DNA of 41,539 nucleotides from a virus. Below are positions 1-41,539 of the stretch, in pieces (position 1 is the stretch's first letter; each line of letters opens with the position of its first letter). Both the position numbers and the translations under genes were made by a program. The stretch spans positions 1-41,539 of IMG/VR virus record IMGVR_UViG_3300021375_000062; one strand, given 5' to 3'. The notes under the pieces were generated by a model. That model had not been told where the DNA came from and made no database searches. It worked only from the letters and a program-made list of their open reading frames with translations.

Positions 1-987
1 CTCAATGTAAATGAAGATGATAAAGAAATTTTAACAGAAACTGATCTTGGAAATTATGGTATGTTAGAAGATGGTACTAAAGTACCTTTAGATTTACCTA
101 TGTTAAATGAAGAAGAAGGTGTTCCACATTACACTAAAGACGGTAAAGAATGGAAAGGGAAATTACATAAAATGCCTGATGGTTCATTAATGTCAGGTAA
201 CCCTCATGATAAAGACGGGAGCGGTCCTAATGGTGAAAGTGAAAAACTATACCATAAAGAAGACTTAAATGAATCAGATTCTAACTACCCAGATTTTGAT
301 TTAAATAAAAACATAAGATACCAAGATACATCTATTTCAAGCGGGATGTGGAGATACACAGGCAAAGAACAAGGTGGAAAAGGTGTTTATCGAAATTTAA
401 TGAATGACCAATTCTTAGGTTTTTCAAGTGATGACTTTGATTTCTTTAAAAAACATTTAGGTAGTCATTTTGACATTCCAGAATCAATTAACGAAGTCAT
501 AGATCAAAACCTTGTTAAAGGTATTGAAGTAATAAAACAAACATTATCTAAAGAAGGTGGAGCTGCTGGTTTAGAACCGTTAGTTAAAGAATTAGTTAAA
601 CTAGGGTTTAAAAAAGACGAAGTAGTTAATCTTCTTAAAGATATGACTAGTGTTAAACAACACAGAGATGGTGATTATATTTTACTACCCTTAGAAGAAG
701 CTAAAAACGACAATAAAAAACTAAATAAACCAACCCGCGACTCTTCAGGAGGTAAAGCATATAAGGTTTATGTTAAAGACCCTAAAACCGGAAATATCAA
801 GACAGTACGTTTCGGATCAGGTGGTTTAAGAGCTAAAATTAACGATAAAAAAGCACGTAATGCATTCGCCGCACGTCATAAATGCTCAGAAAAAAAAGAC
901 AAAACAAAGGCAGGATATTGGAGTTGTAGATTACCTCGATATGCTAAGTTATTAGGTTTAAAATCATCATTTTCAGGATTTTGGTAA
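1..987 (+). CDS. Hypothetical virion-associated protein, 5' end outside window
   Basis: The reading frame is open from the first base, so the gene starts upstream; the first in-window ATG is at 61. The protein is hydrophilic and rich in Lys, Asp and Gly. Its last 80 residues form a compact basic domain with a Cys pair (C275 and C289 counted from the ATG at 61) in the context RHKC...YWSCR, followed by a hydrophobic tail. The spaced Cys pair with basic residues resembles a small zinc or nucleic-acid binding knuckle, but I cannot name a family. The next gene, two bases downstream, also encodes basic Cys-pair domains, so the two probably act together. A structural or internal head role is inferred from position only. 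Confidence 0.75.
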   Translation, partial: LNVNEDDKEILTETDLGNYGMLEDGTKVPLDLPMLNEEEGVPHYTKDGKEWKGKLHKMPDGSLMSGNPHDKDGSGPNGESEKLYHKEDLNESDSNYPDFDLNKNIRYQDTSISSGMWRYTGKEQGGKGVYRNLMNDQFLGFSSDDFDFFKKHLGSHFDIPESINEVIDQNLVKGIEVIKQTLSKEGGAAGLEPLVKELVKLGFKKDEVVNLLKDMTSVKQHRDGDYILLPLEEAKNDNKKLNKPTRDSSGGKAYKVYVKDPKTGNIKTVRFGSGGLRAKINDKKARNAFAARHKCSEKKDKTKAGYWSCRLPRYAKLLGLKSSFSGFW

Positions 988-988
988 A

Positions 989-1465
989 ATGGATAGATTA
1001 AAAAAAATAGTAAAAGAAATCATCTCAGAAAAGAAAAAGAAGAGAGACAGATGTCTGCGTATTGCTGATCGCAAATTTGACAAACCCTCTGCTTATAAAT
1101 CCGGTGCTGTAGTTAGATGTCGTAAAGGTAATATTTGGAAAGGTGTAAAAGAATCAGATGACCCTCAATCAGGTAAAGCTGCTCCTTATGGTTCAGGATA
1201 CTCTAAACTTAAAGATATAATAGAAGAAATTATCCTTGAAGACGAATCACTCTATAAATGGTTTAAACGTCAAGGAGCAGCAGGTAAAGAAAGTGGATGG
1301 GTAGACTGTAACACTGGAAGAAAAGATAAAAAAACAGGCAAGATGAAATATAAGTCTTGTGGTAGAAAAAAAGGCGAAAAACGTGCAAAATACCCTTCAT
1401 GCCGACCTACACCTGCAAAATGTAAAGATAAAGGTAAAGGTAAAACATGGGGTAAAACAAAATAA
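989..1465 (+). CDS. Basic two-module Cys protein, candidate internal head protein
   Basis: A protein of 158 residues, very rich in Lys and Arg, with six cysteines (22, 44, 107, 124, 138, 145). It looks like two modules. Residues 3-13 form an amphipathic helix ending in I-I-S-E, followed by a basic domain with C22 and C44. Residues 72-85 form a second such helix ending in I-L-E-D, followed by a domain with four Cys. (L/I)-x-E is the cleavage signature of T4 prohead protease gp21, so proteolytic release of both modules inside the head is plausible. It starts two bases after the previous gene and ends three bases before the next. No family name is certain; metal or DNA binding is inference. Confidence 0.75.
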   Translation: MDRLKKIVKEIISEKKKKRDRCLRIADRKFDKPSAYKSGAVVRCRKGNIWKGVKESDDPQSGKAAPYGSGYSKLKDIIEEIILEDESLYKWFKRQGAAGKESGWVDCNTGRKDKKTGKMKYKSCGRKKGEKRAKYPSCRPTPAKCKDKGKGKTWGKTK

Positions 1466-1467
1466 CT

Positions 1468-1905
1468 ATGAAAAACTTCGACTTAAGAAAATATTTAGCA
1501 GAAGGTAGATTATATGAGGCAGCAATGGCTTGTCCTACTGCTACTCAAAATTTAGAGTTAAACACTAAAAATCGAGATGCTTCAATTAAAGCTGATTACA
1601 TTAAATATGGTCCATTAAATGTAGATGAACCTGGAGATTATTGGGAAGAATTAGCTGAATATTGGGATACAACAGAAGAAGCTGCTAAAAAAACACTTTG
1701 TGGTAATTGTGTTGCTTTTGATATTTCACCTAGAATGGATGAATGTATGCCTGGCAAAGTATCAGATGGTGATGGTAGATTAGGATATTGTTGGATGCAT
1801 AACTTTAAATGCCATTCAGCTAGAACTTGTAGAACTTGGGCTAAAGGTGGTCCTATCACAGAAGATAGTATATCTTACGATTGGCAAGAAAGAAAAGAAA
1901 ATTGA
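1468..1905 (+). CDS. HiPIP-like Cys-rich protein with capsid-targeting-like N-terminus
   Basis: A protein of 145 residues. The N-terminus (MKNFDLRKYLAEG) resembles the capsid-targeting sequence of the T4 internal proteins (MKTYQEFIAEA), with an L-A-E gp21-type cleavage site at residues 10-12. The C-terminal half has C78-x2-C81, C93 followed by M-P-G-K, G-Y-C108, C115 and C121. The spacing CxxC...C-x-PGK...G-aromatic-C resembles high-potential iron-sulfur proteins, which bind a 4Fe-4S cluster. Seeing the Cys pattern is direct; iron-sulfur binding and packaging into the head are inferences. It overlaps the next gene by 25 bases. Alternatives are a zinc-binding fold or a disulfide-rich structural protein. 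Confidence 0.8.
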   Translation: MKNFDLRKYLAEGRLYEAAMACPTATQNLELNTKNRDASIKADYIKYGPLNVDEPGDYWEELAEYWDTTEEAAKKTLCGNCVAFDISPRMDECMPGKVSDGDGRLGYCWMHNFKCHSARTCRTWAKGGPITEDSISYDWQERKEN

Positions 1906-2165
1906 AACCCTACACAGACATAGAAGTTACAGATGAATATATTATTCGTGAATTTGGAGATAATATAGATCCAATTGAATTAATGTGGCATCGTGATAAT
2001 GAAGATAGAGTAGTTGAAATTATAGGTGAAACAGATTGGATGTTACAACTTGATAATAGCTTACCTACCTCCATAAAAGAACGTATATTTATACCTAGAC
2101 ATCAATGGCATAGAGTCATTAAAGGAACAGGAACCTTAAAATTAAAAATAAATAAAAATGAATAA
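1881..2165 (+). CDS. Small cupin-like protein
   Basis: A protein of 94 residues. After a basic start there is a pattern of short beta-strands with W-H-R-D at 36-39 and F-I-P-R-H-Q-W-H at 70-77, ending in V-I-K-G-T-G. The histidine, glutamate and I-P-x-x-x-x-H pattern fits a single-domain cupin barrel that could hold a metal ion. The start at 1881 lies inside the previous gene (25-base overlap) and is the only one giving a full-length fold; the next Met is at residue 35. It overlaps the following microprotein by eight bases. The substrate is unknown. The call rests on motif shape only. Confidence 0.65.
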   Translation: MARKKRKLKPYTDIEVTDEYIIREFGDNIDPIELMWHRDNEDRVVEIIGETDWMLQLDNSLPTSIKERIFIPRHQWHRVIKGTGTLKLKINKNE

Positions 2166-2226
2166 ATGTGATTGTAAAGCATGCAATTGTGGAATATCAT
2201 GTAAATGTTCTTGTTGCGATTGCTAA
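2158..2226 (+). CDS. 22-residue metallothionein-like Cys-rich microprotein
   Basis: A tiny reading frame of 22 codons. Its ATG lies within the last codons of the upstream cupin-like gene (ATGAATAA overlap), which is typical of translational coupling. Nine of the 22 residues are Cys, in the pattern CxCxxCxCxxxCxCxCCxC, with Lys, Asp, Asn, Ser and Gly between them and no aromatic residue. This is the composition of short metallothioneins, such as fungal copper-binding ones, so tight binding of soft metals is likely if it is made. It is the last gene before a terminator hairpin. It is too short for statistical proof of coding; the Cys pattern and the coupled start are the evidence. Confidence 0.6.
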   Translation: MNKCDCKACNCGISCKCSCCDC

Positions 2227-2241
2227 AAAACAACCCTTACA

Positions 2242-2262
2242 GACTAGATTTATAGCCTAGTC
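2242..2262 (+). other. Short hairpin downstream of the microprotein
   Basis: GACTAG at 2242-2247 pairs perfectly with CTAGTC at 2257-2262 around a nine-base loop. No long T run follows, so it may protect the transcript 3' end or assist the stronger terminator downstream rather than terminate alone. Confidence 0.35.
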
Positions 2263-2283
2263 GATTAAAATAAACTTAACATG

Positions 2284-2322
2284 GATCTGTAGCCCAAATA
2301 TTTGGATTACAGATCTTTTTTT
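2284..2322 (+). terminator. Intrinsic terminator closing the Cys-rich gene block
   Basis: GATCTGTA at 2284-2291 pairs with TACAGATC at 2308-2315. The inner part is itself self-complementary (CCAAATATTTGG at 2294-2305), and seven T follow at 2316-2322. It separates the Cys-rich genes from the FAD dehydrogenase gene, so the latter probably has its own promoter in 2323-2351, where I see no copy of the recurring late element. Confidence 0.8.
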
Positions 2323-2351
2323 CGTATACTAACATATAAAATAAATTAAAA

Positions 2352-3704
2352 ATGCAAGATAAAATAGTAATTGTAGGAGCAGGTGTAGCAGGTGTTAATG
2401 CTGCTACTAAGTTAGTAGATAATGGTTATCCTGGAGAACTAATAACTATTATTGATATGGGTAAAGATCCATATAATAGAAAATATTCCGAAGTAATGGA
2501 AGGCTTTTTAGGAGCTGGTGGTTGGAGTGATGGTAAACTAACTTATCATACTTCAATTGGTGGTCAATTAAGTAAATATTGTGGTGAAGATAAAGCAATG
2601 GAATTATTTGATCAGGTGATAGATAATTTTAAACGTTTCCACCCTAAACCAGAAGAAGTACAATGTTCGGACCCTCAAGCAGAACCAGATTTTATTAAAC
2701 CTTATTTTGGGTTAAGATTATTTCCTGTTTGGCATATAGGTACAGATTATCTACATGAAATAGGTAAAAATTGGTATGATTTTTTAGTTGATGGTGGTGT
2801 TAAATTTATTTGGGAGAGTAAAGTACAAAACATTTCATTTGAAAATAACCATTTAGAATATGAAGAAATGCCTAATAAAGGTGTTGGGGGTTATATTGAT
2901 TATGATAAACTAGTATTTGGTGTAGGTAAATCAGGTATTGACTTTGGTAAAAAATTAGCTGAACAATATAAACTACCAACTGAACCTAAACCAGTACAAA
3001 TAGGTGTTAGGTTTGAAGCACCCCAAAAACACTTCCAAAAATTAATCGATGTATCCTATGATTTTAAATTATATAGAAAATTTGAAGACAAAGGTGTATC
3101 GCTTCGCTCATTCTGTACAAATAACAATGCAGCCTATGTAGCTGCAGAACATACTTATGGAGATATAAGTTATAATGGTCATGCTAAAAAAGATGAATCC
3201 TTTAGAAATAATATGACTAATTTTGGTATCTTAATGGAAATTAAAGGCATAGATAAACCCTTTGATTGGGCAAGAGAAGCAGTTAAAAAACTACAAATAG
3301 ATGGTAAGGGTACATTTTTCTCCCCATCAAAACGAGTACCATCCAAAACATCTGAGGGTGTTTATGTTGAAACTGAAGTAGTAAATAGTCTCCAACCCCT
3401 ATATGATGCTATAGGTGACTATGCTCTCTTCATTGAAGATTTTATTGAAGATATGAAAAAAGTATTTCCAACATTAGGTAATGATTGGGGTGTTTATATG
3501 CCCGAAGTAAAATATCTTTCACCTGAACCATTAGTAGATTATAAAGATCTTGGGCTTACAACTTATCCTAACGTACATTTCGTAGGTGACGCTTTAAGTG
3601 CAAGAGGTATAACAGTCTCAGGAGCACAAGGAATATATGTTGTAGAAGCGATATTAAATGAAAAATTAGAATCAGAAGAATATTATAAACAAATCCAATC
3701 ATGA
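2352..3704 (+). CDS. FAD-dependent dehydrogenase, COG2509-like
   Basis: A protein of 450 residues beginning with a beta-strand and the dinucleotide-binding motif G-A-G-V-A-G at 9-14 (GxGxxG). The middle has Y-D-K-L-V-F-G-V-G-K-S-G-I followed about 25 residues later by K-P-V-Q-I-G-V-R-F-E, which matches the arrangement in COG2509-type NAD(FAD)-utilising dehydrogenases. Near the end, V-H-F-V-G-D-A precedes S-G-A-Q-G-I, the usual C-terminal FAD contact. The substrate is unknown for most of this family. No phage structural role is known, so it is best read as an auxiliary metabolic gene. Its stop overlaps the next start (ATGA). It looks full length and intact. Confidence 0.85.
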   Translation: MQDKIVIVGAGVAGVNAATKLVDNGYPGELITIIDMGKDPYNRKYSEVMEGFLGAGGWSDGKLTYHTSIGGQLSKYCGEDKAMELFDQVIDNFKRFHPKPEEVQCSDPQAEPDFIKPYFGLRLFPVWHIGTDYLHEIGKNWYDFLVDGGVKFIWESKVQNISFENNHLEYEEMPNKGVGGYIDYDKLVFGVGKSGIDFGKKLAEQYKLPTEPKPVQIGVRFEAPQKHFQKLIDVSYDFKLYRKFEDKGVSLRSFCTNNNAAYVAAEHTYGDISYNGHAKKDESFRNNMTNFGILMEIKGIDKPFDWAREAVKKLQIDGKGTFFSPSKRVPSKTSEGVYVETEVVNSLQPLYDAIGDYALFIEDFIEDMKKVFPTLGNDWGVYMPEVKYLSPEPLVDYKDLGLTTYPNVHFVGDALSARGITVSGAQGIYVVEAILNEKLESEEYYKQIQS

Positions 3705-4020
3705 AAATAGTTATGGCAAAAGAAAAAATTTACGAATATAAAAAAATAAAAGTTATTATTGATCGAAGACTTAATTTAGATGGAACTTGGCAAGAATATA
3801 GAATAACCCCACCTACAGCTTATGGTGAAATTTTACATAAAAATCCAAATTACACCTCACCTACATTGGATGGGATAATTGATTTTTATAATTTACAAAA
3901 TGTAAGAGAATTAGGTGTAAAATATACTTATGATACTAAAGATCAAAAATATGGTGTTGAATCTTATGAAGCATACCTATAAATTTAGAACCACATAAAA
4001 AAATCCAATCATGAAAATAG
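3691..4020 (+). repeat. 20-bp direct repeat bracketing a small gene
   Basis: The same 20 bases occur at 3691-3710 and 4001-4020, each including the ATG of a gene (3701 and 4011) and its first codons (MKI). The identity extends about six bases further upstream with one mismatch. Recombination between the copies would remove the small gene exactly and restore an ATGA overlap between the dehydrogenase and the kinase. Confidence 0.85.
3701..3982 (+). CDS. Small hypothetical protein in a repeat-flanked cassette
   Basis: A protein of 93 residues, basic N-terminal half, several Tyr, no Cys, no membrane segment. I do not recognise a family. The start at 3701 overlaps the dehydrogenase stop by four bases; a second in-frame ATG at 3713 (MAKEK) is also possible. 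The gene sits between two identical 20-bp repeats that carry its own start and the start of the next gene, so it may be a recent insertion or the product of a local duplication. Confidence 0.65.
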   Translation: MKIVMAKEKIYEYKKIKVIIDRRLNLDGTWQEYRITPPTAYGEILHKNPNYTSPTLDGIIDFYNLQNVRELGVKYTYDTKDQKYGVESYEAYL

Positions 4021-4541
4021 GTTTTACAGGAACAATGAGTGTTGGGAAAACAACACTAGTAAATGCTTTAAAAGATAGAGCAGAATTTAAAAATTATACA
4101 TTTGCTACTGAAAGAAGTAAACATTTAAGAGATTTAGGTATCCCTTTAAATACCGACTCTACAATAAAAGGTCAAGTAATATTTTTGGCTGAGAGATGTA
4201 GTGAACTCCTCCAACTTAATATGGTGACAGACCGAACTGTAATTGATGTGATGGCCTTTACCTCTCTAGCAAAATCCATCCCCATAAGATATGCTGATGA
4301 TTATTGTAAATTAGCTGTAAACCTTATTAAAGAATATGATTATATATTTTATATTTCTCCTGAAGGACTTCCAATAGAAGATAATGGGGTACGAGAAATA
4401 GACTCTCAATATAGAACTAAAATAGACAATTCAATTCAAAATATTATAAAGAATAATAAAAAAAATATTAGAAATTACAGAGAACTATCAGGTACTACCG
4501 AAGAACGAGTAGATAAAATCATCTCCTCTATTTTTTATTAA
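4011..4541 (+). CDS. P-loop nucleotide kinase / AAA_28-like ATPase
   Basis: A protein of 176 residues. Residues 7-14 are a Walker A motif (G-T-M-S-V-G-K-T). T-D-R-T-V-I-D at about 78-84 and Y-I-F-Y-I-S-P at about 112-118 fit the DR and strand positions of nucleoside- or NadR-type kinases (AAA_28 family), and R-E-I-D-x-x-Y-R follows as a likely lid region. It probably phosphorylates a small nucleoside, nucleotide or cofactor; the substrate cannot be read from the sequence. It follows the FAD dehydrogenase and may share its transcript, suggesting a small metabolic block. Its stop overlaps the first base of the next late-type element. Confidence 0.75.
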   Translation: MKIGFTGTMSVGKTTLVNALKDRAEFKNYTFATERSKHLRDLGIPLNTDSTIKGQVIFLAERCSELLQLNMVTDRTVIDVMAFTSLAKSIPIRYADDYCKLAVNLIKEYDYIFYISPEGLPIEDNGVREIDSQYRTKIDNSIQNIIKNNKKNIRNYRELSGTTEERVDKIISSIFY

Positions 4542-4550
4542 TATTTATAA
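4541..4550 (+). promoter_or_regulatory. Late-type element ATATTTATAA before the DNA-binding-like gene
   Basis: An exact copy of the recurring element, starting at the last base of the kinase stop codon and ending 16 bases before the ATG at 4567. First of the series in the window. Confidence 0.6.
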
Positions 4551-4566
4551 CTAAAAATACATAAAA

Positions 4567-5193
4567 ATGAAAAAAACTCGTTTACTTGAAATCATACGTG
4601 AAGAAATCCAAAACGTTCTTTCTGAAGAAGATTTAAATGAAATGGCTTTTGCCTTAAAAAAAGGTATAGATCCTAATGAAGAAATTGAACCTCGCTATAA
4701 AAAGGAAAAATTTAAAAAGGTAGTTGATACTATTTTATCTAAAGTAGATGGTAAAAAAACTATGGCTGATGTAGCAAGAGAGTTAGGAGTAATTCAACAA
4801 AAAATTCGTCCTGTAGTATCTGATCTTATTGCTGTTGGTGTACTAGAAAAAGGTGAAGCTGAATCAAAAGCAGGCAAAAATACATCTAATAAAGAACCTA
4901 AAAAACCTTCAACAGGTAAACGAGGACGTCCCGCTGGAAAATTATCTGGAATGGATTCTGAAGATAAAGAAGCAGTTAAAGATGGAGAAAAAGACGATAT
5001 AGTTAAAACAGTATCTTCCACACCAGAAGAAAAGAAAGAAAAATTTAATTTAGGAGTTAGATTCATTAAAAAATACAAAGATGATAAACCTAAAGTAGAT
5101 GCTTATTTAAAGAAAGCAAAAGAAGAATATAAACTTTCAAAATCAATGCTTGACGATCTTAAACGTACCGCTGGGAGAGAAGTTAAAGTTTAA
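4567..5193 (+). CDS. Winged-helix and AT-hook protein, candidate internal head DNA-binding protein
   Basis: A protein of 208 residues in four parts. Residues 3-20 are an amphipathic helix ending in V-L-S-E, a gp21-type cleavage motif. Residues 45-97 form a helix-turn-helix/winged-helix-like unit (T-M-A-D-V-A-R-E-L-G followed by V-V-S-D-L). Residues 117-125 are an AT-hook (G-K-R-G-R-P-A-G-K). A charged C-terminal tail ends in a helical segment (160-200). The combination suggests DNA binding. Together with the cleavable N-terminus, it could be packaged with or organise the genome; a terminase-small-subunit-like role next to TerL is an alternative. These roles are inferences; the motifs are seen. 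Confidence 0.7.
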   Translation: MKKTRLLEIIREEIQNVLSEEDLNEMAFALKKGIDPNEEIEPRYKKEKFKKVVDTILSKVDGKKTMADVARELGVIQQKIRPVVSDLIAVGVLEKGEAESKAGKNTSNKEPKKPSTGKRGRPAGKLSGMDSEDKEAVKDGEKDDIVKTVSSTPEEKKEKFNLGVRFIKKYKDDKPKVDAYLKKAKEEYKLSKSMLDDLKRTAGREVKV

Positions 5194-5202
5194 CATTTTT
5201 AA

Positions 5203-5562
5203 ATGAAAAAGGTTATAACATTAGATAAGACTAAATTAATCCTATTAGGGATTATAGGAATATTAATAATAGGGTTAGCGTTTTCTCTTTATGATAGGGG
5301 AAACGCTCTCTACACTGTAGACAAGTACCAAAAACAAATTGACAGTTTAGATTCAGAACTAGTTATTTTACAACAAGAACAAACCCAATTTGAAACAGAA
5401 ATACAAAAATACAGAGATAGTCTTATAGTGTATGACCATAAGATAGATTCAATTAATTTAAATATAGAAAATATAAGAAACTATTATGGTAAAAAGATAC
5501 ACAACATCCGTAATTCTTCTCCTTCTGAGTTACGCAACTTTCTCACAAACAGATACAAGTAA
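5203..5562 (+). CDS. Inner-membrane spanin-like protein (N-terminal TM, coiled coil)
   Basis: A protein of 119 residues with one transmembrane helix at 11-30 and a long periplasmic coiled-coil region (35-100) rich in I, L, D and S. This is the architecture of an inner-membrane spanin (Rz type), which links to an outer partner to fuse the membranes in lysis. The next gene starts 77 bases before its end in another frame, as in nested spanin pairs. No lysis gene such as an endolysin is visible nearby, so the assignment relies on architecture. Another membrane-anchored coiled-coil role is possible. Confidence 0.55.
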   Translation: MKKVITLDKTKLILLGIIGILIIGLAFSLYDRGNALYTVDKYQKQIDSLDSELVILQQEQTQFETEIQKYRDSLIVYDHKIDSINLNIENIRNYYGKKIHNIRNSSPSELRNFLTNRYK

Positions 5563-5905
5563 TATTTGTCTTCCATATGATATAGTTCAAAAAATTTCTA
5601 TTGAATTAATCCAAAAAGATTCATTAGATAAAGAACTTCAAGTAACCCAAACACTTATTACTGTTTATAAGGGTAAAATATCCCTTCAGGACAGTACTAT
5701 TTCAATCCTAGAACAAAAAGAAATAAATTACCTAAATCAAATAGATAATTTTACCCTACAGGATAGCCTCCATACTAAAGAAGTATCTAGATTAAAAAAA
5801 GAAAATAGTGATTTAAGTGAAAAAAATAAAAATCTTAAAACTACAACTAAAATTTTAGGAGGAGGTTTGTTAGGGGCAATAGTAGCTCTTATATTATTTA
5901 TATGA
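5486..5905 (+). CDS. Secreted coiled-coil protein with C-terminal TM, spanin partner candidate
   Basis: A protein of 139 residues. It has a signal peptide at 1-20 (hydrophobic core ILLLLSY, ending near F-S-Q, as often in Bacteroidota), a coiled-coil middle with repeated D-S-L, and a C-terminal hydrophobic anchor at 120-139. There is no lipobox Cys, so it is not a classical outer-membrane spanin lipoprotein; two membrane signals suggest a single-protein bridging arrangement. It overlaps the previous gene by 77 bases and the terminase by four (ATGA). The pair may be spanins adapted to this host, or a holin-like accessory. Confidence 0.55.
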   Translation: MVKRYTTSVILLLLSYATFSQTDTSNICLPYDIVQKISIELIQKDSLDKELQVTQTLITVYKGKISLQDSTISILEQKEINYLNQIDNFTLQDSLHTKEVSRLKKENSDLSEKNKNLKTTTKILGGGLLGAIVALILFI

Positions 5906-7482
5906 GTCAAGATATAAAAAATATATTAAGGGAAGAATATATAAAGTGCGCAACAAACCCTGCATACTTTATGAAAAAGTATTGCTACATCCAACACCCC
6001 CAACGAGGTAGAATTCAATTCCAATTATACAAATTCCAGGAGAAAGTTTTAAAGCTATTTCGAGAAAATCCATACAGTGTAGTACTTAAATCTAGACAAT
6101 TAGGCCTTTCAACCCTTTCATCAGGATATGCTTTATGGTTAATGATTTTCTTTGAAAATAAAAACATATTAGCCCTAGCAACAACCCAAGCAACTGCCCG
6201 AAACTTAGTTTCTAAAGTTCAATTCATGTATGAAAATCTACCCTCATGGTTAAAAATAGCACATGAAGAAAATAACAAACTATCTTTAAAACTAAAAAAT
6301 GGATCTAAAATCCAAGCCAAATCCTCAAGCCCCGATGCTGCACGATCTGAAGCAGTATCCTTATTGATAATTGATGAGGCTGCTTTTATTGATAATATAG
6401 CTGAGACATGGGCATCAGCACAACAAACCCTAGCAACTGGGGGTGGAGCAATTGTACTATCAACTCCATATGGTACAGGTAACTGGTTTCATAAAATGTG
6501 GGATGATGCTGAAAACTCAATTGATAGTGAATTTTTACCTATTAGATTACCTTGGCAAGTACACCCTGAACGAGACCAAGCTTGGAGAGATAAACAAGAT
6601 ATTTTACTAGGTGATCCTAGATTAGCAGCCCAAGAGTGTGACTGTGATTTCAACACTTCAGGTGACACTGTTTTTTATAGTGAATTTATGGATTTCTATA
6701 AAGAAACTTATGTTAAAGATCCCTTGGAGAAGCGGGGAGCTGATCGTAACTTATGGATATGGGAACCTGCAGATTACTCTCGTAATTATATGATAATAGC
6801 CGATGTAGCTAGAGGTGACAGTAAAGATTTTTCTGCATTCCATATATTGGACATTGAAAATAACACTCAAGTTGGTGAGTATAAAGGGCAAATTGGCACA
6901 AAAGAATTTGGATATTTATTAGTGGGTATAGCAACTGAATATAATAACGCTTTATTAGTAGTAGAAAATGCTAATATTGGATGGTCTACAATTCAAACCA
7001 TACTTGAAAGAGGATACCAAAACTTTTACCATTCACCTAAGAGTGGAGAAATGAAATCAGATTCGTATTTTAATGAATACTCTGACAAATCAAAACTAAC
7101 CCCTGGATTTTCAATGACCTCTAGAACTAGACCTATTTGTATAAATAAATTTCAAGAAGCTATTGCTGATAAAGGTACAATAATCCAATCAAAAAGATTA
7201 TTATCTGAAATGAAAACCTTTGTATGGAGAAATAGTAGAGCAGAAGCACAATCGGGGTTTAATGATGATTTAGTAATGTCGTTTTCAATAGGCCAATATA
7301 TTAGATCAACGGCTTTACAATTTAGCAAACATGGAGAGGATATGTACAAGAGTATGTTAAACAACACAACTTCCACAAACACCCCTTATCAGGGAGGGTA
7401 TTCATCTAATGCCCAAGATAACCCATGGAAAATGGATAATCCATATTCTAATGGGGAAGAGGATATTAGATGGTTACTTTAA
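5902..7482 (+). CDS. terL: Large terminase subunit (T4 gp17-like)
   Basis: A protein of 526 residues, shorter than T4 gp17 (610). It is the motor that pumps DNA into the prohead and cuts the concatemer. The ATPase half has a deviant Walker A K63-S-R-Q-L-G-L-S-T71, with Lys at the start of the loop and Leu where T4 has the usual Lys; Walker B L-L-I-I-D-E at 154-159; and the coupling motif S-T-P-Y-G-T-G at 187-193. The RNase H-like nuclease half has acidic residues D301 (IIADVARG), E355 (VVENANIG) and D455/D456 (FNDDLVMS). It overlaps the upstream coiled-coil gene by four bases. The portal gene follows, as in T4 relatives. Confidence 0.97.
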   Translation: MSQDIKNILREEYIKCATNPAYFMKKYCYIQHPQRGRIQFQLYKFQEKVLKLFRENPYSVVLKSRQLGLSTLSSGYALWLMIFFENKNILALATTQATARNLVSKVQFMYENLPSWLKIAHEENNKLSLKLKNGSKIQAKSSSPDAARSEAVSLLIIDEAAFIDNIAETWASAQQTLATGGGAIVLSTPYGTGNWFHKMWDDAENSIDSEFLPIRLPWQVHPERDQAWRDKQDILLGDPRLAAQECDCDFNTSGDTVFYSEFMDFYKETYVKDPLEKRGADRNLWIWEPADYSRNYMIIADVARGDSKDFSAFHILDIENNTQVGEYKGQIGTKEFGYLLVGIATEYNNALLVVENANIGWSTIQTILERGYQNFYHSPKSGEMKSDSYFNEYSDKSKLTPGFSMTSRTRPICINKFQEAIADKGTIIQSKRLLSEMKTFVWRNSRAEAQSGFNDDLVMSFSIGQYIRSTALQFSKHGEDMYKSMLNNTTSTNTPYQGGYSSNAQDNPWKMDNPYSNGEEDIRWLL

Positions 7483-7491
7483 TATTTATAA
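7482..7491 (+). promoter_or_regulatory. Late-type element ATATTTATAA before the portal gene
   Basis: An exact copy starting at the final base of the terminase stop codon and ending 17 bases before the portal ATG at 7509. Confidence 0.6.
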
Positions 7492-7508
7492 TTATATAAT
7501 TTAATCAA

Positions 7509-9389
7509 ATGGCAGATAAAGGCTTATTTTCACGACTACAACGATTATTTTCTACTGATGTTATCATTAGAAATAATGGTGGAGACCAACTAAAAGTACT
7601 AGATATAAACACAATTCAACAGTCTGGGGAATTCCAAACAAATTCCTTAGTTGATCGATATAATCGTTTATACACTAATTCAAGTACTTCATTATACGGA
7701 CATCAAAACTCCTTTAACTACCAAACCTTACGCCCCCAACTCTACTCAGAGTATGATGCTATGGATACGGATGCTATCATTGCATCTGCCCTTGATATTA
7801 TTTCAGATGAAAGTACTCTTAAAAATGATATGGGAGAGGTGCTGGCCATTAAATCCCCAGATGAAGATATCCAAAAAATCCTATATAATTTATTTTACGA
7901 TGTTCTAAACATAGAATTTAACCTATGGCCTTGGATTCGTAATATGTGTAAGTATGGTGATTTTTTCTTAAAATTAGAAATTGCGGAAAAATTTGGTGTT
8001 TACAATGTTATTCCTTATACAGCATATCACATTGAAAGACAAGAAGGGTATGATAAAGATAACCCCGCCTCAATAAGATTTAGATTTGATCCTGAAGGTG
8101 TATCACCTTCAAGTGGTTACTATAATGTACCTGGTAACGATACTCAAGCAGGTTCAATACTGTTTGATAACTATGAAATGGCTCATTTCCGCTTGTTAAC
8201 AGATACAAACTTTTTACCATATGGAAGAAGTTACATCGAACCTGCTCGTAAATTATTTAAACAATATTCGTTAATGGAAGATGCTATGTTAATTCATAGA
8301 ATTGTTCGTGCTCCTGAAAAACGTGTATTTAAAATCAATGTTGGTAATATTGCTCCTGCCGAAGTAGAAAACTTCATGCAGAAAACAATTTCAAACATGA
8401 AACGCACACCTTACATTGACCAACAAACGGGCGATTATAATCTCAAGTATAACATGCAGAATCTACTTGAGGATTTCTATGTTCCCGTAAGAGGAAATGA
8501 TCAAGCAACCCAAATCGAAACCTTAGGTGGATTACAATATGATGGTATTACGGATGTTGAATATTTAAGAGATAAATTATTTGCAGCTCTTAAAGTACCA
8601 AAAGCCTTCTTGGGATATGAAAAAGATCTAACAGGTAAAGCAACTTTAGCAGCTGAAGATATTAGATTTGCTCGTACAATTGAACGTATCCAAAGAATAT
8701 TTGTTTCTGAATTAAATAAAATTGCTTTAGTTCATTTATATTCCCAAGGTTATAGAGATGAAAGTTTGTCAAATTTTAAGCTTACATTAACCACTCCTTC
8801 AATCATTTATGATCAAGAAAGAGTTGCATTAATGAAAGAAAAAATGGACTTAGCTTCTCAAATGATGGATCAAAAATTATTTCCTACTGATTTCATTTAC
8901 GATCACCTTTTCCATATGAGTGAAGATCAATATGATGAGTTTAGAGATTTGATTAGAGAAGATTCCAAACGTAAATTTAGAATAACTCAAATCGAAAATG
9001 AAGGAAACGATCCTTTAGAAACAGGTAAATCTTATGGTACACCTCATGATTTAGCTTCACTATATGGTAAAGAAAGAATGTATTCTGAACCTAAAAATGT
9101 TCCCGATGGATACGATACAGATGAGAAAAAATCATTAGGACGTCCTAAAGAAAAAGTATCTGGAAGAAATACTCAAGATAACGCCTTTGGTAAAGATAGA
9201 ATAGGAAATTTAGGAATGAAAAAAGATAATGATTCTTCTGATTCTATAAAACCACAATATAACGGCGGATCCCCACTTTCATTGAAAGAAAAGGCAATCA
9301 TCGATAAAATCCCTACTAGTAAACGTATGGTATTTGAAAAAGATGAAAAAAAAGGATCATTGTTAGATGAAGATAAAATACGAGATTAA
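7509..9389 (+). CDS. gp20: Portal protein (T4 gp20-like)
   Basis: A protein of 626 residues, about 100 longer than T4 gp20 (524). It forms the dodecameric ring at the unique vertex that nucleates the prohead and passes DNA. The signature block R-A-P-E-K-R-V-F-K-I-N-V-G-N, then Y-N-M-Q-N-L-L-E-D-F-Y-V-P-V-R-G and L-x-K-V-P-K-A-F-L-G-Y, is characteristic of gp20. The extra length is a charged, probably disordered C-terminal tail from about residue 490. It follows the terminase directly and carries its own late-type element. Confidence 0.96.
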   Translation: MADKGLFSRLQRLFSTDVIIRNNGGDQLKVLDINTIQQSGEFQTNSLVDRYNRLYTNSSTSLYGHQNSFNYQTLRPQLYSEYDAMDTDAIIASALDIISDESTLKNDMGEVLAIKSPDEDIQKILYNLFYDVLNIEFNLWPWIRNMCKYGDFFLKLEIAEKFGVYNVIPYTAYHIERQEGYDKDNPASIRFRFDPEGVSPSSGYYNVPGNDTQAGSILFDNYEMAHFRLLTDTNFLPYGRSYIEPARKLFKQYSLMEDAMLIHRIVRAPEKRVFKINVGNIAPAEVENFMQKTISNMKRTPYIDQQTGDYNLKYNMQNLLEDFYVPVRGNDQATQIETLGGLQYDGITDVEYLRDKLFAALKVPKAFLGYEKDLTGKATLAAEDIRFARTIERIQRIFVSELNKIALVHLYSQGYRDESLSNFKLTLTTPSIIYDQERVALMKEKMDLASQMMDQKLFPTDFIYDHLFHMSEDQYDEFRDLIREDSKRKFRITQIENEGNDPLETGKSYGTPHDLASLYGKERMYSEPKNVPDGYDTDEKKSLGRPKEKVSGRNTQDNAFGKDRIGNLGMKKDNDSSDSIKPQYNGGSPLSLKEKAIIDKIPTSKRMVFEKDEKKGSLLDEDKIRD

Positions 9390-9400
9390 TATCTTTTTAT

Positions 9401-9410
9401 ATATTTATAA
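9401..9410 (+). promoter_or_regulatory. Late-type element ATATTTATAA before the post-portal gene
   Basis: An exact copy 11 bases after the portal stop and 17 bases before the ATG at 9428. Confidence 0.6.
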
Positions 9411-9427
9411 GTAAACCCTATTATAGG

Positions 9428-10291
9428 ATGAAAATTAAACATTCAAAGTATAAGAATACTGGAATCCTTTTTGAGCTCCTAGTAAGACAAATCACTTCAG
9501 ACACACTCGAAGGTAAAGACTCCCCAATCAAAAATCTTCTACAAAAGTATTTTGTTAAAACTGAATTAGGCAAAGAATACAGATTGTATGAAAATCTTCT
9601 TAATAAAACTAGTTTAACTGAAACTAGAGCTGACATTACAATTAACACTTTAATTGAATCTTCTAAAACCCTCAATCGTAGGTTAATTAAGAAACAAAAA
9701 TATAATTTGATTAGTGAGTTAAAAGAACACTATAATGTAAATGAGTTTTTTAATCATAAACTCCCTCACTATAAGGTACATGCTGCCTTCTATACTCTTT
9801 TGGAAATATATAATGTTGAAAAAGGTGTAAACCCTGAATATATTATTTCCAATAAAGTAACTATCCTAGAACACCTTACAGCCGCCCCAATCACTGAAAA
9901 GTCTGTTAGGAATGGTGTTTTGGAAGAACTTAGTAAAGAAGATAAAGATGTTAAAATGTTAACATATAGAATACTTCTTGAAAAATTTAATGGGAAGTAT
10001 GAAAATTTAACTACATCCCAAAAAGAAATTCTAAAGGAAGTTATTTATTCTATAGATAACAAACCACGTCTAAAAGAATTTTATTTAACTAAATTAAATG
10101 AGGTTAAAAATACTCTCATTAACAGTAATAAAAATGTTAAAGATAAAGTCACACAAATTAAAATAAATGAAATAATATCTTTAATAGACGCTAAACAAAT
10201 TTCAAATAGAGTAAGTGATAGTAGTTTAGTTAATCTCCTTCAATATTGTGATTTAATAAATGAATTAGAAACAGTACATGAAACAGTTTAA
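9428..10291 (+). CDS. Conserved-position hypothetical head protein between portal and protease
   Basis: A protein of 287 residues, mostly helical in composition, rich in Lys, Leu, Asn and Glu. It has no Cys-rich or catalytic motif that I can identify and no membrane segment. It starts with M-K-I-K-H-S-K-Y-K-N-T-G-I-L-F-E-L-L-V-R. T4 has gp67 and gp68 (prohead core proteins) at this position; this protein is larger and I cannot show homology. It overlaps the next gene by 14 bases. A role in prohead core assembly is inferred from position. Confidence 0.8.
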   Translation: MKIKHSKYKNTGILFELLVRQITSDTLEGKDSPIKNLLQKYFVKTELGKEYRLYENLLNKTSLTETRADITINTLIESSKTLNRRLIKKQKYNLISELKEHYNVNEFFNHKLPHYKVHAAFYTLLEIYNVEKGVNPEYIISNKVTILEHLTAAPITEKSVRNGVLEELSKEDKDVKMLTYRILLEKFNGKYENLTTSQKEILKEVIYSIDNKPRLKEFYLTKLNEVKNTLINSNKNVKDKVTQIKINEIISLIDAKQISNRVSDSSLVNLLQYCDLINELETVHETV

Positions 10292-10973
10292 AGAAGAAAT
10301 AATATCTGTCTTTAAATCACTTAAAGAAGCTGAGGACTTTATCACCACAAAATCAGGTATAGACCCCGAAACTCAAACTATTACGTGGGATGTTGAGTAT
10401 AAACCTAATCTTAAGAGACTATACACTGATATAGACAATGTAGTTGAAAAATTAAATAAATTTGGTAAATCAACTAACATACCAGAATTAAAACCACTGT
10501 TAAAATTAGGTAAATCATTAAGAAATAGATTTTCTCGCTTACTTAAAAAATATTCTGACCTAAAAGAACAATCTGCAACTTCTCAAGGTGGTGCTTCTTT
10601 CACTCCCGGAACGGGCGCTCAATATGCTACACCAAAAGCATTTAAAAAAAATACTAATTCTAAGGGAACTAAGAATATTTATTACTATAAATTAGGATGG
10701 AAACCTGTCCCTAAAAAAATAAAAGGATCAGGAATAGAAGTTAAGAAATTATACGAGGGAGAAGCAGAAGATTTTCAACAAGAAAGAATTAATATATTCG
10801 ATAAAATTGAAACTGAACTTAATAGCATATCCCCTTTAATTTCAAACTCAAAAAACTCAACAATAGAATACTACAACACCAACCCAGGATCATATGCTAT
10901 TATTAGATCAACAGATTTAATTTTAGATTATATAAAAAACATTAAACAACTACTTAAAGGAGAAAAAGAATGA
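10278..10973 (+). CDS. Head-core-region protein with a capsid-N-terminus-like motif
   Basis: A protein of 231 residues. Residues 97-117 (E-x-S-A-T-x-Q-G-G-x-S-F-T-x-G-x-G-x-Q-Y-A) align without gaps to residues 61-81 of the major capsid protein, including the Glu of a gp21-type cleavage site (here L95-K-E97). The rest is basic and helical, with a Tyr- and Lys-rich patch (135-160). It overlaps both neighbours (14 bases upstream, four bases downstream). It is likely a prohead internal or core protein that is processed by gp21. Whether the shared motif binds the same partner as the capsid N-arm is unknown. Confidence 0.8.
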
Positions 10974-12895
10974 AAACCTTACAAGACCAATATAAATTAA
11001 TCAAAGAAGGTAAAGGACACAAAGATGTGTTTTTGAAGGAAGCAAAACAAATGTTTCCTAACTATGTTCGCAATGCTGCAACATTTACCGAAACCTCACA
11101 AATTCTTAAAAACAAAGGAATCATCAGTGAAAATATAGTAGGTATAGAACCTATTAACACTATTTCTCGTAAAAAAGAAACATACGAAACAGCCTTTGAA
11201 AATTTCTTAGAGGAAGCTCGTAAGAAAAACGATAACGATCCTAACGCCGAAATTAAAAAAGTTTCTCAACAAGTAGAAGATAAACTCCAACATAACTTTG
11301 ATCGTACTGATAAGAAAAATCCTGATAATCAAATCTTCGGTGAGATTATGAAAGGATACTATTGTGAGATGAAAGATCCTAAAAATGCTAAGAAGACAGA
11401 ACAACAACTACGTGATATTGTTCTTAAAAATTTAGCTAAAGATCCTATTTACTATACTAAAAATGGTATGTTTGGTGAAAAAGGTGTAGGTGTTGAAATG
11501 GATGTACCTGGTCTTGGAGAACCAAAAGAACTAAAAGGTAAATACAAATCAAGTGGATATGGTGATTTAAAAGAAGGAAAGATTAAAAGAAATTATCCAA
11601 ACTTCCTAGACAGTGAATACCAAGGAGAAACTATTCCTATGACCGGAGATGAGCTATATACTTTCCTAGTAGATACAATGGCAATTTCTAGAAATGTTGA
11701 TGATTTTATTCAAAAAGTAACATATGGTCTAACTGATGAGACCTCCACTCTATCTTCTGAAAATGAAGAAAAACTAAGAAATTGGTGGGATAAAAATTAT
11801 AATACTTTAGAAAAAGGAATATTTGATCAAAGAGGTCAATTAACAGATGAAGATAAAAAACTTCTTGCTAAACTCCAAAACAATGAGACTTTAACCCAAA
11901 TGGATATGGTGAGTTTAGATGGTCTTTATGATTTGGGCATTGTTGATGCTTATGGTAACTTAACCCCAGAATATATAAAAGAAGGAATATTTGATCAATA
12001 TGATGCTTTACCTAATAGAGGTAATTTAGATTTTAATGATGTATTATACCTTAGAGGTGAAGTAGCAGATCTAAAAAAGGAAATAGCTCAAATCTATATA
12101 GATATGGAGCAAGAAGCAGAGCCAGAAGGAGGACCAATGGCTGATATGTATGGTGATTTGCTTGATAAAGCCGAATCCAAGTTACATAGAATGCAAAAAC
12201 AATTGAGAGATTACGATATGAATGAATCAATTGATGAATCAAAAGTTCGTAAATTGATCAATACCATGATTAAACAAGAACTAATCTCAGAAAATAAAAA
12301 ATATCAAAAAACTATTAAAGAGATTGAAAAAACTTCTAAATTAGCTGAACTTACAACTAAGATGGAAGCTTTAGATAAGGCAATTGAAGGCAAAAATTCA
12401 AGATTAAATTCAATTGAGGAAAGTGAAGATTTAAAAGAATTGGTTGATAAAAAATCAATGAATGAACTTAAAAAAGAAGTTAAACTCCTTGAAAAATATA
12501 AAAGTAAAGTTTTGAAAATGTATGAAAAACTTACAGGTTCCAAAACCAAAAAAATCATTGATGAAGATGAACCACTTAATGAAGAATTACCTGCTGATTC
12601 AAAAGAAACACTTGATAATATGAATGCTGCTAAAGATGCAGCTGGGGAATTTGCTGATGAATTAGAAAGAGCAGATAAGACCCTTGAAGAAGATGAAAAT
12701 ATGCCTAGTGAAGATGAAGCATTTAAAATGAAAGCTGAATTAGAATCCTACTTTGATAGAGTTGGAAGTGCAGAAGAAGCAGTTGAACTTTATATACAAA
12801 ACTATCCTGAGGATAAAAAACATAAAACTTTATTATTACGCATAGCAAAAGCAGTTTTTGATGAAGAAGTAGATTATGATAATATTCCCCTATAA
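10970..12895 (+). CDS. Large acidic coiled-coil prohead core / internal protein
   Basis: A protein of 641 residues. It starts [14 protein letters not shown], an amphipathic N-terminus with I-K-E and then L-K-E cleavage-type motifs, comparable to T4 capsid-targeting sequences. The middle is hydrophilic; around residues 425-545 there is a strong coiled coil that includes another amphipathic segment ending L-I-S-E-N. The C-terminus is very acidic (DE-rich). It sits immediately before the protease gene, overlapping it by one base (TAATG). The position and composition suggest a prohead core or internal protein, but I do not recognise a named family. Confidence 0.8.
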
Positions 12896-13506
12896 TGAAT
12901 AAACAAATATTAATAGAAACCCAAAACTTTACAACATCAACTGTATCTTTAACTGAAGGTAAAATGTCCGAACGGGGTAACCCTACTGTTGAAGGTCTTT
13001 TAGCTACTGCTGAAGTTAAAAATGGTAATGGGAGATACTACTCAGAACAACTTTGGAGGAGAGAGATAGACAAATACATGGAGTCTGTTAAAGAAAACAG
13101 AGCTTTAGGAGAATTAGACCACCCAGAATCTTCAATTATTAACCTAAAAAATGTTTCTCATAATATTACAGATATTTGGTGGAATGGAAATAAAATAATG
13201 GGTAAAATAGAAATTTTACCTACCCCTTCAGGAAACATCCTTAAATCGCTACTTGATAGTGGTATTATGGTTGGTGTATCATCTCGAGGAATGGGTTCAT
13301 TGAAAGAAACCGATGGTGTATTAGAAGTACAAGATGACTTTGATTTGCTATGTTGGGATTTTGTTTCAACCCCTTCAAATCCAGGATCATGGATGTCACC
13401 CCTTAAAGAAGGAATAGATTATTCAAACCTTCCCCATCCATACAAAAATGTGCAAAATATTATAACAGATATTTTATGCTCACAAGATAGATGTCCTATA
13501 TTCTAA
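12895..13506 (+). CDS. gp21: Prohead maturation protease (T4 gp21-like)
   Basis: A protein of 203 residues, close to T4 gp21 (212). It is the serine protease that cleaves scaffold, capsid and internal proteins after (L/I)-x-E. It has L-G-E-L-D-H-P-E-S (catalytic His) and V-G-V-S-S-R-G-M-G-S (nucleophile Ser), followed by a D-F-D-L-L-C-W-D-F-V-S-T-P-S-N-P block typical of this family. Residues 13-22 include S-L-T-E-G, a possible self-cleavage site. The start codon overlaps the upstream stop (TAATG). A terminator hairpin follows about 30 bases after the stop. Confidence 0.95.
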   Translation: MNKQILIETQNFTTSTVSLTEGKMSERGNPTVEGLLATAEVKNGNGRYYSEQLWRREIDKYMESVKENRALGELDHPESSIINLKNVSHNITDIWWNGNKIMGKIEILPTPSGNILKSLLDSGIMVGVSSRGMGSLKETDGVLEVQDDFDLLCWDFVSTPSNPGSWMSPLKEGIDYSNLPHPYKNVQNIITDILCSQDRCPIF

Positions 13507-13533
13507 ATAAATTATACTTTTAGTAATAAAATT

Positions 13534-13564
13534 AGGTTGAACACTGTTCAACCTTCTTTGTTCT
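13534..13564 (+). terminator. Hairpin terminator after gp21
   Basis: AGGTTGAAC at 13534-13542 pairs perfectly with GTTCAACCT at 13546-13554 across a three-base loop, followed by a T-rich stretch. It divides the protease gene from scaffold and capsid, perhaps lowering read-through so that the capsid unit is expressed separately. Confidence 0.7.
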
Positions 13565-13568
13565 TAAA

Positions 13569-13578
13569 TAATTTTGGT
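13569..13578 (+). promoter_or_regulatory. Degenerate late-type element before the scaffold-capsid unit
   Basis: GTATTTATCA matches eight of ten bases of ATATTTATAA. It lies 108 bases before the scaffold ATG, much further than the other copies. It may mark the promoter for gp22-gp23, leaving a long structured leader. Confidence 0.35.
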
Positions 13579-13595
13579 GTATTTATCACACGAAT

Positions 13596-13656
13596 ATGCT
13601 ATCCCTTATATAGCATGAAAATCAATTAATTTATATTACGTTTCTAAATAAACGTA
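13596..13656 (+). other. Two perfect hairpins in the gp22 leader
   Basis: ATGCTAT (13596-13602) pairs with ATAGCAT (13610-13616), and TACGTTT (13637-13643) pairs with AAACGTA (13650-13656, loop CTAAAT). With the terminator just upstream this makes three perfect stems in 123 bases, in a genome where most gaps are unstructured and under 40 bases. A role in mRNA stability or processing of the capsid transcript is possible. Confidence 0.45.
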
Positions 13657-13686
13657 TTTCCCAAACAAAATAAAATTTTAGGAAAA

Positions 13687-14889
13687 ATGGCAACAAACAG
13701 AGATTTGCTTAAAGAAGCAATCGCGGATGCTAAAGCTGTAAAAGAAATGGCAATCACAAACGCAAAGTTAGCTCTAGAAGAAGCTTTCACACCTCATCTG
13801 AAATCTATGCTATCTACTAAACTTCAAGAAATGGAAGAAGTAGAAGAAGAAATGGAAGAAAAATCAATGTATACTGAAGAGGATACAGAAATAGTAAAAG
13901 AGGAAGAAGAAGTAGAAATAGATGCTGAAGAAACAGAATCAGTAATGGATGAAGAATCAATGGATTTGGAAGACATGTCTGAAGAAGATCTAAAATCATT
14001 CATCGAAGATGTAATTTCTGATATGGTTGAATCTGGCGAATTAGAAGCTGGTGAAAACATGGAAGAAGAAGACATGGAAGATGAAGACATGGAAGACATG
14101 GAAGATGGAGAAATGGAAACAGAAGAAGAAGAAGAAGATGAAGAAGAAGAAGACGTTAATATCGATGAACTTCTAGCTGAAATTGATTCAATGTATGAAG
14201 ATGATCCTATGGAAGAAATGTATTCTAAAGAAGAACCGATGGAAGAAGGCTTAATGGATAAAATTACTAAGGTATTCAACAAGTTTATCGCTTCTTCAGG
14301 AGGAGTTGAAACTTTGAAAAAAGAAATTCCATTCAAAGTTCTCGCAGGTAAAAGACTAGCTAAATCTGGAAAGATCGACTTTACAGAACCCACAGACGCT
14401 GATATTAAAGATATTATTTCAAAGATTGAAGGTGATGGTGGTTCTGGAAGAATTGAGATTAAAGGAGGAAAATTAGTTTATACTTCTGGATCTAAAGTTA
14501 AAGGACCAGAAATGGCATCTACTTTTGAAAACCAAGGAAAAGAACTTGATGAAGCTTATTCAACTATTAAAACTCTTCGTTCTGAATTAAATGAAATTAA
14601 TTTGTTAAACGCTAAATTGCTTTATACAAATAAAATTTTCAAAGGTAAAAACTTGACTGAAAGTCAAAAGGTAGAAGTACTAGAAAATTTCGATAAAACT
14701 ACTACAGTTAAAGAAGTTAAACTTGTTTATGAAACTCTACTTGGAGCAATTAAAACAAGTAAAAACCGAATTTCTGAAAACTTAGGAAGTGCATCAAAAT
14801 CTATGGGTACAACTAAAAAACCAATTATTGAGGCTAACGATGCATTCTCACGTATGAGAGAAATAGCATTTTATAGCACTAAACATTAA
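13687..14889 (+). CDS. gp22: Prohead core scaffolding protein (T4 gp22-like)
   Basis: A protein of 400 residues against 269 in T4 gp22. It is the main scaffold around which gp23 assembles; gp21 later degrades it. The N-terminal 1-48 is helical. Residues 49-185 are extremely acidic (runs of E and D with Met), residues about 186-275 look like an inserted small globular domain, and the gp22-like helical end is at 285-360 (L-L-N-A-K-L-L-Y-T-N-K-I-F). P-I-I-E-A at 379-383 is a likely gp21 cleavage site near the C-terminus. It precedes gp23 by 22 bases, with no terminator between. Confidence 0.93.
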   Translation: MATNRDLLKEAIADAKAVKEMAITNAKLALEEAFTPHLKSMLSTKLQEMEEVEEEMEEKSMYTEEDTEIVKEEEEVEIDAEETESVMDEESMDLEDMSEEDLKSFIEDVISDMVESGELEAGENMEEEDMEDEDMEDMEDGEMETEEEEEDEEEEDVNIDELLAEIDSMYEDDPMEEMYSKEEPMEEGLMDKITKVFNKFIASSGGVETLKKEIPFKVLAGKRLAKSGKIDFTEPTDADIKDIISKIEGDGGSGRIEIKGGKLVYTSGSKVKGPEMASTFENQGKELDEAYSTIKTLRSELNEINLLNAKLLYTNKIFKGKNLTESQKVEVLENFDKTTTVKEVKLVYETLLGAIKTSKNRISENLGSASKSMGTTKKPIIEANDAFSRMREIAFYSTKH

Positions 14890-14911
14890 CTTTTAAAAAA
14901 CAAAACAAAAA

Positions 14912-16597
14912 ATGTCAAATTTAAATTCACTTTTAAAAAGCTCTGCAGACGGATGGAAAAACATGCAGAACGAAGGTGCTCGAATTTCGAGTAAGTGGGG
15001 AAAAACAGGTTTGTTAGAAGGTCTAGATAACGAGATCGACAAAAACAGCATGGCCCTAATCCTTGAAAATCAAGCAAAACAATTAGTAACAGAAGCATCT
15101 GCTACTGACCAAGGTGGTGGAAGTTTCACTGCTGGAAATGGTGGACAATGGGCCGGAGTTGCTCTTCCACTAGTACGTAAAGTATTTGGATCTCTTTCAA
15201 CAAAAGAATTCATGTCTGTACAACCAATGAACTTACCTTCAGGTCTAGTATTTTTCTTGGATTTCCAATATGGAGATACAAAACAATTAAACTTCGGTGG
15301 TAGTGATACAGTTTATGGAGCTAACGCTTCAATGTACGGTGACACTAACCCTGCTGCAGGTGCTGATGCTAACGGCGGTCTTTATGGCGCTGGTAGATTC
15401 GGTTACTCAATCAACCAATTCTCAGCTTCAGTTGCTAATGCTGCTCTTACAGTAAGTACAGGATCTTGGGCTGATTTAGACTACACAGCTGAACTTTCAG
15501 CTTCTGCTGCTGCAGGAGGATTTACTAAAGTTGCTGTTACTCTTGCATCAATGACTCGTCCAGATGAAAAAGGTGTTAGAGCATTTGCTTTAACTTCAGG
15601 TTCAGCTACAATGGCCGCTGCAACTGCAACTGCTGCTTTACCTCAATATACTTCTACTGACGGAACAAGCGTATTCTTCTTATTTACAGGTGCTGTTGAT
15701 TCAGCAGGTGTTCCAAAAGATGGAGTAGATACTAACGTTGTATATTACAACCAACAACCAGTTGATAACAACAGAGGTGATTTCGAAGATGCTGAAGGTG
15801 CAGGTCGCCCGAATGCTAATTCTACCGCTGCTGATGCTCTTGCTATCCCAGAAATCAATGTTAAATTGAAATCTGAAGCAATTGTTGCAAAAACTCGTAA
15901 ATTAAAAGCACAATGGACTCCGGAATTCGCACAGGATCTTAATGCTTACCAATCACTTGACGCTGAAGCTGAATTAACTTCTATCATGAGTGAGTATATC
16001 TCATTAGAGATTGATCTCGAAAACCTTGATATGTTGATCCAAGATGCTTCTGCTGCAGATGAGTACTGGTCAGCACAAAATAACCGTGCATTGAATTCTG
16101 GAAAAACTGGATTTGATGATTTAGGATTCTTTAACACACAAGGACAGTGGTTCCAAACTTTAGGAACTAAAATGCAAAAAGTTTCCAACAAAATCCACCA
16201 GAAAACTCTACGTGGAGGTGCAAACTTTGTTGTAGTTTCTCCAACAGTAGCTACTATCTTAGAATCAATCCCAGGATTTGCTTCAAACTCAGATGGCGAT
16301 ACTTCAAAAGGATCTTACGCATTTGGTATCCAAAAAGCAGGACAATTAAATAGCCGTTACACAGTTTACAAAAACCCTTATATGACTGAAAATGTTATTT
16401 TAATGGGTTATAGAGGATCTCAATTCCTTGAAACTGGTGCTGTATTTAGTCCATATATTCCATTGATCATGACACCATTAGTGTACGATCCAGACACATT
16501 TACACCACGTAAAGGTCTCTTAACTCGTTATGCTAAGAAAATGATCCGTCCAGAATTTTATGGTCGTATTTTCATCAGTGATTTGGCTTCTATATAA
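14912..16597 (+). CDS. gp23: Major capsid protein (T4 gp23-like)
   Basis: A protein of 561 residues (T4 gp23 521), forming the hexamers of the head. The block W-A-G-V-A-L-P-L-V-R-K-V-F at 80-92 and V-Q-P-M-N-L-P-S-G-L-V-F-F-L-D-F at about 103-118 are gp23 signatures, and F-Y-G-R-I-F-I-S-D is near the C-terminus. A cleavage site after E61 (L-V-T-E | A-S-A-T) corresponds to T4 cleavage after residue 65. The start has an A-rich leader and no Shine-Dalgarno. A strong terminator follows 27 bases after the stop. Confidence 0.98.
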   Translation: MSNLNSLLKSSADGWKNMQNEGARISSKWGKTGLLEGLDNEIDKNSMALILENQAKQLVTEASATDQGGGSFTAGNGGQWAGVALPLVRKVFGSLSTKEFMSVQPMNLPSGLVFFLDFQYGDTKQLNFGGSDTVYGANASMYGDTNPAAGADANGGLYGAGRFGYSINQFSASVANAALTVSTGSWADLDYTAELSASAAAGGFTKVAVTLASMTRPDEKGVRAFALTSGSATMAAATATAALPQYTSTDGTSVFFLFTGAVDSAGVPKDGVDTNVVYYNQQPVDNNRGDFEDAEGAGRPNANSTAADALAIPEINVKLKSEAIVAKTRKLKAQWTPEFAQDLNAYQSLDAEAELTSIMSEYISLEIDLENLDMLIQDASAADEYWSAQNNRALNSGKTGFDDLGFFNTQGQWFQTLGTKMQKVSNKIHQKTLRGGANFVVVSPTVATILESIPGFASNSDGDTSKGSYAFGIQKAGQLNSRYTVYKNPYMTENVILMGYRGSQFLETGAVFSPYIPLIMTPLVYDPDTFTPRKGLLTRYAKKMIRPEFYGRIFISDLASI

Positions 16598-16624
16598 TAG
16601 AAAACAATTCATAACTTTTAAAAG

Positions 16625-16652
16625 AGCCTAGCGAAAGCTAGGCTTTTTTTTT
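16625..16652 (+). terminator. Strong intrinsic terminator after gp23
   Basis: AGCCTAGC (16625-16632) and GCTAGGCT (16637-16644) form an eight-base-pair stem closed by a GAAA tetraloop, followed by nine T. It is the clearest terminator in the window. A late-type element begins at the very next base. Confidence 0.95.
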
Positions 16653-16662
16653 ATATTTATAA
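16653..16662 (+). promoter_or_regulatory. Late-type element ATATTTATAA before phoH
   Basis: An exact copy placed directly after the T run of the gp23 terminator, ending 13 bases before the ATG at 16676. This arrangement (terminator, then element, then gene) is the best local argument that the element is a promoter. Confidence 0.65.
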
Positions 16663-16675
16663 CCAAAACCGTTAT

Positions 16676-17374
16676 ATGACAGAATACAATCGATCTGAAG
16701 AAGCTCAACAAAATTTTAAAAGAAAATCTAAACCTAAAAATCCAATAACTTTTAAACTTACTTTAAACGAAGAACAAAAAGAAGCTAAAACTAAAATTTT
16801 ACACAATACTGTAACTGTTTTAAAGGGTAAAGCAGGGTCTGGTAAATCTTTGCTAGCAGCCCAAGTTGCTTTAGATTTACTTTTTACAAGAGAAGTTGAA
16901 AAAATAATAATCACTAGACCCACAGTTGTAGCAGGCCAAGACATTGGTTTCCTCCCAGGAGGTATAGATGATAAATTAGCTCCCTTTACTGCCCCTGTAT
17001 ATGAAAACATGCATAGGTTGTATGAAAAGACTAAAATTGAAAAATATATAGCAGATGGTAAAATTGAAATAGTTCCTGTATCTTTTATGAGAGGTAGAAA
17101 TTTTACAGATTGTTTAGTTATTGTAGATGAATCCCAAAACTTAACAGATGTACAAACAGAACTAATTCTTACTAGAATATGTAAAGGTTCTAAAGTTATA
17201 TTTTGTGGTGACAGTGCACAAATTGATTTAAGAAGTAAAAAAGATTCGGGTTTTGACTTTATATGTAAACACATGGTAGATATCCCTAGTTTTCGTATTG
17301 TAACTTTAGAAACAAATCACCGACATGAGATTGTGGACCCTATATTAGAAGTTTATAAGTTATTTAGAAGCTGA
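16676..17374 (+). CDS. phoH: PhoH-like ATPase
   Basis: A protein of 232 residues. Walker A is G-K-A-G-S-G-K-S at 51-58 and Walker B L-V-I-V-D-E at 147-152 with S-Q-N following; I-I-T-R-P at about 78-82 and F-C-G-D-S-A-Q-I-D at about 182-190 complete the PhoH core. It is the single-domain form common in marine phages. The exact role is unsettled (ATPase or helicase-like, possibly in RNA metabolism or phosphate stress). It is sandwiched between capsid and neck genes with its own upstream element. Confidence 0.95.
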   Translation: MTEYNRSEEAQQNFKRKSKPKNPITFKLTLNEEQKEAKTKILHNTVTVLKGKAGSGKSLLAAQVALDLLFTREVEKIIITRPTVVAGQDIGFLPGGIDDKLAPFTAPVYENMHRLYEKTKIEKYIADGKIEIVPVSFMRGRNFTDCLVIVDESQNLTDVQTELILTRICKGSKVIFCGDSAQIDLRSKKDSGFDFICKHMVDIPSFRIVTLETNHRHEIVDPILEVYKLFRS

Positions 17375-17376
17375 CA

Positions 17377-17386
17377 ATATTTATAA
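17377..17386 (+). promoter_or_regulatory. Late-type element ATATTTATAA before the neck operon
   Basis: An exact copy two bases after the phoH stop and 11 bases before the ATG at 17398. The genes 17398-21198 follow without another copy, suggesting one transcription unit. Confidence 0.6.
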
Positions 17387-17397
17387 TAAAACATAAT

Positions 17398-17844
17398 ATG
17401 GCTTCTACCTTAACAGCAACTTCTTTTAAAATAAAAATTACCGAAGAACAAGTTGTCCGCAATAGTGTAATAAAAAATGAAGTAACCCACACTATTTCAG
17501 ATGTTACAAATGTTGATCATCGTATTGTAACTTGTCCTAATGCTACTTCTATTGATTTATTTAATCTAAATGGACCTAATCCTGGGGCGGGAACATTCCC
17601 ATCCTCAAGCTTACAATATGCTCGAATCACCAATCTAGATGATACTTACAGTGCAGCTGTAATAATTAGTGGATCACAAGGTAATTTTACACAAGAGTTA
17701 ACCCCAACAGACTCAATGTTTATTGTAAGTTCAAACATAACCTCAAGCAATTTCAATGGTAGTTTTGGAGAAGATATAGAAGCTGTAAAGATTTATGCTA
17801 TAAGTAGTAGCATAGACATAGAATATACCCTTGTAAACTCATAA
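17398..17844 (+). CDS. Small beta-rich structural protein of unknown function
   Basis: A protein of 148 residues, rich in Ser, Thr, Asn and Ile, with an alternating pattern typical of beta-sandwich phage structural proteins; no Lys-rich DNA-binding region and a single Cys (in V-T-C-P-N). It lies between phoH and the gp13-like neck gene with a three-base gap to the latter. It could be a capsid decoration or neck-associated protein. I do not recognise a family. Confidence 0.75.
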   Translation: MASTLTATSFKIKITEEQVVRNSVIKNEVTHTISDVTNVDHRIVTCPNATSIDLFNLNGPNPGAGTFPSSSLQYARITNLDDTYSAAVIISGSQGNFTQELTPTDSMFIVSSNITSSNFNGSFGEDIEAVKIYAISSSIDIEYTLVNS

Positions 17845-17847
17845 TAT

Positions 17848-19002
17848 ATGAACATACCTATATTTCCAGGATCTAGCTCATTTGCTGCAGGAGAAACTCC
17901 ATTTGGATTCTATGATGACGATCTTCAATTTCAACAAGATGCTGACAAATTTGCTATATTTGCTGCACGAAGACTAGGATATCCTATTGTTGATGTAGAA
18001 CTACAGGACTTAAACTTTTATACAGCTTTTGAAGAAGCTGTTACAACATACGGCAATGAGCTATTTGCATACCAAGCAGCACAAAACTTTTTATCTTTTC
18101 AAGGAGCTCCAACTACCATAGAATCAGCTAACAACTCTTTACCTCACCCCAACCTAGCAACAATCGTTAGACTATCAGATCAATACGGTGTAGAAGCAGG
18201 TGTTGGCGGAAATGTAACATGGCACTCAGGATCTATTCCTTTAACAGAAGGAGTCCAAAACTATAATTTAGATACATTTGCAACTCAAGAAGGAATATCC
18301 CCGGGGGATTTAGAAATTAAAAGAATTTATTACCAAGCCCCTCCAGCTATTACAAGATATTTCGATCCATATGCTGGTACTGGTACTGGTACTATGGGTA
18401 TGTTAGATGGTTTTGGGTTTGGTGGAGACTCACCTGCTATAAATTTTATGATGATGCCTATCAACTATGACATAGCTAAACTACAAGCAATTGAATTTAA
18501 CGATCAAATTCGTAAATCACAGTATACCTTTGAATTAGTTAATAATAATCTTAAAGTATTCCCAATCCCAAATAATAGTGTAACTAAAATGTGGGTACAA
18601 TACATAAAAAAATCAGATAGAAATAACCCATATGCTGATACAGGTGGTATTGATGTTATAACTAATATATCTCAAGTACCATATACCAACCCCGTTTATT
18701 CACGAATAAACTCTATTGGTAGACAGTGGATATTTGAATATGCCTTATCACTTGTTAAAGAAATTTTAGGATATGTTAGAGGTAAATATAACAATGCAAT
18801 CCCTATCCCAGGAGATTCAACCCAATTAAATGCCCCTGATCTTCTGTCCTCATCCGATAAAGATAAAACTGCTTTAATAGAAAGATTAAGAGCATATTTT
18901 GAGGAAACTTCACGTAAAAAATTACTTGAAAACAGAGCAGCAGAGTCTGAACATCTCCAAAAAGAATTAAATTATGTACCTTATACAATTTATATAGGAT
19001 AA
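17848..19002 (+). CDS. gp13: Neck protein (T4 gp13-like)
   Basis: A protein of 384 residues, somewhat longer than T4 gp13 (309). It closes the filled head and, with gp14, makes the docking site for the tail. The opening F-G-F-Y-D-D-D-x-x-F-Q-x-D-A-D-K-F-A-I-F-A-A-R-R-L-G-Y and the C-terminal R-I-N-S-I-G-R-Q-W-I-F-E-Y-A-L-S-L-V-K-E-I-L-G-Y-V-R-G-K-Y pattern are recurrent in gp13-like proteins of T4 relatives. A Gly-Thr repeat loop is at about 176-181. The next start is one base after the stop. Confidence 0.82.
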   Translation: MNIPIFPGSSSFAAGETPFGFYDDDLQFQQDADKFAIFAARRLGYPIVDVELQDLNFYTAFEEAVTTYGNELFAYQAAQNFLSFQGAPTTIESANNSLPHPNLATIVRLSDQYGVEAGVGGNVTWHSGSIPLTEGVQNYNLDTFATQEGISPGDLEIKRIYYQAPPAITRYFDPYAGTGTGTMGMLDGFGFGGDSPAINFMMMPINYDIAKLQAIEFNDQIRKSQYTFELVNNNLKVFPIPNNSVTKMWVQYIKKSDRNNPYADTGGIDVITNISQVPYTNPVYSRINSIGRQWIFEYALSLVKEILGYVRGKYNNAIPIPGDSTQLNAPDLLSSSDKDKTALIERLRAYFEETSRKKLLENRAAESEHLQKELNYVPYTIYIG

Positions 19003-19003
19003 T

Positions 19004-19516
19004 ATGGCGTTATACGGTGGAGCAAGAGACATAGCACTTTTTAGAAATCTTAACAGAGAGCTGTTAGGAAACATTATCACTCAACAATGTGTTTACTATA
19101 AACTCAAATTGAATGAAACTAAAGTAAATATGTATGGAGAAGCAGCAGGTTCTAGATATTACTATGAGCCTGTTATATTAAATGCTTTAATTGAGAGAAG
19201 TGACCAAGAATACCCAACAGATGATTTAGTTGGAGTGGATTTCCAATGGGGCATTACTTACAAATTCTTTAGAGATGATTTAGTAGATGCTCAAGTTGTT
19301 CCTGAGGTTGGTGATATTGTAATGTATTATGAGGGTTACTACGAAGTACATGCTACAAATGCTAACCAATATTTTACAGGTAAAAATCCATTATATCCTT
19401 ATAATCAAAATCCACTTAACCCAGGATTAGAAAATTTTGGCTCAAGTATTTCAATTATATGTGAAACCCATTATGTGCCTGCGGATAAAGTACAAATAAC
19501 TAAAGAAAGGATATAA
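19004..19516 (+). CDS. gp14: Neck / head-completion protein (gp14 position)
   Basis: A protein of 170 residues against 256 for T4 gp14. Features include N-R-E-L-L-G-N-I-I near the start, L-N-E-T-K-V-N-M-Y-G-E-A at about 37-48, and V-G-D-I-V-M-Y-Y-E-G-Y-Y-E-V, a beta-strand pair seen in small head-tail connector proteins. Synteny (gp13-gp14-gp15) supports the call more than sequence identity does. It overlaps the next gene by one base (TAATG). Confidence 0.65.
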   Translation: MALYGGARDIALFRNLNRELLGNIITQQCVYYKLKLNETKVNMYGEAAGSRYYYEPVILNALIERSDQEYPTDDLVGVDFQWGITYKFFRDDLVDAQVVPEVGDIVMYYEGYYEVHATNANQYFTGKNPLYPYNQNPLNPGLENFGSSISIICETHYVPADKVQITKERI

Positions 19517-20781
19517 TGCCTAGTAATAGAAAACCTATACCAAAATCCCAAAAAGAACTCTCAAACAATCAGGTTAACCCTTATGTTAATCCTGAGACAG
19601 GAGAAACTCGTGGCAATCCTAACGAAACACAAGATTTTAGGCAATTCACACCTAACACACAGCGTGGGGTAGATTTTAACAGATCTGAAAAAATGTCCTT
19701 TAAAGGGGATAAAGTAAAACCCTTTACAGTAAATATACAGGATGTAGATGAGGCTATTTTGTATTATTTTGAAAATGTAATTAAACCTAGTGTTATACAA
19801 AATGGAGAAAGAACTTCAGTTCCTTTAGTATACGGTTCACCTGAAAGATTTAAAACTATCCAAAAAGATGGGTTTTACCGAGATAAAAAAGGTAAAGTTA
19901 TGTCTCCTATTATTATGTTTAAACGTGATAGTTTAGAAAAAAATCGTTCTCTATCAAATAAACTTGATGCCAACTCCCCTCACCTTTACACATCTTGGCA
20001 AAAACCTTATAACTCAAAAAACTTTTATTCTAATTTTGATTTACTAAATAATAGAATACCTACAAAACAATTTATAGCTAACGTAGTTCCTGACTATGTT
20101 ACTTTAACATATAGCTTTATTGTCCAAACATATTATGTAGAGCAATTAAATAAAATCATAGAGGCGATAAACTACGCTTCCGATTCATATTGGGGGGACC
20201 CGGAACGCTTTCAATTTAAAGCAATGATCGACACCTTTACTACAATAACGGAACTTAACCAAGGACAAAATAGAGTCGTAAGAAGTAATTTCTCTTTAAA
20301 AGTATACGGATACATAATTCCAGATGTTATCCAAAAAGATTTAACAGCTGTTAAAAAATATAACTCAAAATCCAAAGTAACATTTGGAATAGAAACAACC
20401 TCAGGCTTAGAATTTGTTTCAACATCTAAACCAAAATCAATAACACAATTCCCTTCATCAATATCTTCAGGAGGTGGGGGAACTACTATTGATAATAGTG
20501 TTATAACATATTTGAACACAAATATACAAAGAGAAGGAACATATGTTAACTCAACAAGATCAACATTCTCAAGTGGATGGCTTTCAACCCCTGAAGGACT
20601 CCCAGCAACTTCAGTAAATAACTTTAGTATATTTGTTAATGGTTCCTTAGTTGAAGGATCAGCTATATCCTCATTTACAGAAAGTGGAGGAGTTACAACT
20701 TTAATAATAAACCCCGCAGAACTAGGGTATAGTCTTAGTCCAACAGATGAAGTAATAGCAATAGGAAAATTTAGTAGTTAA
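19516..20781 (+). CDS. gp15: Tail sheath stabiliser / tail completion protein (T4 gp15-like), extended
   Basis: A protein of 421 residues; T4 gp15 has 272. It caps the tail tube and sheath and binds the neck. The gp15-like core runs from about 55 to 275: R-T-S-V-P-L-V-Y-G-S-P-E-R-F, then Y-V-T-L-T-Y-S-F-I-V-Q-T-Y-Y-V-E-Q-L-N-K-I-I-E, then R-S-N-F-S-L-K-V-Y-G-Y-I-I-P. About 130 extra C-terminal residues follow a Gly-rich linker (S-S-G-G-G-G-T) and look like a separate beta domain. Positioned just before the fibre cassette. Confidence 0.82.
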   Translation: MPSNRKPIPKSQKELSNNQVNPYVNPETGETRGNPNETQDFRQFTPNTQRGVDFNRSEKMSFKGDKVKPFTVNIQDVDEAILYYFENVIKPSVIQNGERTSVPLVYGSPERFKTIQKDGFYRDKKGKVMSPIIMFKRDSLEKNRSLSNKLDANSPHLYTSWQKPYNSKNFYSNFDLLNNRIPTKQFIANVVPDYVTLTYSFIVQTYYVEQLNKIIEAINYASDSYWGDPERFQFKAMIDTFTTITELNQGQNRVVRSNFSLKVYGYIIPDVIQKDLTAVKKYNSKSKVTFGIETTSGLEFVSTSKPKSITQFPSSISSGGGGTTIDNSVITYLNTNIQREGTYVNSTRSTFSSGWLSTPEGLPATSVNNFSIFVNGSLVEGSAISSFTESGGVTTLIINPAELGYSLSPTDEVIAIGKFSS

Positions 20782-20784
20782 AAA

Positions 20785-21198
20785 ATGGCATTAATCAAAC
20801 CAGAACAACTTAGATCAGGCTCTTACACTATAAGTGGCTCTTTCTCAGGATCCTTTCAGGGAGATGGTAGTGGAATAACCGGAGTTGGAGCTGGTTTCCC
20901 CTTTATAGGAGATGCTCAAATCACAGGTTCATTAGATATTAATGGAACTGGGGGAGATATATTCTTAGTAAAATCCTCTTCATTTGAAGTATTAAGTGTA
21001 GAAGAATCAGGTATTGTTACTATAACTAATGATGCCCCTACAATGTTTTTAATACGTGATACTTCTTTTGCTCCTATAGTAGCAGTAAGCCAAAGTGGTG
21101 TAGTAATATTCTCAACACAATCTACAGAACTAACCGACCCCGCACCTAATGGTGCTATATACTTTACCTCAGCATCTTTTTATGTTGGGTTAGATTAA
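20785..21198 (+). CDS. Small fibre-like structural protein
   Basis: A protein of 137 residues with the motif S-G-S-F-S-G-S-F-Q-G-D-G-S-G-I-T-G-V at 17-34, which also appears in the larger fibre protein at 23058 (G-S-F-V-G-D-G-S-G-I). The rest is beta-rich with regular hydrophobic spacing (V-S-x-S-G-V-V). It probably trimerises with or bridges tail fibres. It follows gp15 after three bases and ends the neck unit before a new late-type element. Confidence 0.7.
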   Translation: MALIKPEQLRSGSYTISGSFSGSFQGDGSGITGVGAGFPFIGDAQITGSLDINGTGGDIFLVKSSSFEVLSVEESGIVTITNDAPTMFLIRDTSFAPIVAVSQSGVVIFSTQSTELTDPAPNGAIYFTSASFYVGLD

Positions 21199-21208
21199 AA
21201 AAATTAAC

Positions 21209-21218
21209 ATATTTATAA
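21209..21218 (+). promoter_or_regulatory. Late-type element ATATTTATAA before the first large fibre gene
   Basis: An exact copy 10 bases after the preceding stop and 24 bases before the ATG at 21243. Confidence 0.6.
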
Positions 21219-21242
21219 TAAACACAAAAAAAATAATCAATT

Positions 21243-22502
21243 ATGGCAACTTGGAAAAAAGTAGCAGTCTCAGGAAGTAATATTTCCCAATTCAACAACG
21301 ATTCAGGATATTTAACTTCTGTAGCAGCATCTCCTAATAGTTATGCAACTGCATCTATCAATGGTGTAGAGCTTTTAGCAAGTTCACCAACCTCAAGCTT
21401 TAACCTAGTAACAGGATCTGCAGGAACCGGATTAACAATATCTGGGAGTGTAGGTAACGATACTATAACAGTAAATTTAGCAAGCATACCAAATGGGACA
21501 CTAGCAAATTCTACCATTAGTGGAATTGCCTTAGGAAGTAACTTAAATGACTTAACAGTAGATAACGCTACAATCCAATTAAATACAGGCACTACATACA
21601 ATGGGTCAGCCGCTAGAACAATTAGTGTAAAAGATGGAGGAATTGATACAGATGCAATTGCTGATTCCTTAGGTGTTATAAACACAAATAGTTTTACAGG
21701 TTCATTTAGTGGTTCATTAACTGGTACATTTGTTGGAACAACAGACCTCCCAGACTTAACAGATGGAAATGGTATTACAGATTTCACATATGATGGATCA
21801 TCAACAGCAACAGTTGCATTAGACTTAGATGGATCTACACTTTCAGTAGGAGCATCAGGAGTTAAAATTGCTGATAATGGTGTAACCGGAACCCAAATAA
21901 ACACTTCAGTAGCAGGTACTGGTCTCTCGGGTGGGGGTGGATCAGCATTATCTGTTGATTATGGCTCAAGTGCAGGAGATGCAGTAGAAGGTAATACAAC
22001 AATTACATTAACCCAAACAGCAAATGAAATTGATATTACAGGCACAGCTGCTCAAGCATTAGGTGGAGGCCCTTCATATACTATTGGTTTAGCAGATACT
22101 ATTTCAGGCAATAGAACATTCTCAGGAGATACTATTACAATTAATAACGACCTTATTGTTCAAGGTACAGCCTCATTCCAACAAACCACCAACTTAGAAG
22201 TTGCAGATAGGTTTGTATTATTTGCTTCTGGATCTTCAAGTACTGGGGATGGAGGTATTGTAGTACAACAAGCAACTCAAAATGTTGGGGAATTGTTTGG
22301 ATACGATTCTGGAACAACACGTTGGGGTGTAACTAGTAGTTTTTCAGCCTCTACAGCGGCTTATGCCCCAGATGCATTTATGGCAGCTGTTACAACATTA
22401 TCAAGTACAAATCCTAATACATCAGGGCCTGCATCAAGATACAACGCTGTTGGTAATGTTTATGTTTCATCGGGGGATGCTAGTATTTGGATATATTCTT
22501 AA
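21243..22502 (+). CDS. Tail fibre protein with WKK N-terminus
   Basis: A protein of 419 residues. The N-terminus M-A-T-W-K-K-V-A-V-S-G-S-N resembles that of the fibre at 23058 (M-P-N-W-K-K-V-I-T-S-G-S-N), which suggests a shared attachment segment. The body is Gly, Ser, Thr and Asn rich with repeated beta-turn units (L-A-N-S-T-I-S-G-I-A-L-G-S-N-L), then S-F-T-G-S-F-S-G-S-L-T-G-T-F. The C-terminal 120 residues (from about V-Q-G-T-A-S-F-Q) look like a shaft-to-tip region. Receptor binding or fibre shaft is likely; the receptor is unknown. Confidence 0.8.
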   Translation: MATWKKVAVSGSNISQFNNDSGYLTSVAASPNSYATASINGVELLASSPTSSFNLVTGSAGTGLTISGSVGNDTITVNLASIPNGTLANSTISGIALGSNLNDLTVDNATIQLNTGTTYNGSAARTISVKDGGIDTDAIADSLGVINTNSFTGSFSGSLTGTFVGTTDLPDLTDGNGITDFTYDGSSTATVALDLDGSTLSVGASGVKIADNGVTGTQINTSVAGTGLSGGGGSALSVDYGSSAGDAVEGNTTITLTQTANEIDITGTAAQALGGGPSYTIGLADTISGNRTFSGDTITINNDLIVQGTASFQQTTNLEVADRFVLFASGSSSTGDGGIVVQQATQNVGELFGYDSGTTRWGVTSSFSASTAAYAPDAFMAAVTTLSSTNPNTSGPASRYNAVGNVYVSSGDASIWIYS

Positions 22503-22527
22503 ATTAAATAAAATATTAAATAAAGTT

Positions 22528-22734
22528 ATGGGTTTTACAGCATCAAGTTTAAACATTAAAGACCAACCACAAGAAAATCAGCAAACACCTCTACCCCCTG
22601 AACATCTCACCCCTCAGGAGATAGAGATTTTGCTTTCTTTAATAAAAAGATCAACTTTCGTTGGGGAAGACATAGAGAATTTATATAGTTTAGTTGTTAA
22701 ACTGCAAAAACAATATTTAAACACTACTAAATAG
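22528..22734 (+). CDS. Small helical protein in the fibre cassette
   Basis: A protein of 68 residues starting at the ATG at 22528. An in-frame ATG further upstream at 22363 would overlap the fibre gene by 140 bases and encode an unlikely sequence, so it was not used. Gln- and Pro-rich N-terminus, then a helical segment (L-T-P-Q-E-I-E-I-L-L-S-L-I-K-R) ending V-V-K-L-Q-K-Q-Y. Similar in style to the other small coiled-coil proteins here; possibly a fibre assembly factor. Confidence 0.65.
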   Translation: MGFTASSLNIKDQPQENQQTPLPPEHLTPQEIEILLSLIKRSTFVGEDIENLYSLVVKLQKQYLNTTK

Positions 22735-22736
22735 TT

Positions 22737-22979
22737 ATGGTTTTATTTTCAATTGAAAACTTATCCGTAGAAGAAATAGCAACTCTACGACAATCCCTTA
22801 ATGTAATAGATATAAAAGGATCATCTGCTCAGTTTATTGCTCATCTTCAAATAAAATTAGATCAAGAATTAAACCAAGCAAAACAAGTACTAGAACAAGA
22901 AAAATTAAATAAATTAGAGGGAATTAAGGAAATTGAAAAACCCACCTCTAAATCTACTAGAACTAAAAAGAAATTATAA
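22737..22979 (+). CDS. Small coiled-coil protein in the fibre cassette
   Basis: A protein of 80 residues, two bases after the previous gene. It starts with L-S-V-E-E-I-A-T-L-R-Q-S-L-N, followed by a coiled-coil helix (30-65) and a Lys-rich tail. No recognised family. Possibly paired with the 68-residue protein upstream, as chaperone or linker of fibres. Confidence 0.65.
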   Translation: MVLFSIENLSVEEIATLRQSLNVIDIKGSSAQFIAHLQIKLDQELNQAKQVLEQEKLNKLEGIKEIEKPTSKSTRTKKKL

Positions 22980-22980
22980 C

Positions 22981-22990
22981 ATATTTATAA
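22981..22990 (+). promoter_or_regulatory. Late-type element ATATTTATAA with an unusually long leader
   Basis: An exact copy one base after the previous stop, but 67 bases before the next ATG at 23058, two to six times further than most other copies. The leader 22991-23057 could form a small stem (CAACA with TGTTG). Confidence 0.5.
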
Positions 22991-23057
22991 TAAATTATTG
23001 GCCTTAAAAGGAAGTGGGCAACACACATTTGTTGTAACCAACCATAATTAAAATTAT

Positions 23058-24248
23058 ATGCCGAATTGGAAAAAAGTCATCACCAGCGGATCTAACGCTG
23101 AATTAAATAGTCTTAACGTATCCACATCATTCACCTCATCGGGTTTAATATACCCAACAGCAGATGGTGATAATGGAGACTTTTTATTTACAGACGGAGC
23201 AGGCAATCTAACATTTCAGCGATCCACAGTATATGCCAATGTAAAAAATGTATCAGGTGTAACATTACCAAAAGGAACACCAATACATGCAACTGGAACC
23301 GCAGGTAATGCTTCTGAGGTTGTAGCGGCATCCTCATCCGTTGCTTCTACAATGCCTGCAACCTACGTACTTAACGAAACTCTAGCAGACGATGCTGAAG
23401 GATTAGCTATTATCACCGGATATATAAATGGCATAAACACATCAGCATTTAGTGAAGGAGATGTAGTGTATGTAGGGGAAAGTGGTGGTTATACGAATAA
23501 TAAACCAAGTGGATCTATAAATTTAATCCAAAACCTAGGAATTGTTAATAAGGTAGATGCTTCCAATGGCTCAGGATACATTTATGGTTCAGGTAGATCA
23601 AATGACGTTCCTAACCTCCCAACTGGTAAGATATGGGTAGGTAATGACTATACAGTTACTTCTTCAATTGTTACTTTAGATGAACCTAATTCACAAGCTG
23701 AAATAACCGGATCATTAGTAGTAACATCCGCAGTAACAGCATCATCATATACCGGATCTTTTGTTGGAGACGGATCCGGAATTTTAAATGTAGTCTCTTC
23801 ATCATATGCAGTAACTTCATCTCATGCACTAAATGCTGGTGGTACCGATACAGTAGTAGTTCAATATGGACATACAAGTGGAAATGCTCTTGGGGATAGT
23901 GCTGATTACTTTATTGGAATGGGTACAACAATGGGTAATACTGGAAATTCATCAATTCAAATAGGAATACAAGCAGGTACATTAGTTAGGGCCGATATTG
24001 CTACTTATAATGCATCTACATTTGGGTCAAGTGAGGCAAGCACAGTTAGTGTCTTTAGTAATAATTTTGCTCAAGAAGATACAATTAGTACAAGTGTTCT
24101 TTTTAATGCAAGACATAGCCTTGTTTCTGTTACAGGATTATCTATTAGTTTAGCTGCAGGTCTATCAGCCATAAAATTGCTTACTCCTGCCTTTACAACT
24201 AACCCAGCAAGTGCTAAAATAAACATAACTCTTTATATAGAAATATGA
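23058..24248 (+). CDS. Tail fibre protein with WKK N-terminus and SYA/SHALN module
   Basis: A protein of 396 residues. Residues 1-13 share the W-K-K-V...S-G-S-N opening of the fibre at 21243. Residues 60-190 form a beta domain (K-N-V-S-G-V-T-L-P-K-G-T-P, then S-E-G-D-V-V-Y-V-G) of a kind seen in phage fibre proteins. Residues 227-262 carry G-S-F-V-G-D-G-S-G and S-S-Y-A-V-T-S-S-H-A-L-N-A-G-G, which recurs in the protein at 27149. The C-terminal 130 residues look like a beta-jelly-roll tip. It overlaps the next gene by four bases. Confidence 0.8.
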   Translation: MPNWKKVITSGSNAELNSLNVSTSFTSSGLIYPTADGDNGDFLFTDGAGNLTFQRSTVYANVKNVSGVTLPKGTPIHATGTAGNASEVVAASSSVASTMPATYVLNETLADDAEGLAIITGYINGINTSAFSEGDVVYVGESGGYTNNKPSGSINLIQNLGIVNKVDASNGSGYIYGSGRSNDVPNLPTGKIWVGNDYTVTSSIVTLDEPNSQAEITGSLVVTSAVTASSYTGSFVGDGSGILNVVSSSYAVTSSHALNAGGTDTVVVQYGHTSGNALGDSADYFIGMGTTMGNTGNSSIQIGIQAGTLVRADIATYNASTFGSSEASTVSVFSNNFAQEDTISTSVLFNARHSLVSVTGLSISLAAGLSAIKLLTPAFTTNPASAKINITLYIEI

Positions 24249-24868
24249 GCGTAACAATATACACATATAAACAACAAGGAAATGGTACAAATAGTTGGCA
24301 CGTTGACATTCATGATTGCGAAACAGAAGATCAAGCAAATAACGGAAATAAAATCTCTCGAAAACTCGTTTTCAATAACCCAACAAAAAAATCCTATTTT
24401 GTCCCTACAGAAACTTTTGAGGGAAATATACTTGCTAGCGGAAATTATATAGGCACTCGAGAGTTTGTAACATCAAGTGCTACAAATGATGATGTATCTC
24501 AAGGAGATATTATTTATTTTGGAAGTGGCACTCCAACACAAGGAAAAGTTGTTTACTTAAAAAATAATGGCCAATGGCAAACAGCAGACTCTTCAGGAGA
24601 AACAGCTAGTAAAGGAATGTTAGGGATTGCTTTAGGTTCTTCCCCAACATCCGATGGAATATTAATAAGAGGAATGTATACCCTAGACCATGATATAGGA
24701 GACACACCTGGCTTACCTTTATATTTAAATTCCGGAGGAAATGCTGGAAGAGCTACCTCCACAGCACCCTCTACATCAGGGCATGTAGTAAGAGTATTAG
24801 GATATACTCTAGGTAGCAATGATGAAATTTGGTTTGACCCTAATAAAACGTGGATTAAATTATCATAA
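24245..24868 (+). CDS. Fibre-associated beta protein
   Basis: A protein of 207 residues, start overlapping the previous stop (ATGA). From about residue 80 it has the same type of beta domain as the upstream fibre (Q-G-D-I-I-Y-F-G; K-G-M-L-G-I-A-L-G; G-L-P-L-Y-L-N-S-G-G; V-R-V-L-G-Y-T-L), ending with I-W-F-D-P-N-K-T-W. This suggests a tip or adhesion domain that works with the upstream fibre. Receptor specificity cannot be inferred. Confidence 0.75.
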   Translation: MSVTIYTYKQQGNGTNSWHVDIHDCETEDQANNGNKISRKLVFNNPTKKSYFVPTETFEGNILASGNYIGTREFVTSSATNDDVSQGDIIYFGSGTPTQGKVVYLKNNGQWQTADSSGETASKGMLGIALGSSPTSDGILIRGMYTLDHDIGDTPGLPLYLNSGGNAGRATSTAPSTSGHVVRVLGYTLGSNDEIWFDPNKTWIKLS

Positions 24869-24878
24869 AAGAAATAAA

Positions 24879-25247
24879 ATGGCAGAATATACTACACAAG
24901 AGTTACAAGAAATGTTGGACCAACAAATGATAGATGATTTGGAAGCATCTGTTGTAATGACAGAACTTGAAACTTTTATTGAAGATGTTAATACTTCAGA
25001 AGATTTAGAAACACTCCCAATTAGAATTGACAATGTCATTGTAGGACACATTTTAAAATCTAATCTATTAGATAAAAAATATATAGAACAAAGACATTAC
25101 CTTGAAGAAACAGAAAATGGGGAAATAGTAAGCAGAGCAGTCTCAGGAAAAACCTTTATTACAGGATCATATTTAGACCCTATAGTGAACCCTCACATGA
25201 AAATAGTTGGTACTAGAGAAAAAGATAGAACAGTTTTAAAAGGATAA
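24879..25247 (+). CDS. Small acidic protein in the fibre cassette
   Basis: A protein of 122 residues. The ATG at 24879 has an A-rich leader; an in-frame ATG at 24819 would overlap the fibre gene and is not favoured. The N-terminal half is a helical, acidic region (E-L-Q-E-M-L-D-Q-Q-M-I-D-D-L-E), the rest is mixed. It resembles a fibre assembly chaperone in size and position, three bases before the spike gene, but no family is recognised. Confidence 0.65.
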   Translation: MAEYTTQELQEMLDQQMIDDLEASVVMTELETFIEDVNTSEDLETLPIRIDNVIVGHILKSNLLDKKYIEQRHYLEETENGEIVSRAVSGKTFITGSYLDPIVNPHMKIVGTREKDRTVLKG

Positions 25248-25250
25248 ACT

Positions 25251-26876
25251 ATGGCAGCAATATATTACGTAAGTGCACAAACCGGAAATGATTCAAATAA
25301 TGGAACATCTGTGGGAACTTCAAAAGCAACTATCCAAGCAGGACTAGACTTAATTTCAGAAGCAGGAGATATAGTATATATTGCTCCTGGAACTTATAGA
25401 GAGATTGTAGATTTAACAAGTGCTGTAAATGGTAGTGCAAATGACCATATTAAAATCATAGGGGACCCAGACTGCGAGATTTTTACTAGTGAAGAAAAAG
25501 GAGTAATTAGATTAACTCATACTAATAGCCAAGACCTAGGAGCACAATCTAATTCAGCCACAAATATATTTTACGTAAACAAATATTATGTGGAAGTACA
25601 TAACTTCCACATAGATGGAGGGGGTCATGACTTTCAAGGTACCCTTAACTCTCAAAAAATATCATATGCTTTGCGTGCCCAAGCAGAGGGCCGTGCAAAC
25701 GCCTTTAATTGCATTGCCCAAAACGCAGGATGGTGTTATTATAGAATGAATACATTTAATTGTATATCTGTCGGGGGTGAGTATGGGTATTATGAAGGAA
25801 AAAAACACGTAAATTCAATTTCTATAGGTGGGTATGCTGGATTTTATAGAGGGGATTATATTATTGATTGTTTAGGTATAGGTGGAGGAATATCTAGTTT
25901 TTGGTATTGTGATGAGGTTTATAACTCTTGTGCAATAGGAGGAAATAATGGTTTTAGAGGCAGTTCAGGAGATTTAATATTAGATTCACTAGCAATAGCC
26001 ACAGTATCCGGATTTAATGGAATTAGTACTACTTCGGGTGCTATAATTAGTGGAAGTCATTCTGCAGGTAGTAGATTTCCTTTTTACAGAGGAAAAGTTA
26101 GCAACTGTTCAATAGGTCCTGGCCATGCACGACTAAATACATCAACTGGTACATTCCCTAACTCATCTACATTTACTATTGGAGATAATAATGTAATACT
26201 AGGTAAATCAGTGTTATATTCATACTCTCACTTAAGGGATGTTGCAAGAGTCTTCAAACCTGATTTATTAAATGAAGGATTAAGAGGAAGAAGTGACTCG
26301 GATAATAATGCTACTCGAGAATGGAATAGTGGAAATATCCCTATGCCTTCAATAAAAATAGATACCGATATATTAGGTCACCCACGTGAAATGGGTTTAA
26401 CCACAACTGAACTACACCAACAAAACTCTAAACAATCCCAAAGAGATATAGGTCCTTGGGAATTTTCTACTGTAACATATACTAGTTCATACTCCCAATC
26501 AGAGGGTGGAATCTCAATATTTGGAGAAGGACTCCATTCTTTTTCCATACCTGTAGCTTCTGGATCAGCAGTTACCGCAAGTGTTAATACTAAATGGAAC
26601 TCCACCCACGACACCCAAAAACCAGGGTTGGCTTTTAGATATGAATCAGGATACCCTTCATCATCAATTATGTCAATAGATACAGGGCAACAATACTACA
26701 CTGGATCTCAACTAGATATAGTTTCATCCTACTCTACAGCGGGGGTAAACACATGGCAAAACATATCAATTAGTATACCACCAAACGATAAAAACCAAAT
26801 ATATCAATTACAATTAAAATCAGGAAATACCGGATCTAGTAACACATCAATATTTAGTGATTTAGAAATAACATGA
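25251..26876 (+). CDS. Tail spike with right-handed beta-helix
   Basis: A protein of 541 residues. The opening Y-Y-V-S-A-Q-T-G-N-D-S-N-N-G-T followed by A-G-D-I-V-Y-I-A-P-G-T-Y-R is the classic start of pectate-lyase-like parallel beta-helix proteins. Residues about 100-310 contain many short turns with Gly, Asn and Cys (N-C-I-A, N-C-I-S-V-G-G, D-C-L-G-I-G-G, S-C-A-I-G-G), as in beta-helix coils. The C-terminal 130 residues look like a beta-sandwich binding domain. Likely binds or degrades a surface polysaccharide; no catalytic residues can be assigned. Confidence 0.85.
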   Translation: MAAIYYVSAQTGNDSNNGTSVGTSKATIQAGLDLISEAGDIVYIAPGTYREIVDLTSAVNGSANDHIKIIGDPDCEIFTSEEKGVIRLTHTNSQDLGAQSNSATNIFYVNKYYVEVHNFHIDGGGHDFQGTLNSQKISYALRAQAEGRANAFNCIAQNAGWCYYRMNTFNCISVGGEYGYYEGKKHVNSISIGGYAGFYRGDYIIDCLGIGGGISSFWYCDEVYNSCAIGGNNGFRGSSGDLILDSLAIATVSGFNGISTTSGAIISGSHSAGSRFPFYRGKVSNCSIGPGHARLNTSTGTFPNSSTFTIGDNNVILGKSVLYSYSHLRDVARVFKPDLLNEGLRGRSDSDNNATREWNSGNIPMPSIKIDTDILGHPREMGLTTTELHQQNSKQSQRDIGPWEFSTVTYTSSYSQSEGGISIFGEGLHSFSIPVASGSAVTASVNTKWNSTHDTQKPGLAFRYESGYPSSSIMSIDTGQQYYTGSQLDIVSSYSTAGVNTWQNISISIPPNDKNQIYQLQLKSGNTGSSNTSIFSDLEIT

Positions 26877-27118
26877 TATTAAAAAACGGAACTGTCCATA
26901 ACATAGCATCTGCTAATAATATTACATCAAATCGAGGAAAATTTATTTTTAAGAATGGTACAGTATCATCTGTATTAACCTATAAAAAAATAATATCACC
27001 CCAACAATCATCACCACAAGGGTATCCTCATTTAGTATTAAGTGTTGATTCTAGCAACATAGCTAGCATAAGTGGAGCTTCATTATCTTCTATTAGCAAT
27101 ATATCTGGCACAGAATAA
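26873..27118 (+). CDS. Small spike-associated protein
   Basis: A protein of 81 residues, overlapping the spike stop by four bases (ATGA), so probably translationally coupled. It contains two copies of a K-N-G-T-V unit (4-8 and 27-31) and a Ser-rich C-terminus. No family recognised; perhaps a capping or accessory piece of the spike. Confidence 0.65.
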   Translation: MILKNGTVHNIASANNITSNRGKFIFKNGTVSSVLTYKKIISPQQSSPQGYPHLVLSVDSSNIASISGASLSSISNISGTE

Positions 27119-27128
27119 AATACTTATA

Positions 27129-27138
27129 ATATTTATAA
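27129..27138 (+). promoter_or_regulatory. Late-type element ATATTTATAA before the repeat-containing fibre gene
   Basis: An exact copy only 10 bases before the ATG at 27149, the shortest spacing in the series. If it is a -10 promoter box, the transcript would be almost leaderless. Confidence 0.55.
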
Positions 27139-27148
27139 TAAAAATTAA

Positions 27149-27946
27149 ATGGCTAATACTTTATCAAAAACAGGAATAACTACAGGAAATACTGTTAAAA
27201 CTGGGCATGTAACACAATCTGTGGATGCCTTCACTGGTACTGAAGCATATAATATCACCATTTCAGGTTCTTTAACTTTAGGGAGTGGAACTTCAATGGC
27301 AGGTACAGCTTCTTACGCTGTTACTTCTTTATCTTCATCCCATGCCTCGTTTGCCAACACCTCTACCTCTGCATCTTATGCTAACACCTCTACCTCTGCA
27401 TCTTATGCTAACACCTCTACCTCTGCATCTTATGCTATAACTGCATCGCATGCCTTAAATGGAGGAGGAGGAGGAGACACTTTCCCCTTCACAGGATCTG
27501 CAATAATCTCAGGAAGCTTAACAGTAATAGGAGATTTAAACTCCCCTTATACTTCTATAAATAATTCATCAGGTATAAATTCATCAATTGAAAGTGTTGG
27601 ACATGCCGGAGGGATTATATGGGTAGATTTAGGACAAAGCGCAACCAACGACATCAGATTAAATTTAGATACTATTCCTACAATACCAACAACCTATACT
27701 TTTCTATTTTCATCCCCCACACCAGGAGCTAATGCAAATTTTAGATTGACTCAAGGTAATAATAAAGCATATGGAAATATTCTTAGTGCTGCTGGGGGAC
27801 TAGGACAATTTATTTCTGCATCTGGTCAAGTCCAATCAAACAATGCAAGACCATTCCCTGATACTAAAATTGAACTAGCCAGCTATTCAGATGGTTGGAA
27901 TATCCAGATATACACAGCAACAGGAAGTGATTGGGCTCTTTCTTAA
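27149..27946 (+). CDS. Fibre protein with three identical 9-residue repeats
   Basis: A protein of 265 residues. Residues 70-96 are three exact copies of N-T-S-T-S-A-S-Y-A, followed by I-T-A-S-H-A-L-N-G-G-G-G-G-D, the same S-Y-A/S-H-A-L-N module as in the fibre at 23058. The C-terminal half (130-265) is a globular beta domain ending in G-W-N-I-Q-I-Y-T-A-T-G. The repeated segment probably forms a shaft of adjustable length. Positioned between the spike and the sheath genes. Confidence 0.75.
   Translation: MANTLSKTGITTGNTVKTGHVTQSVDAFTGTEAYNITISGSLTLGSGTSMAGTASYAVTSLSSSHASFANTSTSASYANTSTSASYANTSTSASYAITASHALNGGGGGDTFPFTGSAIISGSLTVIGDLNSPYTSINNSSGINSSIESVGHAGGIIWVDLGQSATNDIRLNLDTIPTIPTTYTFLFSSPTPGANANFRLTQGNNKAYGNILSAAGGLGQFISASGQVQSNNARPFPDTKIELASYSDGWNIQIYTATGSDWALS
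27356..27436 (+). repeat. Three perfect 27-bp tandem repeats in a fibre gene
   Basis: Copies at 27356-27382, 27383-27409 and 27410-27436 are identical. The unit is in frame (nine codons), so gain or loss of copies keeps the reading frame and changes shaft length. Confidence 0.95.
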
Positions 27947-27975
27947 TTAAGTTTTAAATTCATAAAAATAAAAAT

Positions 27976-28248
27976 ATGCCAATTGTTACAGAAAAAAATA
28001 GTTTAACAAAAGAAGAATTAAATACGTTACGTTCGTTACAACAAGATTTTCAAAACATTCAATTTGAATTAGGAGAAATTGAAGTTGTTAAAATACAAAT
28101 AGAGGAAAGATACGAAAGTGTTAAAAAAACTCTAAAAGAAACCCAAGTAAAAGAACAATCTTTTACAAACTCTTTAAAGGAAATTTATGGAGATATTTCA
28201 TTAAATGTTGAAAATGGAGAGTTTTCTAAAATATCCCAAAATTCTTAA
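27976..28248 (+). CDS. Small coiled-coil protein before the sheath genes
   Basis: A protein of 90 residues, almost entirely one helix with heptad spacing (L-R-S-L-Q-Q-D-F-Q-N-I-Q-F-E-L-G-E-I-E), ending in Y-G-D-I-S-L-N-V-E-N-G-E. Similar short coiled-coil proteins occur in fibre regions of T4-like marine phages. It has an A-rich leader and no recurring element of its own. Function unknown; fibre assembly is a guess. Confidence 0.65.
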   Translation: MPIVTEKNSLTKEELNTLRSLQQDFQNIQFELGEIEVVKIQIEERYESVKKTLKETQVKEQSFTNSLKEIYGDISLNVENGEFSKISQNS

Positions 28249-28258
28249 ATATTTATAA
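28249..28258 (+). promoter_or_regulatory. Late-type element ATATTTATAA before sheath gene 1
   Basis: An exact copy overlapping nothing, directly after the previous stop, 14 bases before the ATG at 28273. Confidence 0.6.
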
Positions 28259-28272
28259 ATAAAACATATTAG

Positions 28273-29991
28273 ATGGCCGAAACTATATTATCTCCTGGAG
28301 TAGTAACCAATGAAAATGACCAATCATTTATTACCCAACAACCCATTGAAGCAGGGGCTGCCATTATTGGTCCTACAGTAAAAGGTCCTGTTGAAAGACC
28401 TACAATTGTAACAACTTATTCTGAATATGTAAACACATTTGGTACTTCACTTATTAGTGGAAGCCAAGACTACACATACTTTACTTCAATTTCAGCATAT
28501 AACTATTTTAATAACGGTGGGACTTCATTGTTAGTAAATCGTGTTACAAGTGGCTCTTTCACACCTGCTACTAGTTCATTTATTTCTGGTAGTGACGGAA
28601 CCTTAGGAACAATATTTAACCTTGAAACTATATCTGAAGGAATCATTATGAATAGTGATTCTACTGAAAATGCAGATGGGTCTATACCTTCTGGATCTTT
28701 AGATAATGTAAGATGGCAGATTGTTTCCCCAAATACATCTTCTGGTACTTTTACTTTATTAATCCGAAGAGGAGATGATGACAGAATTTCACCTGTAGTA
28801 TTAGAAACATGGGATAATTTATCACTTGACCCAACTGAACCTAACTATATTGAAAAAATCATAGGTAACCAAACTACTACAATAGCTACGGACGGCTCAG
28901 ACACTTATATCCAATCTTCAGGCACTCACCAAAACCAATCCAGATACGTTAGAGTTAGTCAAGTAAATAAAAGAACACCTTATTATTTAGATAATTCTGG
29001 AGACCCAGTAACAGCATATACCTCATCAATTCCAATAGCATCAAGTGGTTCTTTTGGAAGTGCTATAGGATCAAACATTTCTACAACTGAAGGAAAATAT
29101 TATGATGCTATAACTGATACTAACACACAAGGGTTAGTAGCTTCTGATTATACTCAAACCATAAACCTTCTCACTAATAAAGATGAATATCAATTTAAGT
29201 ATATTTCAACACCTGGATTAGTTAGAGACTTTGCTTCTCATGCCTCAGTAGTAAATTCATTAATTACAAAATGTCAAGAAAGAGGTGACACAATGGCTAT
29301 AGTTGATATGTTAGATTACAATGCTAATATATCTGAAGTAGTAAGTGAAGCATCTACTGTAAACAGTTCATATGCTGCTACTTACTGGCCTTGGCTACAA
29401 ACACTCGACCCTAACACAGGACAACAAGTTTGGGTACCTGCTTCAACAATGATGCCAAGCATCTATGCCTTTACAGATTCAATCTCTGAACCATGGGTTG
29501 CACCCGCAGGTATTAATCGTGGAACATTATCTACAGTAATTAAAGCAGAAAGATTTTTAACACAAGGAAATAGAGATACTTTATATGAAGCTAATATAAA
29601 CCCAATTGCTACATTCCCTAATTCAGGAGTAACAGTATTTGGGCAAAAAACACTTCAGAAAAAGAAAAGTGCTTTAGATAGAGTAAACGTACGTCGTTTA
29701 TTAATTGAGTTAAAATCAACAATAAAACAAATTGCAGATGCTTTAGTATTTGAACAAAATACTGTAGCAACACGTAATGATTTTGTATCTCAAGTAAACC
29801 CATACCTTTCCTCAGTACAACAAAGACAAGGTCTATACACATACAGAGTAGTAATGGACGAAACAAATAATACCCCAACAGTAATTGATAATAACCAACT
29901 TGTTGGCGCTATTTATCTCCAACCTGTAAAAACTGTTGAGTTTATAGTACTAGATTTCAATGTTACCCAAACAGGAGTAACTTTTGAATAA
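28273..29991 (+). CDS. gp18: Tail sheath protein, copy 1 (T4 gp18-like)
   Basis: A protein of 572 residues (T4 gp18 659). It forms the contractile sheath. S-P-G-V-V-T-N-E-N-D at the start, A-A-I-I-G-P-T-V-K-G-P-V-E, A-Y-N-Y-F-N-N-G-G, then late motifs W-V-A-P-A-G-I-N-R-G and A-L-D-R-V-N-V-R-R-L-L-I-E-L-K mark the sheath family. It is colinear with the next gene along the full length, including a 28-base identical stretch in the DNA, so the two are paralogues. Which copy builds the main sheath cannot be told from sequence. Confidence 0.95.
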   Translation: MAETILSPGVVTNENDQSFITQQPIEAGAAIIGPTVKGPVERPTIVTTYSEYVNTFGTSLISGSQDYTYFTSISAYNYFNNGGTSLLVNRVTSGSFTPATSSFISGSDGTLGTIFNLETISEGIIMNSDSTENADGSIPSGSLDNVRWQIVSPNTSSGTFTLLIRRGDDDRISPVVLETWDNLSLDPTEPNYIEKIIGNQTTTIATDGSDTYIQSSGTHQNQSRYVRVSQVNKRTPYYLDNSGDPVTAYTSSIPIASSGSFGSAIGSNISTTEGKYYDAITDTNTQGLVASDYTQTINLLTNKDEYQFKYISTPGLVRDFASHASVVNSLITKCQERGDTMAIVDMLDYNANISEVVSEASTVNSSYAATYWPWLQTLDPNTGQQVWVPASTMMPSIYAFTDSISEPWVAPAGINRGTLSTVIKAERFLTQGNRDTLYEANINPIATFPNSGVTVFGQKTLQKKKSALDRVNVRRLLIELKSTIKQIADALVFEQNTVATRNDFVSQVNPYLSSVQQRQGLYTYRVVMDETNNTPTVIDNNQLVGAIYLQPVKTVEFIVLDFNVTQTGVTFE

Positions 29992-29998
29992 AAATATA

Positions 29999-30008
29999 AT
30001 ATTTATAA
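29999..30008 (+). promoter_or_regulatory. Late-type element ATATTTATAA before sheath gene 2
   Basis: An exact copy seven bases after the first sheath gene and 22 bases before the ATG at 30031, so each sheath copy has its own element. Confidence 0.6.
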
Positions 30009-30030
30009 TAAAACAAATTACTAATATAAA

Positions 30031-31740
30031 ATGGCAAACTTTTCAGCATCACCAGGAGTGTCTCTTAATGAAATCGATAACACATTTATTTCACCAATCC
30101 CTGTTAAAGTAGGAGCAGCAATAGTAGGACCAACTGTTAAAGGACCTGTAGAAATTCCAATAGTAGTAACCTCATATTCAGACTATAAAAATAGATTTGG
30201 TGGTTCACTTATAAGTGGAAGTGATACTTATTCTTATTTAACATCAATTGCAGCATATAACTACTTCAATAATGGAGGAGAAACATTATTAGTAGCTAGA
30301 GCAGCATCAGGTTCATTTACCGCTGCTACTTCAACTACAATCCCCAACTCTATCTCAGCAACATCTTCTTCATTTGCCTTAGAAACTATTTCTGAAGGAA
30401 TTATCATGAACAGCTCAGGAACATTAAGTGCTGATGGTTCATTAGCTGGAGGTACAGATGATAATGTTAGATGGGAAATTACAAACTCAAACACAGGATC
30501 AGGTACATTTAATGTATTAGTTCGTCAAGGTAATGATAGAACAAATAAAAAAGTTGTTCTTGAATCATTTACAAACGTAAATTTAGATCCAAATTCCCCT
30601 CGATATATTGCAAGTGTAATTGGTGATCAAGTAGTTTCTTACAACTCAACCGAAAATCAAATAGATATTACTGCTGGTTCATTTCCTAATAATTCAAGAT
30701 ATGTACGAGTTAAAAATATAACTCCTACCCCAAATTATTTAGACAACTCTGGAACAGCTGTTACAGCTTATACAGCCTCTATCCCAGTAAACGGATCAGG
30801 TTCATTTAGTGGAGCAACAGGTGATGTTGCACCAGGAGCTAATTTCTATGAAAATATAAATTCCACAAACACCCAAGGATTAGTTTCAGATAACTACACT
30901 AATATGATTAATCTCCTTTCAAACAAAGATGATTATTCATTCAACGTATTATTAACACCTGGATTAGTAAATTCAGCTGCTACACATACAAGTGTAATTA
31001 GCTCAGCTATAACAAACACACAACTACGTGGAGACAGCATTTATGTAGTTGATATGGTAGGATACGATGGAACGTTAGCTGAAGCAGTTACACAAGCACA
31101 AACACGAGATAACTCATACGCTGCTACTTACTGGCCTTGGCTACAAATTCAAGACCCAGAAACAGCAAAACGTGTATGGGTTCCTGCCTCAACAATGATT
31201 GGAGGAGTTTATGCTCACACAGATAAATCATTTGCACCTTGGTTTGCACCAGCAGGTATTAACAGAGGAGGTTTAGGATCTGTAATTAGAGCTAAAAATA
31301 AACTATCTCAAGCAAATAGAGATGAACTATATTCTAACAATGTTAACCCAATTGCAACATTCCCAAGAAAAGGAATTGTAGTATTTGGACAAAAAACACT
31401 ACAAAAAGCAGCATCAGCTCTTGATAGAGTAAATGTTAGAAGATTGTTAATTGAATTAAAAACATTCATTGGACAAACAGCAGATAATTTAGTGTTTGAA
31501 CAAAACACAATTACAACTAGAAATTCATTTTTAGCACAAGTAAATCCTTATTTAGAGAGTATTAAACAAAAACAAGGATTATATGCTTTTAAAGTAGTTA
31601 TGGATGATACTTTAAATACACCGGATGTTATTGATAGAAATCAATTAATCGGTCAAATTTACATCCAACCAACTAGAACAGCAGAATTTATTAACCTAGA
31701 TTTTATTTTACAACCAACAGGAGCTGAGTTTTCTGCTTAA
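30031..31740 (+). CDS. gp18: Tail sheath protein, copy 2 (T4 gp18-like)
   Basis: A protein of 569 residues, paralogous to the preceding gene. It shares N-terminal S-P-G-V-S-L-N-E-I-D, A-A-I-V-G-P-T-V-K-G-P-V-E, A-Y-N-Y-F-N-N-G-G, W-F-A-P-A-G-I-N-R-G-G and A-L-D-R-V-N-V-R-R-L-L. Differences concentrate in the middle domain (about residues 100-270), the part of sheath proteins usually exposed on the outside. The tail tube gene follows, as in T4, so this copy is in the canonical gp18 position. Confidence 0.95.
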   Translation: MANFSASPGVSLNEIDNTFISPIPVKVGAAIVGPTVKGPVEIPIVVTSYSDYKNRFGGSLISGSDTYSYLTSIAAYNYFNNGGETLLVARAASGSFTAATSTTIPNSISATSSSFALETISEGIIMNSSGTLSADGSLAGGTDDNVRWEITNSNTGSGTFNVLVRQGNDRTNKKVVLESFTNVNLDPNSPRYIASVIGDQVVSYNSTENQIDITAGSFPNNSRYVRVKNITPTPNYLDNSGTAVTAYTASIPVNGSGSFSGATGDVAPGANFYENINSTNTQGLVSDNYTNMINLLSNKDDYSFNVLLTPGLVNSAATHTSVISSAITNTQLRGDSIYVVDMVGYDGTLAEAVTQAQTRDNSYAATYWPWLQIQDPETAKRVWVPASTMIGGVYAHTDKSFAPWFAPAGINRGGLGSVIRAKNKLSQANRDELYSNNVNPIATFPRKGIVVFGQKTLQKAASALDRVNVRRLLIELKTFIGQTADNLVFEQNTITTRNSFLAQVNPYLESIKQKQGLYAFKVVMDDTLNTPDVIDRNQLIGQIYIQPTRTAEFINLDFILQPTGAEFSA

Positions 31741-31755
31741 AAACCTAAATAGTTA

Positions 31756-31765
31756 ATATTTATAA
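31756..31765 (+). promoter_or_regulatory. Late-type element ATATTTATAA before the tail tube gene
   Basis: An exact copy 15 bases after the sheath stop and 27 bases before the ATG at 31793. Confidence 0.6.
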
Positions 31766-31792
31766 TTAGAACATTAATAACAACAATATAAA

Positions 31793-32281
31793 ATGGCAGT
31801 ATTAGATCCAAACGAAATATTTTACACAGCTTTTGAACCAAAACAAACTAACAGGTTCATCTTATACATTGATGGTATCCCATCATATTTGGTGAAAGGA
31901 ATGGGAGCAGTCTCAGTATCACAAGGTAGTGTAGCGTTAAACCACATCAACGTTCAAAGATACGTAAAAGGTAAGACAAAGTGGGACCCAATCTCATTCA
32001 CATTATTCGACCCTATTACACCTTCAGGTGCACAGTCAGTAATGGAGTGGGTACGTTTACATCATGAATCAGTAACAGGTAGAGATGGTTACTCTGATTT
32101 TTATAAAAAAGATTTAACATTCAATGTTGTAGGACCTGTTGGAGACATCGTTTCTGAATGGATTGTTAAAGGGGCTATGATTACAACAGCTACATTCGGA
32201 GAATACAATTGGGATGATGATGGTACTGCTGTAAACATTTCAATGACAGTACAACCAGATTACTGCGTACTTAACTACTAA
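31793..32281 (+). CDS. gp19: Tail tube protein (T4 gp19-like)
   Basis: A protein of 162 residues, matching T4 gp19 (163). It polymerises into the inner tube. F-E-P-K-Q-T-N-R-F-I-L-Y-I-D-G-I-P at 15-31, K-W-D-P-I-S-F-T-L-F-D-P-I-T-P-S-G at about 63-79 and the ending M-T-V-Q-P-D-Y-C-V-L-N-Y are typical of tube proteins in this group. It follows the second sheath gene and is closed by a terminator. Confidence 0.95.
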   Translation: MAVLDPNEIFYTAFEPKQTNRFILYIDGIPSYLVKGMGAVSVSQGSVALNHINVQRYVKGKTKWDPISFTLFDPITPSGAQSVMEWVRLHHESVTGRDGYSDFYKKDLTFNVVGPVGDIVSEWIVKGAMITTATFGEYNWDDDGTAVNISMTVQPDYCVLNY

Positions 32282-32306
32282 AAGAAAAAACATAAAAAGT
32301 AAAGAA

Positions 32307-32334
32307 AAGCTTGCCCTAACAGGGTGAGCTTTTT
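32307..32334 (+). terminator. Terminator after the tail tube gene
   Basis: AAGCTTGCCCT (32307-32317) pairs with AGGGTGAGCTT (32321-32331) through nine Watson-Crick and two G-T pairs around a three-base loop, followed by a short T run. Confidence 0.8.
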
Positions 32335-32365
32335 ATATTCCATTATTACAAGAGGAGTTCTTTGA

Positions 32366-32378
32366 TATAATATAAATA
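32366..32378 (+). promoter_or_regulatory. Candidate promoter with a forward TATAAATA
   Basis: TATAAT at 32366-32371 overlaps TATAAATA at 32371-32378, just five bases before the ATG at 32384. This is the only place where the T4 late core stands in the forward direction next to a gene. The TATAAT could alternatively be a host-type -10 box (no well-spaced -35 is seen). Confidence 0.3.
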
Positions 32379-32383
32379 AAACT

Positions 32384-32689
32384 ATGGAAACACTATCTTT
32401 TACTTTAGGTGTGCTTGCAGTGATTGATCTTTTGATCGTTGTAGGTACGTTTTTGGTCTTAAAGGCTTTGAACATCACCCGCAAACAAGCGGAAAACACT
32501 CAACGAGAGCTAGATGCTAACGTTAGAGAGTTACATTATGAGCTAGAACGCTCTCGAAATGATTTACATGATCATATTAACCGTGTTGAAGAACAAGTTG
32601 TTCGACACACCGACTCTCGAGTCGATAAACTAGAATCTAAAGTGTACAAAGATTTTGATCTTTTTAGTACACAAGGTAAAAATTATTAA
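32384..32689 (+). CDS. Membrane-anchored coiled-coil protein
   Basis: A protein of 101 residues with one transmembrane helix near the N-terminus (about 5-28) and a charged coiled coil after it. It lies alone between the tube terminator and the next late-type element. Seven of its eight Arg codons are CGN, whereas neighbouring genes use AGA much more, so it may have been acquired separately. Architecture resembles an inner-membrane spanin or a small membrane regulator; no family is recognised. A membrane protein inside the tail operon is out of place for a virion part. Confidence 0.7.
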   Translation: METLSFTLGVLAVIDLLIVVGTFLVLKALNITRKQAENTQRELDANVRELHYELERSRNDLHDHINRVEEQVVRHTDSRVDKLESKVYKDFDLFSTQGKNY

Positions 32690-32716
32690 TTAATCCATCA
32701 AAGACTCCTCTTTGTA

Positions 32717-32726
32717 ATATTTATAT
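32717..32726 (+). promoter_or_regulatory. Late-type element (ATATTTATAT) before the gp26-like gene
   Basis: It matches the consensus except for the last base and ends 31 bases before the ATG at 32758. Confidence 0.5.
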
Positions 32727-32757
32727 ATAACAATATAGTTACAATTAAATAAAAATT

Positions 32758-33486
32758 ATGAGCGAATTTAAATTACCTACTGAAGTCATTGAACTTCCAT
32801 CTAAAGGTTTACTTTACCCTGAAGGATCCGAATTAGCAAAAGGTACACTTGAAATGAAATATATGACAGCTAAGGAAGAAGACATCCTTACAAACCAATC
32901 ATATATCCAGAAAGGAACTGTACTTGATAGATTAATGAAAGCCCTTATTATATCTAAAATCAGCTATGATGATCTATTAATTGGAGACAAAAACGCAGTT
33001 ATGGTGGCTGCCCGTATTTTAGGATATGGTAAAGACTATTCATTCTCAATTTTAGGTGAAGACCACACAGTAGATTTATCTACACTTGAAAGTAAAACAC
33101 TTAATGATGAGCTATTTAAGGACGGTAAAAACAACTTTGAATTTACTCTACCCCACTCTGGCAATAAAATTACGTTCAAGCTTTTAACACACAAGGACGA
33201 GCAGAGTATTAACAGAGAATTAGAGGGACTTAAAAAGATCAACAAAGATAATTCCCCTGAACTCACTACTCGGCTCAAATATCTTATTACTTCAGTTGAA
33301 GGAAAAACAGAAATTAAAGATATCCGAGAATTTATCGATAACTATCTGCTAGCCAGGGACTCAAGAGCCTTAAGAGAATATATTAAAGAAATTCAACCAG
33401 ATGTTGACCTAACTTTTTTTCCCGATGGAGAGTCAACTAGAGTCAATATCCCAGTTGGGGTTAGCTTTTTTTGGCCTGACGCTTGA
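32758..33486 (+). CDS. gp26: Baseplate hub / tail assembly chaperone (T4 gp26-like)
   Basis: A protein of 242 residues (T4 gp26 208). The opening E-V-I-E-L-P-S-K-G-L-L-Y-P-E-G-S and the region M-K-Y-M-T-A-K-E-E-D-I-L-T fit the T4 baseplate-hub assembly family. Its end overlaps the next reading frame by 62 bases and includes a run of seven T followed by CCC (33414-33423), a possible frameshift site. Located directly before the tape measure, the place where tail assembly chaperones lie in most long-tailed phages. Confidence 0.75.
   Translation: MSEFKLPTEVIELPSKGLLYPEGSELAKGTLEMKYMTAKEEDILTNQSYIQKGTVLDRLMKALIISKISYDDLLIGDKNAVMVAARILGYGKDYSFSILGEDHTVDLSTLESKTLNDELFKDGKNNFEFTLPHSGNKITFKLLTHKDEQSINRELEGLKKINKDNSPELTTRLKYLITSVEGKTEIKDIREFIDNYLLARDSRALREYIKEIQPDVDLTFFPDGESTRVNIPVGVSFFWPDA
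33414..33423 (+). promoter_or_regulatory. Possible programmed frameshift site T7-CCC
   Basis: In the gp26-like frame the codons are ACT TTT TTT CCC GAT. A +1 slip (Phe tRNA moving from TTT to TTC) or a -2 slip within the T run both lead into the downstream frame, which is open from 33413 after a TAA at 33410-33412. It would fuse the gp26-like protein to the following ORF. Confidence 0.4.
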
Positions 33487-33772
33487 TAACGTTCCCCAAG
33501 CTAGAGCAGCAATTTTTACCCAAATACATGAAATAGTCTTCCACGGAAAAGGTGGATATAGTTGGCATGATGTTTACAACATGCCAATTTGGCTTCGTCG
33601 TTTTACTTTTAATAAAATTAATGAATTCTACAATAAAGAAAATGAAGAATATGAGAATTCAAAATCAGGTGGTAAAGGTGTTAAAAACCTAGTAACCCCC
33701 TCTGGTAAAGTAAACACCCCCGAATTCCTAAAAACTAGCAAGCAATATAAAAAACCATCAAGTTATAAATAG
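33425..33772 (+). CDS. Tail assembly chaperone second frame (possibly frameshift-expressed)
   Basis: A protein of up to 115 residues with A-R-A-A-I-F-T-Q-I-H-E-I-V-F-H-G-K-G-G and W-H-D-V-Y-N-M-P-I-W-L-R-R-F-T-F-N-K-I as its core, then a Lys- and Ser-rich tail. The ATG at 33425 has no good ribosome site and lies within the upstream gene. Production as a C-terminal extension of the gp26-like protein through the T7-CCC site is as likely as independent initiation. Such two-frame pairs before the tape measure are usual for tail chaperones. Confidence 0.7.
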   Translation: MESQLESISQLGLAFFGLTLDNVPQARAAIFTQIHEIVFHGKGGYSWHDVYNMPIWLRRFTFNKINEFYNKENEEYENSKSGGKGVKNLVTPSGKVNTPEFLKTSKQYKKPSSYK

Positions 33773-33785
33773 ATTATATTTTTAA

Positions 33786-33795
33786 ATATTTATAA
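33786..33795 (+). promoter_or_regulatory. Late-type element ATATTTATAA before the tape measure gene
   Basis: An exact copy 13 bases after the chaperone stop and 14 bases before the ATG at 33810. Another ATG at 33800, in a different frame, opens only seven codons and ends at 33823, overlapping the true start. Confidence 0.6.
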
Positions 33796-33809
33796 CAAAA
33801 TGCCTATAA

Positions 33810-36263
33810 ATGGGAAAACTTAATGATAGTTTAGAAAATGCTAAAAAACAGGTTGCTAAATTAGTTAAAGATTTAGAAAAAATAACTAAAAAACCTGCTG
33901 CTACCTTTGACATTAATAATTTAAAACAAGCTAATGCTGCTATTTCTACCTTAGAATCAGCAATAGATGCGGCTGTTACAAAAGCATATGACTTAGAAGT
34001 AGGATTTGGTGGAATTGCATCAGCTATAGGTGCGTCCCTAGCTGAAATGGACAAATCAAATAATGCTACTAATAGAACTGTTAAAGCTATGAGGGGCATA
34101 AAAAGCATCACTCAGGATTTAGCAAACGATCAAGCAGGATTAGTACAATTATCTTTAAAAGAGTTACAAAATAAAGAAAATAAGTTAAAAACCTTATCTA
34201 AAGAAGCAAAACAACAAGCTAGTGTTTTACGTGAAAAATATGGTCTCAATAAAAAGGGAGAAAAATTAAATTCCTCTCAACTAAAGGTTAGATTAGCATC
34301 TTTAAAGTTAAGTGAGGATGAAAAGAGTAAAATTACCGAAATTCTTGCAGCCGAGAAAGAAGGATTACCCGTATTAGATGAGGCTCTTAATAAAACCAAA
34401 AAAAGAATAGAATATGAAAAAGACATTAACAAAAAGTTAGGGATTACTGGGGGTTTATTAAAGGGTATATCAAAAATCCCTATTTTAGGTGATGTTTTTG
34501 ATGCTAATGAAGCAGTTAGCGAAATGGATAAACATCTTCGTGCAGGAGGTTCATCAGTAGGAGCTTTAGGAGTAGGTTTTGCAAATATAGGAAAACAAAT
34601 ATCTGTAGGTATACTAAACCCCGCCAATCTTGTTTTAACAGCTTTTACATTTTTTATAAAAGCTTTAGTACAAGGAGATAAACAAGTTGGAGAAATGGCG
34701 AAAAGTCTAAACCTAACTTATCAAGAAGCTAATAAAGTCAGAGGAGAATTAACCCAAATGGCTCAACAATCAGAATATACAGCTGTTACTACCTCAAGAA
34801 TGGCTGAATCTCTATCAACTATTAATTCCACTTTTGGTACTACAGCTGAAATATCTAGAGAAAATTTAGATACCTTCTCACTTTTGAGAGATACGGCTGG
34901 AATGACAAATGAAGAAATTATATCTTTATATGGTTTTTCAAAATTAACAGGTAAAGAATTAAAAGATAGTGCAGAAAGTTTCCAAGCCTCAGCAAAAGCA
35001 GCAGCATTCCAAGCTAACGTAGCAATTAACACTAAAAAGTTAATGGCTGATATTTCAAAAACCTCTAAAAGATTTCAATTGTCTATTGAGGGTGGAGAAG
35101 CAGGTTTAGCTAAAGCTATGGTAAATGCCAAGCTTTTAGGAGTAGAAATGAGTACTGTAGAAAATATAGCAGACTCATTATTAGATTTTGAATCCTCAAT
35201 AGAAGCAGAACTTTCTGCAGAGTTACTTTTAGGTAAGAATATTAATTTAGAAAAAGCAAGACAAGCAGCCTTATCTAATGATTTAGCAACATTAGCAAGT
35301 GAAATAAGTAGAGAAGCTGGTTCTGCTGCTGAATTCAATTTGATGAATCGTATCCAACAAGAGGCCATAGCTAAAGCCGTTGGTATGACTGCTAGTGGGT
35401 TATCGGATGCTTTATTTGAACAAGAAGCACTTGCAGACCTTGGGAGACAGTTAGATGATGATGAAAAAAGAGCTTTTGAAACACTTAAAGAAAAATATGG
35501 AGTTGAGGAAGCAACCAAAAGAATGAAAGAGGGTCAATTAGAATCTCTAGTAGCACAACAATCAACAGCCGAAAAATTTCATGACATTATGTTACAGGTT
35601 CAAGAAATATTTGTAGGTATGACCGAACCTGTTTTAGGTTTAGTTAATGGTATTGCAGATATGGTAGGGGGTGCTGAAAATTTATCAAGTATTCTAAAAG
35701 TTATAGCAGGGGTTTATATAGCTATTCGGGGAGCTCAAGCTATATCTTTATTATTAACTAAAAAAAAGCAAACTGAAGAAATTAAGATTTTAGGAATAAA
35801 AGTTGGCCAAGCCGCAGCAGCATCAATAATTAACCCAGTAGCGGCCCTTGCCGGAATATTATTAGCAGCAACCGTTGGAAGTCTTATATACTCTGCAGCG
35901 AAAGGTAACGACATCATGTCCCCAGGTGGAAGCTCCTCAGGCTATGGCAACCGCACCCTATTTGGACCAGAAGGAGCTATTCAATTAAACAATAAAGATA
36001 CTGTAATAGCAGGAACAAATTTATTTGGAAATGATGTTAAATCAGAACCAGGTAAAGCTACAGAAATGGTTGGAAAAGGGGAAATTAAAGTTAAATCTGA
36101 TGGAGGTGGAAAAGTAGATCTAACCCAAACTAACGCTCTTCTACAACGGCTTATTGATACTAACTTACAAGTCATTAAAGTAATCCAAACCGAAGGATCC
36201 GTATTATTAGACGGACAAAAAGTAGGTGAAGCACTTAAATTAGGTGCTTATATAATAAATTAG
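33810..36263 (+). CDS. Tape measure protein
   Basis: A protein of 817 residues, helical and coiled-coil through most of its length, with hydrophobic segments at about 270-290, 630-650 and 672-698. The C-terminal region D-I-M-S-P-G-G-S-S-S-G-Y-G-N-R-T-L-F-G-P-E-G-A-I followed by N-N-K-D-T-V-I-A-G-T-N-L-F is a signature of tape measure proteins in this phage group. It sets tail length inside the tube (T4 gp29 role). The stop codon arises within a short tandem duplication (36237-36272), so the last residues differ from the likely ancestral end. Confidence 0.9.
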   Translation: MGKLNDSLENAKKQVAKLVKDLEKITKKPAATFDINNLKQANAAISTLESAIDAAVTKAYDLEVGFGGIASAIGASLAEMDKSNNATNRTVKAMRGIKSITQDLANDQAGLVQLSLKELQNKENKLKTLSKEAKQQASVLREKYGLNKKGEKLNSSQLKVRLASLKLSEDEKSKITEILAAEKEGLPVLDEALNKTKKRIEYEKDINKKLGITGGLLKGISKIPILGDVFDANEAVSEMDKHLRAGGSSVGALGVGFANIGKQISVGILNPANLVLTAFTFFIKALVQGDKQVGEMAKSLNLTYQEANKVRGELTQMAQQSEYTAVTTSRMAESLSTINSTFGTTAEISRENLDTFSLLRDTAGMTNEEIISLYGFSKLTGKELKDSAESFQASAKAAAFQANVAINTKKLMADISKTSKRFQLSIEGGEAGLAKAMVNAKLLGVEMSTVENIADSLLDFESSIEAELSAELLLGKNINLEKARQAALSNDLATLASEISREAGSAAEFNLMNRIQQEAIAKAVGMTASGLSDALFEQEALADLGRQLDDDEKRAFETLKEKYGVEEATKRMKEGQLESLVAQQSTAEKFHDIMLQVQEIFVGMTEPVLGLVNGIADMVGGAENLSSILKVIAGVYIAIRGAQAISLLLTKKKQTEEIKILGIKVGQAAAASIINPVAALAGILLAATVGSLIYSAAKGNDIMSPGGSSSGYGNRTLFGPEGAIQLNNKDTVIAGTNLFGNDVKSEPGKATEMVGKGEIKVKSDGGGKVDLTQTNALLQRLIDTNLQVIKVIQTEGSVLLDGQKVGEALKLGAYIIN

Positions 36264-36272
36264 GTGCTTATA
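36237..36272 (+). repeat. Tandem duplication at the tape measure stop codon
   Basis: Sixteen identical bases (AAATTAGGTGCTTATA) at 36237-36252 and 36257-36272, separated by four bases. Copy 1 reads K-L-G-A-Y then I-I-N and TAG; copy 2, if joined directly, would read K-L-G-A-Y-N-I-G and TAA (36281-36283). Confidence 0.9.
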
Positions 36273-36327
36273 ATATTGGATAATACATCATTAGTGTTAA
36301 AGAAGAATTAAAACACAATAAACTTCA

Positions 36328-36337
36328 ATATTTATAA
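36328..36337 (+). promoter_or_regulatory. Late-type element ATATTTATAA before the baseplate genes
   Basis: An exact copy 64 bases after the tape measure stop and 22 bases before the ATG at 36360. The genes to the window end follow without another exact copy. Confidence 0.6.
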
Positions 36338-36359
36338 TAAAACAATAATAACAATAATT

Positions 36360-36575
36360 ATGGGAATATTAGATAAATTAAACACAGACGGTTCAAGCCT
36401 AAGTTCATTTGATGGTGTAACTCCACCAACAATGCCTAGCGCTAGCCCTCTATCAAACGTTCATGACGAATATTCAATTAATGGAACCCCTACAATACCA
36501 GGATACCCAGCACCCTCAAATTTAGATTTAGACGGAGTAACTCCAGCAAAGTATTTAGACACACCACCTGAATAG
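36360..36575 (+). CDS. Small Pro-rich baseplate-region protein
   Basis: A protein of 71 residues, rich in Pro, Ser, Thr and Asp, with two copies of a D-G-V-T-P unit (18-22 and about 58-62). Its start M-G-I-L-D-K-L resembles the start of the next, much larger protein (M-G-L-L-I-K-L). No family is recognised. It lies nine bases before that gene and may be an assembly partner. Confidence 0.65.
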   Translation: MGILDKLNTDGSSLSSFDGVTPPTMPSASPLSNVHDEYSINGTPTIPGYPAPSNLDLDGVTPAKYLDTPPE

Positions 36576-36584
36576 AAGATATAG

Positions 36585-38552
36585 ATGGGTCTTTTAATAA
36601 AATTAGAGAATGGGGATACTTCCCTTAAATCTCTTAAGTTTGGTAAAGATAGAATTGGTGGGGGAGATAGTGGACAACCATATATCCAAACCCCTATTGA
36701 TGGAGAATCTGGAATATCAACTTCAGGGAATACTGACTTTCTGCTAAGAGGAGGAGTACAAGCTCCTTCACGAGCGGTTGATGATGTTGCTAGATTAACC
36801 AAATATATGTTTAGTAAAAAATCACCTAGTGGTTTATTATTTATAGCTAAACAAAACCTTTTATCAAGAGTATCTCCAAAAACAGAAGCATCTAAAGGTA
36901 TTGGATATGCTGGAGGTAGTTTAAATGCAGGGGTATATACTCCTCTATCTACATTAGCACAAGCAGGTGTAGGATATTTAGGAAGTCATTTAAATAAACA
37001 AGGTCTTAACCCGTTTGATGGATCTCCTCTTTCTATAAATAAGTATGAGGATGTAGCTAAAGAAAATAATGAATTAGATGTTAACACCTTCCCTAAAGAA
37101 AAAATAACAACTACTTTCACCCAAGACCCATTTCCTGTTACATCTAAAACAGGAACAACCCCTTCTCTATCCATTTCAGAACAGACATCAATTATAGGAG
37201 GATTTAGTAACAGATTATTAGATATTTGGTATAATAAACAGTTTAAATTTAGTAACTCTAATAATGTTGAGATTTATGGAGGTGGACCTGGCTCTATTTT
37301 AGGAATAGGTAAAACTAGAATTAGATTTACAGACCAAAGAACAGGTAACCAAAATGCAGATTTAAGAAAAAGTAAGTTCTTTGATACATTAGAATCTTCC
37401 GGATACTATGATTATGGGGTATTTAATAGACCTAAACCTAAATTTCAAGGAGCATCTATATTTAATGGTAAAACTGTAAGCTCTAAATATGAGGCTATTA
37501 CAGGAGATAACCTTTTAGAAAATTATTCAACCATAAATGAATCTGATGAATTACAAAATTTCCTCATCTCATCAACCAAATCAGGTAGTTTATATGTTGA
37601 GTCTGAAGAAAGTAAAAAACTAAGAGAACGAGGAAGAAAAAAGTCCACTAACACATTATTTAGTGACGATCAAAAAATTGCTGCCCCTAACGACCAACCA
37701 ACATATCTAGTTAGTTTAAATTCTAAATACCCAGATCCAGGTAGCGATTTAAGTGATGCTTTTGCAATAGAAACAAGATTAGCTTTAGGAGACCCTGGAA
37801 GAGTAAAAGGATCATACTCAACCACATCCTCTATAAAAGCAGATATACTAGATAAAATAAATGCTTCCCCTATATACACCAGTGACTCAGGATCAAATGG
37901 AAGAAATTCAAAAGATTACAATGATATAGTATCATTTCGTATTGGAATTATTGACCCAAAAAAACCATCCGACACTCACTATATGAACTTTAGAGCCTAC
38001 ATAGATAGCTTCTCTGATTCATACAATGCTTCATGGAAAGGACAAAAATATATGGGTAGAGCTGAGGAATTTTACAAATATGATGGGTTTGGAAGAGATA
38101 TTTCTTTGGCATTTACTGTTGTAGCTCATTCTCAAGGAGAAATGCATGGAATGTATCAAAAATTAAATTTCCTTGCCTCCTCACTTGCCCCTACATATAC
38201 TACAGCTGGTTATATGGCAGGAAATTTAGCAAAATTAACATTAGGAGATTATATCCATGAACAACCTGGATTTATATCTAGTATTACCTATGATATTCCT
38301 CAAGAATCTTCTTGGGAAATCTCATTAACACCCGAAGGACAAATCTCAGGAACTCAAACCGAAAGAAATGCAGGAAATCCCGATGAATTACCATTTATGA
38401 TTAAAGTCACAGGATTTAAATTCACTCCAATCCACACATTTAGACCAGAAACCCAAACAGACAAACTTACAGATCCAAACAGATTTATAACAAACAACTT
38501 ACCTTTCACCAGAAATTGGCATAGTAAATTAGAACCTCAACCTAAAAAATGA
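36585..38552 (+). CDS. Baseplate structural protein
   Basis: A protein of 655 residues. The N-terminal half is Gly-, Ser- and Asn-rich; the C-terminal part (about 450-640) has M-N-F-R-A-Y-I-D-S-F-S-D-S-Y-N-A-S-W, Y-M-G-R-A-E-E-F-Y-K-Y-D-G-F-G-R-D-I and L-N-F-L-A-S-S-L-A-P-T-Y. This block recurs in baseplate proteins of T4-like marine phages and is reminiscent of tube-like folds, so a tube-initiator (gp48/gp54-like) or hub role is possible. The specific T4 counterpart is not settled. It overlaps the next gene by four bases. Confidence 0.75.
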   Translation: MGLLIKLENGDTSLKSLKFGKDRIGGGDSGQPYIQTPIDGESGISTSGNTDFLLRGGVQAPSRAVDDVARLTKYMFSKKSPSGLLFIAKQNLLSRVSPKTEASKGIGYAGGSLNAGVYTPLSTLAQAGVGYLGSHLNKQGLNPFDGSPLSINKYEDVAKENNELDVNTFPKEKITTTFTQDPFPVTSKTGTTPSLSISEQTSIIGGFSNRLLDIWYNKQFKFSNSNNVEIYGGGPGSILGIGKTRIRFTDQRTGNQNADLRKSKFFDTLESSGYYDYGVFNRPKPKFQGASIFNGKTVSSKYEAITGDNLLENYSTINESDELQNFLISSTKSGSLYVESEESKKLRERGRKKSTNTLFSDDQKIAAPNDQPTYLVSLNSKYPDPGSDLSDAFAIETRLALGDPGRVKGSYSTTSSIKADILDKINASPIYTSDSGSNGRNSKDYNDIVSFRIGIIDPKKPSDTHYMNFRAYIDSFSDSYNASWKGQKYMGRAEEFYKYDGFGRDISLAFTVVAHSQGEMHGMYQKLNFLASSLAPTYTTAGYMAGNLAKLTLGDYIHEQPGFISSITYDIPQESSWEISLTPEGQISGTQTERNAGNPDELPFMIKVTGFKFTPIHTFRPETQTDKLTDPNRFITNNLPFTRNWHSKLEPQPKK

Positions 38553-38860
38553 AAAGATATCAAAATATAGGAAGATTTGCTTCAAGAACATCCCCAACCC
38601 CACAAAGGTATGCAACCACCAAATACCCTGAGATATCTAGATCTTTTGAGGATATATATGTTTATACGGCTATGGGAGATAGATATGATATTTTAGCACT
38701 TTCATATTATGGTGACTCTACTTTATGGTGGATTATATCTAGTGCGAATCCTGAATATGGAAAAGATTCATTAATACCACCACGTGGTATTCAATTAAGA
38801 ATTCCTGCCCCAAGTCGAACTGCTGAAATTATAGCTCAATTTGATTCTATTAATATTTAA
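38549..38860 (+). CDS. gp53: Baseplate wedge protein with LysM-like fold (gp53-like)
   Basis: A protein of 103 residues, half the size of T4 gp53 (196). The core Y-T-A-M-G-D-R-Y-D-I-L-A-L-S-Y-Y-G-D-S-T-L-W-W-I-I (about 39-63), then N-P, then L-I-P-P-R-G-I-Q-L-R-I-P, is the LysM-like pattern of gp53 and of tail proteins that bind sheath or hub. Overlap with both large baseplate genes (start inside the upstream stop) supports membership of the baseplate operon. Confidence 0.8.
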   Translation: MKRYQNIGRFASRTSPTPQRYATTKYPEISRSFEDIYVYTAMGDRYDILALSYYGDSTLWWIISSANPEYGKDSLIPPRGIQLRIPAPSRTAEIIAQFDSINI

Positions 38861-38873
38861 AAAATAAAAAGTT

Positions 38874-41539
38874 ATGGCTAATAATAATATTATTGGAGAA
38901 GAATTTGAAGAATACGTTCAAAAACAAATAAACGTTAGACAAATAAAACATGGCTCGGGCACCCCTTTAAATCCACGCTCTATTGAAGATTTAAGCTATC
39001 TTAACTCAAAAACAGCTTGGGTAAAGTTAGCTTCAGGTGTAAGTATTTCGGAAGAAAGACTTAAAAAAGAGGGAATGGATGCTTCATTTCAAGGAATGGA
39101 TTTAGCCAAAAAAAGAGTCCTATTTGGGGGTGTTGCTAGTCTAGAAGGAGATAAATTAATCCAACGAGGAACAAACAAAAACGGTATCCTAAATATCACC
39201 GACCCTAACTCAGGTACTTACAACGTTAACCAAAAAAACGAGACAGATGACCTAGAATTTGGTTTAGTCCCTATGCCAGGCATAACTAGTGTTGATATTA
39301 AAAATAAAAACAGGGGATCTATAAAAGAAGCGACTGTTAAACTTACAGCTTATACTAGAGAACAATTTGATTTTATTGATCTTTTATACATGAGGTTAGG
39401 ATATACTGTTTTTCTTGAGTGGGGCTGGAGTATATATTTTGATAACAACGAAGATTATCAAAAAATGGATTTTACTCTTATAGACGACCCAAATGGTTTT
39501 TTCAATCCAGGTTGGGGTCAAAGTGAAGAAGATGGTTCTAACCTAAAAACCTTTAGTGGTTTTTTAGATAAAATAACAAAACATAGAGAAAAAACCCAAG
39601 GAAACGCAGATGGATTACTTGCCAAAGTAAGAAACTTTGATTGGACTATCTCCTCAGATGGAACATATGACATTACTTTATCTTTAATTAGTATTGGTGA
39701 TGTTATTGAATCTCTAAAAACGAATATCCCCCCAACAAAAGAATTACTTGATTTTTTAAAAACAAAGGCCAGTTCTGGGGAAAATAGGGAAGGGCTTGGA
39801 AACCTCATCCCTACAAACAATGCTCTACTAACATATCTCTCCAGCTTTATTGTCTCAGACTCAATATCGGAAACTGGTTGGTCGAGTGGGTTTGAACCCT
39901 TTGATAATACTAAATCCCTAAATAGTACTGGAAGGTTTGTAAAACTTGATGGACTTTCTAAAATGAGAGTAAATGAACGTAAAGTAGTTAATATAACCCA
40001 AAATGGGAGAGAACTAATAAAACAAAACTATGAAGAAATGTATGAACAATACAAAGAACATATTAATAGTGGAGATGTTAGTTTTACGGTCCAAGCAGGA
40101 AACACCTTCGATGAAACCTATACTCCAATTATTACAAAAAACAAACCTACTCTTTCAGAATCAGAAATCACCACCTTAAACGATAATACGAACAGATTAT
40201 ACCTTCGAGTAAAGGGTGCCATCACATCAACCTCCACACCAACCCCAAATACTCCACAAGATTTATCTAGTTCTGGACCTAAAGAGGTTTTTGTAATGAA
40301 TTATGTAGATGAAGAGGGGGCTGGAGGATTTTCAGTTAGTTCATATTATATGAGGTTGGGGCATCTATTACAATATATAGATAACAACTTAATCCCCGTA
40401 GAAAAAAATACCGATGAAAAGATCATAAAAATAAACACAGATCAATTTTCTTCAAACCGTATGTATAAGTTTCCATTCCAACATTCCCATGATCCAAGGG
40501 TATGTTTAATAAACTCAACATACCCTATAGGTTTGGATAAATCCACCACCCCAAACACCGTTGAATATCAAAAGGCCCTACCACAACTTCCTCCTTGGTC
40601 AGCTTCAACCTCACTTCCTTATAGTATAGAAGAGGACTATGCTTACTTGATGAACATTTACATTAATTTTTCCCAAATTGTATCTAGTGTAAATGATAAT
40701 TTAGATGAAGAAGGAAATTTATCTTTATTTGATTTATTATCTTCTTTGTGTACAGCTATAAATAAAGCATTAGGTGGGGTAAATAATCTAGAACCTGTCA
40801 TCGACGAAGAAACTAACACTATTAGAATAATTGATGGAAGCTACACCCGCGCTATACCCCCTACTACTGACTATTCTTTAGAATTATATGGATATAACAA
40901 TACAGCCAACACTTCTAACTTTGTTAGGAACTTTTCCATTAAATCTACAGTAAGTAAAGAATATGCCTCAATGATATCAATTGGAGCTACAGCTGCGGGA
41001 TATACTAAAGGTATGGAAGCAACTATGTTTTCTAAATGGAATACTGGAATTACAGATAGATTTAAAGAAGAATACGTGCCAAATAATGGGGTAACCCCTC
41101 CTATAGGCAGTGCTAATGAAGCTGTTAGAAATTATATAACTGAGGTACTATTGAAAGACCTTTCACGTAATGAAAAAGATGGTGGAGGATTTTTTCTAGA
41201 TAGTGGACTTATATCTACTCAAGTAAGCACAGCTACAGAATTTTATAAATATTGCCAATCACAATTCAAAGCTAAAAACCCTAAATATGGATCACCAACC
41301 ATAGGGTTTATTCCTATAAGTTTAAATTTATCTATGGATGGGATATCTGGAATGAAGATATACAATGTTGTAAGAGCAAATACAAGATTTTTACCTAAAA
41401 ATTATACTGACTCTCTACGTTTTATAACAAAATCCGTAAACCATAAATTAAGTAATAATGATTGGGAAACCTCTATTGACACTGTAGTAATTCCTGAAAA
41501 CTACGATAAAGAAGGGGATAAATTAATTTTACCTTATGC
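38874..41539 (+). CDS. Large baseplate protein, 3' end outside window
   Basis: The frame is open from the ATG at 38874 to the window end (888 codons). It begins M-A-N-N-N-I-I-G-E-E-F-E-E-Y-V, then has a conserved-looking region P-M-P-G-I-T-S-V-D-I-K-N-K-N-R-G-S and Y-T-R-E-Q-F-D-F-I-D-L-L-Y-M-R-L-G-Y-T-V-F-L-E-W-G-W-S. The position after the gp53-like gene suggests a baseplate hub or wedge component. I do not recognise the T4 counterpart. The upstream gap has only ATATTTAAAA, a weak version of the late-type element, at 38852-38861. Confidence 0.85.
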   Translation, partial: MANNNIIGEEFEEYVQKQINVRQIKHGSGTPLNPRSIEDLSYLNSKTAWVKLASGVSISEERLKKEGMDASFQGMDLAKKRVLFGGVASLEGDKLIQRGTNKNGILNITDPNSGTYNVNQKNETDDLEFGLVPMPGITSVDIKNKNRGSIKEATVKLTAYTREQFDFIDLLYMRLGYTVFLEWGWSIYFDNNEDYQKMDFTLIDDPNGFFNPGWGQSEEDGSNLKTFSGFLDKITKHREKTQGNADGLLAKVRNFDWTISSDGTYDITLSLISIGDVIESLKTNIPPTKELLDFLKTKASSGENREGLGNLIPTNNALLTYLSSFIVSDSISETGWSSGFEPFDNTKSLNSTGRFVKLDGLSKMRVNERKVVNITQNGRELIKQNYEEMYEQYKEHINSGDVSFTVQAGNTFDETYTPIITKNKPTLSESEITTLNDNTNRLYLRVKGAITSTSTPTPNTPQDLSSSGPKEVFVMNYVDEEGAGGFSVSSYYMRLGHLLQYIDNNLIPVEKNTDEKIIKINTDQFSSNRMYKFPFQHSHDPRVCLINSTYPIGLDKSTTPNTVEYQKALPQLPPWSASTSLPYSIEEDYAYLMNIYINFSQIVSSVNDNLDEEGNLSLFDLLSSLCTAINKALGGVNNLEPVIDEETNTIRIIDGSYTRAIPPTTDYSLELYGYNNTANTSNFVRNFSIKSTVSKEYASMISIGATAAGYTKGMEATMFSKWNTGITDRFKEEYVPNNGVTPPIGSANEAVRNYITEVLLKDLSRNEKDGGGFFLDSGLISTQVSTATEFYKYCQSQFKAKNPKYGSPTIGFIPISLNLSMDGISGMKIYNVVRANTRFLPKNYTDSLRFITKSVNHKLSNNDWETSIDTVVIPENYDKEGDKLILPY

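Follow-up and report, generated by a model that had tools for sequence, protein, structure and literature searches.

An unannotated family of ultra-short, nine-cysteine, metallothionein-like peptides encoded by phages of marine Flavobacteriia

Among the small genes of marine phages we describe a family of ultra-short (20-24 aa) metallothionein-like peptides that has so far escaped annotation. The peptides are encoded by phages of marine Flavobacteriia, and they probably constitute a mobile cassette whose product forms a metal cluster that buffers or stocks metal late in infection. The window analyzed here, i.e., the whole stretch of 41,539 nucleotides, is a viral record of the IMG/VR type that carries T4-like head and packaging genes. 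An initial annotation, made from the letters alone, had pointed to an open reading frame (ORF) of 22 residues with nine cysteines at positions 2158-2226; the ORF is present and its Cys pattern is as claimed. The encoded peptide, MNKCDCKACNCGISCKCSCCDC, contains Cys at 9 of 22 residues (41%), arranged in C-x-C, C-x-x-C and CC motifs. The features of the region are as follows.

1902-2165, plus strand: cupin-fold gene upstream of the peptide gene, probable TTG start at 1902, stop overlapping the peptide start by 8 nt
2134-2157, plus strand: A-rich translation initiation region of the Bacteroidota type, with A at -3, -6, -12 and -13 and no Shine-Dalgarno sequence
2158-2226, plus strand: gene of the nine-Cys metallothionein-like peptide, 22 aa, recognized by its ORF, family conservation and selection
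2283-2322, plus strand: intrinsic terminator-like hairpin and T-run, 3' of the peptide gene
2352-3704, plus strand: downstream gene of an FAD/NAD oxidoreductase (phrog_12409), often but not always found next to the peptide gene

The peptide ATG is located inside the last 8 nt of the cupin-like gene (TAA at 2163-2165) in a different frame. The overlap on which the initial annotation based a coupled start is thus confirmed, and it makes translational coupling to the upstream gene plausible. The product of that gene is a real cupin fold as judged from its AlphaFold model (pLDDT 91.8) and the matches of the model to cupins in the PDB. Further upstream (1468-1905) the window encodes a 145-aa Cys-rich protein with CxxC motifs, which is highly conserved among these phages, at up to 92% identity between non-identical relatives, and has no significant match in Pfam or PHROG. 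The nearest isolate relatives of the downstream oxidoreductase, unannotated gut contigs aside, are found in Campylobacter phages at approximately 26% identity.

The evidence that the ORF is a gene comes mainly from its relatives. The initial annotation had proposed searching related phages for conserved Cys spacing and codon-level purifying selection, and had named frameshifts or stops in the relatives, or the lack of a translation signal, as evidence against its reading. We collected 240 loci by similarity to three neighboring genes, a procedure blind to Cys content, and found the peptide in 19 different forms (22 at the nucleotide level, the window included), with the nine Cys identical in all of them. 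When the same 240 loci were searched with a frame-blind nucleotide profile, 22 intact variants and no disrupted copy were detected, so neither frameshifts nor stops interrupt the frame in these relatives. IMG/VR was then scanned for the Cys pattern and artefacts were removed (variant counts are lower bounds), which gave at least 97 distinct peptide cores in related viral contigs sharing one spacing, C-x-C-x2-C-x-C-x3-C-x-C-x-C-C-x-C. Each core has an in-frame ATG and a stop at the last Cys or at most two codons beyond it. The 970 non-Cys positions of the cores listed (at least 97) include a single aromatic residue (Phe) and two His. No ORF with only seven or eight of the nine Cys was found in the viral loci, and two complete IMG/VR scans for peptides in which Cys 5 or Cys 7 is missing recovered no family member: the matches were low-complexity or antisense, and the single match within the family (locus L310) comes from an overlap within its own repeat of two modules. 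The L310 peptide (position 13230, minus strand) has 36 aa and 13 Cys in two modules, apparently because the first half of the motif was duplicated. In another locus, L296, a cupin (602-853) and a nine-Cys peptide (536-592), both on the minus strand, lie in one frame as an apparent fusion; it was set aside as evidence because an A-run is one base shorter there, which could be a sequencing error.

At the codon level, purifying selection is concentrated on the cysteines. In the loci collected without regard to Cys content, pN at the Cys codons is 0, with TGT and TGC exchanging freely, and pN/pS of the non-Cys codons is 0.87 (0.68 in the full set). Mild residue preferences are visible as well, with N or D after the first Cys and before the last one, and G and S in the loop. 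Selection therefore appears to see the Cys scaffold plus these mild preferences. When the window was simulated 200 times with a second-order Markov model, a nine-Cys ORF (up to 40 aa) never arose, and the maximum of 7 Cys was reached in two of the runs. Taken on sequence evidence, the ORF is a real, selected gene rather than a chance ORF.

A translation signal is also present, in the A-rich form without Shine-Dalgarno that is typical of Bacteroidota. Among the 112 peptide starts listed, A occurs at -3 in 88%, at -6 in 75% and at -13/-12 in 87-89%, and only one start carries a Shine-Dalgarno-like site. The same A positions drive initiation in Flavobacterium johnsoniae (PMC6847099). When the four key A's were used as a start-context score, the peptide reached 3.39, compared to 2.17 for 40 genes of the window and 1.33 for other ATGs, which suggests that the peptide may be highly expressed.

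As judged from their genes, the carriers of the family are T4-like flavophages and at least one unrelated podovirus, and their hosts are marine Flavobacteriia. Among cultured phages, the capsid protein of the window phage comes closest to that of Flavobacterium phage immuto (58.8% identity), whose genome, scanned in full, lacks the peptide. A tblastn search of the peptide against INPHARED gave no match, which is weak evidence of absence, for the low-complexity filter may mask a Cys-rich query. Eight of nine large viral records match the family profile, seven of them with one match and L310 with two motifs in one ORF. The carrier of the other phage type (L503, IMGVR_UViG_3300045135_000662, GC 0.42) has a terminase and a portal protein related to those of Cellulophaga phi18:3-like and Flavobacterium phages; since this phage type is unrelated to the T4-like carriers, the gene appears to have moved between phage families. 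In cellular genomes, profile searches yielded one match in 396 genomes of the order and one in 395 of the phylum (in both cases the query genome itself), and two in 299 genomes at the family level. The two cellular copies, MDCNCKSCDCTKSCDCTCCNC (from a Cryomorphaceae MAG) and MDCNCKSCNCNNSCDCSCCDC, are located on contigs with cellular-looking genes. Cellular copies are thus very rare by this measure, which relies on the profile searches because the matches listed by a pattern scan of the genome contigs were mostly poly-Cys antisense artefacts.

The neighborhood of the gene varies among the carriers. The gene found most often immediately 5' of the peptide is the cupin gene with overlapping stop (23 of the 112 loci listed); a GTA-type holin and a number of other unrelated genes come after it in frequency. 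Immediately 3' of the peptide, the FAD oxidoreductase gene ranks first (26 of the 112), ahead of genes for a zinc-ribbon-like protein, structural-looking proteins and Peptidase M15; an FAD oxidoreductase gene lies within 3.5 kb of the peptide in 48 of 113 loci listed. No metal-responsive regulator was noticed among the neighbors. Because some loci had been collected via the cupin and FAD genes, the contexts found by pattern only give the fairer figure: 65 of the 91 listed adjoin neither a cupin nor an FAD oxidoreductase gene, and 74 of the 91 have no FAD oxidoreductase directly downstream. With such varied neighbors, the peptide gene acts as a cassette of its own within regions of late genes, and the suggestion of the initial annotation that it loads metals into the neighboring Cys-rich and cupin-like proteins is unsupported as a general rule. 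In many loci the next gene begins 3-14 nt downstream.

Other small Cys-rich products were noticed on the way. A second family of tiny Cys peptides (e.g., MKKLICNIIYYITFKQVCLGYCKK and MKKWICELVCKLSFGKICLQWCDIKCCR) takes the place of the nine-Cys peptide at the cupin stop, which it overlaps; it is found just after the cupin gene in L015, L030, L034, L036, L040, L070 and L071, and also in L196. L238 and L240 encode a hybrid of 34 aa, MKRFICDLVYALSFRNICFGWCGSKIKCDCNCNC, in which a peptide of this second type continues into a CxCxCxC tail. Two viral proteins of 880-917 aa (L588, 8326-8475; L611, 11043-11099) contain Cys-rich repeats of the DCEPCDCC type and are unrelated to the peptide.

The peptide has the general features of metallothioneins: it is very small, more than 25% of its residues are Cys, it carries C-x-C, C-x-x-C and CC motifs with few aromatic residues or His, and selection is focused on Cys. 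As predicted in the initial annotation, it has been missed by annotation: there is no PHROG family for 59 members at E≤10, no NCBIfam match, and no significant match in Pfam. The closest Pfam model is Metallothio_2 (PF01439), matched by 13 of the 59 members with a best E of 0.54, below the curated cut-off; no other Pfam model, those of SmtA/BmtA included, was matched by the 59 members at E≤10. Wheat Ec-1 (2kak) gave a weak profile match (E 6.3), and phmmer of the 22-mer against the PDB gave none. The library resemblances are thus exclusively to metallothioneins but insignificant, and by these comparisons the family has no significant homology to known metallothionein families. The peptide is metallothionein-like by anatomy and a member of no tested metallothionein family. 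A literature search, in which subscription journals were thinly covered, found no report of phage metallothioneins.

The M3Cys9 cluster recurs among metallothioneins (PMC10612145). In the animal beta-domain and wheat Ec-1 betaE, which hold such a cluster, nine Cys likewise cluster, in C-x-C and C-x-x-C motifs, within a short segment poor in aromatics; those domains are parts of larger metallothioneins, whereas the phage peptide is free-standing at 20-24 aa, differs in spacing and is viral. SmtA-type metallothioneins share the N-terminal CxCxxCxC with the phage peptide. The bacterial SmtA/BmtA and Pseudomonas PflQ2MT are, like the phage peptide, small Cys-rich proteins of bacterial cells, and the SmtA type also has nine-Cys clusters. 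In contrast to the phage peptide MNKCDCKACNCGISCKCSCCDC, which has no His, is much shorter and matches none of their Pfam models, these proteins bind metal via Cys and His in a zinc-finger fold (PMC10612145, PMC7387436). In its ultra-short size, CxC repeats and predicted single cluster the peptide is similar to the copper metallothioneins of fungi, but it has nine Cys rather than seven, contains CC, is spaced differently and is encoded by phages. Those fungal proteins, of the Neurospora crassa type, are about 25 aa long with 7 Cys.

Four other explanations were weighed. That the ORF is non-coding or arose by chance might be argued from its shortness and from the lack of a family in any library; with frame, Cys and stop invariant in at least 97 variants, no disrupted copies, codon-level selection and a strong start, the conservation data contradict this explanation, which is extremely improbable and was rejected. 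Alternatively, the ORF might be a Cys-codon leader peptide, whose translation would register the charging of Cys-tRNA and thereby control a terminator and a gene lying 3' of it. Mycobacteria are known to have polycysteine attenuator short ORFs of this kind (Canestrari 2020, as cited in PMC9094748); like the phage ORF they are very short and Cys-rich, and some of them lie before a terminator and then a redox gene. In the window and some 25 relatives the order is peptide, terminator, FAD gene; this FAD-adjacent layout, seen in a minority of loci, is reminiscent of leader-peptide attenuation. The hairpin of the window has a stem of 10+4 bp followed by the T-run (MFE -22.9 kcal/mol, z -5.05); a simple consensus terminator scanner made no call at 2283-2322. 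A scan upstream of the FAD genes, run with low-complexity masking off, showed that 24 of 25 loci with the peptide at this place have a terminator, as do 106 of 137 that lack the peptide. The initial annotation was therefore right that a terminator-like hairpin follows soon after the peptide, but the element belongs to the region upstream of the FAD gene rather than to the peptide gene itself. Furthermore, of the 85 listed peptide loci where the FAD gene is missing, 69 lack a terminator within 140 nt, and the close spacing of the next gene in many loci (3-14 nt, as above) also speaks against a leader. An attenuator would need neither the invariant Cys spacing nor the G/S preferences and absence of aromatics, and the phage peptide differs from the mycobacterial ORFs in its fixed spacing, diverse downstream genes, usual lack of a terminator and strong A-rich start within an operon. 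A leader function, which we consider unlikely, would be at best a local use.

The frequent FAD oxidoreductase neighbor could also indicate a thiol/redox or persulfide carrier that partners this enzyme instead of storing metal. The association comes partly from loci collected via the FAD gene, a redox partnership cannot explain most of the peptide contexts because most have no FAD gene downstream, and nine clustered Cys with CxC and CC are typical of metal-thiolate clusters; such a carrier is quite unlikely. A tiny, Cys-rich ribosomal product with variable residues between fixed Cys would also suit a RiPP precursor or a crosslinked or disulfide-bonded bioactive peptide, such as a phage antimicrobial or toxin. 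No maturase, protease or exporter family of the RiPP type was found among the frequent neighbors scanned (several of which have no Pfam match), the peptide has neither a leader region nor a signal peptide, and its contexts are too variable; an odd number of Cys also excludes full disulfide pairing. We regard this explanation as very unlikely. A set of invariant, closely set Cys that is odd in number (nine), in a peptide that lacks an export signal, is better matched by a metal-thiolate cluster than by disulfides.

We propose, for the metal-cluster reading, that the cassette is inserted among late genes and would be made with them, the peptide being translated from its own strong A-rich start, aided in the window phage by coupling to the cupin gene. 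In the reducing cytoplasm the nine Cys would be kept as thiolates around a single small cluster, of which M(II)3Cys9 (Zn or Cd) and Cu(I)-thiolate are the likeliest forms. The peptide may then buffer or sequester zinc or copper freed as the infected cell is dismantled, or else stock metal for late phage metalloproteins; we favor zinc or copper buffering over such a supply, though the data do not separate the two. A bolder possibility, which we put forward only tentatively, is that these are the smallest genetically encoded metallothioneins known, widespread in phages of marine Flavobacteriia, and that this autonomous single-cluster cassette crosses phage families and controls the Zn/Cu pool of the cell late in infection, an undescribed host-takeover function.

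Gene callers overlook a widespread and strongly selected phage gene family here, and a search by Cys spacing recovers such genes. If the peptide binds metal, its 20 or so residues would offer a minimal natural model of a metal-thiolate cluster, and one could test directly whether phages target metal homeostasis when they infect abundant marine bacteria.
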